This document shows positions 1 to 64,000 of a DNA stretch of 64,000 nt, piece by piece; the first letter of the stretch is position 1, and the number at the start of each line of letters is the position of its first letter. The stretch comes from Sinomonas atrocyanea. Lineage in GTDB: Bacteria; Actinomycetota; Actinomycetes; Actinomycetales; Micrococcaceae. The stretch lies in contig NZ_JAUSRH010000002.1 of NCBI RefSeq assembly GCF_030811715.1, positions 496,001 through 560,000 on the forward strand, in the 5' to 3' direction. Under the pieces are notes generated by a model. The model saw only the letters and a program-made list of their open reading frames with translations, made no database searches and had not been told where the DNA came from. The translations under genes were made by a program, and so were the position numbers.

Positions 1-1
1 G

Positions 2-1126
2 CTCGTGGGCCGCCTCCGGCGGGAGGCCGGCCCGCCCGGGCAGGCGCCGGCGGGGTTGCCCCGGCGGGGCTTCCTGCAGGCCCTGACCGGCACGGCGGCC
101 GGGGTCGCGCTGGGAGGTGTCCTGACCGGCGTCGTCCGCAGCGCCTCCCTCGCGGCGGACGCGGCCCGCGCCGCCCTCCGGCTCCCCGCCCCGGCCCAGC
201 CGGCCCCGCCCATCCCGGCCGCGGCCAGCGTCGGCGTGCCGGGCGTGAGCGACCTCGTCACCCCGAACACCGGCTTCTACCGGATCGACACCGCGTTCGT
301 CGTCCCCTCGGTCGACCCGGGCAGCTGGCGCCTGGCGGTCACCGGGCTCGTCGAGCAGCCGGTGACGATCACCTGGGCCGACCTCCTCGCCCAGCCCCTC
401 GTGGAGCGGTACGTGACCCTGACCTGCGTCTCCAACGAGGTCGGCGGAGACCTCGTGGGCAACGCCCGCTGGCTCGGCTGGCCCGTGCGGGAGCTGCTCG
501 CCCGCGCGCGCCCCAGGGCCGGGGCGGACATGGTCCTCTCCCGCAGCGTCGACGGGTTCACCGCGGGCACCCCGCTCGAGGCCCTCACCGACCCTGGGCG
601 CGACGCACTCCTGGCCATCGGGATGAATGGGGAGCCGCTCCCGCCCGAGCACGGGTTCCCCGTCCGGCTCGTGGTCCCCGGGCTGTACGGCTACGTCTCC
701 GCGACGAAGTGGGTCACCGAGCTCAAGGTCACCACCTTCGCGGCCGACCAGGCCTACTGGAGCACCCGCGGCTGGAGCGAGAAGGGCCCGATCAAGACCG
801 CCTCGAGGATCGACGTGCCCCGCCGCGGCAGCCGGGTCGCCGCCGGGGAGGTCGTGGTCGCCGGCGTCGCGTGGGCCCAGCACCGCGGCATCTCGCGCGT
901 GGAGGTCAGGGTGGACGACGGCGCATGGCAGCAGGCGCGGCTCGGCACCGGCATCTCGCGCGACACCTGGTACCAGTGGGCCGCGCCGGTCCGCCTGGCC
1001 GCGGGACGGCACCGCATCGCCGTCCGCGCGACCGACGGCGACGGGCAGGTCCAGACATCAGAGCTCGCCCCGCCCGCCCCCGACGGGGCGACGGGGTACG
1101 AGATCATCGAGGTGGAGGCCACATGA
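2..1126 (+). CDS. Molybdopterin-dependent (sulfite oxidase family) oxidoreductase, 5' end cut by window
   Basis: The frame is open at the left edge, so the true start may lie outside; the first possible start is a GTG at 5. A twin-arginine-like stretch (RRGFLQ) followed by a hydrophobic segment suggests Tat export or membrane anchoring. The oxidoreductase molybdopterin-binding domain follows. The motif [11 protein letters not shown] carries the conserved cysteine (codon 424-426) that ligates molybdenum in this family. The last ~110 residues form the Ig-like Mo-cofactor dimerisation domain of sulfite oxidases. The stop overlaps the moeA start (ATGA), so enzyme and cofactor genes are probably co-transcribed. 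The substrate cannot be read from sequence. Confidence 0.85.
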
Positions 1127-2433
1127 CGCATTCCGACTCCGGCGCCGCGCCCGCCGCGCCCGCCGCGCCCGCCGCGCCTGCCGGGGCCCGCCCGCACGGG
1201 CACGGCCACGGGCACCGCAGCGTCGAGGAGCACCGCGAGCGGCTCGCCCGGCTCCTGGCCCCGCTCGCGGACCGGGCCGCCCAGGACCGCTCCCTCGACG
1301 CGGCCTTCGGCACCGCCCTCGCCGCCGACCTCGCGGCCCCGGGAAGCCTTCCGCCCTTCGACAACTCCCAGATGGACGGCTTCGCCGTGTGCTCGTCGGA
1401 CCCCGGCTCCGGGGATCCGACCGGGCCCGGCCTGCGCCGGTTCACGGTGGCAGCGCCCATCCCGGCGGGCGCCGCCCCGCCGCCTCTGCGCCCCGGCCAC
1501 GCCGCGCCGATCATGACGGGCGCCATGCTCCCCGCGGGCGCGGACGCGGTGGTCCGGGTCGAGCTGGCCGTTCCCTCCGGCTACCCGCCCGAGGGGGCGG
1601 CCGTGGACCTTCCCGCGGTCGAGCCGGGGACCTACGTGCGGCGCGCCGGAAGCGACGTGGTGGCCGGCGCCGTCGTGCTCCCTGCCGGGACAGCGCTCGG
1701 TCCGGCGCAGCTCGGGCTCGCCGCCGGCCTGGGACTGTCCATGCTGCGGGTGCGGCCGCCGCTGCGCGCGGCGCTCGTGAGCACCGGGGCCGAGCTCGCG
1801 GTCCCCGGGCGCCCCCTGGGCCCAGGGCAGATCCACGACGCCAACGGGGCGCTCCTGCACGCGGCGCTGCGCGAAGGCGGGGTGGAGGCGCGCGCGGTCG
1901 CGGTGCGCAGCGACGAGCCGGCCGAGCTGCGCGCCGCCCTCGAGGGGCTCGCCCGCGGACCCGAGCGGCCGGACCTCCTCATCACCACCGGCGGGGTCTC
2001 GAAGGGCGCCTTCGAGGCGACCAAGCTCGCTCTCGACGGACACGACGTCGAGTTCGCCCACCTCGCGCTGCAGCCCGGCGGACCCCAGGGCCTGGGCACC
2101 TTCGCGGGCCTGCCCCTCATCGCCTTCCCCGGCAACCCCGTCAGCTGCTGGGTCTCCTGGGAGGTCCTCCTCCGGCCCGTGCTCTCCGCGCTCCTCGGCG
2201 CGCCCCGCGCCCGCCGACGCGTCCGCGCACCCCTCGCCGAGCCGCTCGAATCGCCGGCCGGCATCTTCCAGGTCCGCCGCGCCCGGCTGGGGCCCGACGG
2301 CGCGGTCGGCCTCGTGGGCGGCCCCGGCTCGCACCTGCTTGGGGCCCTCGCCTCCTCGGATGCCATCGCCATCGTCCCGGAGGACGCCACCGCGCTCGCG
2401 GCCGGGGACAACGTGGAAGTATGGCTCACGTGA
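1123..2433 (+). CDS. moeA: Molybdopterin molybdenumtransferase MoeA
   Basis: Inserts molybdate into adenylylated molybdopterin in the last step of Mo-cofactor synthesis. The 436-residue protein has the family signatures [10 protein letters not shown] (residues 80-89), [27 protein letters not shown] and [15 protein letters not shown]. The start is an ATG overlapping the upstream stop by 4 bp. The N-terminus has an Ala/Pro repeat and a His/Gly run (HGHGHGH) before the conserved core; these are not part of the usual domain and might bind metal. It is followed by moaC, mogA and moaE with overlapping ends. Confidence 0.93.
1147..1182 (+). repeat. Four tandem 9-bp GCGCCCGCC-type units inside moeA
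   Basis: Four consecutive 9-bp units (the last with one C to T change) encode an Ala-Ala-Pro run near the MoeA N-terminus. Gain or loss of units keeps the reading frame. Confidence 0.85.
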
Positions 2434-2942
2434 CTGAGACCCCACACCCCACGCCCGGCCCGGGCCTGACCCACGTGCGCGCCGACGGCAGCGCCCACAT
2501 GGTCGATGTCAGCGCGAAGCCCGAGTCCACGCGGGAGGCGACGGCCCAGGCGGTCCTGAACACCACCCGCGAGGTCATCGCGCTCCTGGCAGAGGGCGGC
2601 CTCCCCAAGGGGGACGCCCTCGCCGTGGCCCGCGTGGCCGGCATCATGGCCGCGAAGAAGACGCCGGAGCTCATTCCGCTGTGCCACCCGCTGCCCATCG
2701 CCAAGGTCACGGTCGACTTCGAGCTCGGCGCCGCGGCCGTCACCGTGTTCGCCACGGTGAAGACCCGGGGCGTGACCGGGGTGGAGATGGAGGCCCTCAC
2801 CGCGGCGTCCGTCGCAGCCCTGGCGGTGTACGACATGGTCAAGGCCGTGGACAAGCACGCCGTCATCACCGACGTCAGGGTGCTCGCCAAGTCCGGCGGC
2901 AAGAGCGGGGACTGGAACGTGCGCGGCGGAGGCGGCGCATGA
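2430..2942 (+). CDS. moaC: Cyclic pyranopterin monophosphate synthase MoaC
   Basis: Converts the GTP-derived cyclic intermediate to cyclic pyranopterin monophosphate, the first stage of Mo-cofactor synthesis. Visible family motifs are [22 protein letters not shown] and [24 protein letters not shown] chose the GTG at 2430 because GGAAG at 2415-2419 lies 10 nt before it and it overlaps the moeA stop as GTGA; the in-frame ATG at 2421 would have its ribosome-binding site only 1 nt away. The partner enzyme MoaA is not in this window. Confidence 0.93.
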
Positions 2943-3460
2943 GCGGGCACGACGCCCACGCTGGCCAGGGCGCGCGGCGGGCGGGCATCGTCATCGCCTC
3001 GACCCGCGCGGCCACCGGCGCGTACGAGGACCGCACCGGCCCCATCGTCGCGGACTGGCTCTCCGACCACGGATTCGACGTCATCCCGCCCGCGGTGGTG
3101 CCGGACGGCCCGAGCGTCGGTGCGGCCCTGCGCGCCCTCCTCGCACTCGGGCCTGCGGCGATCATCACGAGCGGCGGCACCGGGCTGAGCCCGGACGATG
3201 TGACGCCCGAGGAGACACGTCCCCTGCTCGACCGCGACGTGCCGGGCATCATGGAGGCCCTGCGCGCGGCCGGGAGTGCCAAGACGCCGCTGGCCGCGCT
3301 CTCCCGGGGCCACGCGGGCCTCTCGGGGCGGACCTTCATCGTGAACCTGCCCGGCTCGCCGTCCGGCGTCATGGACGGCCTCGCCGTCCTCGACCCGATG
3401 ATCGGCCACATCTGCGACCAGGCCTCCGGCCGGGGAGGAGCCAACCATGACCACCACTGA
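2939..3460 (+). CDS. mogA: Molybdopterin adenylyltransferase, MogA/MoaB family
   Basis: Adenylylates molybdopterin before MoeA-catalysed metal insertion. The 173-residue protein has the MoCF-binding fold signatures [21 protein letters not shown], then VPGIMEALR and [16 protein letters not shown]. The start ATG overlaps the moaC stop (ATGA) and the 3' end overlaps moaE by 14 bp, implying translational coupling. The C-terminal HDHH is unremarkable. MogA and MoaB are hard to separate by sequence alone, so the symbol is tentative. Confidence 0.9.
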
Positions 3461-3923
3461 GCCCGTCGAGGTCCTGCACGCGGCCGTGACCACCGCCCCG
3501 CTCGACGAGGCCGCCGCCCGGGCCGCCGTCGACGCGCCGGATGCGGGCGCCGTCGTGCTCTTCTCGGGCGTGGTCCGCGACCACGATGACGGCCGCGGCG
3601 TCGCCCGCCTGTCCTACACCGCCCATCCGAGCGCCCAGGCAACCCTGCGCTCCGTCGTCGACGCGACGGTCGGCGAGGTGCTCGCGGCCGCCGGCACGGC
3701 CGGGGGAGCGCCGGAGCGTCCCCTGCGGGTGTGGATCGCGCACCGCGTGGGGGAGCTCGCGATCGGGGACGCCGCCTTCGTCTGCGCCGTCTCGGCGGCC
3801 CACCGGGGCGAGGCGTTCCGGCTGTGCTCCGAGCTCGTGGACCGGGTCAAGGCCGAGGTGCCCATCTGGAAGGAGCAGTTCTTCGACGACGGCGGGAGCG
3901 AGTGGGTCGCCGCGCTCGGCTGA
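3447..3923 (+). CDS. moaE: Molybdopterin synthase catalytic subunit MoaE
   Basis: Transfers sulfur from MoaD thiocarboxylate to precursor Z to form molybdopterin. The 158-residue protein shows VLFSGVVRDHDDGR at the N-terminus, the RVWIAHRVGELAIGDAAFV segment, and VPIWKEQFF with the catalytic lysine. It begins inside the end of mogA, so it is almost certainly in the same transcript. MoaD, the small subunit, is absent from this window and must be encoded elsewhere. Confidence 0.93.
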   Translation: MTTTEPVEVLHAAVTTAPLDEAAARAAVDAPDAGAVVLFSGVVRDHDDGRGVARLSYTAHPSAQATLRSVVDATVGEVLAAAGTAGGAPERPLRVWIAHRVGELAIGDAAFVCAVSAAHRGEAFRLCSELVDRVKAEVPIWKEQFFDDGGSEWVAALG

Positions 3924-3969
3924 CCCCGCTGCCCGGCGCCACGATTCTGAGCACCGCCGCCCGCGACAG

Positions 3970-3975
3970 TAGGCT
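3970..3975 (+). promoter_or_regulatory. -10 box for leaderless dapB
   Basis: TAGGCT is followed by a 6-nt spacer and then the dapB ATG, which places the transcription start at the start codon. No clear -35 is visible. Confidence 0.6.
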
Positions 3976-3981
3976 GGCCGC

Positions 3982-4740
3982 ATGGCAGAACGACTTCCCG
4001 TGGCAGTGCTGGGCGCGAACGGGCGCATGGGTTCAGAGGCCGTCCAAGCGGTCAGCTCGGCCGAGGACATGGAACTCGTCGCCGCGCTCGGCCGGGGTGA
4101 CTCCCTCGAGCGCCTCGTCGACTCCGGCGCCCGGTACGTCGTAGACCTCACCGTCCCCGACGCCACCGAGGCCAACGTCCGCTTCGCGGTCGAGCACGGT
4201 CTCCACGCCGTCGTGGGGACCACCGGCTGGAGCGAGGAGCGGCTCAGGTCGCTGCGCGAACTGCTCGCGGCCCATCCCGGGACCGGCGTGCTCATCGCAC
4301 CGAACTTCGCGCTGGGGTCCGTGCTCGCCTCGGCGTTCGCCGCCAAGGCGGCCCGCTACTTCGAGTCCGTCGAGATCGTCGAGCTCCACCACCCGGACAA
4401 GGTGGACGCCCCCTCCGGCACGGCGGTGCGCACCGCCCAGCTCATCGCCGCGGCCCGCAGCGACGCCGGGCTCGGCCCGTCCCCGGACGCGACCACCAAG
4501 GAGCTCGACGGAGCGCGGGGTGCCGACGTCGACGGCGTCCGCGTCCACGCCGTGCGGCTCCGCGGCCTCGTCGCCCACCAGGAGGTGCTCCTGGGCGGCC
4601 CGGGGGAGCAGCTGACCCTCCGGCACGACTCGTTCGACCGCGCCTCCTTCATGCCGGGAGTGCTCGTGGGCCTGCGCGAGGTCGCACGGCACCCTGGCCT
4701 CACCGTCGGCCTCGACGGCTACTTGGACCTCGGGCTGTGA
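3982..4740 (+). CDS. dapB: 4-hydroxy-tetrahydrodipicolinate reductase DapB
   Basis: NAD(P)H-dependent reductase of the diaminopimelate/lysine pathway. The 252-residue protein has the nucleotide-binding GxxGRMG motif (GANGRMG, residues 11-17), the ELHHPDK segment with catalytic His136/His137 and the nearby lysine, and PSGTA substrate contacts. The start has no ribosome-binding site but sits 6 nt after TAGGCT, so the mRNA is probably leaderless. The next gene starts on its stop codon (GTGA). dapA and dapF lie 3 kb and 17 kb downstream. Confidence 0.95.
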   Translation: MAERLPVAVLGANGRMGSEAVQAVSSAEDMELVAALGRGDSLERLVDSGARYVVDLTVPDATEANVRFAVEHGLHAVVGTTGWSEERLRSLRELLAAHPGTGVLIAPNFALGSVLASAFAAKAARYFESVEIVELHHPDKVDAPSGTAVRTAQLIAAARSDAGLGPSPDATTKELDGARGADVDGVRVHAVRLRGLVAHQEVLLGGPGEQLTLRHDSFDRASFMPGVLVGLREVARHPGLTVGLDGYLDLGL

Positions 4741-5276
4741 GCGCCATGGACTCCGCGGATCCCCAGAACCGGGACGGCTCCCAGGACCCGCAGCGACCTC
4801 CACGGTCCAGAGGCGCGTGGGCGTGGGTCGGTGCCAACAAGACGAAGATCGGTGTCGTCGCCATCACCGTCCTGCTGGTCTTCTACCTGATTGTCACCTT
4901 CGACCGGGCCCGGATCCTGCTCCTCGACCCCGGGCCCGTCGCCAAGGCCATCGGCGCAGGCTACCTCGTGCTCCCGATCGTGGGAGCGTGGGCGCTCCTG
5001 CGCGAGCTGGCCTTCGGCACCCGGCTCGAGCGCATGGGCAGGGAGCTCGAGGCGGAGGGCGGCCTGCCCGAGGACACGCTGCCGCGCACGGCCGGAGGCA
5101 GGATCGTCCGGTCGGCGGCCGACGCCGAGTTCGCCCAGTACCGCCACGAGGCAGAGGCGGCTCCCGAGGACTGGCGGTCGTGGTACCGGCTCGGCCTCGC
5201 CTACGATGCTGCGGGCGACCGCAAGCAGGCCCGCGCCGCCATGCGGCAGGCGATCGCCCTGCATCGCGCCCGCTGA
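4737..5276 (+). CDS. Two-pass membrane protein with C-terminal TPR-like helices
   Basis: The function is unknown. The 179-residue protein has a Pro/Arg-rich N-terminus, two transmembrane segments (about residues 38-57 and 69-88), and a soluble C-terminus ending in a tetratricopeptide-like helix pair (WYRLGLAYDAAGDRKQARAAMRQAI). The GTG start overlaps the dapB stop by 4 bp; an ATG nine bases downstream is the alternative. Translational coupling to dapB is likely. It ends 6 bp from a convergent gene. Confidence 0.75.
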   Translation: MSAMDSADPQNRDGSQDPQRPPRSRGAWAWVGANKTKIGVVAITVLLVFYLIVTFDRARILLLDPGPVAKAIGAGYLVLPIVGAWALLRELAFGTRLERMGRELEAEGGLPEDTLPRTAGGRIVRSAADAEFAQYRHEAEAAPEDWRSWYRLGLAYDAAGDRKQARAAMRQAIALHRAR

Positions 5277-5282
5277 GCAGCC

Positions 5283-6548
5283 CTACCGGCGGGCTGGAGC
5301 GCCGCCGCGGCGCGCGCGCCCGCCCGGAGCTCCGGTGCTGCGGGCGACGCCGAGCCGCGTTGCACCATGGGCCACCGCCTCGAGCGGCCCCCGCCAGCCA
5401 TTGGCCCGGACGAAGAGGCCGACGCCGAGCGCGGCAACGATGTGGACGGCCAGCAGGGCCTCCCGGGTGAGGTGAGCCCAGTCCGCGAGGGGCAGCGCGA
5501 GCGCTGCGACGTGCGCCGTGTAGAGGGTCAACGTCATGGCCCCGGCGCCGGCGAGCGGCGCCAGCAGCCCGGTGCGGGCGAGCGGGCCGATCCGGGCGAC
5601 GAGGAGGAAGGCCCCGATGGCCGCGGCCGAGGTCCCCGCGGTGTGCAGGAGGTCGAGGGGCGTGCCGGAGTGCGGAGCTGCGGAGGTCAGCCACCACCAG
5701 GTGCCGGTCTGGTCCACCCCGGTGAGATTCGCCTCGAGCATCGCGCGCAGCGGCCACACTTTCGCTTGGGGCGTGGCCAGCAGGGCGTTGAGGCCGCCGA
5801 GCGGCCCGAGGAAGGCCCAGGCACAGGCCTTCGCCAGCGCTGCAGCCGCGGCGCCTCCCAGGACGAGCCACACCTGCGTCGCGGTCCGCGCGAGGTCCGC
5901 ACGGCCGATCCACAGGCCGACCAGGAGGTAGGCGAACCACTGCAGGGCCGGGTAGTAGCCGGTGACGGCGAGGTCCGCGAGAAGGCGCACCGGATCGGCG
6001 AGGTCGGGCCACGACGGATTGTGGCCGAGCCGGAGCGGCGGCACGGCCGCGAGCAGGGCAGGCCGGACCAGGTACGCCGCGACGGGGGCGAGCAGGATCC
6101 AGACGGCCGCGAGCAGCCCGAGGGTCTGGCGGCGCAGGCTGAGGACGGCGAGCGCGCACCAGAACAGGACCGCGTAGTCCACGAGGATCACGGCGACGCC
6201 CACACGGGCGAGTCCGAGGGTGAGGCCGACGGCGGCGATCACCGCCGCGCGCAGCGCGAGTCCGAGCCGGTTCCGTTCCGCGGGGACGCGCCCCAGGGTC
6301 AGCGAGACTCCGGCGAGCACGGCGAACAGGGCCGCCGCCCGGCCCGAGAGCACCGTTCCGACCCAGGTGGCGGAGAAGGCGCCCGTGCCGGAGGCCTGCG
6401 CCACCGTCGGCAGGATGTGGGTGGCCATCATGGCCAGCAGGGCCGCCCCTCGCGCCATGTCGACCCCCGCGAGCCTGGCCGGCCCGCCCGCGCGCACCGT
6501 GCCCCCAGCCATGCCCCGGGTGCGGGGCACCCCCGATCGTCCGCCCAT
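5283..6548 (-). CDS. Multi-pass membrane protein, heparan-alpha-glucosaminide N-acetyltransferase-like/DUF418 type
   Basis: About 421 residues with roughly ten hydrophobic helices. The N-terminal RLAGVDMARGAALLAMMATH matches the start of membrane acyltransferase-type proteins in the HGSNAT/DUF1624/DUF418 group; the substrate is unknown. The start is uncertain: the ATG used gives the longest protein, but an in-frame ATG 36 bases downstream also keeps the RLAGVD segment. No strong ribosome-binding site is visible. The C-terminal tail is basic and of low complexity. Confidence 0.75.
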   Translation of the reverse strand: MGGRSGVPRTRGMAGGTVRAGGPARLAGVDMARGAALLAMMATHILPTVAQASGTGAFSATWVGTVLSGRAAALFAVLAGVSLTLGRVPAERNRLGLALRAAVIAAVGLTLGLARVGVAVILVDYAVLFWCALAVLSLRRQTLGLLAAVWILLAPVAAYLVRPALLAAVPPLRLGHNPSWPDLADPVRLLADLAVTGYYPALQWFAYLLVGLWIGRADLARTATQVWLVLGGAAAAALAKACAWAFLGPLGGLNALLATPQAKVWPLRAMLEANLTGVDQTGTWWWLTSAAPHSGTPLDLLHTAGTSAAAIGAFLLVARIGPLARTGLLAPLAGAGAMTLTLYTAHVAALALPLADWAHLTREALLAVHIVAALGVGLFVRANGWRGPLEAVAHGATRLGVARSTGAPGGRARRGGAPARR

Positions 6549-6654
6549 GGTCCCGATGCTCTCACGCCAGCGTGCCCATGCCGCCCGGGGGCCTCATGCT
6601 CCGCGGACCCCACGGCCGGTACACCCCCGGCCTCCGGGAACGGCGAGGGGCACC

Positions 6655-6684
6655 TTGTCATTCGAAGACATGTTCGAATAGCAT
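6655..6684 (+). promoter_or_regulatory. SOS promoter: TTGTCA-N18-TAGCAT with LexA box in the spacer
   Basis: The -35 TTGTCA (6655-6660) and -10 TAGCAT (6679-6684) are 18 nt apart. TCGAAGACATGTTCGA (6662-6677) fills the spacer and matches 13 of 14 positions of the actinobacterial SOS consensus CGAACRNRYGTTCG. The -10 lies 6 nt before the next ATG, so the transcript would be leaderless and LexA-repressed. Confidence 0.75.
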
Positions 6685-6690
6685 GACGCC

Positions 6691-6954
6691 ATGAGCACGG
6701 CGCACTACCCCCACGGAAACGGTCCGGTGCCGGCTCCCCGCCCGCATGCATGGCGCGCGGGAGGGCCGCTGCTCCCGGGGGAGCCCCCGCCCGGGGAGCT
6801 GGCCCGCCGCCTCTCCGAGCCGGACCTCACCTGCCTGACCGAGCGCGAGCTCCAGGCCTTCGTCGCCGCCTGTCGGCACCTCGAGGACTGGGTGCGCGTC
6901 CGTGCCGGGGCCGCGCGTGCGGAGCTCGCGGCCCGCGCCCCCGGGGGTGCCTGA
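6691..6954 (+). CDS. Small SOS-controlled protein resembling the N-terminus of DUF222/13E12 proteins
   Basis: An 87-residue protein with a Pro-rich, probably disordered first half and a helical second half (LTERELQAFVAACRHLEDW, then AARAELAAR). This pattern resembles the N-terminal segment of DUF222 (13E12-type) HNH proteins, but no HNH domain follows before the next gene at 6995. The function is unknown. Expression evidence is unusually good: a consensus-like promoter with a LexA box ends exactly 6 nt before the ATG. It could be a truncated DUF222 gene or a stand-alone SOS protein. Confidence 0.65.
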   Translation: MSTAHYPHGNGPVPAPRPHAWRAGGPLLPGEPPPGELARRLSEPDLTCLTERELQAFVAACRHLEDWVRVRAGAARAELAARAPGGA

Positions 6955-6982
6955 GCGGCCGGGGAGGCGCGGGCGCGTGGCC

Positions 6983-6988
6983 TAGGAT
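6983..6988 (+). promoter_or_regulatory. -10 box for leaderless nitrilase-family gene
   Basis: TAGGAT is followed by a 6-nt spacer and then ATG. Confidence 0.55.
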
Positions 6989-6994
6989 GGGCCT

Positions 6995-7750
6995 ATGTCC
7001 GCCGAGCTGACCGTCTCTGCTGTGCAGTCCGTGGCGCTCCCGGGCGGGCTGGCCGCGAACGTCGACGAGCATGTGCGCCTCCTCGAGGACGCCGACGCCC
7101 ACGGGGCCAGGCTCGCGGTCTTTCCCGAGCTCTCCCTCACCGGCTACGACCTGGACCTCTTCTCCGACGAGTCCAACTGGCTCACCCGCCCCTCGGCGCA
7201 GCTTTCCGAGCTCCAGGCGGCCTGTGAGGACATGGGCATCTCGGCGGTCGTGGGGGCCGCGGTCCGCGAGCCGGACCGGACGCCGCACCTCGCCTCAGTC
7301 CTCGTGCGCCCCGGGGCGCCCGCCGTGATCGCCCCCAAGATGCACCTCCACGGCCGGGAGAGGGAGATCTTCGAGCCCGGAGGCCGCCTCACTGTGGTCG
7401 AGGTCGACGGCTGGAAGGTGGCCCTCGCGGTCTGCTTCGACGTGGCCCAGCCGGGCCACGCTGCCGAGGCGGCGGCTGCGGGAGCCGACCTCTACGCGGC
7501 GTCGGCCGTCTACGTCGCGGGGGAGGAGCGCCGGCTCGACCTCCACTTCGGTGCCCGCGCCATGGACAGCAGGTTCTTCGCCCTGCTCGCGAACGCTGGG
7601 GGATCCAGCGCACTCGGGACCTCGTGCGGCCAGAGCGGGGTGTGGGGGCCCGACGGGCACCGGATGGCTGCCGCGGCCGGGACCGGTGCCGAGGTCGTCA
7701 CGGCGGTCCTGTTCCGCTCGGCCCTCGCGCGCTACGGCCGCCCGGCCTGA
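6995..7750 (+). CDS. Carbon-nitrogen hydrolase (nitrilase superfamily)
   Basis: A 251-residue amidase-type hydrolase. The catalytic Glu-Lys-Cys triad can be placed: Glu in VFPELSLTGYD, Lys in APKMHLHGRE, and Cys in ALAVCFDVAQP. The length fits single-domain members of the family (omega-amidase/YafV-like or N-carbamoyl-putrescine amidase-like). The substrate cannot be assigned. The start is leaderless with respect to TAGGAT. The gene precedes dapA but has its own promoter, so a shared role is not implied. Confidence 0.87.
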   Translation: MSAELTVSAVQSVALPGGLAANVDEHVRLLEDADAHGARLAVFPELSLTGYDLDLFSDESNWLTRPSAQLSELQAACEDMGISAVVGAAVREPDRTPHLASVLVRPGAPAVIAPKMHLHGREREIFEPGGRLTVVEVDGWKVALAVCFDVAQPGHAAEAAAAGADLYAASAVYVAGEERRLDLHFGARAMDSRFFALLANAGGSSALGTSCGQSGVWGPDGHRMAAAAGTGAEVVTAVLFRSALARYGRPA

Positions 7751-7779
7751 CGCGTTGCCCAAAGCGGCAGCGTACACGG

Positions 7780-7785
7780 TAACGT
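7780..7785 (+). promoter_or_regulatory. -10 box for leaderless dapA
   Basis: TAACGT is followed by a 7-nt spacer and then ATG. TTGCCC at 7755-7760 is a possible -35 with a long 19-nt spacer. Confidence 0.55.
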
Positions 7786-7792
7786 TCTGTGC

Positions 7793-8701
7793 ATGGCAGA
7801 CGACATCCGCACGCGCACTTTCGGCACTCTCCTCACGGCAATGGTGACCCCGTTCACCGCCGACGGCGAGGTCGACTACGATGCGGCGGCGTCCCTGGCG
7901 GCCAAGCTCGTCGATGACGGCTGCGACGGCCTCGTCGTCACCGGCACCACGGGGGAGACGTCCACCCTGACGGACGAGGAAAACCTCGGCATGTTCAAGG
8001 CCGTCCTCGACGCTGTCGGCGGCCGCGCCAAGGTCATCGCGGGGACGGGCACGAACGACACCCGCCATTCGGTGAGCCTGTCGCGCCGCGCCGAGGCGCT
8101 CGGAGTCGACGGCCTCCTCCTCGTCACGCCCTACTACAACAAGCCCAGCCAGGCCGGCGTCCAAGCCCACTTCGAGACGGTCGCCTCTGCCACCGAGCTG
8201 CCCGTCATGCTCTACGACATCCCGGGCCGGTCGGGCATCCCGATCGCCCCCGAGACGATCCTCCGTCTGGCCGAGCACCCCCGCATCGCAGGCCTCAAGG
8301 ACGCTAAGGCCGACTTCGCCTCCGTGACGCGCGTGCTCGCCAAGACCGACCTGGCGGTGTACTCGGGCGACGACGGCCTGACCCTCCCATGGATGGCAGC
8401 CGGCGCCCTCGGCGTCGTCTCCGTCACGGCGCACGTCGCCACGAAGCAGTTCCGCTCGCTCGTCGACGCGGCGCTCGCGGGCGACTTCGCGGCCGCCCGC
8501 CAGGTCCACTTCGACCTCGACCCGGTGATCCGCGGGATCATGACCCGGGTCCAGGGCGCTGTCGCCGCCAAGCAGGTTCTCAAGTGGCAGGGTGTCCTGC
8601 CCAACTCCGTGGTCCGCCTCCCGCTCGTGGAGCCCGGCGACGCGGAGCTCGCCCTCATCCGCAACGATCTCGCCGAAGCCGGAATGGACTTCGGCGCCTA
8701 G
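7793..8701 (+). CDS. dapA: 4-hydroxy-tetrahydrodipicolinate synthase DapA
   Basis: Condenses pyruvate with aspartate semialdehyde, the committed step to diaminopimelate and lysine. The 302-residue TIM-barrel protein has GTTGETSTLTDEE, the YYNKPSQ tyrosine motif, and Lys169 in AGLKDAK as the Schiff-base lysine. The start ATG is 7 nt after a -10 box, with no ribosome-binding site. Ribonuclease J begins 12 nt downstream, an arrangement common in actinobacteria, so both probably share a transcript. Confidence 0.95.
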   Translation: MADDIRTRTFGTLLTAMVTPFTADGEVDYDAAASLAAKLVDDGCDGLVVTGTTGETSTLTDEENLGMFKAVLDAVGGRAKVIAGTGTNDTRHSVSLSRRAEALGVDGLLLVTPYYNKPSQAGVQAHFETVASATELPVMLYDIPGRSGIPIAPETILRLAEHPRIAGLKDAKADFASVTRVLAKTDLAVYSGDDGLTLPWMAAGALGVVSVTAHVATKQFRSLVDAALAGDFAAARQVHFDLDPVIRGIMTRVQGAVAAKQVLKWQGVLPNSVVRLPLVEPGDAELALIRNDLAEAGMDFGA

Positions 8702-8713
8702 GAGCAGCCCAGC

Positions 8714-10405
8714 ATGACCCAACGAGCCCTGTCCGTCCTCACCACTCCGCCCCCGCTCCCGTCGGGGACCCTGCGGATCGTCCCGCTCGGCGGGCTCGGT
8801 GAGGTCGGGCGGAACATGGCCGTCTTCGAGATCGAGGGCAAGCTCCTCGTCGTCGACTGCGGCGTCCTCTTCCCCGAAGAGACCCAGCCGGGCGTGGACC
8901 TGATCCTGCCCGACTTCTCCTACCTCGAAGGCCGCATCCAGGACATCCTCGCCGTCGTGCTCACCCACGGCCACGAGGACCACATCGGAGCCGTCCCGTA
9001 CCTCCTGCGCCACCGCCGGGACATCCCCCTCGTCGGGTCGCAGCTGACGCTCGCCCTCGTCGAGGCCAAGCTCGCCGAGCACCGCATCACTCCGGTGCTG
9101 CGGGTCGTCGAGGAGGGGCAGGTGCTGGACTTCGGTCCCTTCCAGACCGAGTTCGTGGCCGTCAACCACTCGATCCCGGACGCGCTCGCGGTCTTCATCC
9201 GCACCGCCGGGGGCACCGTCCTCCACACGGGCGACTTCAAGATGGACCAGCTCCCGCTCGACGGCCGCATCACGGACCTGCGCCACTTCGCCCGCCTCGG
9301 CGAGGAGGGCGTGGACCTGTTCATGGCGGACTCGACCAACGCGGACGTCCCCGGATTCACCACCGCTGAGAAGGAGATCGGCCCCACACTGGACCGGCTC
9401 TTCGGCCAGGCGCGCAAGCGGATCATCGTGGCCAGCTTCTCCTCGCACGTCCACCGCGTCCAGCAGGTGCTCGACGCCGCCCACCAGCACGGCCGCAAGG
9501 TTGCCTTCGTGGGCCGTTCGATGGTGCGGAACATGGGGATCGCGGCCAAGCTGGGCTACCTCGACGTGCCGCCGGGCATCCTCGTCGACATGAAGGCCAT
9601 CGACTCCATCCCCGACCACCGCCTCGTGCTGATGTCCACGGGATCCCAGGGCGAACCCATGGCCGCGCTCTCGCGCATGGCCAACGGCGACCACCGGGTC
9701 CAGGTCGGCGAGGGCGACACCGTGATCCTCGCCTCCTCGCTCATCCCGGGCAATGAGAACGCGGTCTTCCGCGTCATCAACGGCCTCCTCAAGCTCGGCG
9801 CGAACGTGATCCACAAGGGCATGGCCAAGGTCCACGTCTCCGGCCACGCTGCCGCGGGCGAGCTCCTCTACTGCTACAACATCGTTGAGCCGCTCAATGC
9901 CATGCCGGTGCACGGGGAGACCCGCCACCTCATCGCCAACGGCAACCTGGCCCTCGAGACGGGCATGGAGCCCGACAGCGTCATCCTCGGCGACAACGGG
10001 ACCGTGGTCGACCTCAAGGGCGGCGTCGCGAAGATCGTCGGGCAGGTCGAGGTCGGCTTCGTCTACGTCGACGGCAGCAGCGTCGGGGAGATCACGGACG
10101 TGGACCTCAAGGACCGCAGGATCCTGGGCGAGGAGGGCTTCATCTCGGTCATCGCCGTGGTGAACCGCTCGACGGGCAAGGTCGTGACCGGCCCCGAGAT
10201 CCACGCCCGCGGCGTCGCCGAGGACGACGCCGTGTTCGACGACATCATCCCCAAGATCAACGCGGCCCTCGAGGAGGCAATCCTCGCCAAGCCGGACCAC
10301 ACGGCCCACCAGCTCCAGCAGGTGGTGCGCCGGGTCATCGGCACCTGGGTGAGCCGCAAGCTGCGGCGCAAGCCCATGATCATCCCGGTGATCCTGGAGG
10401 CCTGA
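8714..10405 (+). CDS. rnj: Ribonuclease J
   Basis: A 563-residue metallo-beta-lactamase/beta-CASP nuclease for mRNA and rRNA processing (5'-exonuclease and endonuclease). The zinc motif THGHEDHIGAVPYLL starts near residue 83; further family signatures are GDFKMDQLP, DSTNADVPGFT and the beta-CASP segment around SGHAAAGELLYCYNIVEPLNAMPVHGE. The C-terminal domain and basic tail are present, so the length is normal. It follows dapA closely and is ended by a strong terminator. Confidence 0.94.
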   Translation: MTQRALSVLTTPPPLPSGTLRIVPLGGLGEVGRNMAVFEIEGKLLVVDCGVLFPEETQPGVDLILPDFSYLEGRIQDILAVVLTHGHEDHIGAVPYLLRHRRDIPLVGSQLTLALVEAKLAEHRITPVLRVVEEGQVLDFGPFQTEFVAVNHSIPDALAVFIRTAGGTVLHTGDFKMDQLPLDGRITDLRHFARLGEEGVDLFMADSTNADVPGFTTAEKEIGPTLDRLFGQARKRIIVASFSSHVHRVQQVLDAAHQHGRKVAFVGRSMVRNMGIAAKLGYLDVPPGILVDMKAIDSIPDHRLVLMSTGSQGEPMAALSRMANGDHRVQVGEGDTVILASSLIPGNENAVFRVINGLLKLGANVIHKGMAKVHVSGHAAAGELLYCYNIVEPLNAMPVHGETRHLIANGNLALETGMEPDSVILGDNGTVVDLKGGVAKIVGQVEVGFVYVDGSSVGEITDVDLKDRRILGEEGFISVIAVVNRSTGKVVTGPEIHARGVAEDDAVFDDIIPKINAALEEAILAKPDHTAHQLQQVVRRVIGTWVSRKLRRKPMIIPVILEA

Positions 10406-10428
10406 CGCCCCGCCCTCCGGCCGGAGAA

Positions 10429-10469
10429 GGCCGCCGCTCCCGTGGAAATCCGCGGGAGCGGCGGCCTTT
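10429..10469 (+). terminator. Intrinsic terminator after rnj
   Basis: A 14-bp perfect GC stem (10429-10442 with 10453-10466) encloses a 10-nt loop and is followed by TTT. It separates the dapA-rnj unit from ftsK. Confidence 0.9.
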
Positions 10470-10474
10470 CGCGG

Positions 10475-10480
10475 TACCGT
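10475..10480 (+). promoter_or_regulatory. -10 box for leaderless ftsK
   Basis: TACCGT ends 7 nt before the ATG at 10488. An in-frame GTG at 10479 would fall inside this box, which argues for the ATG start. Confidence 0.55.
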
Positions 10481-10487
10481 GGCGAAT

Positions 10488-13382
10488 ATGGCGACTCGTA
10501 CCTCTTCCACGCCAAAGGCCGGCACGTCCAAGACCAGACCCACCCGGACCACGGCGCCCGCGGCACGGGGGCGGTCGGGCGCGGGCGCGTCCCGGGCCAA
10601 GGCATCAGGCAAGGGGGGCACGTCGCCACGTGGCGTGACCGCGACGGACTCGGGGCAGCCGTGGGCGGCGCGCCTCATCGGCGGAACGTGGGGCGCCCTC
10701 GCACGCACCGTCGGCGGAGGCGTGCGCCGCATCGGGACCGATGTCAGCGACATCGACCCCGAGGAGCGCCGCGACGGCGCCGCGCTGTTCAACCTGGTCC
10801 TCGCCGTCTTCATCGCGACCTTCGCATGGTGGGGCTGGAAGGGCTGGTTCCCGGACGCGGTCTACGCGGTCGTCAACGGTACGTTCGGCTGGGTCTCGCT
10901 CCTGCTGCCGCTCATGCTCGCCGTGTGCGCGTTCCGGCTGTTCCGCAAGCCCGCCGACCACCGCGGCAACAACCGGGTCGGCATCGGCTTCCTGGTCATG
11001 ACGTTCGCCGCCACCGGGATCGCCGATGTCCTCGGGGGGCTGCCCTCCGCCGCCGCGGGCTTCGACGGGCTCCGGGCTGCCGGGGGCATGCTCGGCTTCC
11101 TCGCCGCATCCCTCCTCGCGGCCGTCCACCCCGCCATCCCGGTCATCGTCTACTCGGCGCTCGCGTTCGTCTCGGTCCTCATCGTCACGGCCACGCCGTT
11201 CGCCGCGATCCCGCGCCGGATCCGCGCTGCCTGGGAGCACCTCATGGGCCTCGACCTGACGCCCGAGGAGCAGGACGAGCACGACCGCAGCTACCTGTAC
11301 GACTCGGAGCGACGCGCCAAGGAGGCCGCCCGCGAGCGCCGCACGAAGAAGCGGCGGCTGTTCGGCAAGGACGGCGAGGACGCGCCCGAGCCCGGTGACG
11401 GCTTCGCCGGAGACGAGCCCTACGAGCGCGCCGTCGTCGACGATCCCGACGCGACTGACGCGACGGCGGGCCCAGCAGCAGGCCGGTCCCAGGCGGAGGC
11501 CGCCATCCAGAAGATCCGTGCGGCCCAGGGCCGCGGCAGCGAGCAGGGCGCGGACGGCAAGCCCGTGGAGGGTGCCACCGAGGCCATCCCGACGGTCGGG
11601 CTGCCGACCCCGAACGCGGCCCCGGCCGTCCACGTCCCCTCCACACCGGTGGCGCCAGCGCCGCCGCCCACCCCCATTCCCCAGCGCACCGAGCAGCTCC
11701 AGCTCTCGGGTGACGTCGCCTACACGCTGCCGTCCTCGGACTTCCTCGTCCAGGGCTCGGCACCGAAGGAGCGGACCGAGGCCAACGACGCGGTCGTCGC
11801 GGCGCTGACCAGCACGCTCACCCAGTTCAATGTGGACGCCGAGGTCACGGGCTTCTCCCGCGGTCCCACGGTGACCCGCTATGAGATCGAGCTCGCGCCG
11901 GGCACCAAGGTGGAGAAGGTCACGGCGCTGTCGAAGAACATCGCCTACGCCGTCGCGAGCTCCGACGTGCGCATCCTGAGCCCGATCCCCGGCAAGAGCG
12001 CCATCGGCATCGAGATCCCCAACACCGACCGCGAGACCGTGTCCCTCGGCGACGTCCTGCGGAGCCAGAACGCGCGCCGGACTGACCACCCCATGGTGAT
12101 GGGCGTGGGCAAGGACGTCGAGGGCGGATTCGTCGTCGCGAACCTCGCCAAGATGCCGCACCTGCTCGTCGCCGGCGCGACCGGCGCGGGAAAGTCCTCG
12201 TTCGTGAATTCGATGATCACCTCGATCCTTATGCGCTCGACGCCGGACGAGGTGCGCATGGTGATGGTCGACCCGAAGCGTGTGGAGCTCACGGCGTACG
12301 AGGGCGTCCCGCACCTCATCACCCCGATCATCACGAATCCCAAGAAGGCCGCCGAGGCCCTCCAATGGGTGGTCCGCGAGATGGACGCCCGCTACGACGA
12401 CCTGGCCAACTACGGGTTCAAGCACATCGACGACTTCAACAAGGCCGTCCGGGCGGGCAAGGTCGTCCCCCCGCCGGGCTCCGAGCGGAAGATCCGCGCC
12501 TACCCGTACCTGCTCGTCATCGTGGACGAGCTCGCGGACCTCATGATGGTCGCCCCCCGGGACGTCGAGGACTCCATCGTGCGCATCACCCAGCTCGCGC
12601 GCGCCGCGGGCATCCACCTTGTCCTCGCGACCCAGCGCCCCTCGGTCGATGTCGTCACAGGCCTCATCAAGGCCAACGTGCCCTCGCGCATGGCGTTCGC
12701 GACCTCCTCGGTCACCGACTCCCGCGTGGTCCTCGACCAGCCCGGCGCCGAGAAGCTGATCGGCCAGGGCGACGCGCTGTTCCTGCCGATGGGCGCCTCG
12801 AAGCCCATGCGCGTCCAGGGCGCCTGGGTCTCCGAGTCGGAGATCCACAAGGTGGTCGAGCACGTGAAGGGCCAGCTCCAGGTCACCTACCGCAACGACG
12901 TGGCCGCGGAGCCGGAGAAGAAGCAGATCGACGAGGAGATCGGGGACGACCTCGAGGTGCTGCTGCAGGCCACCGAACTCGTGGTCACGACCCAGTTCGG
13001 GTCGACGTCGATGCTCCAGCGCAAGCTGCGGGTCGGGTTCGCGAAGGCGGGCCGGCTCATGGACCTGCTCGAGAGCCGCGGCGTGGTCGGGCCGTCCGAG
13101 GGCTCCAAGGCACGCGACGTCCTCGTCAAGCCCGATGACCTGCCGGCCGTCCTGGCCGCGCTGCGCGGCCAGGACGCGCCGTCGTCGGCGTCCAGCGCGG
13201 CCGACGAGGCACTCGCCGACAACGCCAGCGCCAACCACCATCTGGGCCAGTACGAGAACGACTCGCCCTACGCTGAGGACGTCGTGGCCAGGGACCTGGA
13301 CGCGCGGCCGCAGGCGGTCGACTACCACGACGGTGACGACGACGAGGGCGGCGAAGACGCGTGGTCGCTGACCGGACGCTAG
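10488..13382 (+). CDS. ftsK: DNA translocase FtsK/SpoIIIE
   Basis: Pumps chromosomal DNA through the division septum. The 964-residue protein has four N-terminal transmembrane segments (about residues 95-245), a Pro/Ala-rich linker, and the RecA-like motor with Walker A (GATGAGKS, residues 563-570) and Walker B (YLLVIVDELADL). The C-terminal winged-helix gamma domain begins at QFGSTSMLQRKLRVGFAKAGR and would read polar DNA motifs. The start is the ATG behind TACCGT. Its TAG stop forms part of the pgsA -10 box. Confidence 0.95.
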   Translation: MATRTSSTPKAGTSKTRPTRTTAPAARGRSGAGASRAKASGKGGTSPRGVTATDSGQPWAARLIGGTWGALARTVGGGVRRIGTDVSDIDPEERRDGAALFNLVLAVFIATFAWWGWKGWFPDAVYAVVNGTFGWVSLLLPLMLAVCAFRLFRKPADHRGNNRVGIGFLVMTFAATGIADVLGGLPSAAAGFDGLRAAGGMLGFLAASLLAAVHPAIPVIVYSALAFVSVLIVTATPFAAIPRRIRAAWEHLMGLDLTPEEQDEHDRSYLYDSERRAKEAARERRTKKRRLFGKDGEDAPEPGDGFAGDEPYERAVVDDPDATDATAGPAAGRSQAEAAIQKIRAAQGRGSEQGADGKPVEGATEAIPTVGLPTPNAAPAVHVPSTPVAPAPPPTPIPQRTEQLQLSGDVAYTLPSSDFLVQGSAPKERTEANDAVVAALTSTLTQFNVDAEVTGFSRGPTVTRYEIELAPGTKVEKVTALSKNIAYAVASSDVRILSPIPGKSAIGIEIPNTDRETVSLGDVLRSQNARRTDHPMVMGVGKDVEGGFVVANLAKMPHLLVAGATGAGKSSFVNSMITSILMRSTPDEVRMVMVDPKRVELTAYEGVPHLITPIITNPKKAAEALQWVVREMDARYDDLANYGFKHIDDFNKAVRAGKVVPPPGSERKIRAYPYLLVIVDELADLMMVAPRDVEDSIVRITQLARAAGIHLVLATQRPSVDVVTGLIKANVPSRMAFATSSVTDSRVVLDQPGAEKLIGQGDALFLPMGASKPMRVQGAWVSESEIHKVVEHVKGQLQVTYRNDVAAEPEKKQIDEEIGDDLEVLLQATELVVTTQFGSTSMLQRKLRVGFAKAGRLMDLLESRGVVGPSEGSKARDVLVKPDDLPAVLAALRGQDAPSSASSAADEALADNASANHHLGQYENDSPYAEDVVARDLDARPQAVDYHDGDDDEGGEDAWSLTGR

Positions 13383-13385
13383 GCT
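13380..13385 (+). promoter_or_regulatory. -10 box for leaderless pgsA, made from the ftsK stop codon
   Basis: TAGGCT begins with the TAG stop of ftsK (13380-13382). A 6-nt spacer separates it from the pgsA GTG. Confidence 0.55.
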
Positions 13386-13391
13386 GAGACG

Positions 13392-13985
13392 GTGACCACC
13401 TCGCCGTCGGCGTCCCCCTCCCAGCTCTGGAATCTCCCGAACATCCTCACGATGGCGCGGATCGTCCTCGTGCCGTTCTTCATCTGGTCGCTCCTGGCCG
13501 ACGGCTCCGCGCACGGGCCGCTGCGCTGGGTGGCCTTCGCCCTCTTCGCCGTCGCGATCTACACCGACCAGCTCGACGGCTCGATCGCGCGCCGGCGCAA
13601 CCTCATCACCGACTTCGGCAAGATCGCCGACCCGATCGCGGACAAGCTCCTGACCGGGGCGGCGCTGGTCCTGCTCTCGGTGCTGGCGGAGCTGCCCTGG
13701 TGGATCACGGTGCTGATCCTCCTGCGCGAGTGGGGCATCACCGCCCTGCGCTTCGTCGTGATCCGCTACGGCGTCATGCCGGCCTCGCGCGGGGGCAAGC
13801 TCAAGACCGTGCTCCAGACGGTGGCGATCCTGCTCTACCTCTTCCCGCTGACCCCCGGGCTCGCCGTGCTCTCGGCCGTCGCCTTCTGGGTGATGCTCCT
13901 GGCCCTTGCCGTGACCGTGGTCACCGGAGCCGACTACGTCCTCAAGGCCGCGCGGCTGCGGGCGGCCGCGCAGAAGGAGCAGTGA
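13392..13985 (+). CDS. pgsA: CDP-diacylglycerol--glycerol-3-phosphate 3-phosphatidyltransferase
   Basis: Makes phosphatidylglycerol phosphate in the membrane. The 197-residue protein has the CDP-alcohol phosphotransferase signature in full: DQLDGSIARR, eight residues, then GKIADPIADK, with the three conserved aspartates. Four or more hydrophobic helices follow. The position between ftsK and cinA matches other actinobacteria. The GTG start is leaderless with respect to TAGGCT; the gene ends 4 nt before the cinA start. Confidence 0.92.
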   Translation: MTTSPSASPSQLWNLPNILTMARIVLVPFFIWSLLADGSAHGPLRWVAFALFAVAIYTDQLDGSIARRRNLITDFGKIADPIADKLLTGAALVLLSVLAELPWWITVLILLREWGITALRFVVIRYGVMPASRGGKLKTVLQTVAILLYLFPLTPGLAVLSAVAFWVMLLALAVTVVTGADYVLKAARLRAAAQKEQ

Positions 13986-13989
13986 GCCG

Positions 13990-14517
13990 GTGCCCGCGGA
14001 CCATGCCCGGGGCGTGACAGCGCGCGAGGTGGTGGAGGAGTTCATCGCCCGCGGGGCCACCGCCGCCACCGCCGAGTCGCTCACCGCGGGGCTCGTCGCG
14101 GCCTCCCTCGCGGACGTCCCCGGCGCGTCCGGGATGCTGCGGGGCGGCGTCGTGAGCTACGCGAGCGAGGTCAAGGCGGGGGTGCTCGGTGTCTCACCGG
14201 AACTGCTCGCGCGGGCCGGGTCGGTCGACGCCGAAGTGGCCCGGCAGATGGCCGACGGCGCCAGACGGGTCTGCGGCGCGGACTACGGGGTGGCGACGAC
14301 GGGCGCGGCGGGCCCCGAGCCGCATGACGGGAAGCCGGTCGGCACAGTGTTCGTCGGGGTCTCGGGGCCGGGCGGCTCGGCCGTGCGCGCCTACACGTTC
14401 GATGGCGACCGTGCCGCGATCCGCCGTGCAGCGACCGAGGCGGCGCTGGCCGTCCTCCTCGAAGCGCTCCGGCACTCCGGCCGCAGACCCGGCCCCGAAA
14501 CTGGGAGCGAGCTGTGA
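13990..14517 (+). CDS. cinA: CinA C-terminal-domain protein (nicotinamide-nucleotide amidohydrolase PncC type)
   Basis: A single-domain CinA protein of 175 residues that probably deamidates nicotinamide mononucleotide during pyridine nucleotide recycling. Visible motifs are TAESLTAGLVAASLADVPGAS, GGVVSYASEVKAGVLGV and TTGAAGPEPHDGKPVGTVF. The usual ESCTGG reads ESLTAG here, a variation to note. The GTG start is 4 nt after pgsA, so co-transcription is expected. The N-terminal molybdopterin-binding-like half of full-length CinA is absent, as is usual in this gene order. Confidence 0.85.
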   Translation: MPADHARGVTAREVVEEFIARGATAATAESLTAGLVAASLADVPGASGMLRGGVVSYASEVKAGVLGVSPELLARAGSVDAEVARQMADGARRVCGADYGVATTGAAGPEPHDGKPVGTVFVGVSGPGGSAVRAYTFDGDRAAIRRAATEAALAVLLEALRHSGRRPGPETGSEL

Positions 14518-14601
14518 ATTGGTTCGATGCGGCGCGCGGCGGGGAACAATGCAGGTGTCTTCAGAGTTGTGGATAGTGTCGTCAAGCGATGGCGGCACCA
14601 C

Positions 14602-14607
14602 TAGGAT
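14602..14607 (+). promoter_or_regulatory. Candidate -10 upstream of clgR
   Basis: TAGGAT would start transcription near 14614, leaving a leader of about 145 nt that contains a CCCGACTGTCGGG hairpin. No start codon lies at +1, unlike most promoters in this window. Confidence 0.35.
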
Positions 14608-14757
14608 GAGTCACACGGAGCCCCGACTGTCGGGGAGCCCCAGCCAAGGAGCGCATCGATACACATGGTTAAGCAGCCCGTATCCGTCAACGGCGTAGTG
14701 CGCTGGCGTGATGTGGGATTGGCCGACATCGGTAAGCAGGAACAGAAGGAGCGCAAG

Positions 14758-15090
14758 ATGGTTGTTCTGCGTCATGAGATTGGAGACGTCCTGCGGGACG
14801 TCCGCCAGCGCCAGGGCCGTACGCTCCGTGAAGTCTCGCACAACGCGCGTGTATCGCTCGGGTACCTGAGCGAGGTGGAGCGCGGCCAGAAGGAAGCCTC
14901 CTCAGAGCTGCTGTCGTCGATCTGCTCCGCACTGGACGTCCCGCTCTCGGTCATGCTGCGAGAGGTCAGCGACCGGGTAGCCGTCGCGGAGGGCATCACC
15001 ATTCCGGACACGGTGCCCCAGGAGTTCGCCCAGCGGTACGGGCGGGACATGAACACGGATTTCGACGCCGAACTGACCCAGGTCAGCTGA
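14758..15090 (+). CDS. clgR: ClgR-type helix-turn-helix transcriptional regulator
   Basis: A 110-residue XRE-family regulator. The HTH segment ([33 protein letters not shown]) matches ClgR, which activates clp protease genes in actinobacteria; the location after pgsA-cinA supports this. I chose the ATG at 14758 because AGAAGGAG lies about 6 nt upstream. An in-frame ATG at 14665 would add 31 residues and has only a distant AGGAG, so it is less likely. A strong terminator follows. Confidence 0.88.
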
Positions 15091-15107
15091 CGTCATCAGC
15101 AGGGGGA

Positions 15108-15136
15108 GGGCCGGGCGCCGGGCGCCCGGCCCTTCG
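15108..15136 (+). terminator. Intrinsic terminator after clgR
   Basis: An 11-bp perfect GC stem (15108-15118 with 15122-15132) with a 3-nt loop is followed by a weak T-containing tail (TTCGT). Confidence 0.75.
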
Positions 15137-15205
15137 TCGTGTCCTGGGCTTCCGGGGGTCCAGGGGTGCTGGCCGCGTGAGGTGCGCAGCGTCGCCGGGG
15201 ACCAG

Positions 15206-15670
15206 TCAGGCGCGGGGCGCCAGATCCTCGTTGAGCCGGTGCAGGTAGCGGGCGAGTTCGGCCAGTTCGCCCGTGTTCCACGCGGCGAGGCGCTCGGCGA
15301 AGTACTCGTGCCTGCGGGCCCTCAGGTCCTCGACATGGCTGCGGCCGGCCGGGGTGAGGGCCACGTGCTGGGCGCGGCGGTCGTGGGGATCGGCCTCCTT
15401 GGCCACGAGTCCGATCTCCTCGAGGAGCGCGATCTGGCGGCTCACGGTGGGCTTGCCCACGCCGACCGTCGCCGCGAGGTCGGTGACCCGTCGGGGCCCT
15501 TCACCGTGGAGGATCGTCAGCAGCCCGTAGGCGGCCGGGTCGAGCTCGGGATGGAGGTCCTTCGACAGGCCGAGGGACGCGGCGCGCCCGCGCCGCCAGA
15601 ACAGGCCGAGCTGCTGCTCGACGTCGACCAGGGCGGCGTCGAACCCGGCGGAGGCAGGCGGAGAAGGCAT
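15206..15670 (-). CDS. MarR-family transcriptional regulator
   Basis: A 154-residue winged-helix regulator. The core reads LLTILHGEGPRRVTDLAATVGVGKPTVSRQIALLEEIGLV, then the wing with DPHDRRAQHVALTPAGR, typical of MarR. No target operon is obvious: it is transcribed away from DUF3046-recA and no effector gene adjoins it. The ATG is 6 nt after TAAGAT on the minus strand, so it is probably leaderless. Confidence 0.9.
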   Translation of the reverse strand: MPSPPASAGFDAALVDVEQQLGLFWRRGRAASLGLSKDLHPELDPAAYGLLTILHGEGPRRVTDLAATVGVGKPTVSRQIALLEEIGLVAKEADPHDRRAQHVALTPAGRSHVEDLRARRHEYFAERLAAWNTGELAELARYLHRLNEDLAPRA

Positions 15671-15676
15671 GCCACC

Positions 15677-15682
15677 ATCTTA
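15677..15682 (-). promoter_or_regulatory. -10 box for leaderless marR-family gene
   Basis: On the minus strand TAAGAT is followed by GGTGGC (6 nt) and the ATG. Confidence 0.5.
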
Positions 15683-15739
15683 GGTGCGCCGGTGCTGGCG
15701 TCGCGTGGCCGGCACCGGCGGGTGGAGGAGAATGGACCA

Positions 15740-15961
15740 GTGAGGAACAGCGATTTCTGGCGGCTCATGGAAGACGAATTCGGCAGCGGGTACGCCCATG
15801 TCCTGGCCTCGTCCGCAGTGCTCGCCGCCGTCGGCGGCCGTACTGCAGAGGAGGCGCTCAAGGCCGGCGTCCACCCCCGCGCCGTGTGGCTCGCCGTCTG
15901 CGACCTGCAGGATGTGCCCGCAGAGCGCCGGCTCGGCAAGGACCGCCCGCTCAAGGACTGA
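15740..15961 (+). CDS. DUF3046 protein
   Basis: A 73-residue protein of unknown function. The sequence NSDFWRLMEDEFGSGYAHVLA, then AEEALKAGVHPRAVWLAVCDLQDVPAERRLG, fits the DUF3046 family, which lies directly upstream of recA in many actinobacteria (Rv2738c position). The GTG start is preceded by GGAGGAG at about 10 nt. The LexA box for recA begins 30 bp after its stop, so DUF3046 itself lies outside the SOS operator. Confidence 0.85.
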   Translation: MRNSDFWRLMEDEFGSGYAHVLASSAVLAAVGGRTAEEALKAGVHPRAVWLAVCDLQDVPAERRLGKDRPLKD

Positions 15962-15991
15962 TGACCGGATCCACGACACGCCGCGCAGGAT

Positions 15992-16021
15992 TCGAAGATG
16001 TGTTCGGGAGAGGGGTAATGT
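15992..16021 (+). promoter_or_regulatory. LexA box and SOS promoter of recA
   Basis: TCGAAGATGTGTTCGG (15992-16007) matches 13 of 14 positions of the SOS consensus. TAATGT (16016-16021) is a plausible -10, which puts the LexA box over the -35 region. Confidence 0.75.
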
Positions 16022-16105
16022 CCTCCACAGAAGATTCCACGCGCGGCGGCGCGGCGAGATGTGCACATAGCAGGGTCGACGCGCTCGACTGTCGGTGGGC
16101 ATCGG

Positions 16106-16111
16106 TAGCGT
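16106..16111 (+). promoter_or_regulatory. Second recA promoter (-10)
   Basis: TAGCGT lies 7 nt before an ATG at 16119. It is well downstream of the LexA box and may give LexA-independent transcription of recA. Confidence 0.45.
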
Positions 16112-16118
16112 GAGCGGC

Positions 16119-16175
16119 ATGGAGGAGCGGCGGGCAGGACAGGGCACTGCCGCGAACGACCAGACCCGGAGGTAG
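16119..16175 (+). CDS. Putative leaderless 18-codon upstream ORF before recA
   Basis: An ATG placed 7 nt after TAGCGT opens an 18-residue frame ([18 protein letters not shown]) whose TAG ends 2 nt before the recA ATG. The frame runs through the recA ribosome-binding site (CCGGAGG), so its translation could couple to or interfere with recA initiation. There is no protein-level support; chance is possible for so short an ORF. Confidence 0.4.
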
Positions 16176-16177
16176 AC

Positions 16178-17230
16178 ATGGCAGCAGGAACGCCAGAGCG
16201 CCAGAAGGCACTCGAGGCAGCGCTCGCGCAGATCGACAAGCAGTTCGGCAAGGGGTCGATCATGCGCCTCGGGGACGATACCCGCGCCCCGATCGAGGTC
16301 ATCCCGACCGGCTCGATCGCGCTCGACGTCGCCCTCGGAATCGGCGGCCTTCCGCGTGGGCGCGTCGTCGAGATCTACGGCCCGGAGTCCTCGGGCAAGA
16401 CGACGGTCGCGCTCCACGCCGTCGCCAACGCGCAGCGGAACGGGGGCATCGCAGCCTTCATCGACGCCGAGCATGCCCTGGATCCGGAGTATGCGGCCAA
16501 GCTCGGCGTCGACACCGACGCGCTGCTCGTCTCGCAGCCGGACACCGGCGAGCAGGCGCTCGAGATCATGGACATGCTCGTCGGCTCGGGCTCCCTCGAC
16601 ATCATCGTCATCGACTCCGTCGCCGCGCTCGTGCCGCGCGCCGAAATCGAGGGCGAGATGGGCGACAGCCACGTCGGCCTCCAGGCCCGCCTCATGAGCC
16701 AGGCGCTGCGCAAGGTCACCGGCCGCCTCAACCAGACGAAGACCACCGCGATCTTCATCAACCAGCTCCGCGAGAAGATCGGCGTGTTCTTCGGGTCCCC
16801 CGAGACGACCACGGGTGGAAAGGCGCTCAAGTTCTACGCGTCCGTCCGCATCGACGTCCGCCGGATCCAGACGCTCAAGGAGGGCGCGGACTCCGTGGGC
16901 AACCGGACCAAGGCCAAGATCGTCAAGAACAAGATGGCTCCGCCCTTCAAGCAGGCCGAGTTCGACATCATCTACGGCCAGGGCATCTCCCGCGAGGGCG
17001 GCATCATCGACATGGGCGTGGAGCACGGCATCATCAAGAAGTCCGGCTCCTGGTTCACCTACGATGGCGACCAGCTCGGCCAGGGCATGGAGAACTCCCG
17101 TCGGTTCCTGCGCGACAACCCCGAACTCGCCGCGGAGCTCGAGCGCCTCATCAAGGAGAAGCTCGGCGTCGGCGTGAAGCCCGAGTCGGGCGAGGAGCAG
17201 CCGCGCCTGAAGGCTGTCGACGGCGAGTAG
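16178..17230 (+). CDS. recA: Recombinase RecA
   Basis: DNA strand-exchange ATPase and co-protease for LexA. The 350-residue protein has no intein. Walker A is GPESSGKT (residues 68-75); further signatures are [52 protein letters not shown] and [33 protein letters not shown] precedes the ATG. Regulation: a LexA box and at least one SOS promoter lie 170 bp upstream. recX starts 4 nt after the stop. Confidence 0.97.
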
Positions 17231-17234
17231 GCGC

Positions 17235-17786
17235 ATGGCGGCCCGCAGCGGACGTCCTGTACCTCCGCAGGCGGAGCAGGATCCCGAGCCCGACCCGGAG
17301 TCGGTGGCCCGGGCGATCCTGCTCCGTCAGTTGACCCTCGGCCCCCGCAGCCGGCTGCAGCTCGAGCGGAAGCTGCGCGAGCGCAATGTCCCGGACGGTC
17401 TCGCGGAGAGGCTCCTGGACCGCTTCGAGGAAGTGGGCCTCGTGGACGACGCGGAGTTCGCCCGCCTCTGGGTTCGCAGCCGCGGCGAGACGAAGTCGCT
17501 CGGCAGGGCGGCCCTCCGGCGGGAACTCGGCGAGAAGGGGATCACGGGCGATGCCGCGGAGGACGCGCTCGGTGAGCTCTCGCCGGAGGCGGAGGAGGGG
17601 GCGGCGCGTCGCCTGCTCGCCCGCCGGGTCCGGCCCTTCGACCCGGACGACCCTGCGGCGCGGGACAAGGAGCTGAGGCGTCTGGTGGCAATGCTCGCCC
17701 GCAAAGGCCACGCTCCCGGCGCCGCCTTCAGGATCGCCGCGGAGGTCCTCGAGGGCACGGGGGAGGCCGAGCACGGGGAGGGCTGA
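17235..17786 (+). CDS. recX: Regulatory protein RecX
   Basis: Modulates RecA filaments and activity. The 183-residue protein shows the RecX helical repeats: AILLRQLTLGPRSRLQLERKL, then VGLVDDAEFARLWVRSR and LGRAALRRELGEKGI. The start is 4 nt after recA with no separate promoter, so SOS induction should reach it through read-through. The N-terminal 35 residues are Pro/Glu-rich and variable. Confidence 0.92.
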   Translation: MAARSGRPVPPQAEQDPEPDPESVARAILLRQLTLGPRSRLQLERKLRERNVPDGLAERLLDRFEEVGLVDDAEFARLWVRSRGETKSLGRAALRRELGEKGITGDAAEDALGELSPEAEEGAARRLLARRVRPFDPDDPAARDKELRRLVAMLARKGHAPGAAFRIAAEVLEGTGEAEHGEG

Positions 17787-17889
17787 CGTCGCGCGGGCGG
17801 AGGCCGTGGAAGCCGGCATGGGTAGGCGGCCGCCCGTTCCCGAACGCCCGCGGCGTGTCTGTGTGATTGCTGAGAATCCTGTGACTAGA

Positions 17890-17917
17890 GTGACAAACGG
17901 GATTCCTGCGGTATCGT
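17890..17917 (+). promoter_or_regulatory. Promoter of the secreted murein-type gene
   Basis: GTGACA (17890-17895) and TATCGT (17912-17917) are 16 nt apart; the GTG start lies 7 nt after the hexamer. TAGAGT at 17885-17890 is an alternative -10. Confidence 0.5.
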
Positions 17918-17924
17918 CTGACGC

Positions 17925-19262
17925 GTGCGATCAGAACGAGGTGCCCTCGCAGGCGGCCGCGTGCGTGCCGCCCGGGGCGCGCTCGTCCTTGCGCTCTGCC
18001 TGACCTCCGTCGTGCCGGCGGCGGCGCCGAGTGCGACGGCCGACGACAACACGCCTCCTTCGGGCTACCCGACGTGGGCGGACGTCCAGGCCGCCAAGGC
18101 GAATGTCGACTCCGCGAAGGCAGAGAGCGACCGGATCGCGTCCCTGCTGACCACCGTCGAGTCCAGCGCCGCCGATGCCTCGGCCAAGGCCGTGTCCGCC
18201 GGCGCCGCCTATGCCAAGGCCGCACAGGCCGTCAAGGACCAGGAGCAGGTGGTCGCCGCCCTCGAGCAGGAGTCGGCCAAACGGGCGTCGGAGCGGGACG
18301 CCGCCCAGCGCACCGCCGGGCAGTTCGCCGCCGACTCCTACATGGGCGGCTCGCCGAGCGATCCCATCGAGACCCTTTCCGTGCTGGGGCAGCAGGACGG
18401 GATCGGCCGCCTCCAGACCCTGCAGGTTCTCGGCGACCAGGCGGCGCAGGCCGTCACGGACTACCGCGTGGCGGCCAACGCTGCGACCGCCGCCGAGGAG
18501 AAGTCGCGCGCGGCCAAAGATGCCCTGGCCGACCTCGCTGCGACCGCGGCCCAGCAGCTCAGCGCCGCCCAGGACGCCCAGAAGCAGGCCGAGGACATGG
18601 TCTCCCAGACACAACAGCACGAGAACACGCTGCTCGCCCAGCTCGCCGACCTGAAGGGGACCTCGGCGAACGTCGAACGCGGCTACCGCGAGGGCCAGGC
18701 TGCGCAGGCCGCCTACGAGGCAGCCCAGGAGGCCAAACGCCGCGCCGCCGAGCAGGCTGCCCTCGAGGCCCAGCGCCGGGCCGCTGCCGAGGCCGCTGCC
18801 CAGCGGGCGCAGCAGCAGGCCCAGCAGGCAGCCCAGCAGCAGGCCCTCCAGCGGCAGAGCGCCGCAGCGGCCCAGCAGCCTGCCCCAGCCCCCGCGCCGG
18901 TGGTGATCCCGCCCCCGCCCCCGCCCGTCGTCAGCCCGGGGGTCGGCGTCGCGGACGACCCCGCCGGCGCGCAGGCCTTCGCCTCCAGCCAGCTCGGCGG
19001 GTACGGCTGGGGCGGCGGCGAGTACGGCTGCCTCGTCAACCTCTGGACCAAGGAGTCCAGCTGGATGACGGATGCAACCAACCCCTCGAGCGGCGCCTAC
19101 GGCATCGCGCAGGCGCTGCCGCCGTCCAAGTACTCCACCGCGGGCAGCGACTGGCTCACCAGCTACCAGACCCAGATCACGTGGGGACTCGGGTACATCA
19201 GGGACCGCTACGGCTCACCTTGCGGCGCCTGGGCCCACGAGGTCGCCGACAACTGGTACTGA
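17925..19262 (+). CDS. Secreted coiled-coil protein with C-terminal lytic transglycosylase-like domain
   Basis: A 445-residue exported protein. A signal peptide (about residues 19-40, ending PSATADD) precedes a ~250-residue Ala/Gln-rich coiled coil, a Pro-rich linker ([18 protein letters not shown]), and a C-terminal domain of about 100 residues with [20 protein letters not shown] and [25 protein letters not shown]. The latter is the transglycosylase/aggregation-promoting-factor type, with the catalytic glutamate in KESSW. The likely role is peptidoglycan remodelling outside the membrane. The GTG start appears leaderless. The coiled coil resembles PcsB/RipA-type regulators. Confidence 0.85.
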
Positions 19263-19347
19263 CGCCCTGGCCGCGCGCCCGGCCCCAGCCCCGGCCCCGC
19301 CCCCGGCATCGGCTGGGCGGCATGCGGAGCTGCCGGGCTGCTGCCGG

Positions 19348-19353
19348 TACCCT
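19348..19353 (+). promoter_or_regulatory. -10 box for leaderless miaB
   Basis: TACCCT is followed by a 6-nt spacer and the GTG start of miaB. Confidence 0.5.
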
Positions 19354-19359
19354 TGTCGG

Positions 19360-20892
19360 GTGAGTTCCACCCTGCCCGCCCCGACGGCCCAGCCCGTCAG
19401 CACGGCCGCGCCGCGCTCCTACGAAGTGCGCACCTTCGGCTGTCAGATGAACGTCCACGATTCCGAGCGCATGTCCGGCCTCCTCGAGGCCGCCGGCTAC
19501 ACCAAGGCAGCTGAGGGCTCCGAGCCGGACGTGGTCGTCTTCAACACCTGCGCGGTCCGCGAGAACGCGGACAACAGGCTCTACGGCCACCTCGGGCAGC
19601 TGCGCCCGGTCAAGGAGCGGCACCCGGGCATGCAGATCGCCGTCGGCGGCTGCCTCGCCCAGAAGGACCGCGACACGATCCTGGCCAAGGCGCCGTGGGT
19701 CGACGCCGTCTTCGGCACCCACAACGTCGGCGCGCTCCCCGCGCTGCTCGAGCGGGCGCGCCACAACGACGAGGCCCAGCTGGAGATCCTCGAATCGCTC
19801 GAGGTGTTCCCCTCGACCCTGCCGACCAAGCGCGACTCGGCGTACAGCGGGTGGGTCTCCATCTCGGTCGGCTGCAACAACACGTGCACGTTCTGCATCG
19901 TCCCGAGCCTGCGCGGCAAGGAGCGCGACCGCCGTCCCGGCGAGATCCTGGCCGAGGTCCAGACCCTGGTGGACGACGGCGCGATCGAGGTCACCCTCCT
20001 GGGCCAGAACGTCAACTCCTACGGGGTCGAGTTCGGCGACCGGCTCGCCTTCGGCAAGCTCCTGAGGGCGTGCGGCCAGATCGAGGGCCTCGAGCGCGTG
20101 CGCTTCACGAGCCCGCACCCCGCGGCCTTCACGGACGACGTCATCGACGCGATGGCGGAGACGCCCAATGTGATGCCGCAGCTGCACATGCCGCTCCAGT
20201 CGGGCTCCGACCGGATCCTGCGCGAGATGCGCCGCTCGTACCGCAGCGCGAAGTTCCTCGGCATCCTCGAGAAGGTCCGCGAGCGCATCCCGCACGCGGC
20301 CATCACCACCGACATCATCGTGGGCTTCCCGGGGGAGACCGAGGAGGACTTCCGGGCGACCCTCGACGTCGTGGAGCGCTCCCGCTTCTCGAGCGCCTTC
20401 ACCTTCCAGTACTCCCAGCGCCCCGGGACGCCGGCCGCGACCATGGCGGACCAGCTGCCCAAGGCCGTGGTCCAGGAGCGCTACGAGCGGCTCATCGCGC
20501 TCCAGGACAGGATCGCCGCCGAGGAGAACGCGGCCCAGGTGGGCCGCACGATCGAGGTCATGGCCACAGCGCAGGCCGGACGCAAGGCGGGGGAAACCCA
20601 CCGCCTCTCCGGGCGTGCGCGGGACAACCGCCTCGTCCACTTCTCCGTCCCCGACGGCGCGCCCGCCCCCCGGCCGGGGGACTTGGTGACCGTGACCGTG
20701 ACCGAGGCCGCCGCGTTCCACCTCATCGCGGACCCCGCCGGCCCGGCCGACTACTCGCTGCGCCGCTCGCGCGCCGGCGACGCGTGGGACCGGGCCCAGG
20801 CGGACTCCTGCGGCGTGCCCTCGCCGGGTGCCGGGTCCACGTCCCGCGGCGTGAGCCTCGGGATGCCGACGCTGCCCGTCCGCGGCGCATAG
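19360..20892 (+). CDS. miaB: tRNA-2-methylthio-N6-dimethylallyladenosine synthase MiaB
   Basis: A radical SAM methylthiotransferase acting on A37 of tRNAs that read UNN codons. The 510-residue protein has the N-terminal UPF0004 domain ([27 protein letters not shown]), the radical SAM cysteines Cys172, Cys176 and Cys179 (CNNTCTFC), and a TRAM domain near residues 385-460. A C-terminal tail of about 50 residues follows the TRAM domain and is not part of the enzyme core. The GTG start is leaderless; longer in-frame starts upstream would overlap the preceding gene. miaA follows. Confidence 0.95.
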
Positions 20893-20897
20893 CCCCC

Positions 20898-22007
20898 GTG
20901 GGCCACACCGCACCGGGCGAGCAGGCGGGTCCCGCGGACGACGCCGGCCGCCCACCCGCCGTGGTGCCCCCACCGGAGGCGTCGCCCGCCGTCGTCCCCG
21001 CTGGCCTCCCCGCTCCGGCGCCGCCGGTCATCGCGGTCGTGGGGCCGACCGGCTCAGGCAAGTCGGACCTCGCCGTCGAGCTTGCGCTCGCCCTGGGCGG
21101 CGAGGTCGTCAACGCCGACGCGCTGCAGTTCTACCGCGGCATGGACATCGGCACCGCCAAGGCCACGCCCGAGGAGCGCCGCGGCGTCCCGCACCACCTC
21201 CTCGACGTGCTCGAGGTCACCGAGGAGGCCTCGGTCTCCCGCTTCCAGGGCTGGGCCCGCGCCGCCATCGCCGACATCCACGCGCGCGGCCGGCGCGCCA
21301 TCCTCGCGGGCGGCTCCGGCCTGTACGTGCGCGCCGCGCTCGACGTCCTCGAGTTCCCAGGCACAGACCCGGCGGTGCGCGCCCGACTCGAGGCCGAGGC
21401 GCACGAGCACGGCCTCGGGCCGCTGCGCGAGCGGCTGCGCCGCGTCGACCCCGTCTCAGCGGGACGGCTGGGGGACGCGCGGCGGGTGATCCGCGCCCTC
21501 GAGGTGCACGAGCTCACCGGCCGGCCCTTCAGCTCCTTCATGCCCGAGCGCGAGTACGCCGCCCCGGCCGTCCAGATCGGCCTCGACCTCGACCGGGCCG
21601 CGCTGCACCGGCGCCTCGCCGCCCGCGTCCACCGCATGGTCGACGCCGGCCTGGCCGCCGAGGTCGCCCGGCTCGCCGCCGCGGGGCTCCGCGAGGGCCG
21701 CACCGCCTCGCGCGCTCTGGGCTACGGCCAGTTCCTCGCGGTCCTCGACGGGGCCTCGAGCACCGAGCAGGCCACGGAGCAGACCATCGTCGCCACACGG
21801 CAGTTCGCGCGCCGGCAGATCACCTGGTTCCGCGCCGACCCGCGGGTGCACTGGCTCGACGCGCAGGCGCCGGACCTGCTCGGGCGGGCGCTCGCCGTCG
21901 TCAGGGAGGCCGACGCCGCCTGGGCAGCGCCGTTACCCTCCGCAGCGACGTGCCCCTCCTCGGCGCCCGGGACGGCTCCCGGCGCAGGGCCCGGGGCGGC
22001 CCGGTAG
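20898..22007 (+). CDS. miaA: tRNA dimethylallyltransferase MiaA
   Basis: Adds the dimethylallyl group to A37 that MiaB then modifies. The 369-residue protein has the P-loop GPTGSGKSD, the [17 protein letters not shown] motif, [24 protein letters not shown] and the [11 protein letters not shown] segment. I chose the GTG at 20898, 5 nt after miaB; it adds a Pro/Ala-rich N-terminal extension of about 42 residues before the core. The C-terminus also has a low-complexity tail. The TAG stop is inside the dapF -10 box. Confidence 0.93.
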
Positions 22008-22010
22008 GCT
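22005..22010 (+). promoter_or_regulatory. -10 box for leaderless dapF, made from the miaA stop codon
   Basis: TAGGCT starts with the miaA TAG stop (22005-22007) and lies 7 nt before the dapF ATG. Confidence 0.55.
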
Positions 22011-22017
22011 TGACCGC

Positions 22018-22959
22018 ATGACCGTTCCGGCGACCTCGGCCCCCCACGTCCTCGCCTCCCTCGCAGGCCTTCCCTTCGCCAAGGGGCACGGCACCGGCAA
22101 CGACTTCGTGCTCGTTGCCGATCCCGACGGCGCGCTGCACCTCGGCGAGGCCGAGGCGGCCGCGCTCTGCGACCGGCACCAGGGCCTCGGCGCCGACGGC
22201 CTCATCCGCGCCATCCGCTCGCGCCGCCTGCCCGAGGGCGAGGCCGTCCTCGCCCAGGAGCCGGACGCCGAGTGGTTCATGGACTACCGCAACGCTGACG
22301 GATCCCTCTCGGAGATGTGCGGCAACGGCGTGCGCGTCTTCGTGGCCTTCCTGCTCGATGCCGGCCTCGTCCAGCTCGCGCCCGGCGAGGTCCTGCCCAT
22401 CGGGACGCGGGCCGGCGTGAAGCGCGTGGAGCGGCGAGAGGACGGCTTCGCCGTCGACATGGGCCCGTGGGCGTTCATCCATCCCGATCGTGCGGCCGCC
22501 GACGCGAGCGATGCGACCGTGACGGCCGTAGGCCTCGACGTCGCCCGGCCCGGCCTGAGCGTGAGCATGGGCAACCCGCACACCGTGGTGGCGCTCGCCG
22601 AACCGGGCGAGCTCGCCGGCCTCGGCCTCCACACGGCCCCGCTCGTCGATCCCATGCCGCCGCACGGGACCAACGTCGAGTTCGTGGTGCCCTCTGACCC
22701 GCTCGTGGCCTCGGGCGTGGGGAGCATCACCATGCGCGTGCACGAGCGCGGAGTGGGCGAGACGCAGTCCTGCGGCACCGGGGCGTGCGCGGCTGCGGTC
22801 GCCATCCGGCACTGGGCCGGTGCGGGCGCCCCCGACCGGTGGGCGGTCGCCGTCCCGGGCGGCACCGTCGGGGTGGCCTTCGTGCCGGGCACCGACGGGC
22901 GCGAGCACGTCGAGCTCTCCGGCCCCGCCGTCATCGTGGCGCACGGCACCCTCGCCTGA
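22018..22959 (+). CDS. dapF: Diaminopimelate epimerase DapF
   Basis: Interconverts LL- and meso-diaminopimelate for peptidoglycan and lysine. The 313-residue protein has both catalytic cysteines in their motifs ([10 protein letters not shown] and [13 protein letters not shown]), the substrate motif KGHGTGNDF, and SMGNPHTVV. An insertion around residues 63-80 is slightly longer than in enterobacterial enzymes. It is leaderless with respect to TAGGCT and ends 5 bp from a convergent gene. Confidence 0.95.
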
Positions 22960-22964
22960 GGGGG

Positions 22965-23507
22965 TCAGCCTGCGCCGTTCCCCTCCGCGGGCGGGTAGGT
23001 GATGCCGCCGTCCGCGTCGACCCGGGCGAACGGTGTGAGCCGGGCCCGCTCCTCGGACGTGGGCGAGATGAGGTGCACCACCTCGACGCCGGCCACGAGG
23101 AGAGCGTCGGTGATGAGCCTGCGGTGGCAGCGCCACGGCACGGCCTCGCTGCACATGATGGCGGGGACGCCCTGCTCGGCCAGGCCGATGAGTTCCGCGA
23201 GGCCCTCGTGGAAGGCACTGCCGGCCATGTAGTCGGCGTAGTCGCGGAAGCCCTTGACCCGCCACCCGCCGTTCGGCGTCGGGGTGCCGGCCGGCGTGTG
23301 CCGGCGGCCGCCGAGTGCCGGCAGCCACTGGTAGCCGAGCCCGGCGGGGAGGCCTTCGCGGACCGCGTCCTGGTTCCACTGGGGATTCTTCCTCGACGCG
23401 GGGAACGAGCGTACGTCCACCAGCTGCGTCACCCCGTGGGGGAGCAGCATCGCCACGAGCTGCTCGAGCTGCCGGGTCGAATGGCCGATGGTGAAGACTT
23501 CCGTCAC
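22965..23507 (-). CDS. DUF488 family protein
   Basis: A 180-residue protein of unknown function. It shows the DUF488 features TIGHSTR near the N-terminus, LVDVRSFPASRKNPQWN, YADYMAGSAFHEGLAELI, and MCSEAVPWRCHRRLIT with conserved Cys and His residues. The GTG start is preceded by AGGGGG and lies 11 nt after the stop of the methyltransferase gene, so the two form a short operon. Confidence 0.88.
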   Translation of the reverse strand: MTEVFTIGHSTRQLEQLVAMLLPHGVTQLVDVRSFPASRKNPQWNQDAVREGLPAGLGYQWLPALGGRRHTPAGTPTPNGGWRVKGFRDYADYMAGSAFHEGLAELIGLAEQGVPAIMCSEAVPWRCHRRLITDALLVAGVEVVHLISPTSEERARLTPFARVDADGGITYPPAEGNGAG

Positions 23508-23518
23508 GGGCGCGCCCC

Positions 23519-24130
23519 CTATCGGCGGCGGGTGAGGCGCAGCACGCGGAAGCCCTTCGACGTCGCCGGCCGCGCGACGTCGTACGCGTCGCCGAGCTCC
23601 TCGGCGAGCCAGCGCGCGAGCGAGTCCGCGCCGAGGTTCTTCTGCACCACGAGCCACGCCTCGCCGCCCACCTCGAGCCGGGGCAGCCAGGTGCGCAGCA
23701 GCTCGTGCAGGGCGTCCTTGCCGATGCGGATGGGCGGGTTGGACCAGATGGTCGCGAAGCGGATGGCTGGGTCGACGTCGCCCGGGAGCTCCGCCGCGAC
23801 GTTCGCGAGCCCGAGCAGGCCGGCGTTCTCGGCGGTCAGGGACAGGCTGCGGGTGTTGACGTCGACAGCGTGGACCCGGGCCGCGGGGGAGCGCAGGGCC
23901 ATCGTGAGGGCGATCGGGCCCCAGCCGCAGCCGATGTCGAGCAGGTCGCCTTCCGGGGCCGGGTCGGGGGCCTCGGCCAGGAGCACCGCCGTGCCCTTGT
24001 CGATGCCGTCCGGGCTGAAGATGCCCGCCGAGGTCCGCAGGGTCACCTCGCGCCCCTCCAGGACGACGGCGAGCGGCCGGCGCACGTCCGGGATGCCCGG
24101 GTCGGCGTTGAAGTAATGAGCCTGGTCCAT
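23519..24130 (-). CDS. Class I SAM methyltransferase, RsmC-like small domain
   Basis: A 203-residue protein beginning MDQAHYFNADPGIPD. SAM-binding motif I is DLLDIGCGWGPIALTMAL; motif IV is SNPPIRIGKDALHELL, the N-P-P(I/F) type of N-methyltransferases acting on RNA bases. It resembles the catalytic half of RsmC (16S rRNA G1207), but the target is an inference. I chose the ATG at 24130; longer frames upstream run into the hflX leader. Confidence 0.85.
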   Translation of the reverse strand: MDQAHYFNADPGIPDVRRPLAVVLEGREVTLRTSAGIFSPDGIDKGTAVLLAEAPDPAPEGDLLDIGCGWGPIALTMALRSPAARVHAVDVNTRSLSLTAENAGLLGLANVAAELPGDVDPAIRFATIWSNPPIRIGKDALHELLRTWLPRLEVGGEAWLVVQKNLGADSLARWLAEELGDAYDVARPATSKGFRVLRLTRRR

Positions 24131-24177
24131 GGGAATCGAGCCTAGTGCGAATCCGCCCGCGGGCGTGAGCCGCGCGC

Positions 24178-24217
24178 CCGCGGTGTACCGCGGAGGGCTC
24201 CGCGCATCCCGTATACT
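24178..24217 (+). promoter_or_regulatory. hflX promoter with two overlapping palindromes
   Basis: TATACT (24212-24217) is a near-consensus -10. Just upstream, CCGCGGTGTACCGCGG (24178-24193) and CGCGGAGGGCTCCGCG (24189-24204) are inverted repeats sharing one arm across the -35 position, which has no recognisable -35. They may be an operator or a hairpin. No WhiB7-type AT-rich element is evident. Confidence 0.5.
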
Positions 24218-24223
24218 TGGTCC

Positions 24224-24241
24224 ATGCGCCTGTTCAAGTGA
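24224..24241 (+). CDS. Putative leaderless 5-codon leader peptide MRLFK upstream of hflX
   Basis: The ATG is 6 nt after TATACT, so ribosomes could initiate at the mRNA 5' end; the frame stops after five codons (MRLFK). Such short leader ORFs often sense translation stress. It lies 220 nt before hflX. Confidence 0.4.
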   Translation: MRLFK

Positions 24242-24355
24242 CCCGATGACGCCTCGTGCTGCCCCCTGATGGGCGAGCAGCCGACGCTTCCGGGCAGATC
24301 CCCGAGCCGATGACCATCCCGGCCGGACCATGAACAGAGACATCCAAGGAGCAGC

Positions 24356-24385
24356 GTGCTACCCGAGCACCCTCTCGGCGCTTTT
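24356..24385 (+). promoter_or_regulatory. Alternative small hairpins in hflX leader
   Basis: GTGCT/AGCAC (24356-24370) and CCGAG/CTCGG (24363-24378) overlap, so only one can form; the second is followed by CGCTTTT. This is an attenuator-like layout, but each stem is only 5 bp. A second -10-like TATTCT lies at 24431-24436, and the rest of the 24131-24460 gap shows no gene. Confidence 0.3.
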
Positions 24386-24460
24386 CCACAGCGCATCACG
24401 CCTCGCAGTGGCGCCGCCGCGCGCCCGCACTATTCTGGAACTGCATCCTCGAAGGAGACC

Positions 24461-26068
24461 ATGACCGACGAACAGCACACCACGGGTTCGTCCCGTGCGG
24501 CAGGGGGCAGCAACGCGCCCCAGGACCTCAGCCCGGCCGACATCCAGGCGGTGATCGACAGGATCCTCGCCAAGGAGGAGGCCGCGACCGCCAAGGGCGC
24601 CCGCGCCGACCAGGACACCGAGGCCCCGCGCAGGGCCTTCGGCGACCGACGGGCGCTGGCCATCTCCGACGTCGAGACCGAGCACGGCGACTACGACGGC
24701 GACCAGCAGGACCTCGCCGAGCGGCGCGCGCTGCGCAGGGTCGCGGGCCTCTCGACCGAGCTCGAGGACGTCACCGAGGTCGAGTACCGGCAGCTGCGCC
24801 TCGAGCGCGTGGTGCTCGCCGGCCTCTGGTCCGAGGGCACGCTCGAAGATGCGGAGAACTCCCTCCGCGAGCTGGCGGCGCTCGCCGAGACCGCCGGCTC
24901 CGAGGTGCTCGACGGCGTGGTCCAGCGCCGCCAGAAGCCCGATGCGGGGACGTTCCTCGGTTCGGGCAAGGCGCTCGAGCTGCGCGACATCGTCGCCGCG
25001 ACCGGGGCCGACACGGTGGTCGTGGACTCGGAGCTCTCCCCGTCCCAGCGCCGCGGGCTGGAGGACATCGTCAAGGTCAAGGTCATCGACCGGACCGCGC
25101 TCATCCTCGATATCTTCGCCCAGCACGCCAAGAGCCGCGAGGGCAAGGCCCAGGTGGAGCTGGCGCAGCTCGAGTACCTGCTCCCGCGCCTGCGCGGCTG
25201 GGGTGAGTCGATGTCCCGGCAGGCCGGCGGCCGCGTCGGCGCCGCCGGCGGCGGCATCGGCTCCCGCGGCCCGGGCGAGACCAAGATCGAGCTCGACCGG
25301 CGGCGCATCCGCACCCGCATGGCCAAGCTGCGCCGCGAGATCGCGGGCATGAAGCCGGCCCGCGAGACCAAGAGGGCCAACCGCAGGCGCAACGAGGTCC
25401 CCTCGGTCGCGATCGCCGGCTACACGAACGCCGGCAAGTCCTCGCTGCTCAACCGGCTCACCGACGCGGGCGTGCTCGTGCAGAACGCGCTGTTCGCAAC
25501 CCTCGACCCGACCGTGCGCCGGGCCGAGACTCCGGACGGCCTGCCGTACACGCTCGCGGACACGGTCGGATTCGTCCGCTCGCTGCCCACGCAGCTCGTG
25601 GAGGCCTTCCGCTCGACCCTTGAGGAAGTCGCGGACGCCGACCTGATCCTCCACGTGGTGGACGCCTCGCACCCGGACCCCGAGGGCCAGATCGCCGCCG
25701 TGCGCGCCGTCCTCGCGGACGTCGACGCCCGGAAGGTTCCCGAGATCATCGTCCTGAACAAGGCCGATGCAGCGGACCCGTTCGTCCTCGAGCGGCTCCG
25801 GCAGCGCGAGCCGCGCCACGTCGTGGTCTCGGCCCGGACGGGGCAGGGCATCACGGAGCTCAAGGAGGCCATCAGCGACGCGATCCCGCGCCCGGACGTG
25901 GCCCTGACGATCCTCGTGCCCTACAGCCGCGGCGACATCCTCAACCGGCTGCACACCTCGAGCGCGGAGATCCACTCGCTCGAGCATGTCGAGGCGGGCA
26001 CGCGCGTCGAGGTCGTGGTGCGGAAGGAGTTCGCGGCGGAGCTCGAGCCGTTCGTCGTCCATGACTGA
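24461..26068 (+). CDS. hflX: GTPase HflX
   Basis: A ribosome-associated GTPase that splits stalled ribosomes. The 535-residue protein has the HflX N-terminal domain (GSGKALELRDIV; VVVDSELSPSQRR), the glycine-rich linker (GGRVGAAGGGIGSRGPGE), and a G domain with G1 GYTNAGKSS (near residue 320), G3 DTVGFVRSLP and G4 NKAD. The start ATG has GAAGGAG 4 nt upstream. An in-frame GTG at 24356 with AAGGAG nearby could add 35 residues but is less conserved-looking. An N-terminal acidic region of about 100 residues is longer than in E. coli. dinG overlaps its end by 8 bp. Confidence 0.94.
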   Translation: MTDEQHTTGSSRAAGGSNAPQDLSPADIQAVIDRILAKEEAATAKGARADQDTEAPRRAFGDRRALAISDVETEHGDYDGDQQDLAERRALRRVAGLSTELEDVTEVEYRQLRLERVVLAGLWSEGTLEDAENSLRELAALAETAGSEVLDGVVQRRQKPDAGTFLGSGKALELRDIVAATGADTVVVDSELSPSQRRGLEDIVKVKVIDRTALILDIFAQHAKSREGKAQVELAQLEYLLPRLRGWGESMSRQAGGRVGAAGGGIGSRGPGETKIELDRRRIRTRMAKLRREIAGMKPARETKRANRRRNEVPSVAIAGYTNAGKSSLLNRLTDAGVLVQNALFATLDPTVRRAETPDGLPYTLADTVGFVRSLPTQLVEAFRSTLEEVADADLILHVVDASHPDPEGQIAAVRAVLADVDARKVPEIIVLNKADAADPFVLERLRQREPRHVVVSARTGQGITELKEAISDAIPRPDVALTILVPYSRGDILNRLHTSSAEIHSLEHVEAGTRVEVVVRKEFAAELEPFVVHD

Positions 26069-28145
26069 TCCCGTCCACACCGCAGCGCACGACGGCGGGG
26101 GCGCGCCCGCCGTCGTGCGCTCCCCGTCCGCCGGCTCGGGAGACGAACGCGAGGCCCTCGGGCTCCTGGACGCGGCGGTCGCCGCGATGGGCGGCCAGCA
26201 GCGCGACGGCCAGCACGAGATGGCCCGCCAGGTCGCCCGGGCGATCGCCGACGGCCAGCACCTCCTCGTCCAGGCGGGCACCGGCACCGGGAAGTCGCTC
26301 GCGTACCTCGTGCCGCTCATCGCCCATGCGCAGGCCAGCGAGCGGCCGGCCGTCGTCGCGACCGCGACGCTCGCCCTCCAGGCCCAGATCGTGGGGCGCG
26401 ACCTGCCCCGCCTCCTCGAGGCAGTCACGCCGCACCTGGACAGGCCGGTCGACGTGGCCCTCGTGAAGGGCCGCTCGAACTACCTGTGCCGGCACAAGCT
26501 CGAGGGCGGGTTCCCCACCGACGAGCCCGCCGAGGGGCAGCTGTTCTCCCTCGGCGAGGGCGCGGTCGCCCACCCGGGCGCCGGGCCGGCGACGCAGCTC
26601 GGCCGCGAAGTGCAGCGGCTGCGGGAGTGGGCCGAGGAGACCGAGACCGGAGACCGCGACGACCTCGTGCCGGGCGTGACCGACCGTGCATGGCGGCAGG
26701 TGTCCGTCACCGCGCTCGAGTGCATCGGCGCCCAGAAATGCCCCTTCGCCGCCGAATGCTTCAGCGAGCTCGCCCGCCAGCGCGGTGCGGAGGCCGACAT
26801 CGTCGTGACCAACCACGCGATGCTCGCCATCAACGCCTTCGAGGGCCTGAACGTCCTGCCCGAGTACGACGTGGTGGTCGTGGACGAGGCCCACGAGCTT
26901 GCCGACAGGGTCACCGGGGCCGTGAGCGCCCAGCTGTCCGGGCAGATGATCCAGGCCGCCGCCTCGAGCGCGCGCAGGCACTGCACCATCTCCGTCGAGG
27001 CGCTCCAGGGCGCCGCGGCCGCCCTCGAGCTCTCGCTCACCTCGGCACCCACCGGCCTCCTCCCGCGGGGCCTGAACGAGGAGCAGTCGCAGAACGTCGC
27101 GCTCGTGCGGGACGCCTGCCGCGTCGCCCTCTCCGAGTCGAAGCCGGGGGAGGCGCAGGCCGCCGACGGCGCCCGCCAGGTCGCGCGGTCGCGGCTCATG
27201 GCCGTCCTCGAGGTCTGCGAGCGGCTCCTCGATGCCGAGGCCAACCGCGAGGTCGTGTGGGTGACCCGCATGGGCGCCCCGGACCCCGTCACCGGCTACT
27301 CGGCACCTGACGACGATGCGCCGGCCATGCTCCACATCGCGCCGCTGAGCATCGGCGGCAGGCTCCGCGACGGCCTCTTCGACGGGCACACCGTGGTGCT
27401 CACGAGCGCGACGCTCGCCATCGGCTCCGCCTTCGAGCCCACCGCCGGCGCCCTCGGCCTGCTCGGCCCGGGCGCACCCACCTGGACCGGGGTGGACGTG
27501 GGATCCCCGTTCGACTACCCGAAGCAGGGCATGCTGTACGTCGCCCGGCACCTCCCCAAGCCCGGCCGCGGCGTCTCGCCGGAGGCACTCGACGAGCTGG
27601 AGGCACTCCTTGTCGCCTCGCGCGGCGGGGCGCTGTGCCTGTTCTCCTCGCGCCGCGCCGCCGAGGAGGCCGCCGACGAGCTGCGGACGAGGCTCGAGAC
27701 CACGATCCTGTGCCAGGGCGAGTCGTCCATGAGTGCGCTCGTGAAGCAGTTCGCAGCCGAGCCCGACACGTGCCTGTTCGGGACGATGTCCCTCTGGCAG
27801 GGCGTGGACGTCCCCGGGCAGTCGTGCAGGCTCGTCGTGATCGACCGGATCCCGTTCCCCCGCCCGGACGACCCGCTCATGTCCGCCCGCTCCCGGGCCG
27901 TCGCGCAGGCAGGGGGAAACGGCTTCATGAGCGTCTCAGCGACCCATGCTGCGGTGCGCCTCGCCCAGGGCGCCGGCCGGCTCATCCGCACGACGGCGGA
28001 CCGCGGCGTGGTGGCCGTCCTCGACTCGCGCCTCGCCACGGAGCGCTACGGCGCCTTCCTGCGCGGGGCCCTGCCGCCGCTGTGGGGCACGACCGACCGC
28101 CGGGTGGTGCTGGACGCACTCGCGAGGCTCGCCCAGGCGGGCTGA
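26061..28145 (+). CDS. dinG: ATP-dependent DNA helicase, DinG/XPD-like
   Basis: A 694-residue superfamily 2 iron-sulfur helicase. Walker A is AGTGTGKS (around residue 77), motif II is VVVDEAHEL, and the Fe-S cluster cysteines lie in NYLCRHK and CIGAQKCPFAAEC. Helicase C-terminal motifs are present, including SLWQGVDVPG and RLAQGAGRLIRT. It likely unwinds branched DNA or R-loops during repair. It starts inside the last codons of hflX and ends 8 bp from convergent lexA. No LexA box is seen for it, although lexA is adjacent. Confidence 0.92.
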   Translation: MTDPVHTAAHDGGGAPAVVRSPSAGSGDEREALGLLDAAVAAMGGQQRDGQHEMARQVARAIADGQHLLVQAGTGTGKSLAYLVPLIAHAQASERPAVVATATLALQAQIVGRDLPRLLEAVTPHLDRPVDVALVKGRSNYLCRHKLEGGFPTDEPAEGQLFSLGEGAVAHPGAGPATQLGREVQRLREWAEETETGDRDDLVPGVTDRAWRQVSVTALECIGAQKCPFAAECFSELARQRGAEADIVVTNHAMLAINAFEGLNVLPEYDVVVVDEAHELADRVTGAVSAQLSGQMIQAAASSARRHCTISVEALQGAAAALELSLTSAPTGLLPRGLNEEQSQNVALVRDACRVALSESKPGEAQAADGARQVARSRLMAVLEVCERLLDAEANREVVWVTRMGAPDPVTGYSAPDDDAPAMLHIAPLSIGGRLRDGLFDGHTVVLTSATLAIGSAFEPTAGALGLLGPGAPTWTGVDVGSPFDYPKQGMLYVARHLPKPGRGVSPEALDELEALLVASRGGALCLFSSRRAAEEAADELRTRLETTILCQGESSMSALVKQFAAEPDTCLFGTMSLWQGVDVPGQSCRLVVIDRIPFPRPDDPLMSARSRAVAQAGGNGFMSVSATHAAVRLAQGAGRLIRTTADRGVVAVLDSRLATERYGAFLRGALPPLWGTTDRRVVLDALARLAQAG

Positions 28146-28153
28146 GGCCGCCC

Positions 28154-28861
28154 TCAGACGGAGCGCAGCACCGAGACGACCTTGCCCATGACGGTCGCCT
28201 CGTCGCCCAGGATGGGCTCGTACCTGGTGTTCTGCGGCAGCAGCCAAGTGTGTCCATCCCGCTGCCGGAAGGTCTTGACCGTGGCTTCGTCGTCGAGCAG
28301 GGCCGCGACGATATCGCCGTTCTCGGCGCTGTTCTGCCGCCGGACCACGACCCAGTCGCCGTCGCAGATCGCCGCATCGATCATCGAGTCGCCCTTGACG
28401 CGGAGCATGAACAGCTCGCCGTAGCCCACGAGCTGGCGGGGGAGCGGCATGACGTCCTCGACGGCCTGGTCCGCGAGGATCGGGCCGCCGGCGGCGATGC
28501 GGCCGACAAGCGGCACCATGGCCGTGTCCGCCGCGGAGGCCATCGTCTCCAGCGTGGCCCCGCCGGCGCCGAGGAGCGCCGCGGCGCCCTCGCCGCTGAC
28601 GCTGAGCTCGCCCTCGTCGAGCGTGAGCGGCATGAGCACTTCCATGGCACGCGGCCGCTTGGGGTCGCGCCGCAGGTAGCCGAGCTTCTCGAGCTGGGAC
28701 AGCTGGTGCGTGACGCTCGAGAGGCTCGCGAGTCCGACCGTGTCGCCGATCTCGCGCATCGAGGGCGGGTACCCCTTGAGCTGTACCGAGCGCTGGATCG
28801 TCTCGAGGATCCTCTTCTGGCGCGCCGTCAGCCCTTTCGCCGCCTTCGTCCGTGGTGCCAT
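28154..28861 (-). CDS. lexA: SOS repressor LexA
   Basis: Represses DNA-damage genes and self-cleaves with activated RecA. The 235-residue protein has a winged HTH ([25 protein letters not shown], residues 30-54), the cleavage site Ala124-Gly125 in RIAAGGPI, and the Ser159/Lys196 catalytic dyad (KGDSMID and ATVKTF). I chose the ATG of [10 protein letters not shown]; a longer frame upstream covers the promoter. It is autoregulated through the box at 29034-29049. Confidence 0.96.
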
Positions 28862-29008
28862 GCCGTCCCTGTCCCTTCGCCGCCCGCGGGATTCCGCGGT
28901 CTGTGCCGACTCGGGACCAGGAATGTCGGACCCCCTCCGCACCATGGATCCATGGCCTCGAAGGAAGCAGCCGGTCCGATACTCGGGCCCGTGCCCCGTG
29001 CTGCTCCC

Positions 29009-29049
29009 ACCGTAGGACAGTTCACTGCACCTTTCAAACACATGTTCGA
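29009..29049 (-). promoter_or_regulatory. LexA box and promoter of lexA
   Basis: Read on the plus strand, TCAAACACATGTTCGA (29034-29049) matches 13 of 14 SOS positions. On the minus strand TTTGAA (29038-29033) and TACGGT (29014-29009), 18 nt apart, make a promoter whose -35 overlaps the box. Confidence 0.75.
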
Positions 29050-29099
29050 GCGAGTCTGGACATGCTTCGCGAACAGGTGCTAAGAAGGATCACAAAAGT

Positions 29100-29115
29100 T
29101 CGAAGATGCATTCGA
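29100..29115 (+). promoter_or_regulatory. Second LexA-like box in lexA-LysM intergenic region
   Basis: TCGAAGATGCATTCGA is a perfect 6-bp-arm palindrome (12 of 14 consensus positions). It lies about 100 bp before the LysM gene and 50 bp from the first box. The 357-bp gap between lexA and the LysM gene holds only these elements; no further gene is seen in it. Confidence 0.6.
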
Positions 29116-29218
29116 AAAATCTGCACACTCCGACTCCGGCCCTGCGCCGGATCTTCGAAAATGAGGTCGGAGGCCCCCGCGCTGCGGGAGGCCCGGGGTG
29201 GGCAGGGGAAGGCAGACC

Positions 29219-29590
29219 ATGGCACACGCGATCCATCTCGGCACGCTCCCGGCGCCCCGCACGGCGCGGGCACCCCGTCCGGCGCTGCGCCTGACGCGAC
29301 GGGGCCGGATCGTCCTCGTCGTCATCCCGCTGTTCCTGGCCACGCTGGCCCTGCTTGTCGCCTGGGCGGCGCTCACCGCGCCCGCCCAGGCCGCCGCCGA
29401 GCCCCTCACCGGCCCCGGCGGGACGGTGACGGTGACCGTGCAGCCCGGGGAGTCCCTGTGGACCATCGCCGCCCGGCGCGTGCCGAACCAGGACCCGCGG
29501 GTCACCATCAGCCAGATCCAGGACCTCAACGGGCTCACCGGCGTCCGGGTGCTCCCCGGCGAGCAGATCCTCGTCCCGGTCCTGCGCTAG
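29219..29590 (+). CDS. LysM membrane protein divergent from lexA (ChiZ/DivS-position, SOS cell-division type)
   Basis: A 123-residue protein with a basic cytoplasmic N-terminus, one transmembrane segment (residues 31-52), and an extracellular LysM domain (residues 72-122: VQPGESLWTIAARR, then VLPGEQILVPV). In mycobacteria and corynebacteria the gene divergent from lexA (Rv2719c/ChiZ, DivS) is SOS-induced and halts division; ChiZ also carries LysM. The same location and the two LexA-like boxes here support that role, which remains inference. The start is the ATG after GGGGAAGG; an upstream GTG at 29198 is possible. Confidence 0.82.
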   Translation: MAHAIHLGTLPAPRTARAPRPALRLTRRGRIVLVVIPLFLATLALLVAWAALTAPAQAAAEPLTGPGGTVTVTVQPGESLWTIAARRVPNQDPRVTISQIQDLNGLTGVRVLPGEQILVPVLR

Positions 29591-29667
29591 CCCGCAGCCG
29601 CTCCGACGGGGCGTCACGAACGGCCCGTCGTGCCGCCGCCGAATGGGGCCGGCCGAGGGCGCTGGCG

Positions 29668-29673
29668 TAGGCT
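29668..29673 (+). promoter_or_regulatory. -10 box for leaderless hisC
   Basis: TAGGCT, a 6-nt spacer, then the hisC GTG. Confidence 0.55.
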
Positions 29674-29679
29674 GGAGCG

Positions 29680-30801
29680 GTGGACGACCAGCTTCAACGA
29701 CTCAACCGGCTCCCCCTCCGCGACGATCTCCGCGGCCAGCATCCGTACGGCGCGCCGCAGATCGACGTCCCCATCCAGCTCAACGTCAACGAGAACACCC
29801 ACGGCGTCCCGCAGGATGTCCAGGACGCCATCGTCGAAGCCGTCCGCGGGGTTGTCGGGGGCCTGAACCGGTACCCGGACCGCGAGTTCACCCGGCTGCG
29901 AGAGTCCCTCGCCGAGTACCTCGGCCACGGCCTCGCTCCGGAGCAGCTCTGGGCAGCCAACGGCTCGAACGAGGTGCTGCAGCAGATCCTGCAGGCCTTC
30001 GGCGGCCCCGGGCGCTCGGCGCTCGGCTTCCCTCCCACCTACTCGATGTACCCGCTGCTTGCCGCCGGTACGGGCACGGCGTACTTGAAGGGCACACGCG
30101 AGGAGGACTTCGAGCTCACGGCCGCCTCGGCCGCGCGCCAGGTGCGCGCGCTCGCCCCCAACGTCGTCTTCCTGTGCTCGCCGAACAACCCGACCGGGAC
30201 GGCACTCGGCCTCGACGTCGTGGAGGCCGTCTACGAGGCAGGCGAGGCGAGCCAGGCCATCGTGATCGTCGACGAGGCGTACGCCGAGTTCGCCCAGCTC
30301 GGCACGCAGAGCGCGCTCACGCTCCTGCCGGGGCGCCCTCGGCTGATCGTCACCCGCACCATGAGCAAGGCCTTCGCCCTCGCCGGCGCCCGGCTCGGCT
30401 ACCTTGCCGCCGCCCCCGAGGTCATCGACGCCCTGCGGCTCGTCCGGCTGCCCTACCACCTCTCGGCCGTCACCCAGGCCACGGCGCTCGCCGCGCTCGG
30501 GCACCGCGCCTCCCTCATGGCCGAGGTCGAGGAGATCAAGCACCAGCGGGACCGCATCGTGAAGGAGCTCGAGCGGATGGGCCTCACCCCGGCGTCCTCC
30601 GACTCGAACTTCGTCTTCTTCACGGGCCTCGACGACCCGCAGAAGATCTGGCACGGCCTGCTCGAGGCCGGCGTGATCGTGCGGGACGTCGGGATCCCCG
30701 GCAGCCTCCGGGTCACCGCCGGCACCGAACGCGAGACGACCGCGTTCCTGACCCGGCTCGAGGAGCTCCTCGCCGCGGATGGGCGCCTGCCCGCCGCCTA
30801 G
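29680..30801 (+). CDS. hisC: Histidinol-phosphate aminotransferase HisC
   Basis: A PLP-dependent transaminase of histidine synthesis. The 373-residue protein has the substrate motif [26 protein letters not shown] and the PLP lysine Lys230 in [15 protein letters not shown]. The GTG start is leaderless behind TAGGCT. It is followed by hisB, hisH and hisA; hisD, normally adjacent to hisC in many genomes, is not in the window. The TAG stop overlaps a -10 for hisB. Confidence 0.94.
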
Positions 30802-30804
30802 AAT
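30799..30804 (+). promoter_or_regulatory. Internal -10 before hisB, made from the hisC stop codon
   Basis: TAGAAT begins with the hisC TAG stop. Transcription from it would give hisB a leader of about 38 nt with a GAAGGA ribosome-binding site. Confidence 0.45.
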
Positions 30805-30848
30805 AGAGAAGCACCCCCCGCACACGCCTGATCGAAGGACACACACCC

Positions 30849-31481
30849 ATGAGTACCGAGCTGCAGACCGCGCCCGTGACCCAGCGGACCGCGCGGATGG
30901 AGCGCACGACGAGCGAGTCCTCGGTCCTGGTCGAGATCAACCTCGACGGCACCGGCCGCTCCGACATCTCCAGCAGCGTCCCGTTCTACGACCACATGCT
31001 CACGGCCCTGTCCAAGCACTCGCTGATCGACCTGACCGTCAAGGCGACGGGGGACACCCACATCGACGTGCACCACACGGTCGAGGACATCGCGATCACG
31101 TTCGGCGAGGTCCTCAGGCAGGCGCTCGGGAACAAGGCCGGCATCCGCCGCTTCGGCGAGGCCTCGGTGCCGCTCGACGAGGCCCTCGCCCACGCGGTCG
31201 TCGACGTCTCGGGGCGCCCCTACCTCGTCCACGGCGGGGAGCCCGCGGGGCAGGAGTACCACCTCATCGGCGGACACTTCACCGGCTCGCTCACGCGCCA
31301 CGTGTTCGAGGCGATCACCCTGCACGCCGGCATCTGCCTGCACATGAACGTCCTGGCAGGCCGCGACCCGCACCACATCGTCGAGGCCCAGTTCAAGGCC
31401 TTCGCGCGCGCCCTGCGCGCCGCCGTCGAGCCGGACCCGCGCATCGGCGACGCCATCCCGTCCACGAAGGGGGCCCTGTGA
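30849..31481 (+). CDS. hisB: Imidazoleglycerol-phosphate dehydratase HisB
   Basis: Dehydrates imidazole glycerol phosphate in histidine synthesis. The 210-residue monofunctional enzyme has the manganese-binding histidine motifs [21 protein letters not shown], and [18 protein letters not shown], plus [16 protein letters not shown] and [25 protein letters not shown] precedes the ATG. Its stop overlaps the hisH start (GTGA). Confidence 0.95.
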
Positions 31482-32230
31482 CCGCATCGCCGGACGCGCT
31501 TCCCGCAGCTCCCGAGGGCACCCCGGATGCGGTCGTCGTCGACCCGCGGCACGCCGCGGAGAAGGTGCCGGACCCGCACGGGCGCCCCACCGTCGTCGTC
31601 CTCGACTACGGGTCCGGCAACGTCCGCTCCGCGGTCCGCGCCCTGGAGCGCGCCGGCGCGGCCGTGACCCTGAGCGCGAAGGCCGAGGACGCGCTCGCCG
31701 CGGACGGCCTCGTCGTCCCCGGGGTCGGGGCCTTCGCCACCGTCATGAAGGAACTCGCCGCGGTCGACGGCCTGCGCATCATCGGCCGCCGCGTCGCCGG
31801 CGGCCGGCCCGTCCTCGCCATCTGCGTCGGGCTGCAGGTCATGTTCGAGCGCGGCATCGAGCACGGCGTCGAGGCCGAGGGCCTCGGCGAATGGCCCGGC
31901 ACGGTCGAGCTCCTCCCCGCCGAGGTCGTCCCGCACATGGGCTGGAACACCGTCAAGGTCCCCGAGGGCTCGAAGCTGTTCGCCGGGGTCGAGGACGAGC
32001 GTTTCTACTTCGTGCACTCCTACGGCGTGCAGTCGTGGGACTTCGAGGTCGCCCAGCCGCGCATGGCGCCCCCTCTCGTGACCTGGAGCGAGCACGGCGC
32101 CCCGTTCATCGCCGCGGTGGAGAACGGACCGCTGTGCGCCACCCAGTTCCACCCCGAGAAGTCGGGCGACGCCGGGGCCCGGCTCCTGCGCAACTGGGTC
32201 GAGTCGCTCGCCAAGCCCGGGGCGTCCTGA
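31478..32230 (+). CDS. hisH: Imidazole glycerol phosphate synthase subunit HisH
   Basis: The glutaminase subunit that supplies ammonia to HisF. The 250-residue protein has the class I amidotransferase nucleophile Cys116 in [11 protein letters not shown], the His in QFHPEKS, and the HisH-specific VVPHMGWN and YFVHSYGV. An N-terminal extension of about 38 residues (Pro/Asp-rich) precedes the usual start at [13 protein letters not shown]; the GTG used overlaps the hisB stop. HisF is not in this window. Confidence 0.94.
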
Positions 32231-32233
32231 CGC

Positions 32234-32392
32234 ATGTGGTCCGTGCTGCTGTTCGGCCTCGCCGGGCTGCTCGTCGGCGGTGCCGTCTCGTTCCGCCGCC
32301 AGGGCCTGCCCAACTGGACCTGGATCGCCTTCGGGGCGCTCGCCGCGGCCGCCCTCGTGGCGGCCTACCTGCTGACCCTGCCGGCCCCGTGA
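32234..32392 (+). CDS. Small two-helix membrane protein between hisH and hisA
   Basis: A 52-residue frame starting MWSVLLFGLAG and ending LLTLPAP. It has two hydrophobic segments (residues 3-19 and 29-49) separated by a basic, Pro-containing turn (RRQGLPNW), so both ends probably face the same side of the membrane. It sits 3 nt after hisH and 30 nt before hisA in a tightly packed operon, which argues for a real gene. No function is recognised. Confidence 0.65.
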   Translation: MWSVLLFGLAGLLVGGAVSFRRQGLPNWTWIAFGALAAAALVAAYLLTLPAP

Positions 32393-32422
32393 GCCGGCGG
32401 AGACGACACTGAGGGAGACACC

Positions 32423-33163
32423 ATGACCGACGAGGCCCCCATCCTCGAACTGCTGCCCGCCGTCGACATCGTCGACGGCCAGGCCGTCCGGCTCGTCCAG
32501 GGCGAGGCCGGCAGCGAGACCGGCTACGGCTCGCCGCTGGATGCCGCCCACGCGTGGCAGGACGCCGGCGCGGAGTGGGTCCACCTCGTGGACCTCGACG
32601 CGGCGTTCGGCCGCGGCGACAACCGCGCGCTCATCGCCGAGGTCGTGCGCGGCCTCTCGCTCAAGGTCGAGCTGTCGGGCGGCCTGCGCGACGACGCGTC
32701 CCTCGAGGCGGCCCTCGAGCTCGGGGTGGCCCGGGTGAACCTCGGCACGGCGGCGATCGAGGACCCCGACTGGACCGCCAAGGCCATCGCCCGCCACGGC
32801 GAGCGGATCGCCGTCGGCCTCGACGTGCGCGGCACGACCCTCGCCGGCCGCGGCTGGACCAAGGAGGGCGGAGACCTCTGGGAGGTGCTCGCCCAGCTCG
32901 AGGACGCTGGCTGCGCCCGCTATGTCGTCACCGACGTCACCAAGGACGGCACGCTGCGCGGGCCGAACGTCGAGCTCCTGCAGCAGATGTGCGCCCGCAC
33001 GGACAAGCCGGTCGTCGCCTCCGGCGGCATCTCCAGCCTCGATGACCTGCGCACCCTGCGCGGCCTCGTGCCCCTCGGCGTCGAGGGCGCGATCGTGGGC
33101 AAGGCGCTCTACTCCGGCCAGTTCACCCTGCCGGAGGCGCTCGACGTCGCCGGGCGGCGCTGA
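32423..33163 (+). CDS. hisA: Bifunctional HisA/TrpF isomerase PriA
   Basis: Isomerises ProFAR in histidine synthesis; in most actinobacteria the same enzyme (PriA) also does phosphoribosylanthranilate isomerisation for tryptophan. The 246-residue TIM barrel has the catalytic Asp in [35 protein letters not shown], and the second catalytic Asp in [15 protein letters not shown], then [16 protein letters not shown] precedes the ATG. The dual function is inferred from lineage. Confidence 0.93.
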
Positions 33164-34054
33164 ATGGCCCCGACGGACGACGACGGCCCGTCGCCTTCTG
33201 CGGGACGTCACCTCCCCGGCCACATCGCCGCGGCGCTCGCCCGCGCGGGAAGCGCCGCCGACTCCGCGGGACAGCCCTGGGAAGGCCGCGACCTGCGCGG
33301 CGACGGCAACCCGCTCCACCAGTTCGACGCAGACGACGGCCGGCCCGACCCGGCCGTGGCGGCCGCGGTCGCGGACCTCCTCAGGGGCACCGGCGGCGAG
33401 GCCGACGTCCACCGCGCCCTCGCCGGGGCGCGCGTGTTCGTCGCCGTCGTGGCGAGCCTCGCCGAGGGAGGGCTCGGGGAGCATGGCTTCGCCGAGGACA
33501 AGGAGGCAGACATGGCACTCGTGACCGTCGCCGCCCCCGACGGCCGCAAGGCACTGCCGGTCTTCACCTCCGTCGAGCGCCTCGAGGCGTGGCACCGGGA
33601 CGCGCGCCCGGTCGCCGTGTTCGCGCCCCGCGCGGCGCTCTCCGCCGTCTCGGAAGGGGCCGAGCTTCTGGTCCTCGACCCGGGCGCCGAGCTCACCCTC
33701 GTGCTGCGGCGCCCCGCCGTCTGGGCGCTCGCCCAGCAGAAGGAGTGGACCCCCTCCTACGCTGACCCGGCCCTCGTGGACGAGGTCGAGAAGGCGGCCG
33801 AGGGGCTTGCGCCGGTGCGCGGCATCGCGATCTCCCCGGGCGCAGGGGTGGCCTCGAGGGACGCGGAAGGCCGCGTCGTCGCGGGCGGCGGGGCGGGGCC
33901 CGAGCTGCGCCTCACGGTCTCCCTCGCCCCGGGTTTGCCAGCCGAGGCGGTGCGTGAGACGGTGTCAGAGCTGAACGGCAGGCTCGCCGCCAGCACGCGC
34001 TTCGCGGAAGCCGTCGACTCCATCGAGGTCAAGCTCCGCGCCGCGAACGGCTGA
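33164..34054 (+). CDS. SseB family protein
   Basis: A 296-residue protein of unclear function that begins right at the hisA stop. The central segment (VTVAAPDGRKALPVFTSVERLEAW, then AVFAPRAALSAV and ELLVLDPGAELTLVLRRPAVWAL) fits the SseB N-terminal domain. The N-terminal 70 residues are acidic and variable. A gene of this family follows hisA in other Arthrobacter-type genomes. It is soluble, with no signal peptide. Confidence 0.8.
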   Translation: MAPTDDDGPSPSAGRHLPGHIAAALARAGSAADSAGQPWEGRDLRGDGNPLHQFDADDGRPDPAVAAAVADLLRGTGGEADVHRALAGARVFVAVVASLAEGGLGEHGFAEDKEADMALVTVAAPDGRKALPVFTSVERLEAWHRDARPVAVFAPRAALSAVSEGAELLVLDPGAELTLVLRRPAVWALAQQKEWTPSYADPALVDEVEKAAEGLAPVRGIAISPGAGVASRDAEGRVVAGGGAGPELRLTVSLAPGLPAEAVRETVSELNGRLAASTRFAEAVDSIEVKLRAANG

Positions 34055-34099
34055 GTTCCGCCCTGCCACCGCCGGGCGGTGCGCACGGAAGAGGAACCC

Positions 34100-35410
34100 A
34101 TGGACTTCGCCCAGTACGGGCACCTGTGGCGCCGGAAAGAGGTCCGCCGCCTCCTGCTCGTGGCGATGGTGGCGCGGCTGCCGCACTCGGCCGCCGGCGT
34201 GCTCCTGACCCTCCACGTCGTCCAGACCCTCGGCCTCGGGTACGCGGCCGCGGGCGCCGTCGCGGCGGTGCTGACGATCGGGATCGCCCTCGGCGCCCCG
34301 TGGCGCGGCCGCAGGGTCGACACGGCGGGACTTCGGCCGGCGCTCGTCCCCTCGATCGTGGCGGAGGCGCTCGTGTGGGGGGTCGCGCCGCACCTGGACT
34401 ACCCGTGGCTGCTCGTCGCAGCCCTCGTCGGCGGCCTCTTCGCCCTGCCGATCTTCTCGGTGGTGCGCCAGTCCCTCGGCGTCATGACGCACGCCGGGCA
34501 GCGCCGCACCGCCTTCGCCCTGGACTCGATCTGCACCGAGGTGACCTTCATGGTCGGCCCGGCGCTGGCCGCGACCGTCGCCGTGAACGTCTCCACGGTC
34601 TGGGGACTCACGGGCGTCGGCGTCTCGGCCGCGCTGGCGGGCCTCGCACTGCTGTGGTTCAACCCACCCACGCGCTCGGGCCAGCCCGGCGCGGTCCCCG
34701 CTTCCGCGGCGGAGGACGCCGATCTCGTCGAGGTCGCCTCGGGACCCGAATCGGCCGAGTCTCCGGCGCCGACCGAGGTGGCCGCCGGGCAGGCGGACGG
34801 GGCCTCGGGCCTCCGGCGCCTCCTCGGCAGGGCCCGCGGAGGCCCCGCCTGGGCAGGGGTCGCCGTCGTCGTCGTGATGGCCGTCGCGGCCGGCGCCGGC
34901 ATGGTCCTCTCAGGCACCGACGTGGGCATCGTGGCGATCCTGCGCGAGCACGGCCAGGGGGGCCAGCTCGGCGTCGTGTTCTTCTTCTGGTGCTTCGCCT
35001 CCCTCGTGGGAGGCCTGCTCTACGGGGCGATGCACCGGCCGGTCTCCCCGCTGGTCCTGCTCACGGCCATGAGCGTGCTGACCATCCCGATGGGGCTCGC
35101 CCACGACACTGTGACGCTGAGCCTGCTCTCGGTGCTGCCCGGGCTCCTGTGCGCGCCCACCCTCTCGGCAGCGTCGGAGCGGGTCGCCGAGCTCGTCCCG
35201 GAGCGCCGCCGCGGCGAGGCGATGGGCTGGTACGGCTCGGCGCTCACGGCGGGCACCGCCCTGGGCTCGCCGCTGACGGGCACGATGATCGACGCCGTGG
35301 GCCCGTGGTCCGGCTTCGTGGGCATCGGCGCCGCCGGGACCCTCCTGTGCCTGGGCGGCATCGTCGCGCAGAGCGCACGACGACGCCGCTCGCCGCAGTC
35401 GGTCGGCTGA
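34100..35410 (+). CDS. Major facilitator superfamily transporter
   Basis: A 436-residue transporter with about 12 hydrophobic helices in two halves, joined by a charged loop of about 60 residues (near residues 200-255) rich in Glu/Ala/Ser. An APWRGRRVDTAG loop follows TM2, typical of MFS. It resembles sugar-efflux/SetA-like transporters, but the substrate cannot be assigned. The ATG at 34100 has GAAGAGGAA just upstream; an in-frame GTG at 34079 is possible. It ends 26 bp from a convergent gene. Confidence 0.88.
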   Translation: MDFAQYGHLWRRKEVRRLLLVAMVARLPHSAAGVLLTLHVVQTLGLGYAAAGAVAAVLTIGIALGAPWRGRRVDTAGLRPALVPSIVAEALVWGVAPHLDYPWLLVAALVGGLFALPIFSVVRQSLGVMTHAGQRRTAFALDSICTEVTFMVGPALAATVAVNVSTVWGLTGVGVSAALAGLALLWFNPPTRSGQPGAVPASAAEDADLVEVASGPESAESPAPTEVAAGQADGASGLRRLLGRARGGPAWAGVAVVVVMAVAAGAGMVLSGTDVGIVAILREHGQGGQLGVVFFFWCFASLVGGLLYGAMHRPVSPLVLLTAMSVLTIPMGLAHDTVTLSLLSVLPGLLCAPTLSAASERVAELVPERRRGEAMGWYGSALTAGTALGSPLTGTMIDAVGPWSGFVGIGAAGTLLCLGGIVAQSARRRRSPQSVG

Positions 35411-35436
35411 CCGCGGCCGCCCGCGGGCCTCCCGCG

Positions 35437-35853
35437 CTAGTTGACCGGGCCCGTGTACTTCTCGCCCGGGCCCTTGCCCGGCTCGTCCTGGATCACCGAC
35501 GCCTCGCGGAACGCGAGCTGGAGGGAGCGGAGCCCGTCCCGCAACGGCCCGGCGTGCTGCGAGCCGATCTCGGGGGCGGCGGCGGTCACAAGCCCCGCGA
35601 GCGCCGTGATGAGCTTGCGGGCCTCGTCGAGGTCCTTCAGCTCCGCAGCGTCCGCGCCGTCGGCCAGCCCGCACTTGACGGCGGCTGCGCTCATGAGGTG
35701 GACCGCCGTCGTCGTGATGACCTCCACCGCCGCGACCTCGGCGATGTCGCGCACCTGGGCGTCCACGTCCGGGGCGCCGGCGGGGCCCGCGTCGAAGCTG
35801 TGGCGGTGGGCGTCGTCGGAGGACAGGGGGGCATTGGGGCTGGTGCTGCTCAT
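35437..35853 (-). CDS. DUF1844 protein
   Basis: A 138-residue protein of unknown function. The core runs VRDIAEVAAVEVITTTAVHLMSAAAVKCGL, then LKDLDEARKLITALAGLVTAAAPEI, the DUF1844 pattern; genes of this family commonly lie divergent from infC. The N-terminus is Ser/Asp/His-rich and disordered. The ATG at 35853 lies 125 bp from the infC promoter region. Confidence 0.85.
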   Translation of the reverse strand: MSSTSPNAPLSSDDAHRHSFDAGPAGAPDVDAQVRDIAEVAAVEVITTTAVHLMSAAAVKCGLADGADAAELKDLDEARKLITALAGLVTAAAPEIGSQHAGPLRDGLRSLQLAFREASVIQDEPGKGPGEKYTGPVN

Positions 35854-35966
35854 GCTGATAAGCTTGGCACAGACCGACTGGATGTCGTTATTCACGTGTG
35901 AGCCGTTCGACAGCCCGGCTAGCAGCCCCCGGGGGCGCTGGTGAGGGTTTTCGTGCGTCCACCCTG

Positions 35967-35972
35967 TATACT
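35967..35972 (+). promoter_or_regulatory. -10 box of infC
   Basis: TATACT would start transcription near 35979, giving a leader of about 214 nt before infC. No strong -35 is seen. Of the 338-bp gap between the DUF1844 gene and infC, the leader is structured and the rest appears non-coding. Confidence 0.55.
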
Positions 35973-36116
35973 TGACTGACAGTTTGCAAGCGGAGATCAC
36001 CTCCCACCTGTCGGCGTCCGGGCCTCACGGCCGGAAAGCTGCCGGGTACCCAGGTTGGCCGGTCCGGCGTACGTCGGACCGAGCAGGCCCGCCCCGATGG
36101 GGAGGGCGCCATCCGA

Positions 36117-36150
36117 GGCCTCCGATTGCACCGGCAATCGGGGGCCTTCC
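36117..36150 (+). promoter_or_regulatory. Attenuator-like hairpin in infC leader
   Basis: A 12-bp stem (36117-36128 with 36135-36146, one G-U pair) with a 6-nt loop is followed by TTCCTTGTT, resembling an intrinsic terminator 47 nt before the infC start. A smaller hairpin GGTCCG/CGGACC lies at 36061-36080. This could be a transcription attenuator for infC-rpmI-rplT. Confidence 0.6.
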
Positions 36151-36192
36151 TTGTTGCCGGGGCACTTCCGTCACATGTACAGGAGCTTGAAC

Positions 36193-37353
36193 ATTAGCGA
36201 TCCACGCATCAATGAGCGAATCCGCGTTCCCGAGGTTCGCCTCGTAGGCCCTGCGGGCGAGCAGGTGGGCATCGTACGCATCGAAGATGCGCTGCGACTG
36301 GCTACGGAGTCAGACCTCGACCTCGTCGAGGTGGCGCCCCAGGCCAAGCCACCGGTATGCAAGCTGATGGACTTCGGCAAGTACAAGTACGAGGCTGCGG
36401 TCAAGGCACGCGAGGCGCGGAAGAACCAGACGAACACCGTTCTGAAGGAGATCCGGTTCCGCCTCAAGATCGACAAGCACGACTACGAGACGAAGAAGGG
36501 CCACGCGCTCCGCTTCCTCGGTGCCGGCGACAAGGTCAAGGCCATGATCCAGTTCCGTGGCCGCGAGCAGCAGCGCCCCGAAATGGGCATCCGGCTGCTC
36601 CAGCGGTTCGCGGAGGACGTCGCCGAGGTCGGTGCGATCGAGTCGACGCCGCGCATCGATGGCCGCAACATGGTCATGGTGATCGGCCCCCTGAAGAACA
36701 AGGCTGAGGCCAAGGCGGAGGCCCGCCGCGCGGCGCAGCGCGCTGCCGACAAGGCCAAGGCGGAGGAAGCGAAGTCCGCATCGGTCACGGCCGGGCAGGC
36801 ACCGCTGACCCAGTCGCTGGGAGACGCGATCCCGGCCGAGTTCCTCCAGGCCGCCCAGGCCCGCGAGAACGCGGAGCCGGAGGCCGCCCCCGCCGAGGCG
36901 GAGGCCCCGGAGGAATCCGTGGCCCAGGCCGCGGAGCCGGCCGAGGCCGCCGAGACTGAGGCTCCCAAGGCTGAGGCCCCGGCGACGGCTGCCCCCAAGG
37001 TTGAGGCCCCGAAGGCTGAGGCCCCCAAGGCTGAGGCCCCGGAGACCGCCGCCCCCAAGGCCGAGGCCCCGAAGGCTGAGGCTCCGAAGGCCGCTGCCCC
37101 CAAGGTCGAGGCCCCCAAGGTCGAGGCGCCCAAGGCTGAGGCCCCCAAGCAGCCGGCCGCGCCGAAGCCCGCAGCCGAGGCGGCCCCGAAGCCGGCCCAG
37201 TCGGCCCCACGGCCGGCCGCAGCGCCCAAGCCGGTGGCGGCACCGAAGCCCTCGGTGCCCAAGCCGGGTGCACCGCGGCCGTCGGCTGCGGCACCGAAGC
37301 CGTCCGCCCCGAAGCCGACGGCGCCCCGGCCGTCCGGCCGCCGGGGCAACTAG
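36193..37353 (+). CDS. infC: Translation initiation factor IF-3 with long C-terminal extension; probable ATT start
   Basis: Checks start-codon pairing and keeps 30S subunits free. Core residues 1-180 are normal ([61 protein letters not shown]). AGGAG (36181-36185) sits 7 nt before an ATT codon, the rare start also used by E. coli infC; the only in-frame ATG (36175) lies upstream with no site and a TTG (36187) is too close. After the core come about 205 extra residues, Ala/Pro/Lys-rich, with about a dozen EAPK-type repeats; a typical IF-3 is ~180 residues. rpmI and rplT follow. Confidence 0.92.
36955..37150 (+). repeat. 15-bp EAPK-coding repeats in infC
   Basis: Imperfect tandem units coding (A/V)EAPK or AAPK, twelve or so, of the DNA form gctgaggcccccaag. 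They encode a lysine-rich, proline-rich tail that is probably unstructured. Unit gain or loss keeps frame. Confidence 0.8.
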
Positions 37354-37416
37354 ACCAGACCCGGCCGGGCCGGGCCGCTCGCCCCTGGTGAGCGGACCGC
37401 CCGCCGAGTCCGCCGC

Positions 37417-37501
37417 CGCAGGCCCAGCGCCTGCGGGCGGCACGCAACGAGTCGGCCTGCGCGAGCAGGCCGCCAACGAAATCCGCGGCCCTGTGCCGCG
37501 G
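37417..37501 (+). promoter_or_regulatory. Three hairpins in the infC-rpmI gap
   Basis: Stems at 37417-37423/37429-37435 (7 bp), 37453-37460/37465-37472 (perfect 8 bp, GCGA tetraloop) and 37483-37488/37496-37501 (6 bp). The last ends shortly before the rpmI ribosome-binding site. L20-type autoregulation or processing is possible. Confidence 0.4.
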
Positions 37502-37524
37502 GAAGCAAAAGGAGATCGGTTCCC

Positions 37525-37719
37525 ATGCCGAAGATGAAGACGCACAGCGGCGCCAAGAAGCGCTTCAAGCTGACCGGTTCCGGCAAGCTCAAGCGCCAGC
37601 AGGCCAACCGCCGCCACTACCTCGAGCACAAGCCGACGACGCTCACGCGCCGCCTCGCCGCGGACAAGATCGTCTCGGGCGGCGACGCCAAGGTCATCAA
37701 GCGCATGCTCGGCATCTGA
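37525..37719 (+). CDS. rpmI: 50S ribosomal protein bL35
   Basis: A 64-residue very basic protein; [21 protein letters not shown] and [15 protein letters not shown] are diagnostic of bL35. AAAAGGAG precedes the ATG. It lies between infC and rplT, the near-universal order, in a region with possible translational control. Confidence 0.97.
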
Positions 37720-37811
37720 TTTCTTCCACCCACCGGCCCTGAGAGGGGCCACGAGCCATCCCGGCCGGGCACAGCCCGGGTGCCTGGGAGAGATTCAAAA
37801 GGAGTACGCAC

Positions 37812-38195
37812 GTGGCACGTGTGAAGCGGGCAGTCAACGCCCATAAGAAGCGCCGTACCGTCCTCGATCGGGCGTCCGGCTACCGCGGACAGCGCTCGCG
37901 CCTGTACCGCAAGGCCAAGGAGCAGCTGCTCCACTCGTTCGTCTACAGCTACCAGGACCGCCACAAGCGGAAGGGCGACTTCCGCCGCCTGTGGATCCAG
38001 CGCATCAACGCTGCGTCCCGCGCCAACGGCCTGACCTACAACCGCCTCATCCAGGGCCTCAAGGCCGCTGAGGTCGAGGTGGACCGCCGCATGCTCGCCG
38101 AGCTGGCCGTCTCCGACGCCGCCGCGTTCTCGGCCCTCGTCGAGGTCGCGAAGAAGGCCCTGCCGGCCGACGTCAACGCCCCGGTCGCCAAGTAG
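37812..38195 (+). CDS. rplT: 50S ribosomal protein bL20
   Basis: A 127-residue ribosomal protein; [18 protein letters not shown], then [29 protein letters not shown] and [12 protein letters not shown]. The GTG start has AAAGGAG 7-8 nt upstream. bL20 often represses its own operon in other bacteria; the leader structures upstream of infC and rpmI make this plausible here. A long perfect inverted repeat follows. Confidence 0.97.
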
Positions 38196-38250
38196 CACAC
38201 CGAGAGGCAGCACCGCCGGGGCGCTGGCCCCGCGCGGGTGCGTCCATCGT

Positions 38251-38286
38251 CCAGCGCCCGCGCAGCCCAGGCTGCGCGGGCGCTGG
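38251..38286 (+). terminator. Perfect 17-bp inverted repeat after rplT
   Basis: 38251-38267 pairs with 38270-38286 without mismatch, leaving a 2-nt gap. Only CGCGTTCT follows, so it lacks a real T tract but should still end the infC operon transcript or protect its 3' end. Confidence 0.75.
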
Positions 38287-38312
38287 CGCGTTCTCGGGAG
38301 GACTCGGCTCGC

Positions 38313-38318
38313 TAGAGT
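38313..38318 (+). promoter_or_regulatory. -10 box for leaderless RNA methyltransferase gene
   Basis: TAGAGT, a 6-nt spacer, then GTG at 38325, which supports that start over the ATG at 38343. Confidence 0.5.
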
Positions 38319-38324
38319 TGGTCC

Positions 38325-39206
38325 GTGATACCGAGCCCGATCATGACCAACCCCCGTGCCGACCGCGTCCGCGATGTCGCCAAGCTGGCCACCCGGGCCG
38401 CGCGGACCCGCCGCCGCCAGTTTCTGGCCGAGGGACCGCAGGCAGTGCGCGAGGCGCTCCGGCTGGACGCCGAGCGCCGCGCCGAGGGGGGCAGCGCCGT
38501 CGTCGTGGAGCTCTACGCGAGCGAGCCCTGCCTCTCCCGCCACCCCGAGATCGCCCACCTCGCCGAGGCCACCGGCCGGCTGCGCCTCGCGGATGACGAC
38601 GTGCTCGCCGCCATGGCCGACACGGTGAACCCCCAGGGCATCCTGGCCGTGTGCACCATGCTCGACGTCCCGCTCGACTCCGTCCTCGCGGAGCGGCCCC
38701 GCCTGCTCGCCGTCATGTGCCGGGTCCAGGACCCCGGCAACGCGGGCACGATCCTGCGCGCCGCCGACTCCGCCGGGGCCGCCGCGGTCGTCCTCACGGC
38801 CGGGAGCGTCGACATCTACAACCCCAAGGCGGTCCGCAGCACCGCCGGGTCGATCTTCCACGTGCCCGTGGTGCTCGGCGCCGATCCGGCGGACTTCGCT
38901 GCCGCGGCCCGCGGCGTGGGCCTCGGGATCCTCGCGGCCGACGGCGCGGGGCCGCTCGACCTCGACGAACTCCAGGACGCCTCGGCCGCGCGCAGGACCG
39001 GAGCCGGCGGGGCCGCGGGGGAGTACCGCCTCGAGGACCCGACCGCCTGGCTCTTCGGCAACGAGGCCCAGGGCCTCAGCGAGGCCGAGAAGGAGCTCGC
39101 CGACCACCGGGTCGCGGTCCCGCTCTACGGACGCGCGGAGAGCCTCAACGTCGGAACCGCGGCGACCGTCTGCCTGTACGCGAGCGCCAGGGGGCAGCGG
39201 CGCTGA
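38325..39206 (+). CDS. TrmH/SpoU-family RNA 2'-O-ribose methyltransferase
   Basis: A 293-residue SPOUT-fold enzyme, probably acting on rRNA. An N-terminal substrate-binding domain (QFLAEGPQAVREAL) precedes the knotted domain with its three motifs: VQDPGNAGTILRAADSAGA, WLFGNEAQGLS and VPLYGRAESLNVGTAATVCLY. An insertion rich in Ala/Gly (around residues 215-235) is unusual but in frame. It sits between rplT and pheS in the usual neighbourhood of an RlmB/TsnR-type gene. Confidence 0.9.
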   Translation: MIPSPIMTNPRADRVRDVAKLATRAARTRRRQFLAEGPQAVREALRLDAERRAEGGSAVVVELYASEPCLSRHPEIAHLAEATGRLRLADDDVLAAMADTVNPQGILAVCTMLDVPLDSVLAERPRLLAVMCRVQDPGNAGTILRAADSAGAAAVVLTAGSVDIYNPKAVRSTAGSIFHVPVVLGADPADFAAAARGVGLGILAADGAGPLDLDELQDASAARRTGAGGAAGEYRLEDPTAWLFGNEAQGLSEAEKELADHRVAVPLYGRAESLNVGTAATVCLYASARGQRR

Positions 39207-39299
39207 GCAGGAGCCGGATGCCCGTAGGGTAGGACGGAGCCGTCCGTGCGCACCTCACGTGACGGCCGCACATCTGGCTGGGCTGTGAAGGAGGGGACC

Positions 39300-40253
39300 A
39301 TGTCGTCCGGTGGTGGGTCCAAGGCTGTCGTTGCCGCGCTGGCAGCAAACCTGTCGATCGCGGTGATGAAGTTCCTCGCGTTCGCGCTCACGGCATCCTC
39401 GTCCATGCTTGCCGAGGCTATCCACTCGGTCGCCGACTCCGGCAACCAGCTGCTGCTCCTCCTCGGCGGCAAGCGCTCGCGCAAGCAGGCAAACCCGGAG
39501 CACCCCTTCGGCTACGGCCGCGAGCGGTACATCTACGCGTTCATCGTCTCGATCGTGCTGTTCAGCGTCGGTGGCCTGTTCGCCCTCTTCGAGGCGTGGG
39601 AAAAGTTCAAGGAGCCCCACGGCATCGAGGGCCCCTGGTGGTGGGTGCCCCTCGTCATCCTCGTGGGCGCCGCGACGGCGGAGGGCCTGTCCTTCCGCAC
39701 CGCAGTCGGCGAGGCGAACCAGCTCCGGGGGGCCCAGTCCTGGGTGGCCTTTGTCCGGAACGCCAAGCAGCCCGAGCTGCCCGTCATCCTCCTCGAGGAC
39801 TTCGGCGCGCTCCTGGGTCTCCTGTTCGCCCTCGTCGGCGTCTCGCTCACGCTCGTGACCGGCAACGGCCTCTGGGACGCCGCGGGAACGGCCATGATCG
39901 GCCTGCTCCTCGTGGTGATCGCCACCGTGCTGGCCCTCGAGACCAGCTCGCTGCTGCTCGGTGAATCGGCCACCCGCTCGGACGTGCGGCGCATCGAGGC
40001 TGCCATCACCGCCGACGGGACCCGGATCATCCACCTGCGCACCATGCACCTGGGCCCGGAGGAGCTGCTGGTCGGCGCCAAGATCAGCGTGGCCCGCGGA
40101 GCGAGCGGCGCCCAGATCGCCCGGACCATCGACGAGGCCGAGGCTCGGATCCGGGCCTCCGTCCCGAGCGCACGGGTCATCTACCTCGAGCCGGACATCC
40201 ACCGCGACGGGGACGCACAGCCGCCCGCCGCCGCGGAGCAGCCGGCCCGATAG
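39300..40253 (+). CDS. Cation diffusion facilitator family transporter
   Basis: A 317-residue CDF transporter that would export divalent metals (Zn, Fe, Mn or Co) in exchange for protons. It has about six hydrophobic segments; AEAIHSVADSGNQLLLLLG in TM2 carries the metal-site His and Asp, and VILLEDFGALLGL in TM5 carries the second Asp pair. A cytoplasmic C-terminal domain (TRIIHLRTMHLGPEELLVGAKI) follows. The ATG has AAGGAGGGG upstream. The metal cannot be assigned. Confidence 0.92.
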   Translation: MSSGGGSKAVVAALAANLSIAVMKFLAFALTASSSMLAEAIHSVADSGNQLLLLLGGKRSRKQANPEHPFGYGRERYIYAFIVSIVLFSVGGLFALFEAWEKFKEPHGIEGPWWWVPLVILVGAATAEGLSFRTAVGEANQLRGAQSWVAFVRNAKQPELPVILLEDFGALLGLLFALVGVSLTLVTGNGLWDAAGTAMIGLLLVVIATVLALETSSLLLGESATRSDVRRIEAAITADGTRIIHLRTMHLGPEELLVGAKISVARGASGAQIARTIDEAEARIRASVPSARVIYLEPDIHRDGDAQPPAAAEQPAR

Positions 40254-40283
40254 CCGCCGGGAACGCTCAGCCGCCCGGGACGC

Positions 40284-41561
40284 TCAGCGCGCCCGCCGCC
40301 GCTCGAGGGCGCCGCTCAGCAGCGCGATCCCGAGGCCGAGCACGGCGAGGGCCGCGCCGACGTACGCCGGCGCAACGAAGCCCCACCCCGCGGCGATGAC
40401 CACGCCCCCGAGGAACGCGCCCAGGGCATTGGCCACGTTCAGGGCCGAGTGGCTCAGCGACGTGGCGAGGGTGGCGGCCCCGGGTGCCGAGTCCAGCAGG
40501 CGCGCCTGGAGCGCGGGGATGAGGACCGAGCCGGATCCGCCCACCACGAACACCATGAGGAGGGCCAGCGGCCACACGGGGGCGGCGAGCCCGTAGAGCA
40601 CCATGACCCCCGCCACGGCCGTGAGCGCCCAGTAGATCGTTCCCATCACGGAGCGGTCGGCGAGGCGGCCGCCGGCCATGTTGCCCACTACCATCCCGAG
40701 GCCGTACAGCGCCACGACCACAGGCATCAGCGCCTCCGGCAGCCCCGCGACGGAGGTCATCGTATGGGCGATGTACGTGTAGGTGGCAAAGAATCCGCCG
40801 AATCCGACCACCCCGACCGCGAGGGCAAGCCACAGCTGGCCGCGCCGGAGGGCGGAGAGCTCCCGGCGGATGCTCGCCTCCGGGTGTGGCGGCTCGTAGG
40901 GGACGAACCGTGCCACCATCGCCACGCACGCGAGCCCGATCGCCGCGGTGACGACGAACAGCAGGCGCCAGCCGAGGGACTGGCCGAGCCAGGTCGCGGC
41001 GGGCACGCCGAGGACGTTGGCGATCGTGAGGCCGGACATGACCGTCGCGATGGCCCACCCCCTCTTCGTGGGTGCCACGAGCGAGGCGGCGATGACAGCG
41101 GCCGTGCCGAAGTAGGCGCCGTGCGGAAGGCCCGCGGCAAAGCGGGAGACGAGCATCGCGCCGTAGTCGGCCGCCACGAACGAGGACAGGTTGGCGACCG
41201 CGTAGAACGCCATGAGGCCGAGGACCAGCGCCTTGCGCGGCAGCCGGGCCCCGACGGCCGCGAGCAGCGGCGCCCCCACCACGACGCCCAGTGCGTAGGC
41301 GGAGATGAGCTGTCCTGCCTGCGGGGTGCTGATCGCGAGCCCGCGTTCGATCTCCTTCAGCAGCCCCATGGTCGCGAACTCGACGGTGCCGATGGCGAAG
41401 CCGCCGAGCCCCAGGGCGAGCATGGCCCAGAAGAGGGGCCTCGGCTCGAGCAGCGTGGAACGATGCGCCGGCGCCGTCTCGGGGCGAGCGCCGGAGGCGC
41501 TGGGGGAGCGGACCCCGGCGGCGGGGGCGTGCAGGGGAGCGGGCGATTCGGACGTGGGCAC
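40284..41561 (-). CDS. MFS transporter, DHA1 drug/arabinose-efflux type
   Basis: A 425-residue 12-helix transporter. Family features include LALGLGGFAIGTVEFATMGLL in TM1, ISAYALGVVVGAPLLAAVGARLPRK spanning TM2 to the loop, and SRFAAGLPHGAYFGTAAVIA. It resembles the AraJ/YdhP/chloramphenicol-efflux subgroup. I chose the GTG at 41561, which has CGAGGAA upstream; a frame reaching an ATG at 41663 would include a 9-base C tract. The substrate is unknown. Confidence 0.88.
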   Translation of the reverse strand: MPTSESPAPLHAPAAGVRSPSASGARPETAPAHRSTLLEPRPLFWAMLALGLGGFAIGTVEFATMGLLKEIERGLAISTPQAGQLISAYALGVVVGAPLLAAVGARLPRKALVLGLMAFYAVANLSSFVAADYGAMLVSRFAAGLPHGAYFGTAAVIAASLVAPTKRGWAIATVMSGLTIANVLGVPAATWLGQSLGWRLLFVVTAAIGLACVAMVARFVPYEPPHPEASIRRELSALRRGQLWLALAVGVVGFGGFFATYTYIAHTMTSVAGLPEALMPVVVALYGLGMVVGNMAGGRLADRSVMGTIYWALTAVAGVMVLYGLAAPVWPLALLMVFVVGGSGSVLIPALQARLLDSAPGAATLATSLSHSALNVANALGAFLGGVVIAAGWGFVAPAYVGAALAVLGLGIALLSGALERRRAR

Positions 41562-41602
41562 GGTGGCATTCCTCGTGTCGGGGCCGGGGGGATCTCTCGG
41601 GC

Positions 41603-41611
41603 GGGGGGGGG
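41603..41611 (+). repeat. Nine-base G tract upstream of the MFS gene
   Basis: A run of nine G (C on the transporter strand) lies 42-50 bp before the chosen start. It is slippage-prone, and it would be coding if translation began at the ATG at 41663. Confidence 0.8.
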
Positions 41612-41674
41612 AGGAACGGCGTCGGCCCTCGTCTCGTGCCAACAGTACGGGAGGCGCCCCCATTCCGCCCGCCC

Positions 41675-41680
41675 TAGACT
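41675..41680 (+). promoter_or_regulatory. -10 box for leaderless NUDIX gene
   Basis: TAGACT, a 6-nt spacer, then the GTG at 41687. Confidence 0.55.
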
Positions 41681-41686
41681 GGGCCC

Positions 41687-42136
41687 GTGCAGACGCAGAC
41701 CCAGGGAGCCGGCCCGCAGTTCGTCCAAGTGGTCGGGGGAGCGATCGTCGACTCGCTCGAGCGGCCCACCATGCTCCTGGCGGCGCGCAGGACGGCGCCC
41801 CCGGCCTTCGCGGGCCTGTGGGAGTTCCCGGGGGGAAAGGTCGAGCACGGCGAGTCGGCCGAGGACGGACTGCGCCGCGAGCTGGACGAGGAGCTCGGCG
41901 TCGCGGTGGCCCTCGGCCCGGAGGTGCCCGGCCCGCTGCCGCAGGGCTGGCCGCTCAACGACCGTGCGGCAATGCGGGTATGGCTCGCCGAGGTGCGCGC
42001 GGGCGTGCCCGAGCCCCTGCAGGACCACGACGAGCTGCGGTGGGTCGGACTCGATGGGGACGCCCTGACGGAACTGGCGTGGATCCCCGCGGACTTCCCG
42101 ATCGTGGACGCGGTGCGCCGCCACGCCGTCCGCTGA
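41687..42136 (+). CDS. NUDIX hydrolase, MutT-like
   Basis: A 149-residue nucleotide pyrophosphatase that probably sanitises oxidised nucleotides such as 8-oxo-dGTP. The Nudix box is intact: GGKVEHGESAEDGLRRELDEELG (starting at residue 49), with the WEFPGG segment before it typical of MutT. The GTG start is leaderless. It precedes a convergent SOS-type radical SAM gene, so a DNA-maintenance setting is plausible. Confidence 0.9.
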   Translation: MQTQTQGAGPQFVQVVGGAIVDSLERPTMLLAARRTAPPAFAGLWEFPGGKVEHGESAEDGLRRELDEELGVAVALGPEVPGPLPQGWPLNDRAAMRVWLAEVRAGVPEPLQDHDELRWVGLDGDALTELAWIPADFPIVDAVRRHAVR

Positions 42137-42166
42137 TCCTGAGGATCCCGTGACGTCCCGCCCGGC

Positions 42167-43252
42167 TCAGAACAGGGCGTCCTGCCGCGCAGCGGGTGAA
42201 GGGATGTGGGCAGCCGGGCCGCCCGCGGCGAGGACGTCCCCGTCGCGGTGGCCGAAGGCCTCGTCGCGCTCGAACCCCCGCCCGAAGCCGTGGCGCGCCT
42301 TGGCTGCCGCGATGCGCCGGCCCAGCCATGCGCGGTACTCGGACGGGGCGTAGGCGCCCTTCGCATAGAGCCTGCGGTACCGGCCGACCAGCTGCGGATG
42401 CGTCCGCGCGAGCCAGCCCATGAACCACTCCCGGGTCCCCGGGCGCAGATGGAGCGCGCCCGCCGTGACCCCCGTGGCACCCGCCTGCGCGAGCTTGCCC
42501 ATGAGCGCGTCGAGGTGTTCCTCGGAATCGGTGAGCCAGGGGAGGATGGGCATGGCCATGACACCGCAGGGCAGGCCCGCGTCGCGCAGCCTCGACACGA
42601 GGTGCAGCCGGGCGGCGGGGGAAGGGGTCCCCGGCTCGAGGGCGGACTGGAGCTCGGGGTCGAGGACGGCGAGGGAGATCCCGGCCCCGATCGGCACCTG
42701 GGTCGCAGCCGCCTTCAGCAGCGGGAGGTCGCGGGCCAGGAGCGTGCCCTTCGTCAGGATGGAGAACGGGGTCCCGGAATCGGCGAGGGCCCGGATGATG
42801 CCGGGCATCAGGGCGTAGCGGCCCTCCGCCCGCTGGTAGGGATCGGTGTTGGTCCCCAGCGCCACGTGCTCGCGCGCCCAGGAGCGCCTGGAGACCTCCG
42901 CACGCAGCACCTCGCCGACGTTCACTTTCACCACGAGCTGCCGGTCGAAGTCGAGGCCGGAGTCGAGGTCGAGGTAGGTGTGGGTGTTCCGGGCGAAGCA
43001 GTAGACGCACGCATGGCTACAGCCGCGGTAGGGGTTCACTGTCCAGCGGAACGGCATGGAGGACGCCGGCGGGACCTTGTTGAGCGCCGATTTCGCGGCG
43101 ACCTCGTGGAAGGTGATTCCCTGGAACTCCGGCGTCCTCACCGTGCGCAGCGCGCCCGCAAGGGACAGGAGGGGCGGCTGGGCCGGGGCGCCGTCGTCCG
43201 GCCCGGAGAGCGGCTCGGCGACCGACTGCGTGTTCCATCGCATGCCCTTCAT
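42167..43252 (-). CDS. Rv2578c-family radical SAM protein, probable SOS gene
   Basis: A 361-residue iron-sulfur protein with the radical SAM triad Cys78, Cys82 and Cys85 (CSHACVYC), then DLDSGLDFDRQLVVKVNV, ALGTNTDPYQRAE and SILTKGTLLARDLPLL. This matches the Rv2578c/SplB-like group; the reaction is unknown. Two starts (ATG at 43252 or 43243) are possible. A LexA-like box directly abuts the first ATG and TTGACA lies just upstream, so DNA-damage control is likely. I recall Rv2578c listed among mycobacterial LexA targets. Confidence 0.88.
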   Translation of the reverse strand: MKGMRWNTQSVAEPLSGPDDGAPAQPPLLSLAGALRTVRTPEFQGITFHEVAAKSALNKVPPASSMPFRWTVNPYRGCSHACVYCFARNTHTYLDLDSGLDFDRQLVVKVNVGEVLRAEVSRRSWAREHVALGTNTDPYQRAEGRYALMPGIIRALADSGTPFSILTKGTLLARDLPLLKAAATQVPIGAGISLAVLDPELQSALEPGTPSPAARLHLVSRLRDAGLPCGVMAMPILPWLTDSEEHLDALMGKLAQAGATGVTAGALHLRPGTREWFMGWLARTHPQLVGRYRRLYAKGAYAPSEYRAWLGRRIAAAKARHGFGRGFERDEAFGHRDGDVLAAGGPAAHIPSPAARQDALF

Positions 43253-43279
43253 TCGAATACATCTTCGAATCGGTGTCAA
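43253..43279 (-). promoter_or_regulatory. LexA-like box and -35 of the radical SAM gene
   Basis: TCGAATACATCTTCGA (43253-43268; 12 of 14 consensus positions read on either strand) lies between the ATG and a consensus -35 TTGACA (minus strand, 43279-43274). Confidence 0.65.
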
Positions 43280-43302
43280 GGGCAGCGCGTGCCGGAGCTC
43301 TG

Positions 43303-43956
43303 CTAGGCGCCATCGGCGAGCGACCACGTCACCGTCACGCTGGCCCGCACCTCGGTCTCGCCCGGCTCGAGCGGCGCGCTCGGATCGGCCGCCGCGAGGG
43401 CGACGCGGCGCAGCGGCACCGGCGGGCCGGGCGCTGCCGCGAGAGGCGCGCCGGCATCGATGCGGACCGCGGCGCCGAGCGCCCGCCCCGCCAGGGCGGC
43501 GAGCCGCCGGGCGGCACCCTCGGCCTCGTGGAAGGCCGCCTCCTGGGCCGAGGCCTCCGCTGCTGCCGGGTCCGAGACGCCGAGCGAGATCCCGTGGATG
43601 CGCACGGCGCCGCCACCGGCCGAGACCACCGCGTCGAGGAGCTCGCCCGTGCGGGCCAGGTCCCGGGCCCCGATCGTGAGTCCCCGGCTCGCGACGTAGC
43701 CCACGAGCTGCTGGCCGCGGCCCTCCTCCCAGGTCAGCTCCGGCGCGACCGAGAGGGAGGCGGAGACGATGTCGGAGCGCGTCACACCGGACCGCAGCGC
43801 CGCGGCGACGATGGCCTCGGAGGCCCGGGAGGCGCCGTCGTACGCCTCGCCCAGACGGGGGGAGCGGACCTCCGCCCCCACGCGCAGCACCGCGATGTCG
43901 GGAACCACGGTCACCGATCCGGTGCCGGTGACGGTGATGGAGTCCGGACTGCTCAT
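43303..43956 (-). CDS. SIMPL domain (DUF541) protein
   Basis: A 217-residue protein with the SIMPL pattern: ITVTGTGSVTVVPDIAVLRVGAEV at the start, AAALRSGVTRSDIVSASLSVAPELTW, and VRASVTVTWSLA at the end. Homologues are periplasmic or secreted proteins of unclear role, some linked to oxidative stress, but this one has no obvious signal peptide. GGAAGGA precedes the ATG. It is on the opposite strand to pheS. Confidence 0.87.
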   Translation of the reverse strand: MSSPDSITVTGTGSVTVVPDIAVLRVGAEVRSPRLGEAYDGASRASEAIVAAALRSGVTRSDIVSASLSVAPELTWEEGRGQQLVGYVASRGLTIGARDLARTGELLDAVVSAGGGAVRIHGISLGVSDPAAAEASAQEAAFHEAEGAARRLAALAGRALGAAVRIDAGAPLAAAPGPPVPLRRVALAAADPSAPLEPGETEVRASVTVTWSLADGA

Positions 43957-44022
43957 CGCTTCAGGTCCTTCCGCAGGCGGTGTGCGCGCCGGGGCGCGCA
44001 CAGGGGCATCGTAGCCGTGAAC

Positions 44023-44028
44023 TAGACT
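44023..44028 (+). promoter_or_regulatory. -10 box for leaderless pheS
   Basis: TAGACT, a 6-nt spacer, then the pheS GTG. No T-box or Phe-leader peptide is visible before pheS. Confidence 0.55.
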
Positions 44029-44031
44029 TGA

Positions 44032-45126
<1,095 letters not shown>

Positions 45127-45130
45127 TTCA

Positions 45131-47680
45131 ATGCGAATCCCCCTTTCGTGGCTGCGCGAGTACACGCAGCTCCCCGCGGACGCGACCGCCGAGGACCTCA
45201 TGGCCGACCTCGTCAAGGTCGGCCTCGAGGAGGAAGCCGTCCACCGGCCCTCCGACTCGATCCGCGGGCCCATTGTGGTCGGCCAGGTGCTCAGTGCGGT
45301 CAAGGAGCCCCAGAGCAACGGCAAGACCATCAACTGGTGCCAGGTGCGTGTGGTGCCCGAGGGCCAGGAGCAGACCCTCACGGGCAAGGGCATCGACCCG
45401 TCCGGCGTTCAGGGCATCGTGTGCGGCGCGCACAACTTCGCGCCCGGGGACAAGGTCGTCGTGACCCTGCCCGGCGCCACGCTGCCCGGCGACTTCCACA
45501 TTGCCGCCCGCAAGACCTACGGCCACGTCTCGGCCGGCATGATCGCCTCCGTGCGCGAGCTCGGGATCGGCGACGACCACGACGGCATCCTCGTCCTCTC
45601 CCGCATCGGGCTCGACCCGGAGGTCGGGACGGACGCGCTCGAGCTCCTAGGGCTCACCGACGAGGCCGCCGAGATCAACGTGACCCCGGACCGCGCGTAC
45701 TGCTTCTCCATCCGCGGGATCGCCCGCGAGTACTCGCACGCGACCGGCACCGAGTTCACCGACCCCGCCGAGCTCGTGACGGCGCCCCAGGCGCTCGAGG
45801 GCGGCCACGGCGTCGTCCTCGACGACCAGGCGCCGATCTACGGCGTGCCCGGATGCGACCGCTTCGTGGCACGCACCGTGCGTGGGGTCGACCCGACCCG
45901 GCCCACCCCGCAGTGGATGGTCTCGCGGCTGCGCCTCGCCGGGGTGCGCTCGATCTCCCTGCCGGTGGACATCTCGAACTACGTCATGTTCGAGCTCGGC
46001 CAGCCCACGCACTGCTACGACCTCGACACGCTCACCGGGCCCATCACCGTCCGCCGCGCCGCGCCGGGGGAGAAGATCACCACCCTCGACGACAAGGTGC
46101 GCACCCTCGACCCCGAGGACCTGCTCATCACGGACGAGTCTGGCCCGATCGGCATCGCCGGCGTCATGGGCGGGGCCGCGACCGAGTGCTCCGACACGAC
46201 CGTGAACGTCCTCATCGAGGCCGCCCACTTCGACACCGTGAGCATCGCCCGCTCGCGCCGCCGCCACAAGCTGCCCTCCGAGGCGTCCAAGCGCTTCGAG
46301 CGGGGCGTCGACTGGAACGTCGCCGGCGTCGCCGCCCAGCGCGTCGTCGACCTCCTGGTCCAGTACGGCGGCGGGATCGCCGACGAGGCGGGCACCGATG
46401 TCGGGACCGCGCCCGCCCCGGTGCGGATCGAGCTCCCGGTCGGGTTCGCATCCTCCCGGATCGGCATGGAGTTCAGCGAGGAGCTCGTCACCCGCGCCCT
46501 CGGCGACCTCGGCGCCGACGTCGTGCGCGCGGGCGAGGACTTCGTGGTCACGCCGCCGAGCTGGCGCAACGACCTCGAGACCAAGGAGGACCTGTCCGAG
46601 GAGATCGCCCGGCTCGTCGGCTACGACAAGATCCCCTCGACCCTGCCGACCGCGCCTCCGGGCCGCGGGTTCACCCGCAGCCAGCAGCAGCGCCGCCGGC
46701 TCGTCCAGGCGCTCGCGGACGCGGGCCTGACCGAGGTGCTCGCGTACCCCTTCGCCACGAAGGCCGAGAACGAGACGTTCGGCGTGGCCGAGGAGGGCGC
46801 CCCGCGGCCCGCCGTCAAGCTCGCCAACCCGCTGAGCGAGGAGCGCGGCTGGCTGCGCACCTCCCTGCTGCCCGGGCTCCTCGAGACCGCCCGGCGCAAC
46901 CACGGGCGCGGCTTCCGCGACCTCGCCCTCTTCGAGGCCGGCCTCGTCTTCCTCCCCGGGGACGGGCCGCTCGGCACCGCGGTCATCCCGCCGCTGGGCG
47001 CGCGCCCGGCGGACGAGGTCCTCGACTCCCTCTACAACGGCCTGCCGGACCAGCCGCTCCATGTCGCGGGCGTGTTCACCGGCAAGGACATGCCCGAGGC
47101 GCCCGGAAGCGCGCCGCGGGCCTGGGACTGGGCCGACGCGCTGGACTACGCCCGGATCGCCGGGGACGTCCTCGGCGTGGAGCTCGTGGTCAGCCAGGGC
47201 TCGCACCAGGCGTTCCACCCGGGCCGGACGGCCCAGCTGTCGCTGCGCTCCGGCGAGACCGTGGGCCACGCCGGCGAGCTGCACCCGAAGCTCCTCGCCG
47301 GGCTGGACCTTCCGGCCCGGTCGGTCGCCTTCGAGCTCGACGCAGACGCCCTCTTCGAGGCCGCCGCCGACGTGGTGGTGGCCCGGCACCTCTCGACGTT
47401 CCCCGTCGCGACCCAGGACGTCGCACTGATCGTCGACGCCGGGATCCCGGCCGACGCCCTGCTCGGCGCGCTCCGCGAGGGCGCCGGCGACCTCCTCGAG
47501 GACGTCCACCTGTTCGACGTGTACACAGGCAAGGGCATCGACGAGGGCAAGAAGTCCCTCGCGTTCGGCCTGCGGTTCCGCGCCGACGACCGCACGCTCA
47601 CCGCGGACGAGGCGTCCGAGGCGCGCGCCGCCGCCGTGGCCCTGGCCGCCGAGCGCTTCGGCGCGGTCCAGCGCGGCTAG
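45131..47680 (+). CDS. pheT: Phenylalanine--tRNA ligase beta subunit
   Basis: The large subunit of the (alpha-beta)2 enzyme. The 849-residue protein has an N-terminal OB-fold tRNA-binding domain (INWCQVRV, then GIVCGAHNFAPGDKVVV), the B3/B4 editing domain (NVTPDRAYCFSIRGIARE), B5, the synthetase-like core (LANPLSEERGWLRTSLLPGLLETARRN), and a C-terminal anticodon-binding FDX domain (FPVATQDVALIVD). The length is slightly above the usual ~800. It is transcribed with pheS. Confidence 0.96.
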   Translation: MRIPLSWLREYTQLPADATAEDLMADLVKVGLEEEAVHRPSDSIRGPIVVGQVLSAVKEPQSNGKTINWCQVRVVPEGQEQTLTGKGIDPSGVQGIVCGAHNFAPGDKVVVTLPGATLPGDFHIAARKTYGHVSAGMIASVRELGIGDDHDGILVLSRIGLDPEVGTDALELLGLTDEAAEINVTPDRAYCFSIRGIAREYSHATGTEFTDPAELVTAPQALEGGHGVVLDDQAPIYGVPGCDRFVARTVRGVDPTRPTPQWMVSRLRLAGVRSISLPVDISNYVMFELGQPTHCYDLDTLTGPITVRRAAPGEKITTLDDKVRTLDPEDLLITDESGPIGIAGVMGGAATECSDTTVNVLIEAAHFDTVSIARSRRRHKLPSEASKRFERGVDWNVAGVAAQRVVDLLVQYGGGIADEAGTDVGTAPAPVRIELPVGFASSRIGMEFSEELVTRALGDLGADVVRAGEDFVVTPPSWRNDLETKEDLSEEIARLVGYDKIPSTLPTAPPGRGFTRSQQQRRRLVQALADAGLTEVLAYPFATKAENETFGVAEEGAPRPAVKLANPLSEERGWLRTSLLPGLLETARRNHGRGFRDLALFEAGLVFLPGDGPLGTAVIPPLGARPADEVLDSLYNGLPDQPLHVAGVFTGKDMPEAPGSAPRAWDWADALDYARIAGDVLGVELVVSQGSHQAFHPGRTAQLSLRSGETVGHAGELHPKLLAGLDLPARSVAFELDADALFEAAADVVVARHLSTFPVATQDVALIVDAGIPADALLGALREGAGDLLEDVHLFDVYTGKGIDEGKKSLAFGLRFRADDRTLTADEASEARAAAVALAAERFGAVQRG

Positions 47681-47699
47681 GCAGCACCCGACAGCCGCG

Positions 47700-48437
47700 A
47701 TGCTCCTGCGGGCAGTGCCGCTCGGTCACCCCGGGTCGGCGCTGCCCGCCGGCGTCTGCACCCCTGGCGAACTCGAACGGGCCGCGGCGATCCTCGGCGC
47801 GCAGCGCAGCCATGAGTTCGTCGCGGGCCGGCTCGCGCTGCGGTGCCTGGTCGCAGAGCTGCTCGGGGCGGACCCGCGGCTCGTGGTCCCCGTGTACCGC
47901 TGCCCCGCGTGCAGGCCGGGGGAGCACGGCGCCCCCGGCTTCGCGCTCGCCCGCGAGGTTCCGGGCACCGCGCACGACGACGGGACGCGGCTCGCGCTGC
48001 CCGTCACCGCGAGCATGTCCCGGGCCGGCGGGTGGGCCCTCCTGGCCGCCGAAGTCACCCCGTGGGAGCGCGAGGTCACCCCGTGGACGCGCGAAGTCAC
48101 CCCGTGTGAGTGCGAGGTCACCCCGTGTGAGTGCGAGATCGGGGCCACAGCGCCCCGGCTCGGCGTCGACCTGGCACGCGTCGCAGACTTCCGTGGCGCG
48201 ATCCCGGACGCCGCGTTCTCGGCGGCCGAGCGCCGTCGGGTGTCGGCAGCGGAAGATCCGCCCACGGAGGCGGCGCAGCTGTGGGTCCGCAAGGAGGCCC
48301 TCCTCAAGGCCCTGGGGACGGGCCTGCGCGTCCAACCCGCAGCGGTCAGTACCAGTGGCGACAGCAAGGTGGAAGACCTCGATGGGAAGGCGCTCGGGCT
48401 TCCGGCCGGCTTCGTCGCCGCTCTGGCACAGATCTGA
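47700..48437 (+). CDS. 4'-phosphopantetheinyl transferase-like protein with degenerate motifs and internal repeat
   Basis: A 245-residue Sfp/PPT-like protein that in principle would load phosphopantetheine on carrier domains, such as the Pls-type synthetase encoded just downstream on the other strand. The C-terminal WVRKEALLKALGTGLRV matches PPTases and GVD is present, but the acidic partner two residues on reads Ala (GVDLA instead of GVDxE) and the usual SH(S/T) reads MSRAGG. Residues 118-145 are EVTPW/C repeats from four 21-bp DNA units. It may be inactive or modified. Confidence 0.75.
   Translation: MLLRAVPLGHPGSALPAGVCTPGELERAAAILGAQRSHEFVAGRLALRCLVAELLGADPRLVVPVYRCPACRPGEHGAPGFALAREVPGTAHDDGTRLALPVTASMSRAGGWALLAAEVTPWEREVTPWTREVTPCECEVTPCECEIGATAPRLGVDLARVADFRGAIPDAAFSAAERRRVSAAEDPPTEAAQLWVRKEALLKALGTGLRVQPAAVSTSGDSKVEDLDGKALGLPAGFVAALAQI
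48051..48134 (+). repeat. Four tandem 21-bp units inside the PPTase-like gene
   Basis: Units begin at 48051, 48072, 48093 and 48114, each with the core GTCACCCCGTG; units 1/3 begin GAA and 2/4 begin GAG. They insert 28 residues between the core motifs without breaking the frame. A related GGTGACCCCGGG lies at 48456-48467, just past the gene. Confidence 0.9.
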
Positions 48438-48472
48438 CCCCGGGGCGCGTGCAAGGTGACCCCGGGCCGGGA

Positions 48473-49843
48473 CTAGGCCGGCAGCGGCGGCAGCGGGCCC
48501 TCGAACAGCCACGGGCGCAGGATCGCGGCGGCGTCGAACCCGGGTGCCCCGGCGCCCACGCGGCCGAGGAGCTCGAGGAAGTCGGCGGTCGAGGCGTTCC
48601 CGTGCCGGTACTCCTCCCCGAAGGCCCTCAGGGCGCGGAAGAACCTGTCCTCCCCGAGCGCGTTGCGCACCGCGTGCAGGGCGAGGGCGCCCCGCTTGTA
48701 CACGCGGTCGTCGAACATCATCGCGGGCCCCGGGGCGCCGATCACGAGATCCTGCTCCTGCCACGCCACGAGCTTCCAGGCCGCGGCAGCCCGCGAGGCC
48801 ACGGACCCCTGGCCCGCGTGCTCGCTCCAGAGCCACTCCGCGTAGCACGCGAAGCCCTCGTGGAGCCAGATGTCCTCCCACCGCCGGGCCGTCACCGAGT
48901 TGCCGAACCACTGGTGGGCGAGCTCGTGCGCGAGCAGCCGCTGCGACTCCCAGCTGCGGGTGATGTGGTTGCGCCCGACGATGGAGAGCGTCTGCGCCTC
49001 GAGCGGGATCTCGAGCTCGTCCTCGGTGACCACGACGGTGTAGTCCCGGAAGGGGTACGGCCCGAACAGGTCGGTGAACAGGGCGAGCATCGCCTGCTGG
49101 TCGCGCAGGCCGGCGAGTGCGCTCTCGCGCAGGGCTGGCGGCACGGCGGCGAACACCCCGACCGAGGGGTGCTCCCGTCGCGGCAGGCGCCCGAGCTCGA
49201 GCAGCTGGAACCGGCCGATCAGCAGCGTCGCGAGATAGGGCGCCATCGGCTCGTGGACCTCGTAGACCCAGGTCTCGCGGCTGGCCTTCCGCCGGTGCCC
49301 GACCACGAGGCCGTTCGACACGACGCGGTACCCGGCGTCCGCCGTGGCCGAGATCCGGAACGTGGCCTTCTGGCTGGGGTGGTCGTTGCACGGGAACCAG
49401 GTGGGCGCCCCGACTGGCTGCCCGGCGACGAGGACGCCGTCCTCGAGCTCCTCCCAGCCCACATCGCCCCACTCGCCGTCCGTGGGGCCCGGACTGCCCT
49501 CGTACCGGATCTCGAGGGAGAAGTCCCTGCCCGCGGGCACAGGCGTGGCCGGCGTGATGCGCAGCTCCTCCCCGCGCTGGACGGCCTTGGCCCTCGCGCC
49601 CTCGACCTGCACCTTGAGCACGCGGAGCCCGGCGAGGCTGAGGGTGATCGCCTCGAGGCGCTGGTTCGCGGTGGCGCGCAGGCGCGCCCTGCCCGCGAGG
49701 CGGTTGCTCGCGAGCTTGACCTCGAGGTCGAGGTCGTAGTGCGTGACCGTGTAGGCGGCGCTCCCGTGCCCCGGCGTGTAGGGATCGGGGAGCGCGGGGC
49801 GGCCGGGCGGCATAGGCAGGGCGATGTGATGGTCCTGTCTCAC
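48473..49843 (-). CDS. M1-family zinc aminopeptidase paired with the Pls-type synthetase
   Basis: A 456-residue M1 metallopeptidase: LLAHELAHQWFGNSVTARRWEDIWLHEGFACYAEWLW holds HExxH (HELAH) with the third zinc ligand Glu in LHEGF. The N-terminal beta-domain (YDLDLEVKLASNRLAGRARL) is normal; the protein is shorter than PepN (~850) because it lacks the C-terminal helical domains. Its GTG overlaps the Pls-type stop (GTGA), so synthesis is coupled. In epsilon-poly-lysine producers a zinc aminopeptidase degrades the polymer, I recall; a similar role is an inference. No signal peptide. Confidence 0.9.
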   Translation of the reverse strand: MRQDHHIALPMPPGRPALPDPYTPGHGSAAYTVTHYDLDLEVKLASNRLAGRARLRATANQRLEAITLSLAGLRVLKVQVEGARAKAVQRGEELRITPATPVPAGRDFSLEIRYEGSPGPTDGEWGDVGWEELEDGVLVAGQPVGAPTWFPCNDHPSQKATFRISATADAGYRVVSNGLVVGHRRKASRETWVYEVHEPMAPYLATLLIGRFQLLELGRLPRREHPSVGVFAAVPPALRESALAGLRDQQAMLALFTDLFGPYPFRDYTVVVTEDELEIPLEAQTLSIVGRNHITRSWESQRLLAHELAHQWFGNSVTARRWEDIWLHEGFACYAEWLWSEHAGQGSVASRAAAAWKLVAWQEQDLVIGAPGPAMMFDDRVYKRGALALHAVRNALGEDRFFRALRAFGEEYRHGNASTADFLELLGRVGAGAPGFDAAAILRPWLFEGPLPPLPA

Positions 49844-52800
49844 CTGGTGGGTGCCTCCGGTTCCTTCCACGGCACCACCGGGTTGCCCCGCCAGTACGTT
49901 CCCGCGGGCACGTGCTCGCCCCGCATGACGAGCGACGCCGGCCCTACCGTTGCGCCGTCGTCGATCCTCGCGCCGGGCAGGACGACGCCGTGCGGCCCGA
50001 GCGTCGCTCCCTCGCCCAGGGTGGCGGTGTCGATGGCCATGATGCGGTCGTGGAAGAGGTGCGTCTGCACGACGCAGCCCCGGTTCACGGTCGAGCTCCG
50101 CCCGAGCGAGACGAGGTCCGCCTCGGGCAGCCAGTAGCTCTCGCACCAGGCTCCGGAGCCGATCTTCGCCCCGAGGGACCGCAGCCACCACACGAGGGCC
50201 GGGGTCCCGGCCGCCGCCCGCGCGAACCACGGGGCGGCGACCATCTCCACGAATGTGTCCTGGACCTCGTTGCGCCACACGAACGAGCTCCACAGCGGGT
50301 GCTCGCCGGCGCGGATCCTGCCCACGAAGAGCCACTTCGCGGCCGTGGCAGACGCCGCCGCGACGGCCCCGGCCGCAAGCATGACGGCCCCGCACAGCAG
50401 TGCCGCGGGCAGGTACCCCCACGCGGCGGCGAGCCAGTCGAGGGCTGCGAACACGGCGACGGCGATCGCCACCGTGAGCACGACGGGCACCGCGCGGCAC
50501 AGCTCCCACAGCGCACGCGCGACCTTGAGGCGGGGTGCCGGCCGGAACGTCCGCCCGGCGTCCGTCGAGATCGCGGTGCGGCGGAGGCGGACCGGCGGGC
50601 TCCCGAGCCAGGACGAGCCCGGCTTCGCCTTCTTCGGCGCGGCGGAGAGGACGGCGACGAGGCCGTCCTTCGGCACGGACCGGCCCGCCGCCGTCATCCC
50701 CGAGTTGCCGAGGAAGGCGCGCTTGCCGACCTTGGCTGGGGCGATCTTCAGCCACCCGCCGCCGAGTTCGTAGCTGGCCACCATGGTGTCGTCGGCGAGG
50801 AAGGCCCCGTCGGCGACCGTGGTCATCGACGGCAGCAGCAGCACGGTGGACGCCTCGACGTCCTTGCCGACCTTCGCGCCCAGGATCCGCAGCCAGACGG
50901 GGGTGAAGAGGCTCGCATAGATCGGGAACAGGACCTCCCGGGCCAGGTCGAGGACCCGTTCGGTGGCCCAGACCTGCCAGCCGGTCCGCGAGCGGACGCG
51001 GTGGTACCCGGCGGAGAGCCCGAGGCCCAGCAGGCGGGTGGTGACGGCGATGAGGACGAGGTTGAGGAGGAACCACGCGGCCGCCGCGAGGGGCGTCGCC
51101 GCGAGCAGCGGCACGAGGGCGGCGTGGAGCGAGCCGTGCCCGCGCGCCGCCCAGGCGAGCACGACGCCGGCCGCCGCGGCCGAGGCGAACGGGACGAGCG
51201 CCAGGAGCGCCGAGCCCGCCGCGAAGGCCGCGATCCACATCCCCTCGCGCGCCCGCGATCGGCGCACGGCGGCCTCGGGCCAGCCCGGCTTCGCCTTGCC
51301 CACCCGGCTCGCGGGGGATCCGGCCACCCGCAGGCCCGCCTTGACCTTGCCCGACACGGCCGAGCCCGGGTCGACGACCGCGCCGGCGCCGATGCGCGCC
51401 CCGGGCAGCAGGGTGCTCCGGGCGCCGACGGCCGCGCCGGCCCCGATGCTGATGCCGCCGAGGTGGACCCAGTCGCCGTCGATCCACCAGCCCGACAGGT
51501 CGACCTCCGGCTCCACGGACGCGCCGGGCCCGACGGAGAGCATGCCGGTGACCGGCGGGACGGAGTGCAGCACGGCGTCCCGGCCGATCTTCGCCCCGAG
51601 GGCCCGCGCGTAGTACGGGACCCACGGCGCGCTCGCGAGGCTCACGGCCTGCGCGAGGTCGGCGATCTGCTCGGCGAGCCAGAGCCTCAGGTGCACCGAG
51701 CCTGCCCGCGGGTACCGGCCGGGGGAGACCCCGCGCAGGAGGAGGCGTGCGGCTGCCACTGAGATGGCCATCCTGCCCCAGGGGCTGACGAACACGAGCC
51801 AGGAGGCGGCGACCCACCACCAGGAGAGCGTCGGGGCCGCGGCGAGTCCCGCGGTGGCCGCGAGGATGTTGTTCGCGGCCGCGAGGTAGGTCAGCCACCG
51901 CATGCCCACGAGGATGAACAGCGGGACGCCCATGAGCGTCTGGAGCCACTGGGTCCGCGCGGGCGTGGGCCGCACGGCGCGGACCGGCCCGGGCTGGGCG
52001 GAGGCCGTCCCGACCACGGCGTCGATGAGGGCGCCGACCCTGGGGTGGGCGTACACGTCGGCGACGGTGACGGTGGGGTAGCGCCGGCGCAGCGCGGAGA
52101 CGAGCTGGGCGGCCGCGAGGGAGCCGCCGCCGTGGGCGAAGAAGTCGGCATCGAGCCCCGGAGCTGCGGTGCCGAGGACGGCACCCCACTGCTCCACGAC
52201 CCACGCGGCGTCCTCGGGGAGCTCGAGGTCGGGACCCTCCTCGTTGTCCTGCCCCGGCAGCGGCCACGGGAGGGCCTTGCGGTCCACCTTGCCGCTCGTT
52301 GTGGTCGGGAGGGAGTCGACGACGGCGAGCACCGGCACGAGCGCGGCCGGCAGCTCGCGCGCGAGCCGCTTCCGGTACGCGGCGACGTCCGGCGCGGCCC
52401 CGCGGGCCGGCGCGAGGTACCCGACCAGGATCTGGTTCCCGGCCGCCGTCGTGCGCACCGCGGCGGCCGCGGCGGCGACGCCGGGGAGCGCCTGCAGCGC
52501 GGCGTCGACCTCGCCGAGCTCGATCCGGCGGCCGCCGAGCTTGACCTGCTCGTCCGCCCGGCCCTGGAAGGAGAGGCCCTCGGGCTCGAACCGCACGAGG
52601 TCGCCCGAGCGGTAGGCCCGGTCCCATCCGAGCGCTGGGACGGCGGCGTACTTCTCGGCGTCCTTGGCGGGGTCGAGGTAGCTGGCCAGGCCCACGCCGC
52701 CGATGATGAGCTCGCCCACCTCGCCGGCGGCCACGGGCACGCCGGCGGCGTCGACGACCGCGAGGTCCCAGCCGTCGAGGGGGAGCCCGATCCGCACCGG

Positions 52801-53757
52801 CCCCGTGCCGTCCAGGAGCGCCGCGCATGCCACGACCGTCGCCTCGGTGGGCCCGTACGTGTTCCACACCTCCCGGCCCTCCACGGCGAGCCGCGCGGCG
52901 AGCTCCGGGGGGCAGGCCTCGCCGCCGAAGATGAGCAGGCGCACGTTCTCGAGCGCCTCGGCGGGCCACAGGGCGGCCAGGGTCGGGACGGTCGAGACGA
53001 CCGTGATCCCGCGCTGGACGAGCCACGGGCCGAGGTCCATGCCGGTGCGCACGAGCGCCCGCGGGGCGGGCACGAGGCACGCCCCGTGCCGCCACGCGAG
53101 CCACATCTCCTCGCACGAGGCATCGAAGGCGACGGAGAGGCCGGCCAGCACCCGGTCGTCTGGCCCGATCGGCTCGCCCTGCAGGAAGAGCCGGGCCTCG
53201 GCGTCGACGAACGCCGCGGCCGAGCGGTGGCTGACCGCGACCCCCTTGGGCGTGCCGGTCGAACCGGACGTGAAGATGATCCAGCAGTCGTCCCCGGGCC
53301 CGGGCAGCCTGGGCTCCGGGAAGGGCTTGGGGCGGTCCTTGGCGACCACCATGGACCCGCCGCGGCGCAGGATCCCGGCCACCTTCGCCTCGCTGAAGAC
53401 GAGCTTCGCCCGCTCGTCCGGGTCGTCGGCATCGACCGGCACGTAGGCGGCCCCCACCAGCATCGTCGCGAGGATCGCCACGTACAGCTCGGCGGTGCCC
53501 GAGGGGATGCGGATGCCCACGCGGTCCCCGGCTCCCAGGCCCGCGGCGTGCAGCCTGCGTCCCATCGCCCGGACCTCCTCGAGCAGCTCCGCATAGGAGA
53601 GGGAGGTCGACCCGTCGTCGAGCGCGGGGGCCTCCGGGAAGGCCTCCGCGCTCGCGGTGAGGATGTCGACGAGGGTGCGGGGATCCGGTGCCCGGCCCGC
53701 ATTCCTGAGCTGGGCCGCGGCCCCGGCCCGGGGCAGGGGCTCGTGCGTCTCGGTCAC
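49840..53757 (-). CDS. Pls/PosA-type membrane non-ribosomal peptide synthetase (poly-amino-acid synthetase)
   Basis: A 1305-residue protein with the architecture of epsilon-poly-L-lysine synthetase (~1319 residues). Residues 30-500: adenylation domain (FTSGSTGTPKG at 162-172; Asp212, which would bind the substrate amino group; NTYGPTEAT; YRSGDLVRF; catalytic Lys490 in TSGKVDRK). About 515-585: carrier domain with Ser546 in AHGGGSLA. From about 605: six transmembrane helices in three pairs alternating with three soluble domains with hexapeptide/left-handed-helix repeats. There is no condensation or thioesterase domain. It is preceded 27 nt away by an oxidoreductase gene. The monomer cannot be deduced. 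Confidence 0.9.
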   Translation of the reverse strand: MTETHEPLPRAGAAAQLRNAGRAPDPRTLVDILTASAEAFPEAPALDDGSTSLSYAELLEEVRAMGRRLHAAGLGAGDRVGIRIPSGTAELYVAILATMLVGAAYVPVDADDPDERAKLVFSEAKVAGILRRGGSMVVAKDRPKPFPEPRLPGPGDDCWIIFTSGSTGTPKGVAVSHRSAAAFVDAEARLFLQGEPIGPDDRVLAGLSVAFDASCEEMWLAWRHGACLVPAPRALVRTGMDLGPWLVQRGITVVSTVPTLAALWPAEALENVRLLIFGGEACPPELAARLAVEGREVWNTYGPTEATVVACAALLDGTGPVRIGLPLDGWDLAVVDAAGVPVAAGEVGELIIGGVGLASYLDPAKDAEKYAAVPALGWDRAYRSGDLVRFEPEGLSFQGRADEQVKLGGRRIELGEVDAALQALPGVAAAAAAVRTTAAGNQILVGYLAPARGAAPDVAAYRKRLARELPAALVPVLAVVDSLPTTTSGKVDRKALPWPLPGQDNEEGPDLELPEDAAWVVEQWGAVLGTAAPGLDADFFAHGGGSLAAAQLVSALRRRYPTVTVADVYAHPRVGALIDAVVGTASAQPGPVRAVRPTPARTQWLQTLMGVPLFILVGMRWLTYLAAANNILAATAGLAAAPTLSWWWVAASWLVFVSPWGRMAISVAAARLLLRGVSPGRYPRAGSVHLRLWLAEQIADLAQAVSLASAPWVPYYARALGAKIGRDAVLHSVPPVTGMLSVGPGASVEPEVDLSGWWIDGDWVHLGGISIGAGAAVGARSTLLPGARIGAGAVVDPGSAVSGKVKAGLRVAGSPASRVGKAKPGWPEAAVRRSRAREGMWIAAFAAGSALLALVPFASAAAAGVVLAWAARGHGSLHAALVPLLAATPLAAAAWFLLNLVLIAVTTRLLGLGLSAGYHRVRSRTGWQVWATERVLDLAREVLFPIYASLFTPVWLRILGAKVGKDVEASTVLLLPSMTTVADGAFLADDTMVASYELGGGWLKIAPAKVGKRAFLGNSGMTAAGRSVPKDGLVAVLSAAPKKAKPGSSWLGSPPVRLRRTAISTDAGRTFRPAPRLKVARALWELCRAVPVVLTVAIAVAVFAALDWLAAAWGYLPAALLCGAVMLAAGAVAAASATAAKWLFVGRIRAGEHPLWSSFVWRNEVQDTFVEMVAAPWFARAAAGTPALVWWLRSLGAKIGSGAWCESYWLPEADLVSLGRSSTVNRGCVVQTHLFHDRIMAIDTATLGEGATLGPHGVVLPGARIDDGATVGPASLVMRGEHVPAGTYWRGNPVVPWKEPEAPTR

Positions 53758-53784
53758 TGCCGTGCCTTCTTCACTGGTGGGCGG

Positions 53785-54750
53785 CTACGGGACGAGGAGG
53801 ACCTTGCCGGTGGTGGCGCGGCCCTCGAGCGCGGTGTGCGCGGCGGCGGCCTCCCACAGGGGGAACTGCGCCCCGATGCGGACGTTGAGCGAGCCGTCGG
53901 CCACCGCCCCGAAGACCTCGGAGGAGCGCCAGCGCCGCTCGGCGGCATTGAGCAGGTGGTGGGCGAGCGTGGGACGGGTCAGGAAGAGCGAGCCGCCGGC
54001 GTTGAGCCGCTGGGGGTCCACCGGGGGCACCGGGCCGGACGCCGCGCCGAACAGCACGAGCATCCCGCGGACGCGCAGGCTCTTCAGGGAGCCGTCGAAC
54101 GTGTCCCGCCCCACGCCGTCGTACACGACGTCGACGCCGGCCCCGCCGGTGAGCTCCCGGACCTGCTCGGGGAAGCCGTCGTAGCGGATCACGTGGTCCG
54201 CGCCGGCGCCGGAGGCCAGTTCGGCCTTGGCGTCGTTGGAGACCGTGGTGATGACGCGGGCGCCCTTGGCCTTGAGCAGCTGGATCATGAGCAGGCCCAC
54301 TCCGCCGGCGCCGGCGTGGAGCAGCACCGTCTGTCCGGGCTCGACCCGGAACGTCGAGTTGACGAGGTAGTGGGCCGTCATCCCCTGGAGGGGGAGCGCG
54401 GCTGCGGTGAGCAGGTCCACACCCTCCGGGATCGGGAGGGCCTTGTCCGCGTCGATGAGCGCGTACTCCGCGTAGGTCGCGGTCCCCTCGGCGGTCGCCA
54501 CCCGGTCGCCCTCGGCGAAGTCGGCGACCCCCTCGCCCACGGCTGCCACGACGCCCGAGGCCTCCGCGCCCGGGGTGAAGGGGAAGGACATCGTGTAGAG
54601 GCCCTGGCGCTGGTACGTCTCGATGAAGTTGATGCCGGCCGCGGCGACGCGGACCAGGATCTGGCCCGGGCCGGGCTCCGGCCTGGCGATCTCGGTGGGC
54701 TTGAGGACTTCCGGGCCCCCGGGGGCCGTGGCGACGATGGCGTTGATCAT
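53785..54750 (-). CDS. Quinone oxidoreductase-type NAD(P)H-dependent MDR family enzyme
   Basis: A 321-residue medium-chain reductase of the zinc-free quinone oxidoreductase type. It has AAAGINFIETYQRQGLY, PGAEASGVVAAVG, AAALPLQGMTAHYLV and the nucleotide-binding HAGAGGVGLLMIQLLKAKGARV. CAGGAG precedes the ATG. It may share a transcript with the Pls-type gene (27-nt gap), but a role in that pathway is not evident. Confidence 0.9.
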   Translation of the reverse strand: MINAIVATAPGGPEVLKPTEIARPEPGPGQILVRVAAAGINFIETYQRQGLYTMSFPFTPGAEASGVVAAVGEGVADFAEGDRVATAEGTATYAEYALIDADKALPIPEGVDLLTAAALPLQGMTAHYLVNSTFRVEPGQTVLLHAGAGGVGLLMIQLLKAKGARVITTVSNDAKAELASGAGADHVIRYDGFPEQVRELTGGAGVDVVYDGVGRDTFDGSLKSLRVRGMLVLFGAASGPVPPVDPQRLNAGGSLFLTRPTLAHHLLNAAERRWRSSEVFGAVADGSLNVRIGAQFPLWEAAAAHTALEGRATTGKVLLVP

Positions 54751-54829
54751 GGTTCTCCTGCGTGTCTCGAAGTCCAGTGTCGTTCGGTTCGCATCCCCAT
54801 CCTAGGGAAGGCGCCCGGGAAGAGCCCGA

Positions 54830-57103
<2,274 letters not shown>

Positions 57104-57107
57104 GACG

Positions 57108-58073
57108 ATGACTGACGCACGCACCGACCCGCAGAGTCCCAACCTCCGCCTCGCCATGGACAAGGCCGAGACCCTCATCGAGGCCCTGCCCTGGATCCAG
57201 AAGTTCGCCGGCACCACGATGGTGGTCAAGTACGGCGGCAATGCGATGGTCAACGACGAGCTCCGCCGCGCGTTCGCTGAGGACATCGTCTTCCTGCACC
57301 ACGTCGGCATCCGCCCCGTGGTGGTCCACGGGGGCGGGCCGCAGATCAGCGCGATGCTGGGCCGGGTGGGCATCGAGAGCGAGTTCAAGGGCGGGCTGCG
57401 CGTCACGACCCCGGAGGCCATGGACATCGTCCGCATGGTCCTCACCGGCCAGGTGGGCCGCGAGCTCGTAGGCCTGATCAACTCGCACGGCCCCTACGCC
57501 GTGGGCCTCTCAGGCGAGGACGCGGGCCTCCTCCGCGCCGTCCGCACCGGCGCCGTCGTGGACGGCGAAGAGGTGGACCTCGGCCTCGTCGGCGAGGTGG
57601 TCGGCGTCGAGCCCGGCGCCGTGCTGGACATCCTCGAGGCCGGCCGCATCCCCGTGATCTCCGGCGTCGCCCCCGAGGTCGAGGACGCGGAGGCGGCCGA
57701 CGGCGCCGCCCCCTACCAGCCGACCGGCCAGGTCCTCAACGTCAACGCGGACACGGCCGCGGCCGCGGTCGCGGTGGCCCTGAAGGCCTCGCGCCTCGTG
57801 ATCCTCACCGACGTCGAGGGCCTGTACCGGAACTGGCCGGACCGGGACTCGCTCGTCTCGCAGATCTCCGCCTCGGAGCTTCGCGAGATGCTGCCCGGCC
57901 TCGCCTCCGGCATGATCCCGAAGATGGCAGCCTGCCTCAAGGCCGTCAGCGAGGGGGTGGACCGCGCAGCCATCGTGGATGGCCGCAGCCCGCACACCAT
58001 GCTCCTCGAGATCTTCACCAACGCCGGCGTCGGGACCCAGGTGGTCCCCGACGGGGAAGGAACGCGCGCATGA
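57108..58073 (+). CDS. argB: Acetylglutamate kinase ArgB
   Basis: Phosphorylates N-acetylglutamate. The 321-residue amino-acid kinase has [35 protein letters not shown], and the nucleotide site ILTDVEGLY. ArgB is usually the feedback-regulated step in ArgJ-containing pathways. It lies 4 nt after argJ; its stop overlaps the argD ATG. Confidence 0.96.
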
Positions 58074-59389
58074 GCCAGGACAGCAGGCAGAGCACCGAGA
58101 ACGCACCGGAGGCCCGCCCCGCCTCGGAGCTCGCGGGGACCTCGAGCGGGAGCGAGTGGCTCTCGCGCTACTCGGATTCGCTCATGGGCGTGTTCGGGAC
58201 GCCGCAGCGCGTCCTGGTCCGCGGGCAGGGCTGCTACGTGTGGGACGCCGACGGGAAGCAGTACCTCGACCTCCTCGGCGGCATCGCCGTCAACGCCCTC
58301 GGCCACGCGCACCCGTTCGTGACGAGCGTGATCTCCTCGCAGCTGGCCACGCTCGGGCATGTCTCGAACTTCTTCACGAGCCCCACCCAGGTGGCCCTCG
58401 CCGAGAAGCTCCTCGAAGTCACCGGCGCCCCGGCCGGATCCAAGGTCTTCTTCGCGAACTCCGGGACCGAGGCCAACGAGGCCGCGTTCAAGCTCGCGCG
58501 CCGCAACGCCGGCACCGCCGAGGAGCCGAGGACCAAGGTCGTCGCCCTCGAGGGCGCCTTCCACGGCCGCACCATGGGAGCCCTCGCCCTCACGGCGAAG
58601 AAGGCCTACCGCGAGCCGTTCGAGCCCCTCCCGGGAGGCGTGGTCCACGTGCCGTTCGGCGACGTCGACGCCCTCGCCGCGGCCGTGGACTGCACCACGC
58701 AGGCCGTGTTCCTCGAGCCGATCCAGGGCGAGGCCGGCGTCGTGCCCCTCCCGCCCGGATACCTCGCCGCGGCGCGGAAGATCACGCGCGACGCCGGCGC
58801 CCTCCTGATCGTCGACGAGGTCCAGACGGGCATGGGCCGCACCGGCACGTGGCTCGCGATCGAGGGCTCCGGGATCGTGCCCGACGCGGTCACCCTCGCC
58901 AAGGGCCTCGGCGGCGGCTTCCCGATCGGCGCCCTCGTCACGTTCGGCGAGGAGAACAGCGCCCGCCTCACCGCGGGCCAGCACGGCACCACGTTCGGGG
59001 GGAACCCGGTAGCGACGGCGGCCGCGCTCGCCACGCTGCACACGATCGAGACGCAGGGAGTCCTCGCCAACGTCCGGGCCGTGGGGGAGCGGCTGCGCGA
59101 CGCGCTCGCCCACCTGCCCGAGGTCGTCGAGGTGCGCGGGCGCGGGCTGCTCCTCGGCATCGATCTGGCGGCCCCCGCCGGGGTGCCCGACGGCGCGAAC
59201 CTGGCCGCCGCCGTCGTCAACGCCGCCCTCGAGGCGGGCTTCATCGTCAACGCGCCGGGCCCGCGCACCATCCGCCTCGCCCCGCCCCTCATCCTCACGG
59301 CCCAGCAGGCCGACACGTTCGTCGCCGCGCTGCCCCGGCTCGTGGCCACCGCCGCCGAGCGGCTCGCGGCAGAAAAGGAGACCCAGTGA
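58070..59389 (+). CDS. argD: Acetylornithine aminotransferase ArgD
   Basis: A PLP transaminase making N-acetylornithine. The 439-residue class III enzyme has [17 protein letters not shown], the aromatic [21 protein letters not shown] and the PLP lysine Lys278 in [16 protein letters not shown]. The ATG overlaps the argB stop by 4 bp. The N-terminal ~30 residues are Ser/Gln/Glu-rich and longer than typical. Confidence 0.95.
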
Positions 59390-60357
59390 CCACGCGCCAC
59401 TTCCTCAAGGACACCGACCTCAGCCCCGCCGAGCAGGCCGAGGTCCTCGACCTCGCCGTGCGGATGAAGGCCGCGCCCTACTCGGTGCAGCCGCTCGCCG
59501 CCGAGGGCTCCGCCCGCAAGACCGTGGCGGTCATCTTCGACAAGACCTCCACGCGGACGCGCGTGTCCTTCTCGGCCGGCGTGTCCGACATGGGCGGCAC
59601 CCCGCTCATCATCAACCCGGGCGAGAGCCAGATCGGGCACAAGGAGTCGGTCGAGGACACCGCCAAGGTCCTCGAGCGCATGGTCGCAGCCATCGTGTGG
59701 CGCACCGGGGCCCACCAGGGCCTGGTCGACATGGCCGCGAACTCCCGCGTCCCGGTGGTCAACGCGCTCTGCGACGACTACCACCCCTGCCAGCTCCTCG
59801 CGGACCTGCTCACGGTCAAGGAGCACAAGGGCGAGCTCGCCGGCCTGTCGATGGCCTACCTCGGCGACGCGGCGAACAACATGGCCAACTCCTACCTCCT
59901 CGCCGGCGTCACGGCGGGCATGCACGTGCGCATCGCCGGGCCCGAGGGCTACCTCCCCGCGGCTGACGTCGTGGCGGAGGCCGAGGCCGTCGCCGCCCAG
60001 ACCGGCGGATCGGTGCTCGTCACCGTCGATCCGGCCGCCGCCCTCGAGGGCGCCGATGTGGTCACCACGGACACCTGGGTCTCAATGGGCCAGGAGGCGG
60101 AGAAGGAGGCGCGCCTGTCGCTCTTCCGCGACTACTCGGTCGACGCCGCCGCGATGGCCAAGGCCGCGCCCGACGCCGTGTTCCTCCACTGCCTCCCGGC
60201 CTACCGCGGCTACGAGGTCGCCGCCGAGGTCATCGACGGCCCGCAGTCCGTCGTGTGGGACGAGGCCGAGAACCGCCTGCACGCCCAGAAGGCCCTGCTC
60301 GCGTGGGTCCTGCACTACTCGGGCCAGGCCGTCGTCGAGGGCCTCCCGGCCCTCTGA
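59386..60357 (+). CDS. argF: Ornithine carbamoyltransferase ArgF
   Basis: Forms citrulline from ornithine and carbamoyl phosphate. The 323-residue protein has the carbamoyl-phosphate loop DKTSTRTRVSF, DDYHPCQLLADLLT and HCLPAYRGYEV. The GTG overlaps the argD stop. argR follows after 7 nt. In the window the chain ends here; argG and argH, which would complete arginine synthesis, are absent. Confidence 0.95.
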   Translation: MTTRHFLKDTDLSPAEQAEVLDLAVRMKAAPYSVQPLAAEGSARKTVAVIFDKTSTRTRVSFSAGVSDMGGTPLIINPGESQIGHKESVEDTAKVLERMVAAIVWRTGAHQGLVDMAANSRVPVVNALCDDYHPCQLLADLLTVKEHKGELAGLSMAYLGDAANNMANSYLLAGVTAGMHVRIAGPEGYLPAADVVAEAEAVAAQTGGSVLVTVDPAAALEGADVVTTDTWVSMGQEAEKEARLSLFRDYSVDAAAMAKAAPDAVFLHCLPAYRGYEVAAEVIDGPQSVVWDEAENRLHAQKALLAWVLHYSGQAVVEGLPAL

Positions 60358-60364
60358 CGAGGCG

Positions 60365-60889
60365 ATGACCATGACAGCGGTTCCGGGCGCCGCCCCGCAG
60401 ACGAAGGCCGCCCGCCAGGCGCGCATCCGAGCGCTCCTGGCGGGGCAGCCGGTGCGCTCGCAGGCCGAGCTCGCCGCTCTCCTCGCGGACGACGGCGTGC
60501 AGGTCACCCAGGCGACCCTCTCCCGCGACCTCGTGGAGATCGGGGCCGTCCGGGTCCGAGGCGCCGACGGCGGCCTCGTCTACGCGGTCCGGGGCGAGGG
60601 CGGGGACCGCAGCCCCCGCCTCGGGCAGGCCCCCGAGGTCCTCGACGCCCGGCTCGCGAAGCTCTGCGCCGACCTGCTCGTGACTGCCGAGTCCAGCGCG
60701 AACATCGTGGTGCTGCGCACCCCGCCCGGCGCGGCGAACTTCCTGGCGCTCGCGATCGACCATTCGGTGATCCCCTCGATCCTCGGCACCATCGCCGGGG
60801 ACGACACGGTCATGATCGTCACCCGCGATCCCTCTGGGGGAGAGGCCGTCGCGGCCCGCTTCCTCGACCTCGCCTCCCAGGGGGCCTGA
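60365..60889 (+). CDS. argR: Arginine repressor ArgR
   Basis: A 174-residue hexameric repressor that binds DNA with arginine. The N-terminal winged HTH contains QAELAALLADDGVQVTQATLSRDLVEIGAVRV; the C-terminal hexamerisation/arginine-binding domain has FLALAIDHSVIPSILGTIAGDDTVMIV. It is last in the arg operon, so repression by the argC ARG boxes would also autoregulate it. A second in-frame ATG lies 6 bases downstream. Confidence 0.95.
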   Translation: MTMTAVPGAAPQTKAARQARIRALLAGQPVRSQAELAALLADDGVQVTQATLSRDLVEIGAVRVRGADGGLVYAVRGEGGDRSPRLGQAPEVLDARLAKLCADLLVTAESSANIVVLRTPPGAANFLALAIDHSVIPSILGTIAGDDTVMIVTRDPSGGEAVAARFLDLASQGA

Positions 60890-60892
60890 GCC

Positions 60893-61333
60893 ATGGCACG
60901 GGTGCGGCGCCTCGACCACGTGGGCATCACCGTGGCGGACCTCGAGGCGGCCACGGCGTTCTTCGTCAGCCTGGGCCTCGAGGTCGAGGGCCGGATGGCC
61001 ATGGAGGGCGAGTTCGTCGACACGGTCATCGGCATTCCCGGCTCCCGCAGCGAGATCGTCATGCTGCGGCCGCGCGACGGAGGCGCCGGCGTGGAGCTGT
61101 CCAGCTTCGTCCGGCCCGCCCACGAGCCGGGCTCGCCTGCCGCGATGTCCACCGAACTGGGGCTGCGCAACGTGGCCTTCGAGGTGGAGGACCTCCAGGC
61201 GGCCGTCGAGCGGCTGGCCGCGGACGGCTACGGCCTCGTCGGCGGGGTGGGCGAGTACGAGCACGCCTGGCGCATGGCCTACGTGCGCGGCCCGGAGGGG
61301 ATCATCGTGGCCCTGGCCGAGCGGATCGACTAG
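60893..61333 (+). CDS. VOC (glyoxalase/bleomycin-resistance) family protein
   Basis: A 146-residue vicinal-oxygen-chelate fold protein. VRRLDHVGITVADLEAATAFF carries the first metal His, and the later GPEGIIVALAERI the acidic ligand; the pairing RNVAFEVEDLQAAVERL marks the second module. The reaction is unknown (lactoylglutathione lyase, dioxygenase or resistance type). It begins 3 nt after argR and may be read through from the arg operon. Confidence 0.85.
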   Translation: MARVRRLDHVGITVADLEAATAFFVSLGLEVEGRMAMEGEFVDTVIGIPGSRSEIVMLRPRDGGAGVELSSFVRPAHEPGSPAAMSTELGLRNVAFEVEDLQAAVERLAADGYGLVGGVGEYEHAWRMAYVRGPEGIIVALAERID

Positions 61334-61351
61334 CGTCCAAGGGCCGATGAG

Positions 61352-62299
61352 TCATTTCCTGATGGGCTGGTTCGGGTCCACGCTCAGGGTCTGGCCCGGG
61401 GCCAGCTCCCCGAACGGGCGTCCAGGTAGGTGGAGGAGGCTGGAGGGCCCGGCTTGGCGGTGGGGTTGGCCCTGTACAGGTCCTGCACCCCCAGGTTGAA
61501 GCGTTCCAGCACCCCGTCTTCGGTGTCGCCCGGGGCGGTCGTGTACGTCTCGGGGAGCCCCTGTGAGTCGGCGGTGAAGGTTCCCTGCGCGCCGACGGCG
61601 GCCTGGTCGAGCGGGGCCAGGCGCAGGCGCGTGCCCGGGGGAATCGGTGCGTCGGCGGCAAGGCCCGGATTGAGGGCCAGCAGCCGCCCGCGGGTCCGCC
61701 GCACCCTGTAGCCGATGCCGTCGAGGCTGTCCCCGGCCACGGTCCAGTAGTAGTCAGGGTTCCCCACCATGTTGTAGAGGATGTTCCCGGTACCCGAGCG
61801 CGGGTTGACCGGGTGCTTCTGCAGCTGGATGGTCCTGCCGGCCTGGGGGTACGGACGGAGCTGCGTGTGGCGTTCGGCGGGGACCATGTTGGCCTCGTCC
61901 AGCTGCTCGACGGTCAGGCCGAACCGGTAGGAGATTCCGTCGGTCCCGTCCTCCGGCGCGGCCGTGTAGGTCAGCGGGACGCCTGCCGCGTCCACGGTCG
62001 ATGCGCCTTCGGCGCCGTCAATCGGTACGTCCGCCGGGATGAGGCGCAGCTTCGTCCCGGCGCCCAGCGGAGCGCCGGGGGAGAGGGCGTTGAACTCGGC
62101 GATCTTCACCGCTGACAGCCTGAGTGCTGTGCTGAGCGCGGCCAGGGTGTCGCCGGCCGCGGTGATGTAGTAGTCCACGTTGCCGAACGAGTCCGCGATT
62201 CGTTGGCCCTTCGGGGCAGATGCCTGCTGTCAAGACCAGATCCCCCCGGACGGACGGCCCACGGCCGGCATAGTTGCAGAAGGCAATCAAGGCGAGCAT
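61352..62299 (-). pseudogene. LysM-repeat protein gene broken by two suspected frameshifts
   Basis: The middle reads four LysM-like repeats (DYYITAAGDTLAALS; GISYRFGLTVEQLDEANM; DYYWTVAGDSLDGIGYRV; LERFNLGVQDLYRAN). At the 3' end the frame goes to a random tail, but a +1 frame continues with a plausible ending (FGELAPGQTLSVDPNQPIRK) to a stop at 61352; one missing C near 61445-61450 explains it. Upstream of the only start in frame (GTG 62178) the homology to the repeats already begins; joining with a frame from ATG 62299 needs removal of one C near 62205-62209. It may be a real pseudogene or sequencing indels. Confidence 0.65.
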
Positions 62300-62323
62300 A
62301 GACCACACCTGCGGCGGGTGCCG

Positions 62324-62329
62324 TAGAGT
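62324..62329 (+). promoter_or_regulatory. Candidate -10 of the NAD-epimerase-like gene
   Basis: TAGAGT would start transcription about 30 nt before the GTG at 62366, a leadered transcript with GGAGGG and GAGGGGG sites. Confidence 0.4.
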
Positions 62330-62365
62330 GTGCAGGTTCTGCAGGAGGGAAGCGAGGGGGCAGCT

Positions 62366-63313
62366 GTGCGGGCAGTCCTGTTGGGCGGTACCGGGGCGAT
62401 GGGCGGGGCGACCGCCCTGCAGCTTGCGCGGCGCGGGTGGGATGTCGACGTGACCGGACGGGACTCCGCAAGGATGCCCGCGGACCTCGTGGCCGCCGGG
62501 GTGCGCTTCCACCGGGTGGAGCGGGGCGACACCCGCGGCATCGGGCGCCTCCTGGGCAGCGGCGCCGACCTCATGGTGGACCTGGTGGCCTACACGGCCG
62601 ACCACGTCAGGGCCCTCCTGCCGGTGATGGGAGAGGTGGCCTGCCCGGTGCTCATCTCGAGCCGCGCGGTCTACCTGGACGGGTCCGGCAGGCATGTCAA
62701 CGGCGCCGAACCGCCACGCTTCGACGGGCCCATCCGGGAGGACGCGCCGACGCTTCCCCCCGCCGGGGACCACGTGGACCCGTACACGCGGGAGGGCTAC
62801 GCGCCGTGCAAGGCCGCCGCCGAGCGGGCAGCCCTCGATTCGGGACTGCCGGTCACGGTGCTCCGTCCCGGAAAAGTGCACGGCCCGTGGGCCCGCAACC
62901 CGCGCACCAAGGGCATCGTCGATCGGATGCTCGACGGCGAGCCGACCATCCGCCTGGCCGAGCCGGACACCGCGGACCACCTCAGCGCGGCCGCCAACGT
63001 CGCCGCCCTTATCGGCACGGTCGCCCAGCATCCGGGCGCCCGTGTGCTCAACGCCGCCGATCCGGACACGCCGACCGCGGCGGAGATCGTCCGGGTCATC
63101 GCGGCGCGCCTCGCGTGGCCCGGCACCGTGGTGCGCGTCGCGGAGGGCGACGACGGGGCGCACCCCTGGCGGACCCCGATGATGCTCGACACCACGGCCG
63201 CGCAGGAGCTCGGCTACCGGCCCCTCGGCCGGGCCGTCGATCTGCTCGGCCACGAGGTCGACTGGGTGCGGGCCGTACGCGCCGGCACCGGGGCCAGCGC
63301 ACCCGGTAGTTGA
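62366..63313 (+). CDS. NAD-dependent epimerase/dehydratase family protein (SDR fold)
   Basis: A 315-residue extended short-chain dehydrogenase. The Rossmann motif is at the start (VRAVLLGGTGAMGG); ISSRAVYLDG and YAPCKAAAERA resemble the SDR Ser and Tyr-x-x-x-Lys motif, but the catalytic tyrosine position reads Y-A-P-C-K, a close match. The C-terminal half has DHLSAAANVAALIG. GAGGGGG precedes the GTG. The substrate, probably a nucleotide sugar or similar, is unknown. Confidence 0.82.
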   Translation: MRAVLLGGTGAMGGATALQLARRGWDVDVTGRDSARMPADLVAAGVRFHRVERGDTRGIGRLLGSGADLMVDLVAYTADHVRALLPVMGEVACPVLISSRAVYLDGSGRHVNGAEPPRFDGPIREDAPTLPPAGDHVDPYTREGYAPCKAAAERAALDSGLPVTVLRPGKVHGPWARNPRTKGIVDRMLDGEPTIRLAEPDTADHLSAAANVAALIGTVAQHPGARVLNAADPDTPTAAEIVRVIAARLAWPGTVVRVAEGDDGAHPWRTPMMLDTTAAQELGYRPLGRAVDLLGHEVDWVRAVRAGTGASAPGS

Positions 63314-63322
63314 AGGGGTCGG

Positions 63323-63901
63323 TCAGAACTTGTCCGCGAGGGCGGTGAGCTTCTGCACGTACGCGGACCAGTCCTGGTCCGGGAGGTTGCTGCTGTCCAC
63401 GATGAGGCCCGCCGCGCCGTCGATTCCCTCGCGGAGGATGTCGGCATGGCCCGCATGCCGGGCGAGGTCGGCAAGGACGTGCACGAGGACGCGGCCGAGC
63501 GTCACCTCGCCGTCGTTCCACCAGGGAACGCGACCGGGGGCGTCGAGGGGCAGGGCCTCGATGGTGGCGTCGGCGAACGCCCAGACGCGACGGTAGAGGT
63601 CGACGATGCCGGCCGCGCTCTCGCGCTCCGTCGCGTACCAGTCGGCCTGCGGGTCCGCCTCGACCTCGGCATCCGAGACCCGCTCCTGGGGCGTGAGCCA
63701 CGGGCGGCCGAAGGTGTCGCCGAAGTACCCGATCTCCACGTTCGCAGCATGCTTGACGATGCCGAGCAGGTTGGTCCCGGTCGGCGTGCGCGGCGTCCTC
63801 AGCTCCCGCTCGCCGAGCCCGTCGAGTTTCCACAGGAGCGCCTCGCGGGCCTCCTGGAGGTAGTGCCTGAGCGCGTCCTTGGGGTCGGTGAGGTCCGTCA
63901 T
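63323..63901 (-). CDS. DinB-family protein
   Basis: A 192-residue four-helix-bundle protein of the DinB/DUF664 superfamily. The putative metal histidines lie in GIVKHAANVEIGYF and LVHVLADLARHAGHADILREGI. Members include thiol-dependent (mycothiol) S-transferases and proteins of unknown role; the sequence does not decide. It lies on the minus strand and is followed by about 100 bp at the window edge. A GTG at 63980, 5 nt after TAGTGT, could open another gene beyond the window. Confidence 0.85.
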   Translation of the reverse strand: MTDLTDPKDALRHYLQEAREALLWKLDGLGERELRTPRTPTGTNLLGIVKHAANVEIGYFGDTFGRPWLTPQERVSDAEVEADPQADWYATERESAAGIVDLYRRVWAFADATIEALPLDAPGRVPWWNDGEVTLGRVLVHVLADLARHAGHADILREGIDGAAGLIVDSSNLPDQDWSAYVQKLTALADKF

Positions 63902-64000
63902 GCCTGCATTCTGCTACGGCAGCATCCGATCGATCAGGAATCGAGAAGGGGCGTCGCAGGTCCAGCCGTAGTGTGGGCGGTGCAAGGACCACTTCGAGGA

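Follow-up and report, generated by a model that had tools for sequence, protein, structure and literature searches.

Which polymer, and which set of genes, is represented by a locus where a gene for a large Pls-type synthetase ends inside the start of a peptidase gene? We analysed such a locus in a 64,000-nucleotide stretch of Sinomonas atrocyanea DNA, here called the window. A preliminary description had suggested that a Pls-type synthetase, for lysine or another diamino acid, is paired with an M1 enzyme that degrades its polymer. That pairing remains the best reading, and the choice of substrate can be sharpened to L-lysine by the identity of the adenylation pocket with that of 7wew. Judging from the sequence, we consider it highly probable (about 0.88) that the locus is a pls-pldII unit for ε-poly-L-lysine with a linked activating enzyme. 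The pls-pldII pair is an already described system, whose publication the preliminary description did not mention; our additions are the link to a transferase, the block-wise absence of the genes and a second synthetase. The features are listed in Table 1.

Table 1. Features of the pls locus and of the second synthetase locus. Coordinates are positions in the 64-kb window, except in the last two rows; (+) and (-) give the strand.
Feature	Position	Strand	Remarks
4'-Phosphopantetheinyl transferase (ACPS superfamily)	47700..48437	+	Convergent with peptidase; probable activator of Pls carrier
In-frame 21-base (heptapeptide) tandem repeat in transferase gene, about 4 copies	48050..48137	+	
M1 metallopeptidase, PldII-like, 456 aa	48473..49843	-	GTG start at 49843; H306, E307, H310, E329, E282, Y382
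GTGA overlap of peptidase GTG start and Pls TGA stop	49840..49843	-	Read directly in the sequence
Pls-type ε-poly-L-lysine synthetase (putative)	49840..53757	-	1305 aa, GTG start; Pfam, TIGR02353, pocket versus 7wew
C3 hexapeptide/β-helix domain, about residues 1195-1297	49867..50175	-	Alignment and model; limits approximate; holds Q1231, H1233
C2 hexapeptide/β-helix domain, about residues 960-1064	50566..50880	-	Model; limits approximate
C1 hexapeptide/β-helix domain, about residues 720-829	51271..51600	-	Pfam and model; limits approximate
Carrier (PP-binding) domain, residues 519-581	52015..52203	-	Pfam
Adenylation domain, about residues 27-496	52270..53679	-	Pocket D212 A213 E216 S255 I276 G278 T300 V308 V309 K490
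Quinone oxidoreductase-like gene (QOR)	53785..54750	-	27 bases ahead of pls; not part of the unit
Second Pls-family synthetase, 1369 aa	L079 (G000:C4:55000-74900) 9466-13575	-	TIGR02353 669.4 bits
dat - pls2 - transferase cluster	L079 8690-14965	-	

The synthetase contains the Pfam domains AMP-binding (residues 34-358), AMP-binding_C, PP-binding (519-581) and Hexapep, while no condensation or thioesterase family was matched at E ≤ 0.001. Residues 605-1294 match the NCBIfam model TIGR02353, “Pls/PosA family NRPS”, with 695.1 bits (cut-off 423.1). The structure predicted for residues 590-1305 from an alignment of 69 relatives (mean pLDDT 91.6, pTM 0.91) contains three β-helix-like domains, each with a long helix pair ahead of it. 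An adenylation domain, a carrier domain and three consecutive C-terminal domains, each with its helix pair, in a chain that lacks condensation and thioesterase domains, place the protein among the Pls enzymes, and the 1305-residue synthetase with all its parts is thereby recovered as it had been described. Of these six helices, a crude hydropathy scan flagged all but one, which belongs to the first pair; it also flagged a stretch within the adenylation domain that is surely no membrane helix. The Rfam search of the window gave no matches at gathering level.

Almost all of the best 50 of 475 Foldseek matches to the model are hexapeptide acyltransferases, such as 8vrm, CysE and maltose O-acetyltransferase, and a profile search agrees. 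The TM-scores of these best 50, taken by query length, are as low as 0.09-0.17, so the similarity concerns individual parts rather than the complete model. Hexapeptide acyltransferases are trimers with active sites between the subunits, and by analogy the three copies in one Pls chain may form an internal trimer; our literature search for Pls C-terminal domains as a β-helix trimer gave nothing relevant among the papers listed. Q1231 and H1233 in the third β-helix domain are invariant in all 69 aligned rows.

The pocket around Asp212, for which a comparison with known Pls enzymes had been suggested, was aligned to 7wew, an entry titled “Epsilon-poly-L-lysine synthase” in the PDB table and presumably from S. 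albulus. It reads DAESIGTVVK and is identical to 7wew at all ten positions, and 326 of 475 aligned residues are identical over the adenylation domain. The ten-position scheme, which we take to be that of gramicidin synthetase, agrees with the PosA positions quoted in the available part of PMC10522769. According to the same part of that paper, position 2 is occupied by Ala in enzymes for lysine, by Met in the one for ornithine and by Phe in those for diaminopropionate and diaminobutyrate. Since the pocket is identical to that of 7wew, including the Ala at position 2, L-lysine is the likely substrate. In a quick tree with a midpoint root, 42 rows with lysine-like pockets are placed apart from 4 rows with Phe pockets; the tree contains no characterised full-length Pls, and the nearest stand-in is L080, whose adenylation domain is 92% identical to 7wew. 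The window also contains dapB (3982-4740), dapA (7793-8701) and dapF (22018-22959), which are unlinked to pls, as was stated before; they were rejected as a linked supply, the nearest of them, dapF, ending about 25 kb away.

The peptidase gene matches Peptidase_M1 and Peptidase_M1_N in Pfam. The pls gene ends in ...CCACCAGGTGA, where the GTG is the start of the M1 gene, so that the GTGA overlap reported earlier can be read directly. An exact four-base NTGA overlap of the M1 start with the Pls stop is present in 66 of 96 M1 genes linked to pls, counting that of the window (36 GTGA, 26 ATGA and 4 TTGA); the first possible start overlaps pls in another way in 20 of the others and does not overlap it in 10. 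The six residues given for the peptidase in Table 1 are unchanged in all 96 genes. M1 aminopeptidases usually carry a GxMEN motif; at this position, all 96 proteins have P, followed by L, V or I, then E, and then A, S or N. In S. albulus PldII, Glu281 is described as an amino-acid-binding residue in the accessible text of PMC9223678. Membership of the M1 family, an intact zinc site and a gene coupled to pls mark the protein as PldII-like. Two further M1 genes in the same genome, with frames of 921 and 882 codons, match Peptidase_M1 with 200.5 and 189.5 bits, as compared to 98.7 bits for the pls-linked gene. The best solved relative by sequence is the M1 zinc metalloprotease 6a8z/6iff, a chain of 474 residues, although it matches with 169.9 bits only.

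This arrangement corresponds to that of S. albulus, in which pls and the adjacent pldII overlap by 4 bp within one operon (PMC4361855, in part), and in which the two genes are translationally coupled and pldII is needed for self-protection (PMC9223678, in part). PldII is there reported to be endo-type, yet to start from the amino end. The window shares with S. albulus the architecture, the lysine pocket, the gene for an M1-type degrading peptidase immediately after pls and the 4-base overlap; it differs in that pls is placed 27 bases behind QOR and that a transferase gene is located beyond the peptidase gene. Furthermore, the available sections of PMC9223678 describe S. albulus PldII as located outside the membrane, whereas the hydropathy scan of the window M1 found no 19-residue stretch above 1.6 and thus no predicted membrane segment, a point that may count against the assignment. 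In Corynebacterium variabile, of another genus than here, Pls and a peptidase gene also lie side by side in an operon, and the pockets of Pls from cheese and skin coryneforms are identical or highly similar to those of confirmed Pls; the C. variabile operon yielded its product through heterologous expression in S. coelicolor, and Pls homologs are listed from Arthrobacter, Micrococcus and other coryneform genera (PMC8117764, in part).

The locus occupies a fixed position in the genus. The gene order is pheS-pheT-transferase, followed on the other strand by M1-Pls-QOR, and then argC. A match that exceeds the cut-off of the Pls family is present in 13 of the 14 genomes searched from the genus, and 12 of these have the full lysine pocket; that of G013 is partial because the gene reads in three frames in the assembly (L064, 9008-12920), due to a sequencing error or decay. 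The transferase is situated between pheT and M1 in 12 of the 13 genomes, mostly close to both. In the thirteenth, G006, the Pls contig stops shortly behind M1, and the transferase adjoins pheT on another contig. Beside this transferase, there is a second, partial M1 match (L195, G006:C54, 66-287; residues 380-455, 49% identical), which is unexplained, as a full M1 follows pls on the other contig.

In G009, the one genome of the genus that lacks Pls (L194, 10865-11948), M1 and the transferase are absent as well; QOR and the end of pheT lie 121 bases apart there, and QOR, argC and pheST are kept. The only ACPS-family match in this genome is in a 121-codon frame elsewhere, and M1 matches there show 29-31% identity at 54-58 bits. 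No Pls-type M1 was found in any of the 11 Pls-less relatives from the genus and family that were searched (best match 77.5 bits, against 658.7 bits in G006 as positive control), and none of the 11 has a transferase match at the slot. QOR lies within about 230 bases of pheT in seven of them; in two of the other four the gap is about 1.1-1.2 kb, in another it is about 4.3 kb, and the last has no QOR match in the fetched stretch. One of the two shorter gaps belongs to G015, which contains pls remnants between QOR and pheT in two pieces that are 67% and 75% identical (L199, 8790-9511). The range of 48473-54750 originally given for the unit holds for the Pls and M1 genes inside it, but it takes in QOR (53785-54750) and omits the transferase gene (47700-48437), which is probably part of the unit. 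QOR was rejected as a member, since it is kept where the pls unit is absent.

The transferase probably activates the Pls carrier, as suggested by its position and by the gene content of the genome. Three genes of the ACPS family are present: the window gene, another next to the second Pls, and a third in a frame of 119 codons, a size that resembles AcpS. There are four carrier-domain matches, of which two are in the two Pls-type proteins; the other two could be further clients of the window transferase. The fast evolution of the transferase argues against the link, as does its separation from M1, which is 1.1 kb in G011 and 3.7 kb in G002. Weak transferase matches of 45-79 bits were obtained in the fetched stretches of L049, L060, L061, L063, L070, L071, L107, L112, L129 and L140, and no transferase scored in the fetched Streptomyces loci in a similarity search with only the two transferases of this genome. 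A brief literature search gave no link between a phosphopantetheinyl transferase and Pls among the papers listed, and we make no claim of priority for it. The copy number of the 21-base repeat in the gene varies between species of the genus, and its unit recurs at three further sites in the genome; the repeat might tune activation.

To the extent that these sequences allow a scheme to be drawn, the transferase would arm the Pls carrier domain, and the adenylation domain would activate L-lysine and load it onto the carrier. The three β-helix domains, held at the membrane by the three helix pairs, would then add lysine stepwise via its ε-amino group. The finished ε-poly-lysine would leave the cell, and the translationally coupled M1 peptidase would degrade the polymer and so protect the producer.

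The unit could be correctly assigned and nevertheless be silent or decaying in this strain, which is compatible with our preferred explanation and which we consider rather unlikely. C. variabile, which carries such a gene, made no polymer in culture according to the part of PMC8117764 at hand, and the three frames of pls in G013, the remnants in G015 and the absence of the gene from the slot in other relatives also speak for this view. However, the gene in the window is intact, and its dN/dS ratios against 6 of the 13 same-genus orthologs are 0.10-0.17 (1023 codons compared for that of L064). The corresponding values are 0.16-0.23 for M1, 0.36-0.43 for the transferase and 0.08-0.15 for pheT. 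By this measure, Pls and M1 are under purifying selection, and the transferase is under looser selection than either.

We compared 116 loci, 36 of which were taken from relatives by family-model similarity (several from one genome) and 80 of which, all with organism names, were chosen by similarity to 7wew. The latter are the best 80 of at least 592, a choice that favours lysine pockets. Together with the window and 7wew, this gave 118 pocket rows, with DAESIGTVVK in 106, DAESIGTVIK in three, DFECLSVVTK in two, and DFEYLGTVTK and DFEYNGTVTK in one each; one row is partial (L064) and four lack an alignable adenylation domain. An M1 match, defined as a tblastn match to the window M1 at E ≤ 1e-5 on the same strand as Pls, was found at 94 of the 104 fetched DAESIGTVVK loci (95 of 105 with the window), at distances of -66 to 209 bases from the Pls ORF in all except L101, in which this ORF is interrupted. 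Among the ten loci without a match, L082, L123 and L125 are cut off at a contig edge, and no more than about 0.6 kb of sequence remains in L130. The other six (L086, L089, L090, L096, L109 and L150) have room for the gene; together with L130, this makes seven lysine-pocket loci that continue beyond the Pls end and gave no M1 match, so the peptidase is not obligatory. None of the seven rows with another complete pocket has an M1 match, and because three of them, with DAESIGTVIK, differ at one position only, the M1 linkage is not simply a marker of lysine.

In the same tree, which comprises 46 rows, the window groups with Micrococcaceae Pls within a set of 29 rows that all have M1 beside them, and the named neighbours of its Pls are Arthrobacter and Pseudarthrobacter. 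The M1 label changes twice on this tree, against a mean of 11.6 after shuffling, a clustering that near-copies ease. In a class-wide search, 30 of 148 genomes, own genome included, had a match at E ≤ 1e-100, and among 14 named control genomes, only Corynebacterium glutamicum exceeded the TIGR02353 cut-off. L089, L090, L096, L109 and L150 represent a Kitasatospora-type Pls group with the lysine pocket and no adjoining M1 match. K. aureofaciens CPD02 contains two Pls genes of this type, also with the lysine pocket and without an adjoining M1 match.

The adjacency of Pls and M1 is more than chance, because it recurs at 94 of 104 loci with the same pocket and because of the low dN/dS of Pls. It is very unlikely that the M1 enzyme is an ordinary aminopeptidase that happens to lie beside pls. 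In favour of that view, its zinc site does not differ from the one common to M1 peptidases, the sequence holds no feature that would prove cleavage of a polymer, and M1 is missing at some lysine-pocket loci. However, the adjacency and the overlap recur across the actinobacterial loci fetched, the Pls-type M1 is absent from all 11 Pls-less relatives searched, the stretch aligned to GxMEN deviates in all 96 proteins, and the S. albulus counterpart degrades the polymer, as stated in the parts of PMC9223678 and PMC4361855 available.

A second Pls-family synthetase is encoded elsewhere in the genome, with the pocket DFECLSVVTK and thus Phe at position 2. It is flanked by a diaminobutyrate transaminase gene, dat (TIGR00709, 469.9 bits, cut-off 401.6), and by a transferase gene whose product resembles PptT (214 bits, below the model cut-off of 365). 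Upstream are homoserine dehydrogenase-like and aspartate-kinase-like genes, both below the model cut-offs. The order dat-Pls2-transferase is repeated in G005, with a dat that is 93% identical, as the only one among the 14 same-genus genomes searched. Since dat, along with ask, is named among the genes of poly-diaminobutyrate contexts in the accessible portion of PMC8117764, the product of this Phe-pocket synthetase beside dat is likely poly-diaminobutyrate. The Pls-family synthetases with the pockets DFEYLGTVTK (L074 in G001) and DFEYNGTVTK (L075 in G044) have neither a dat match nor a same-strand M1, and L075 has a weak M1 match of 45 bits on the opposite strand.

The least likely alternative is that the synthetase in the window polymerises another basic amino acid, such as ornithine, diaminobutyrate or β-lysine: the family includes such enzymes, and PosA, the δ-poly-L-ornithine synthetase of Acinetobacter baumannii, has the same architecture as the window Pls and takes ornithine with a pocket of a similar general kind (PMC10522769, in part), but position 2 in the window is Ala instead of the Met of PosA or the Phe of the diaminopropionate and diaminobutyrate enzymes, all ten positions equal those of 7wew, and the genome has a separate Phe-pocket synthetase that adjoins dat.

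Returning to ε-poly-L-lysine as the product in the window, a broader proposal can be made tentatively, at somewhat less than even odds: pls, pldII and the dedicated transferase would constitute one three-gene polymer module in the genus that has its set place between pheST and QOR-argC and is retained or lost as a whole, and the strain would be able to make two polycations, poly-lysine and poly-diaminobutyrate, each with its own transferase.

These results add a well-supported ε-poly-lysine locus in a genus of the Micrococcaceae. One such gene was silent in its own host, as reported in a section of PMC8117764, and co-expression of the transferase may help to reveal the product from genes of this kind. 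The second synthetase makes it possible to compare two polycation pathways directly within the same cell. The locus is near-universal in the genus (13 of 14 relatives in addition to the own genome), which suggests a steady role rather than that of a rare antibiotic.
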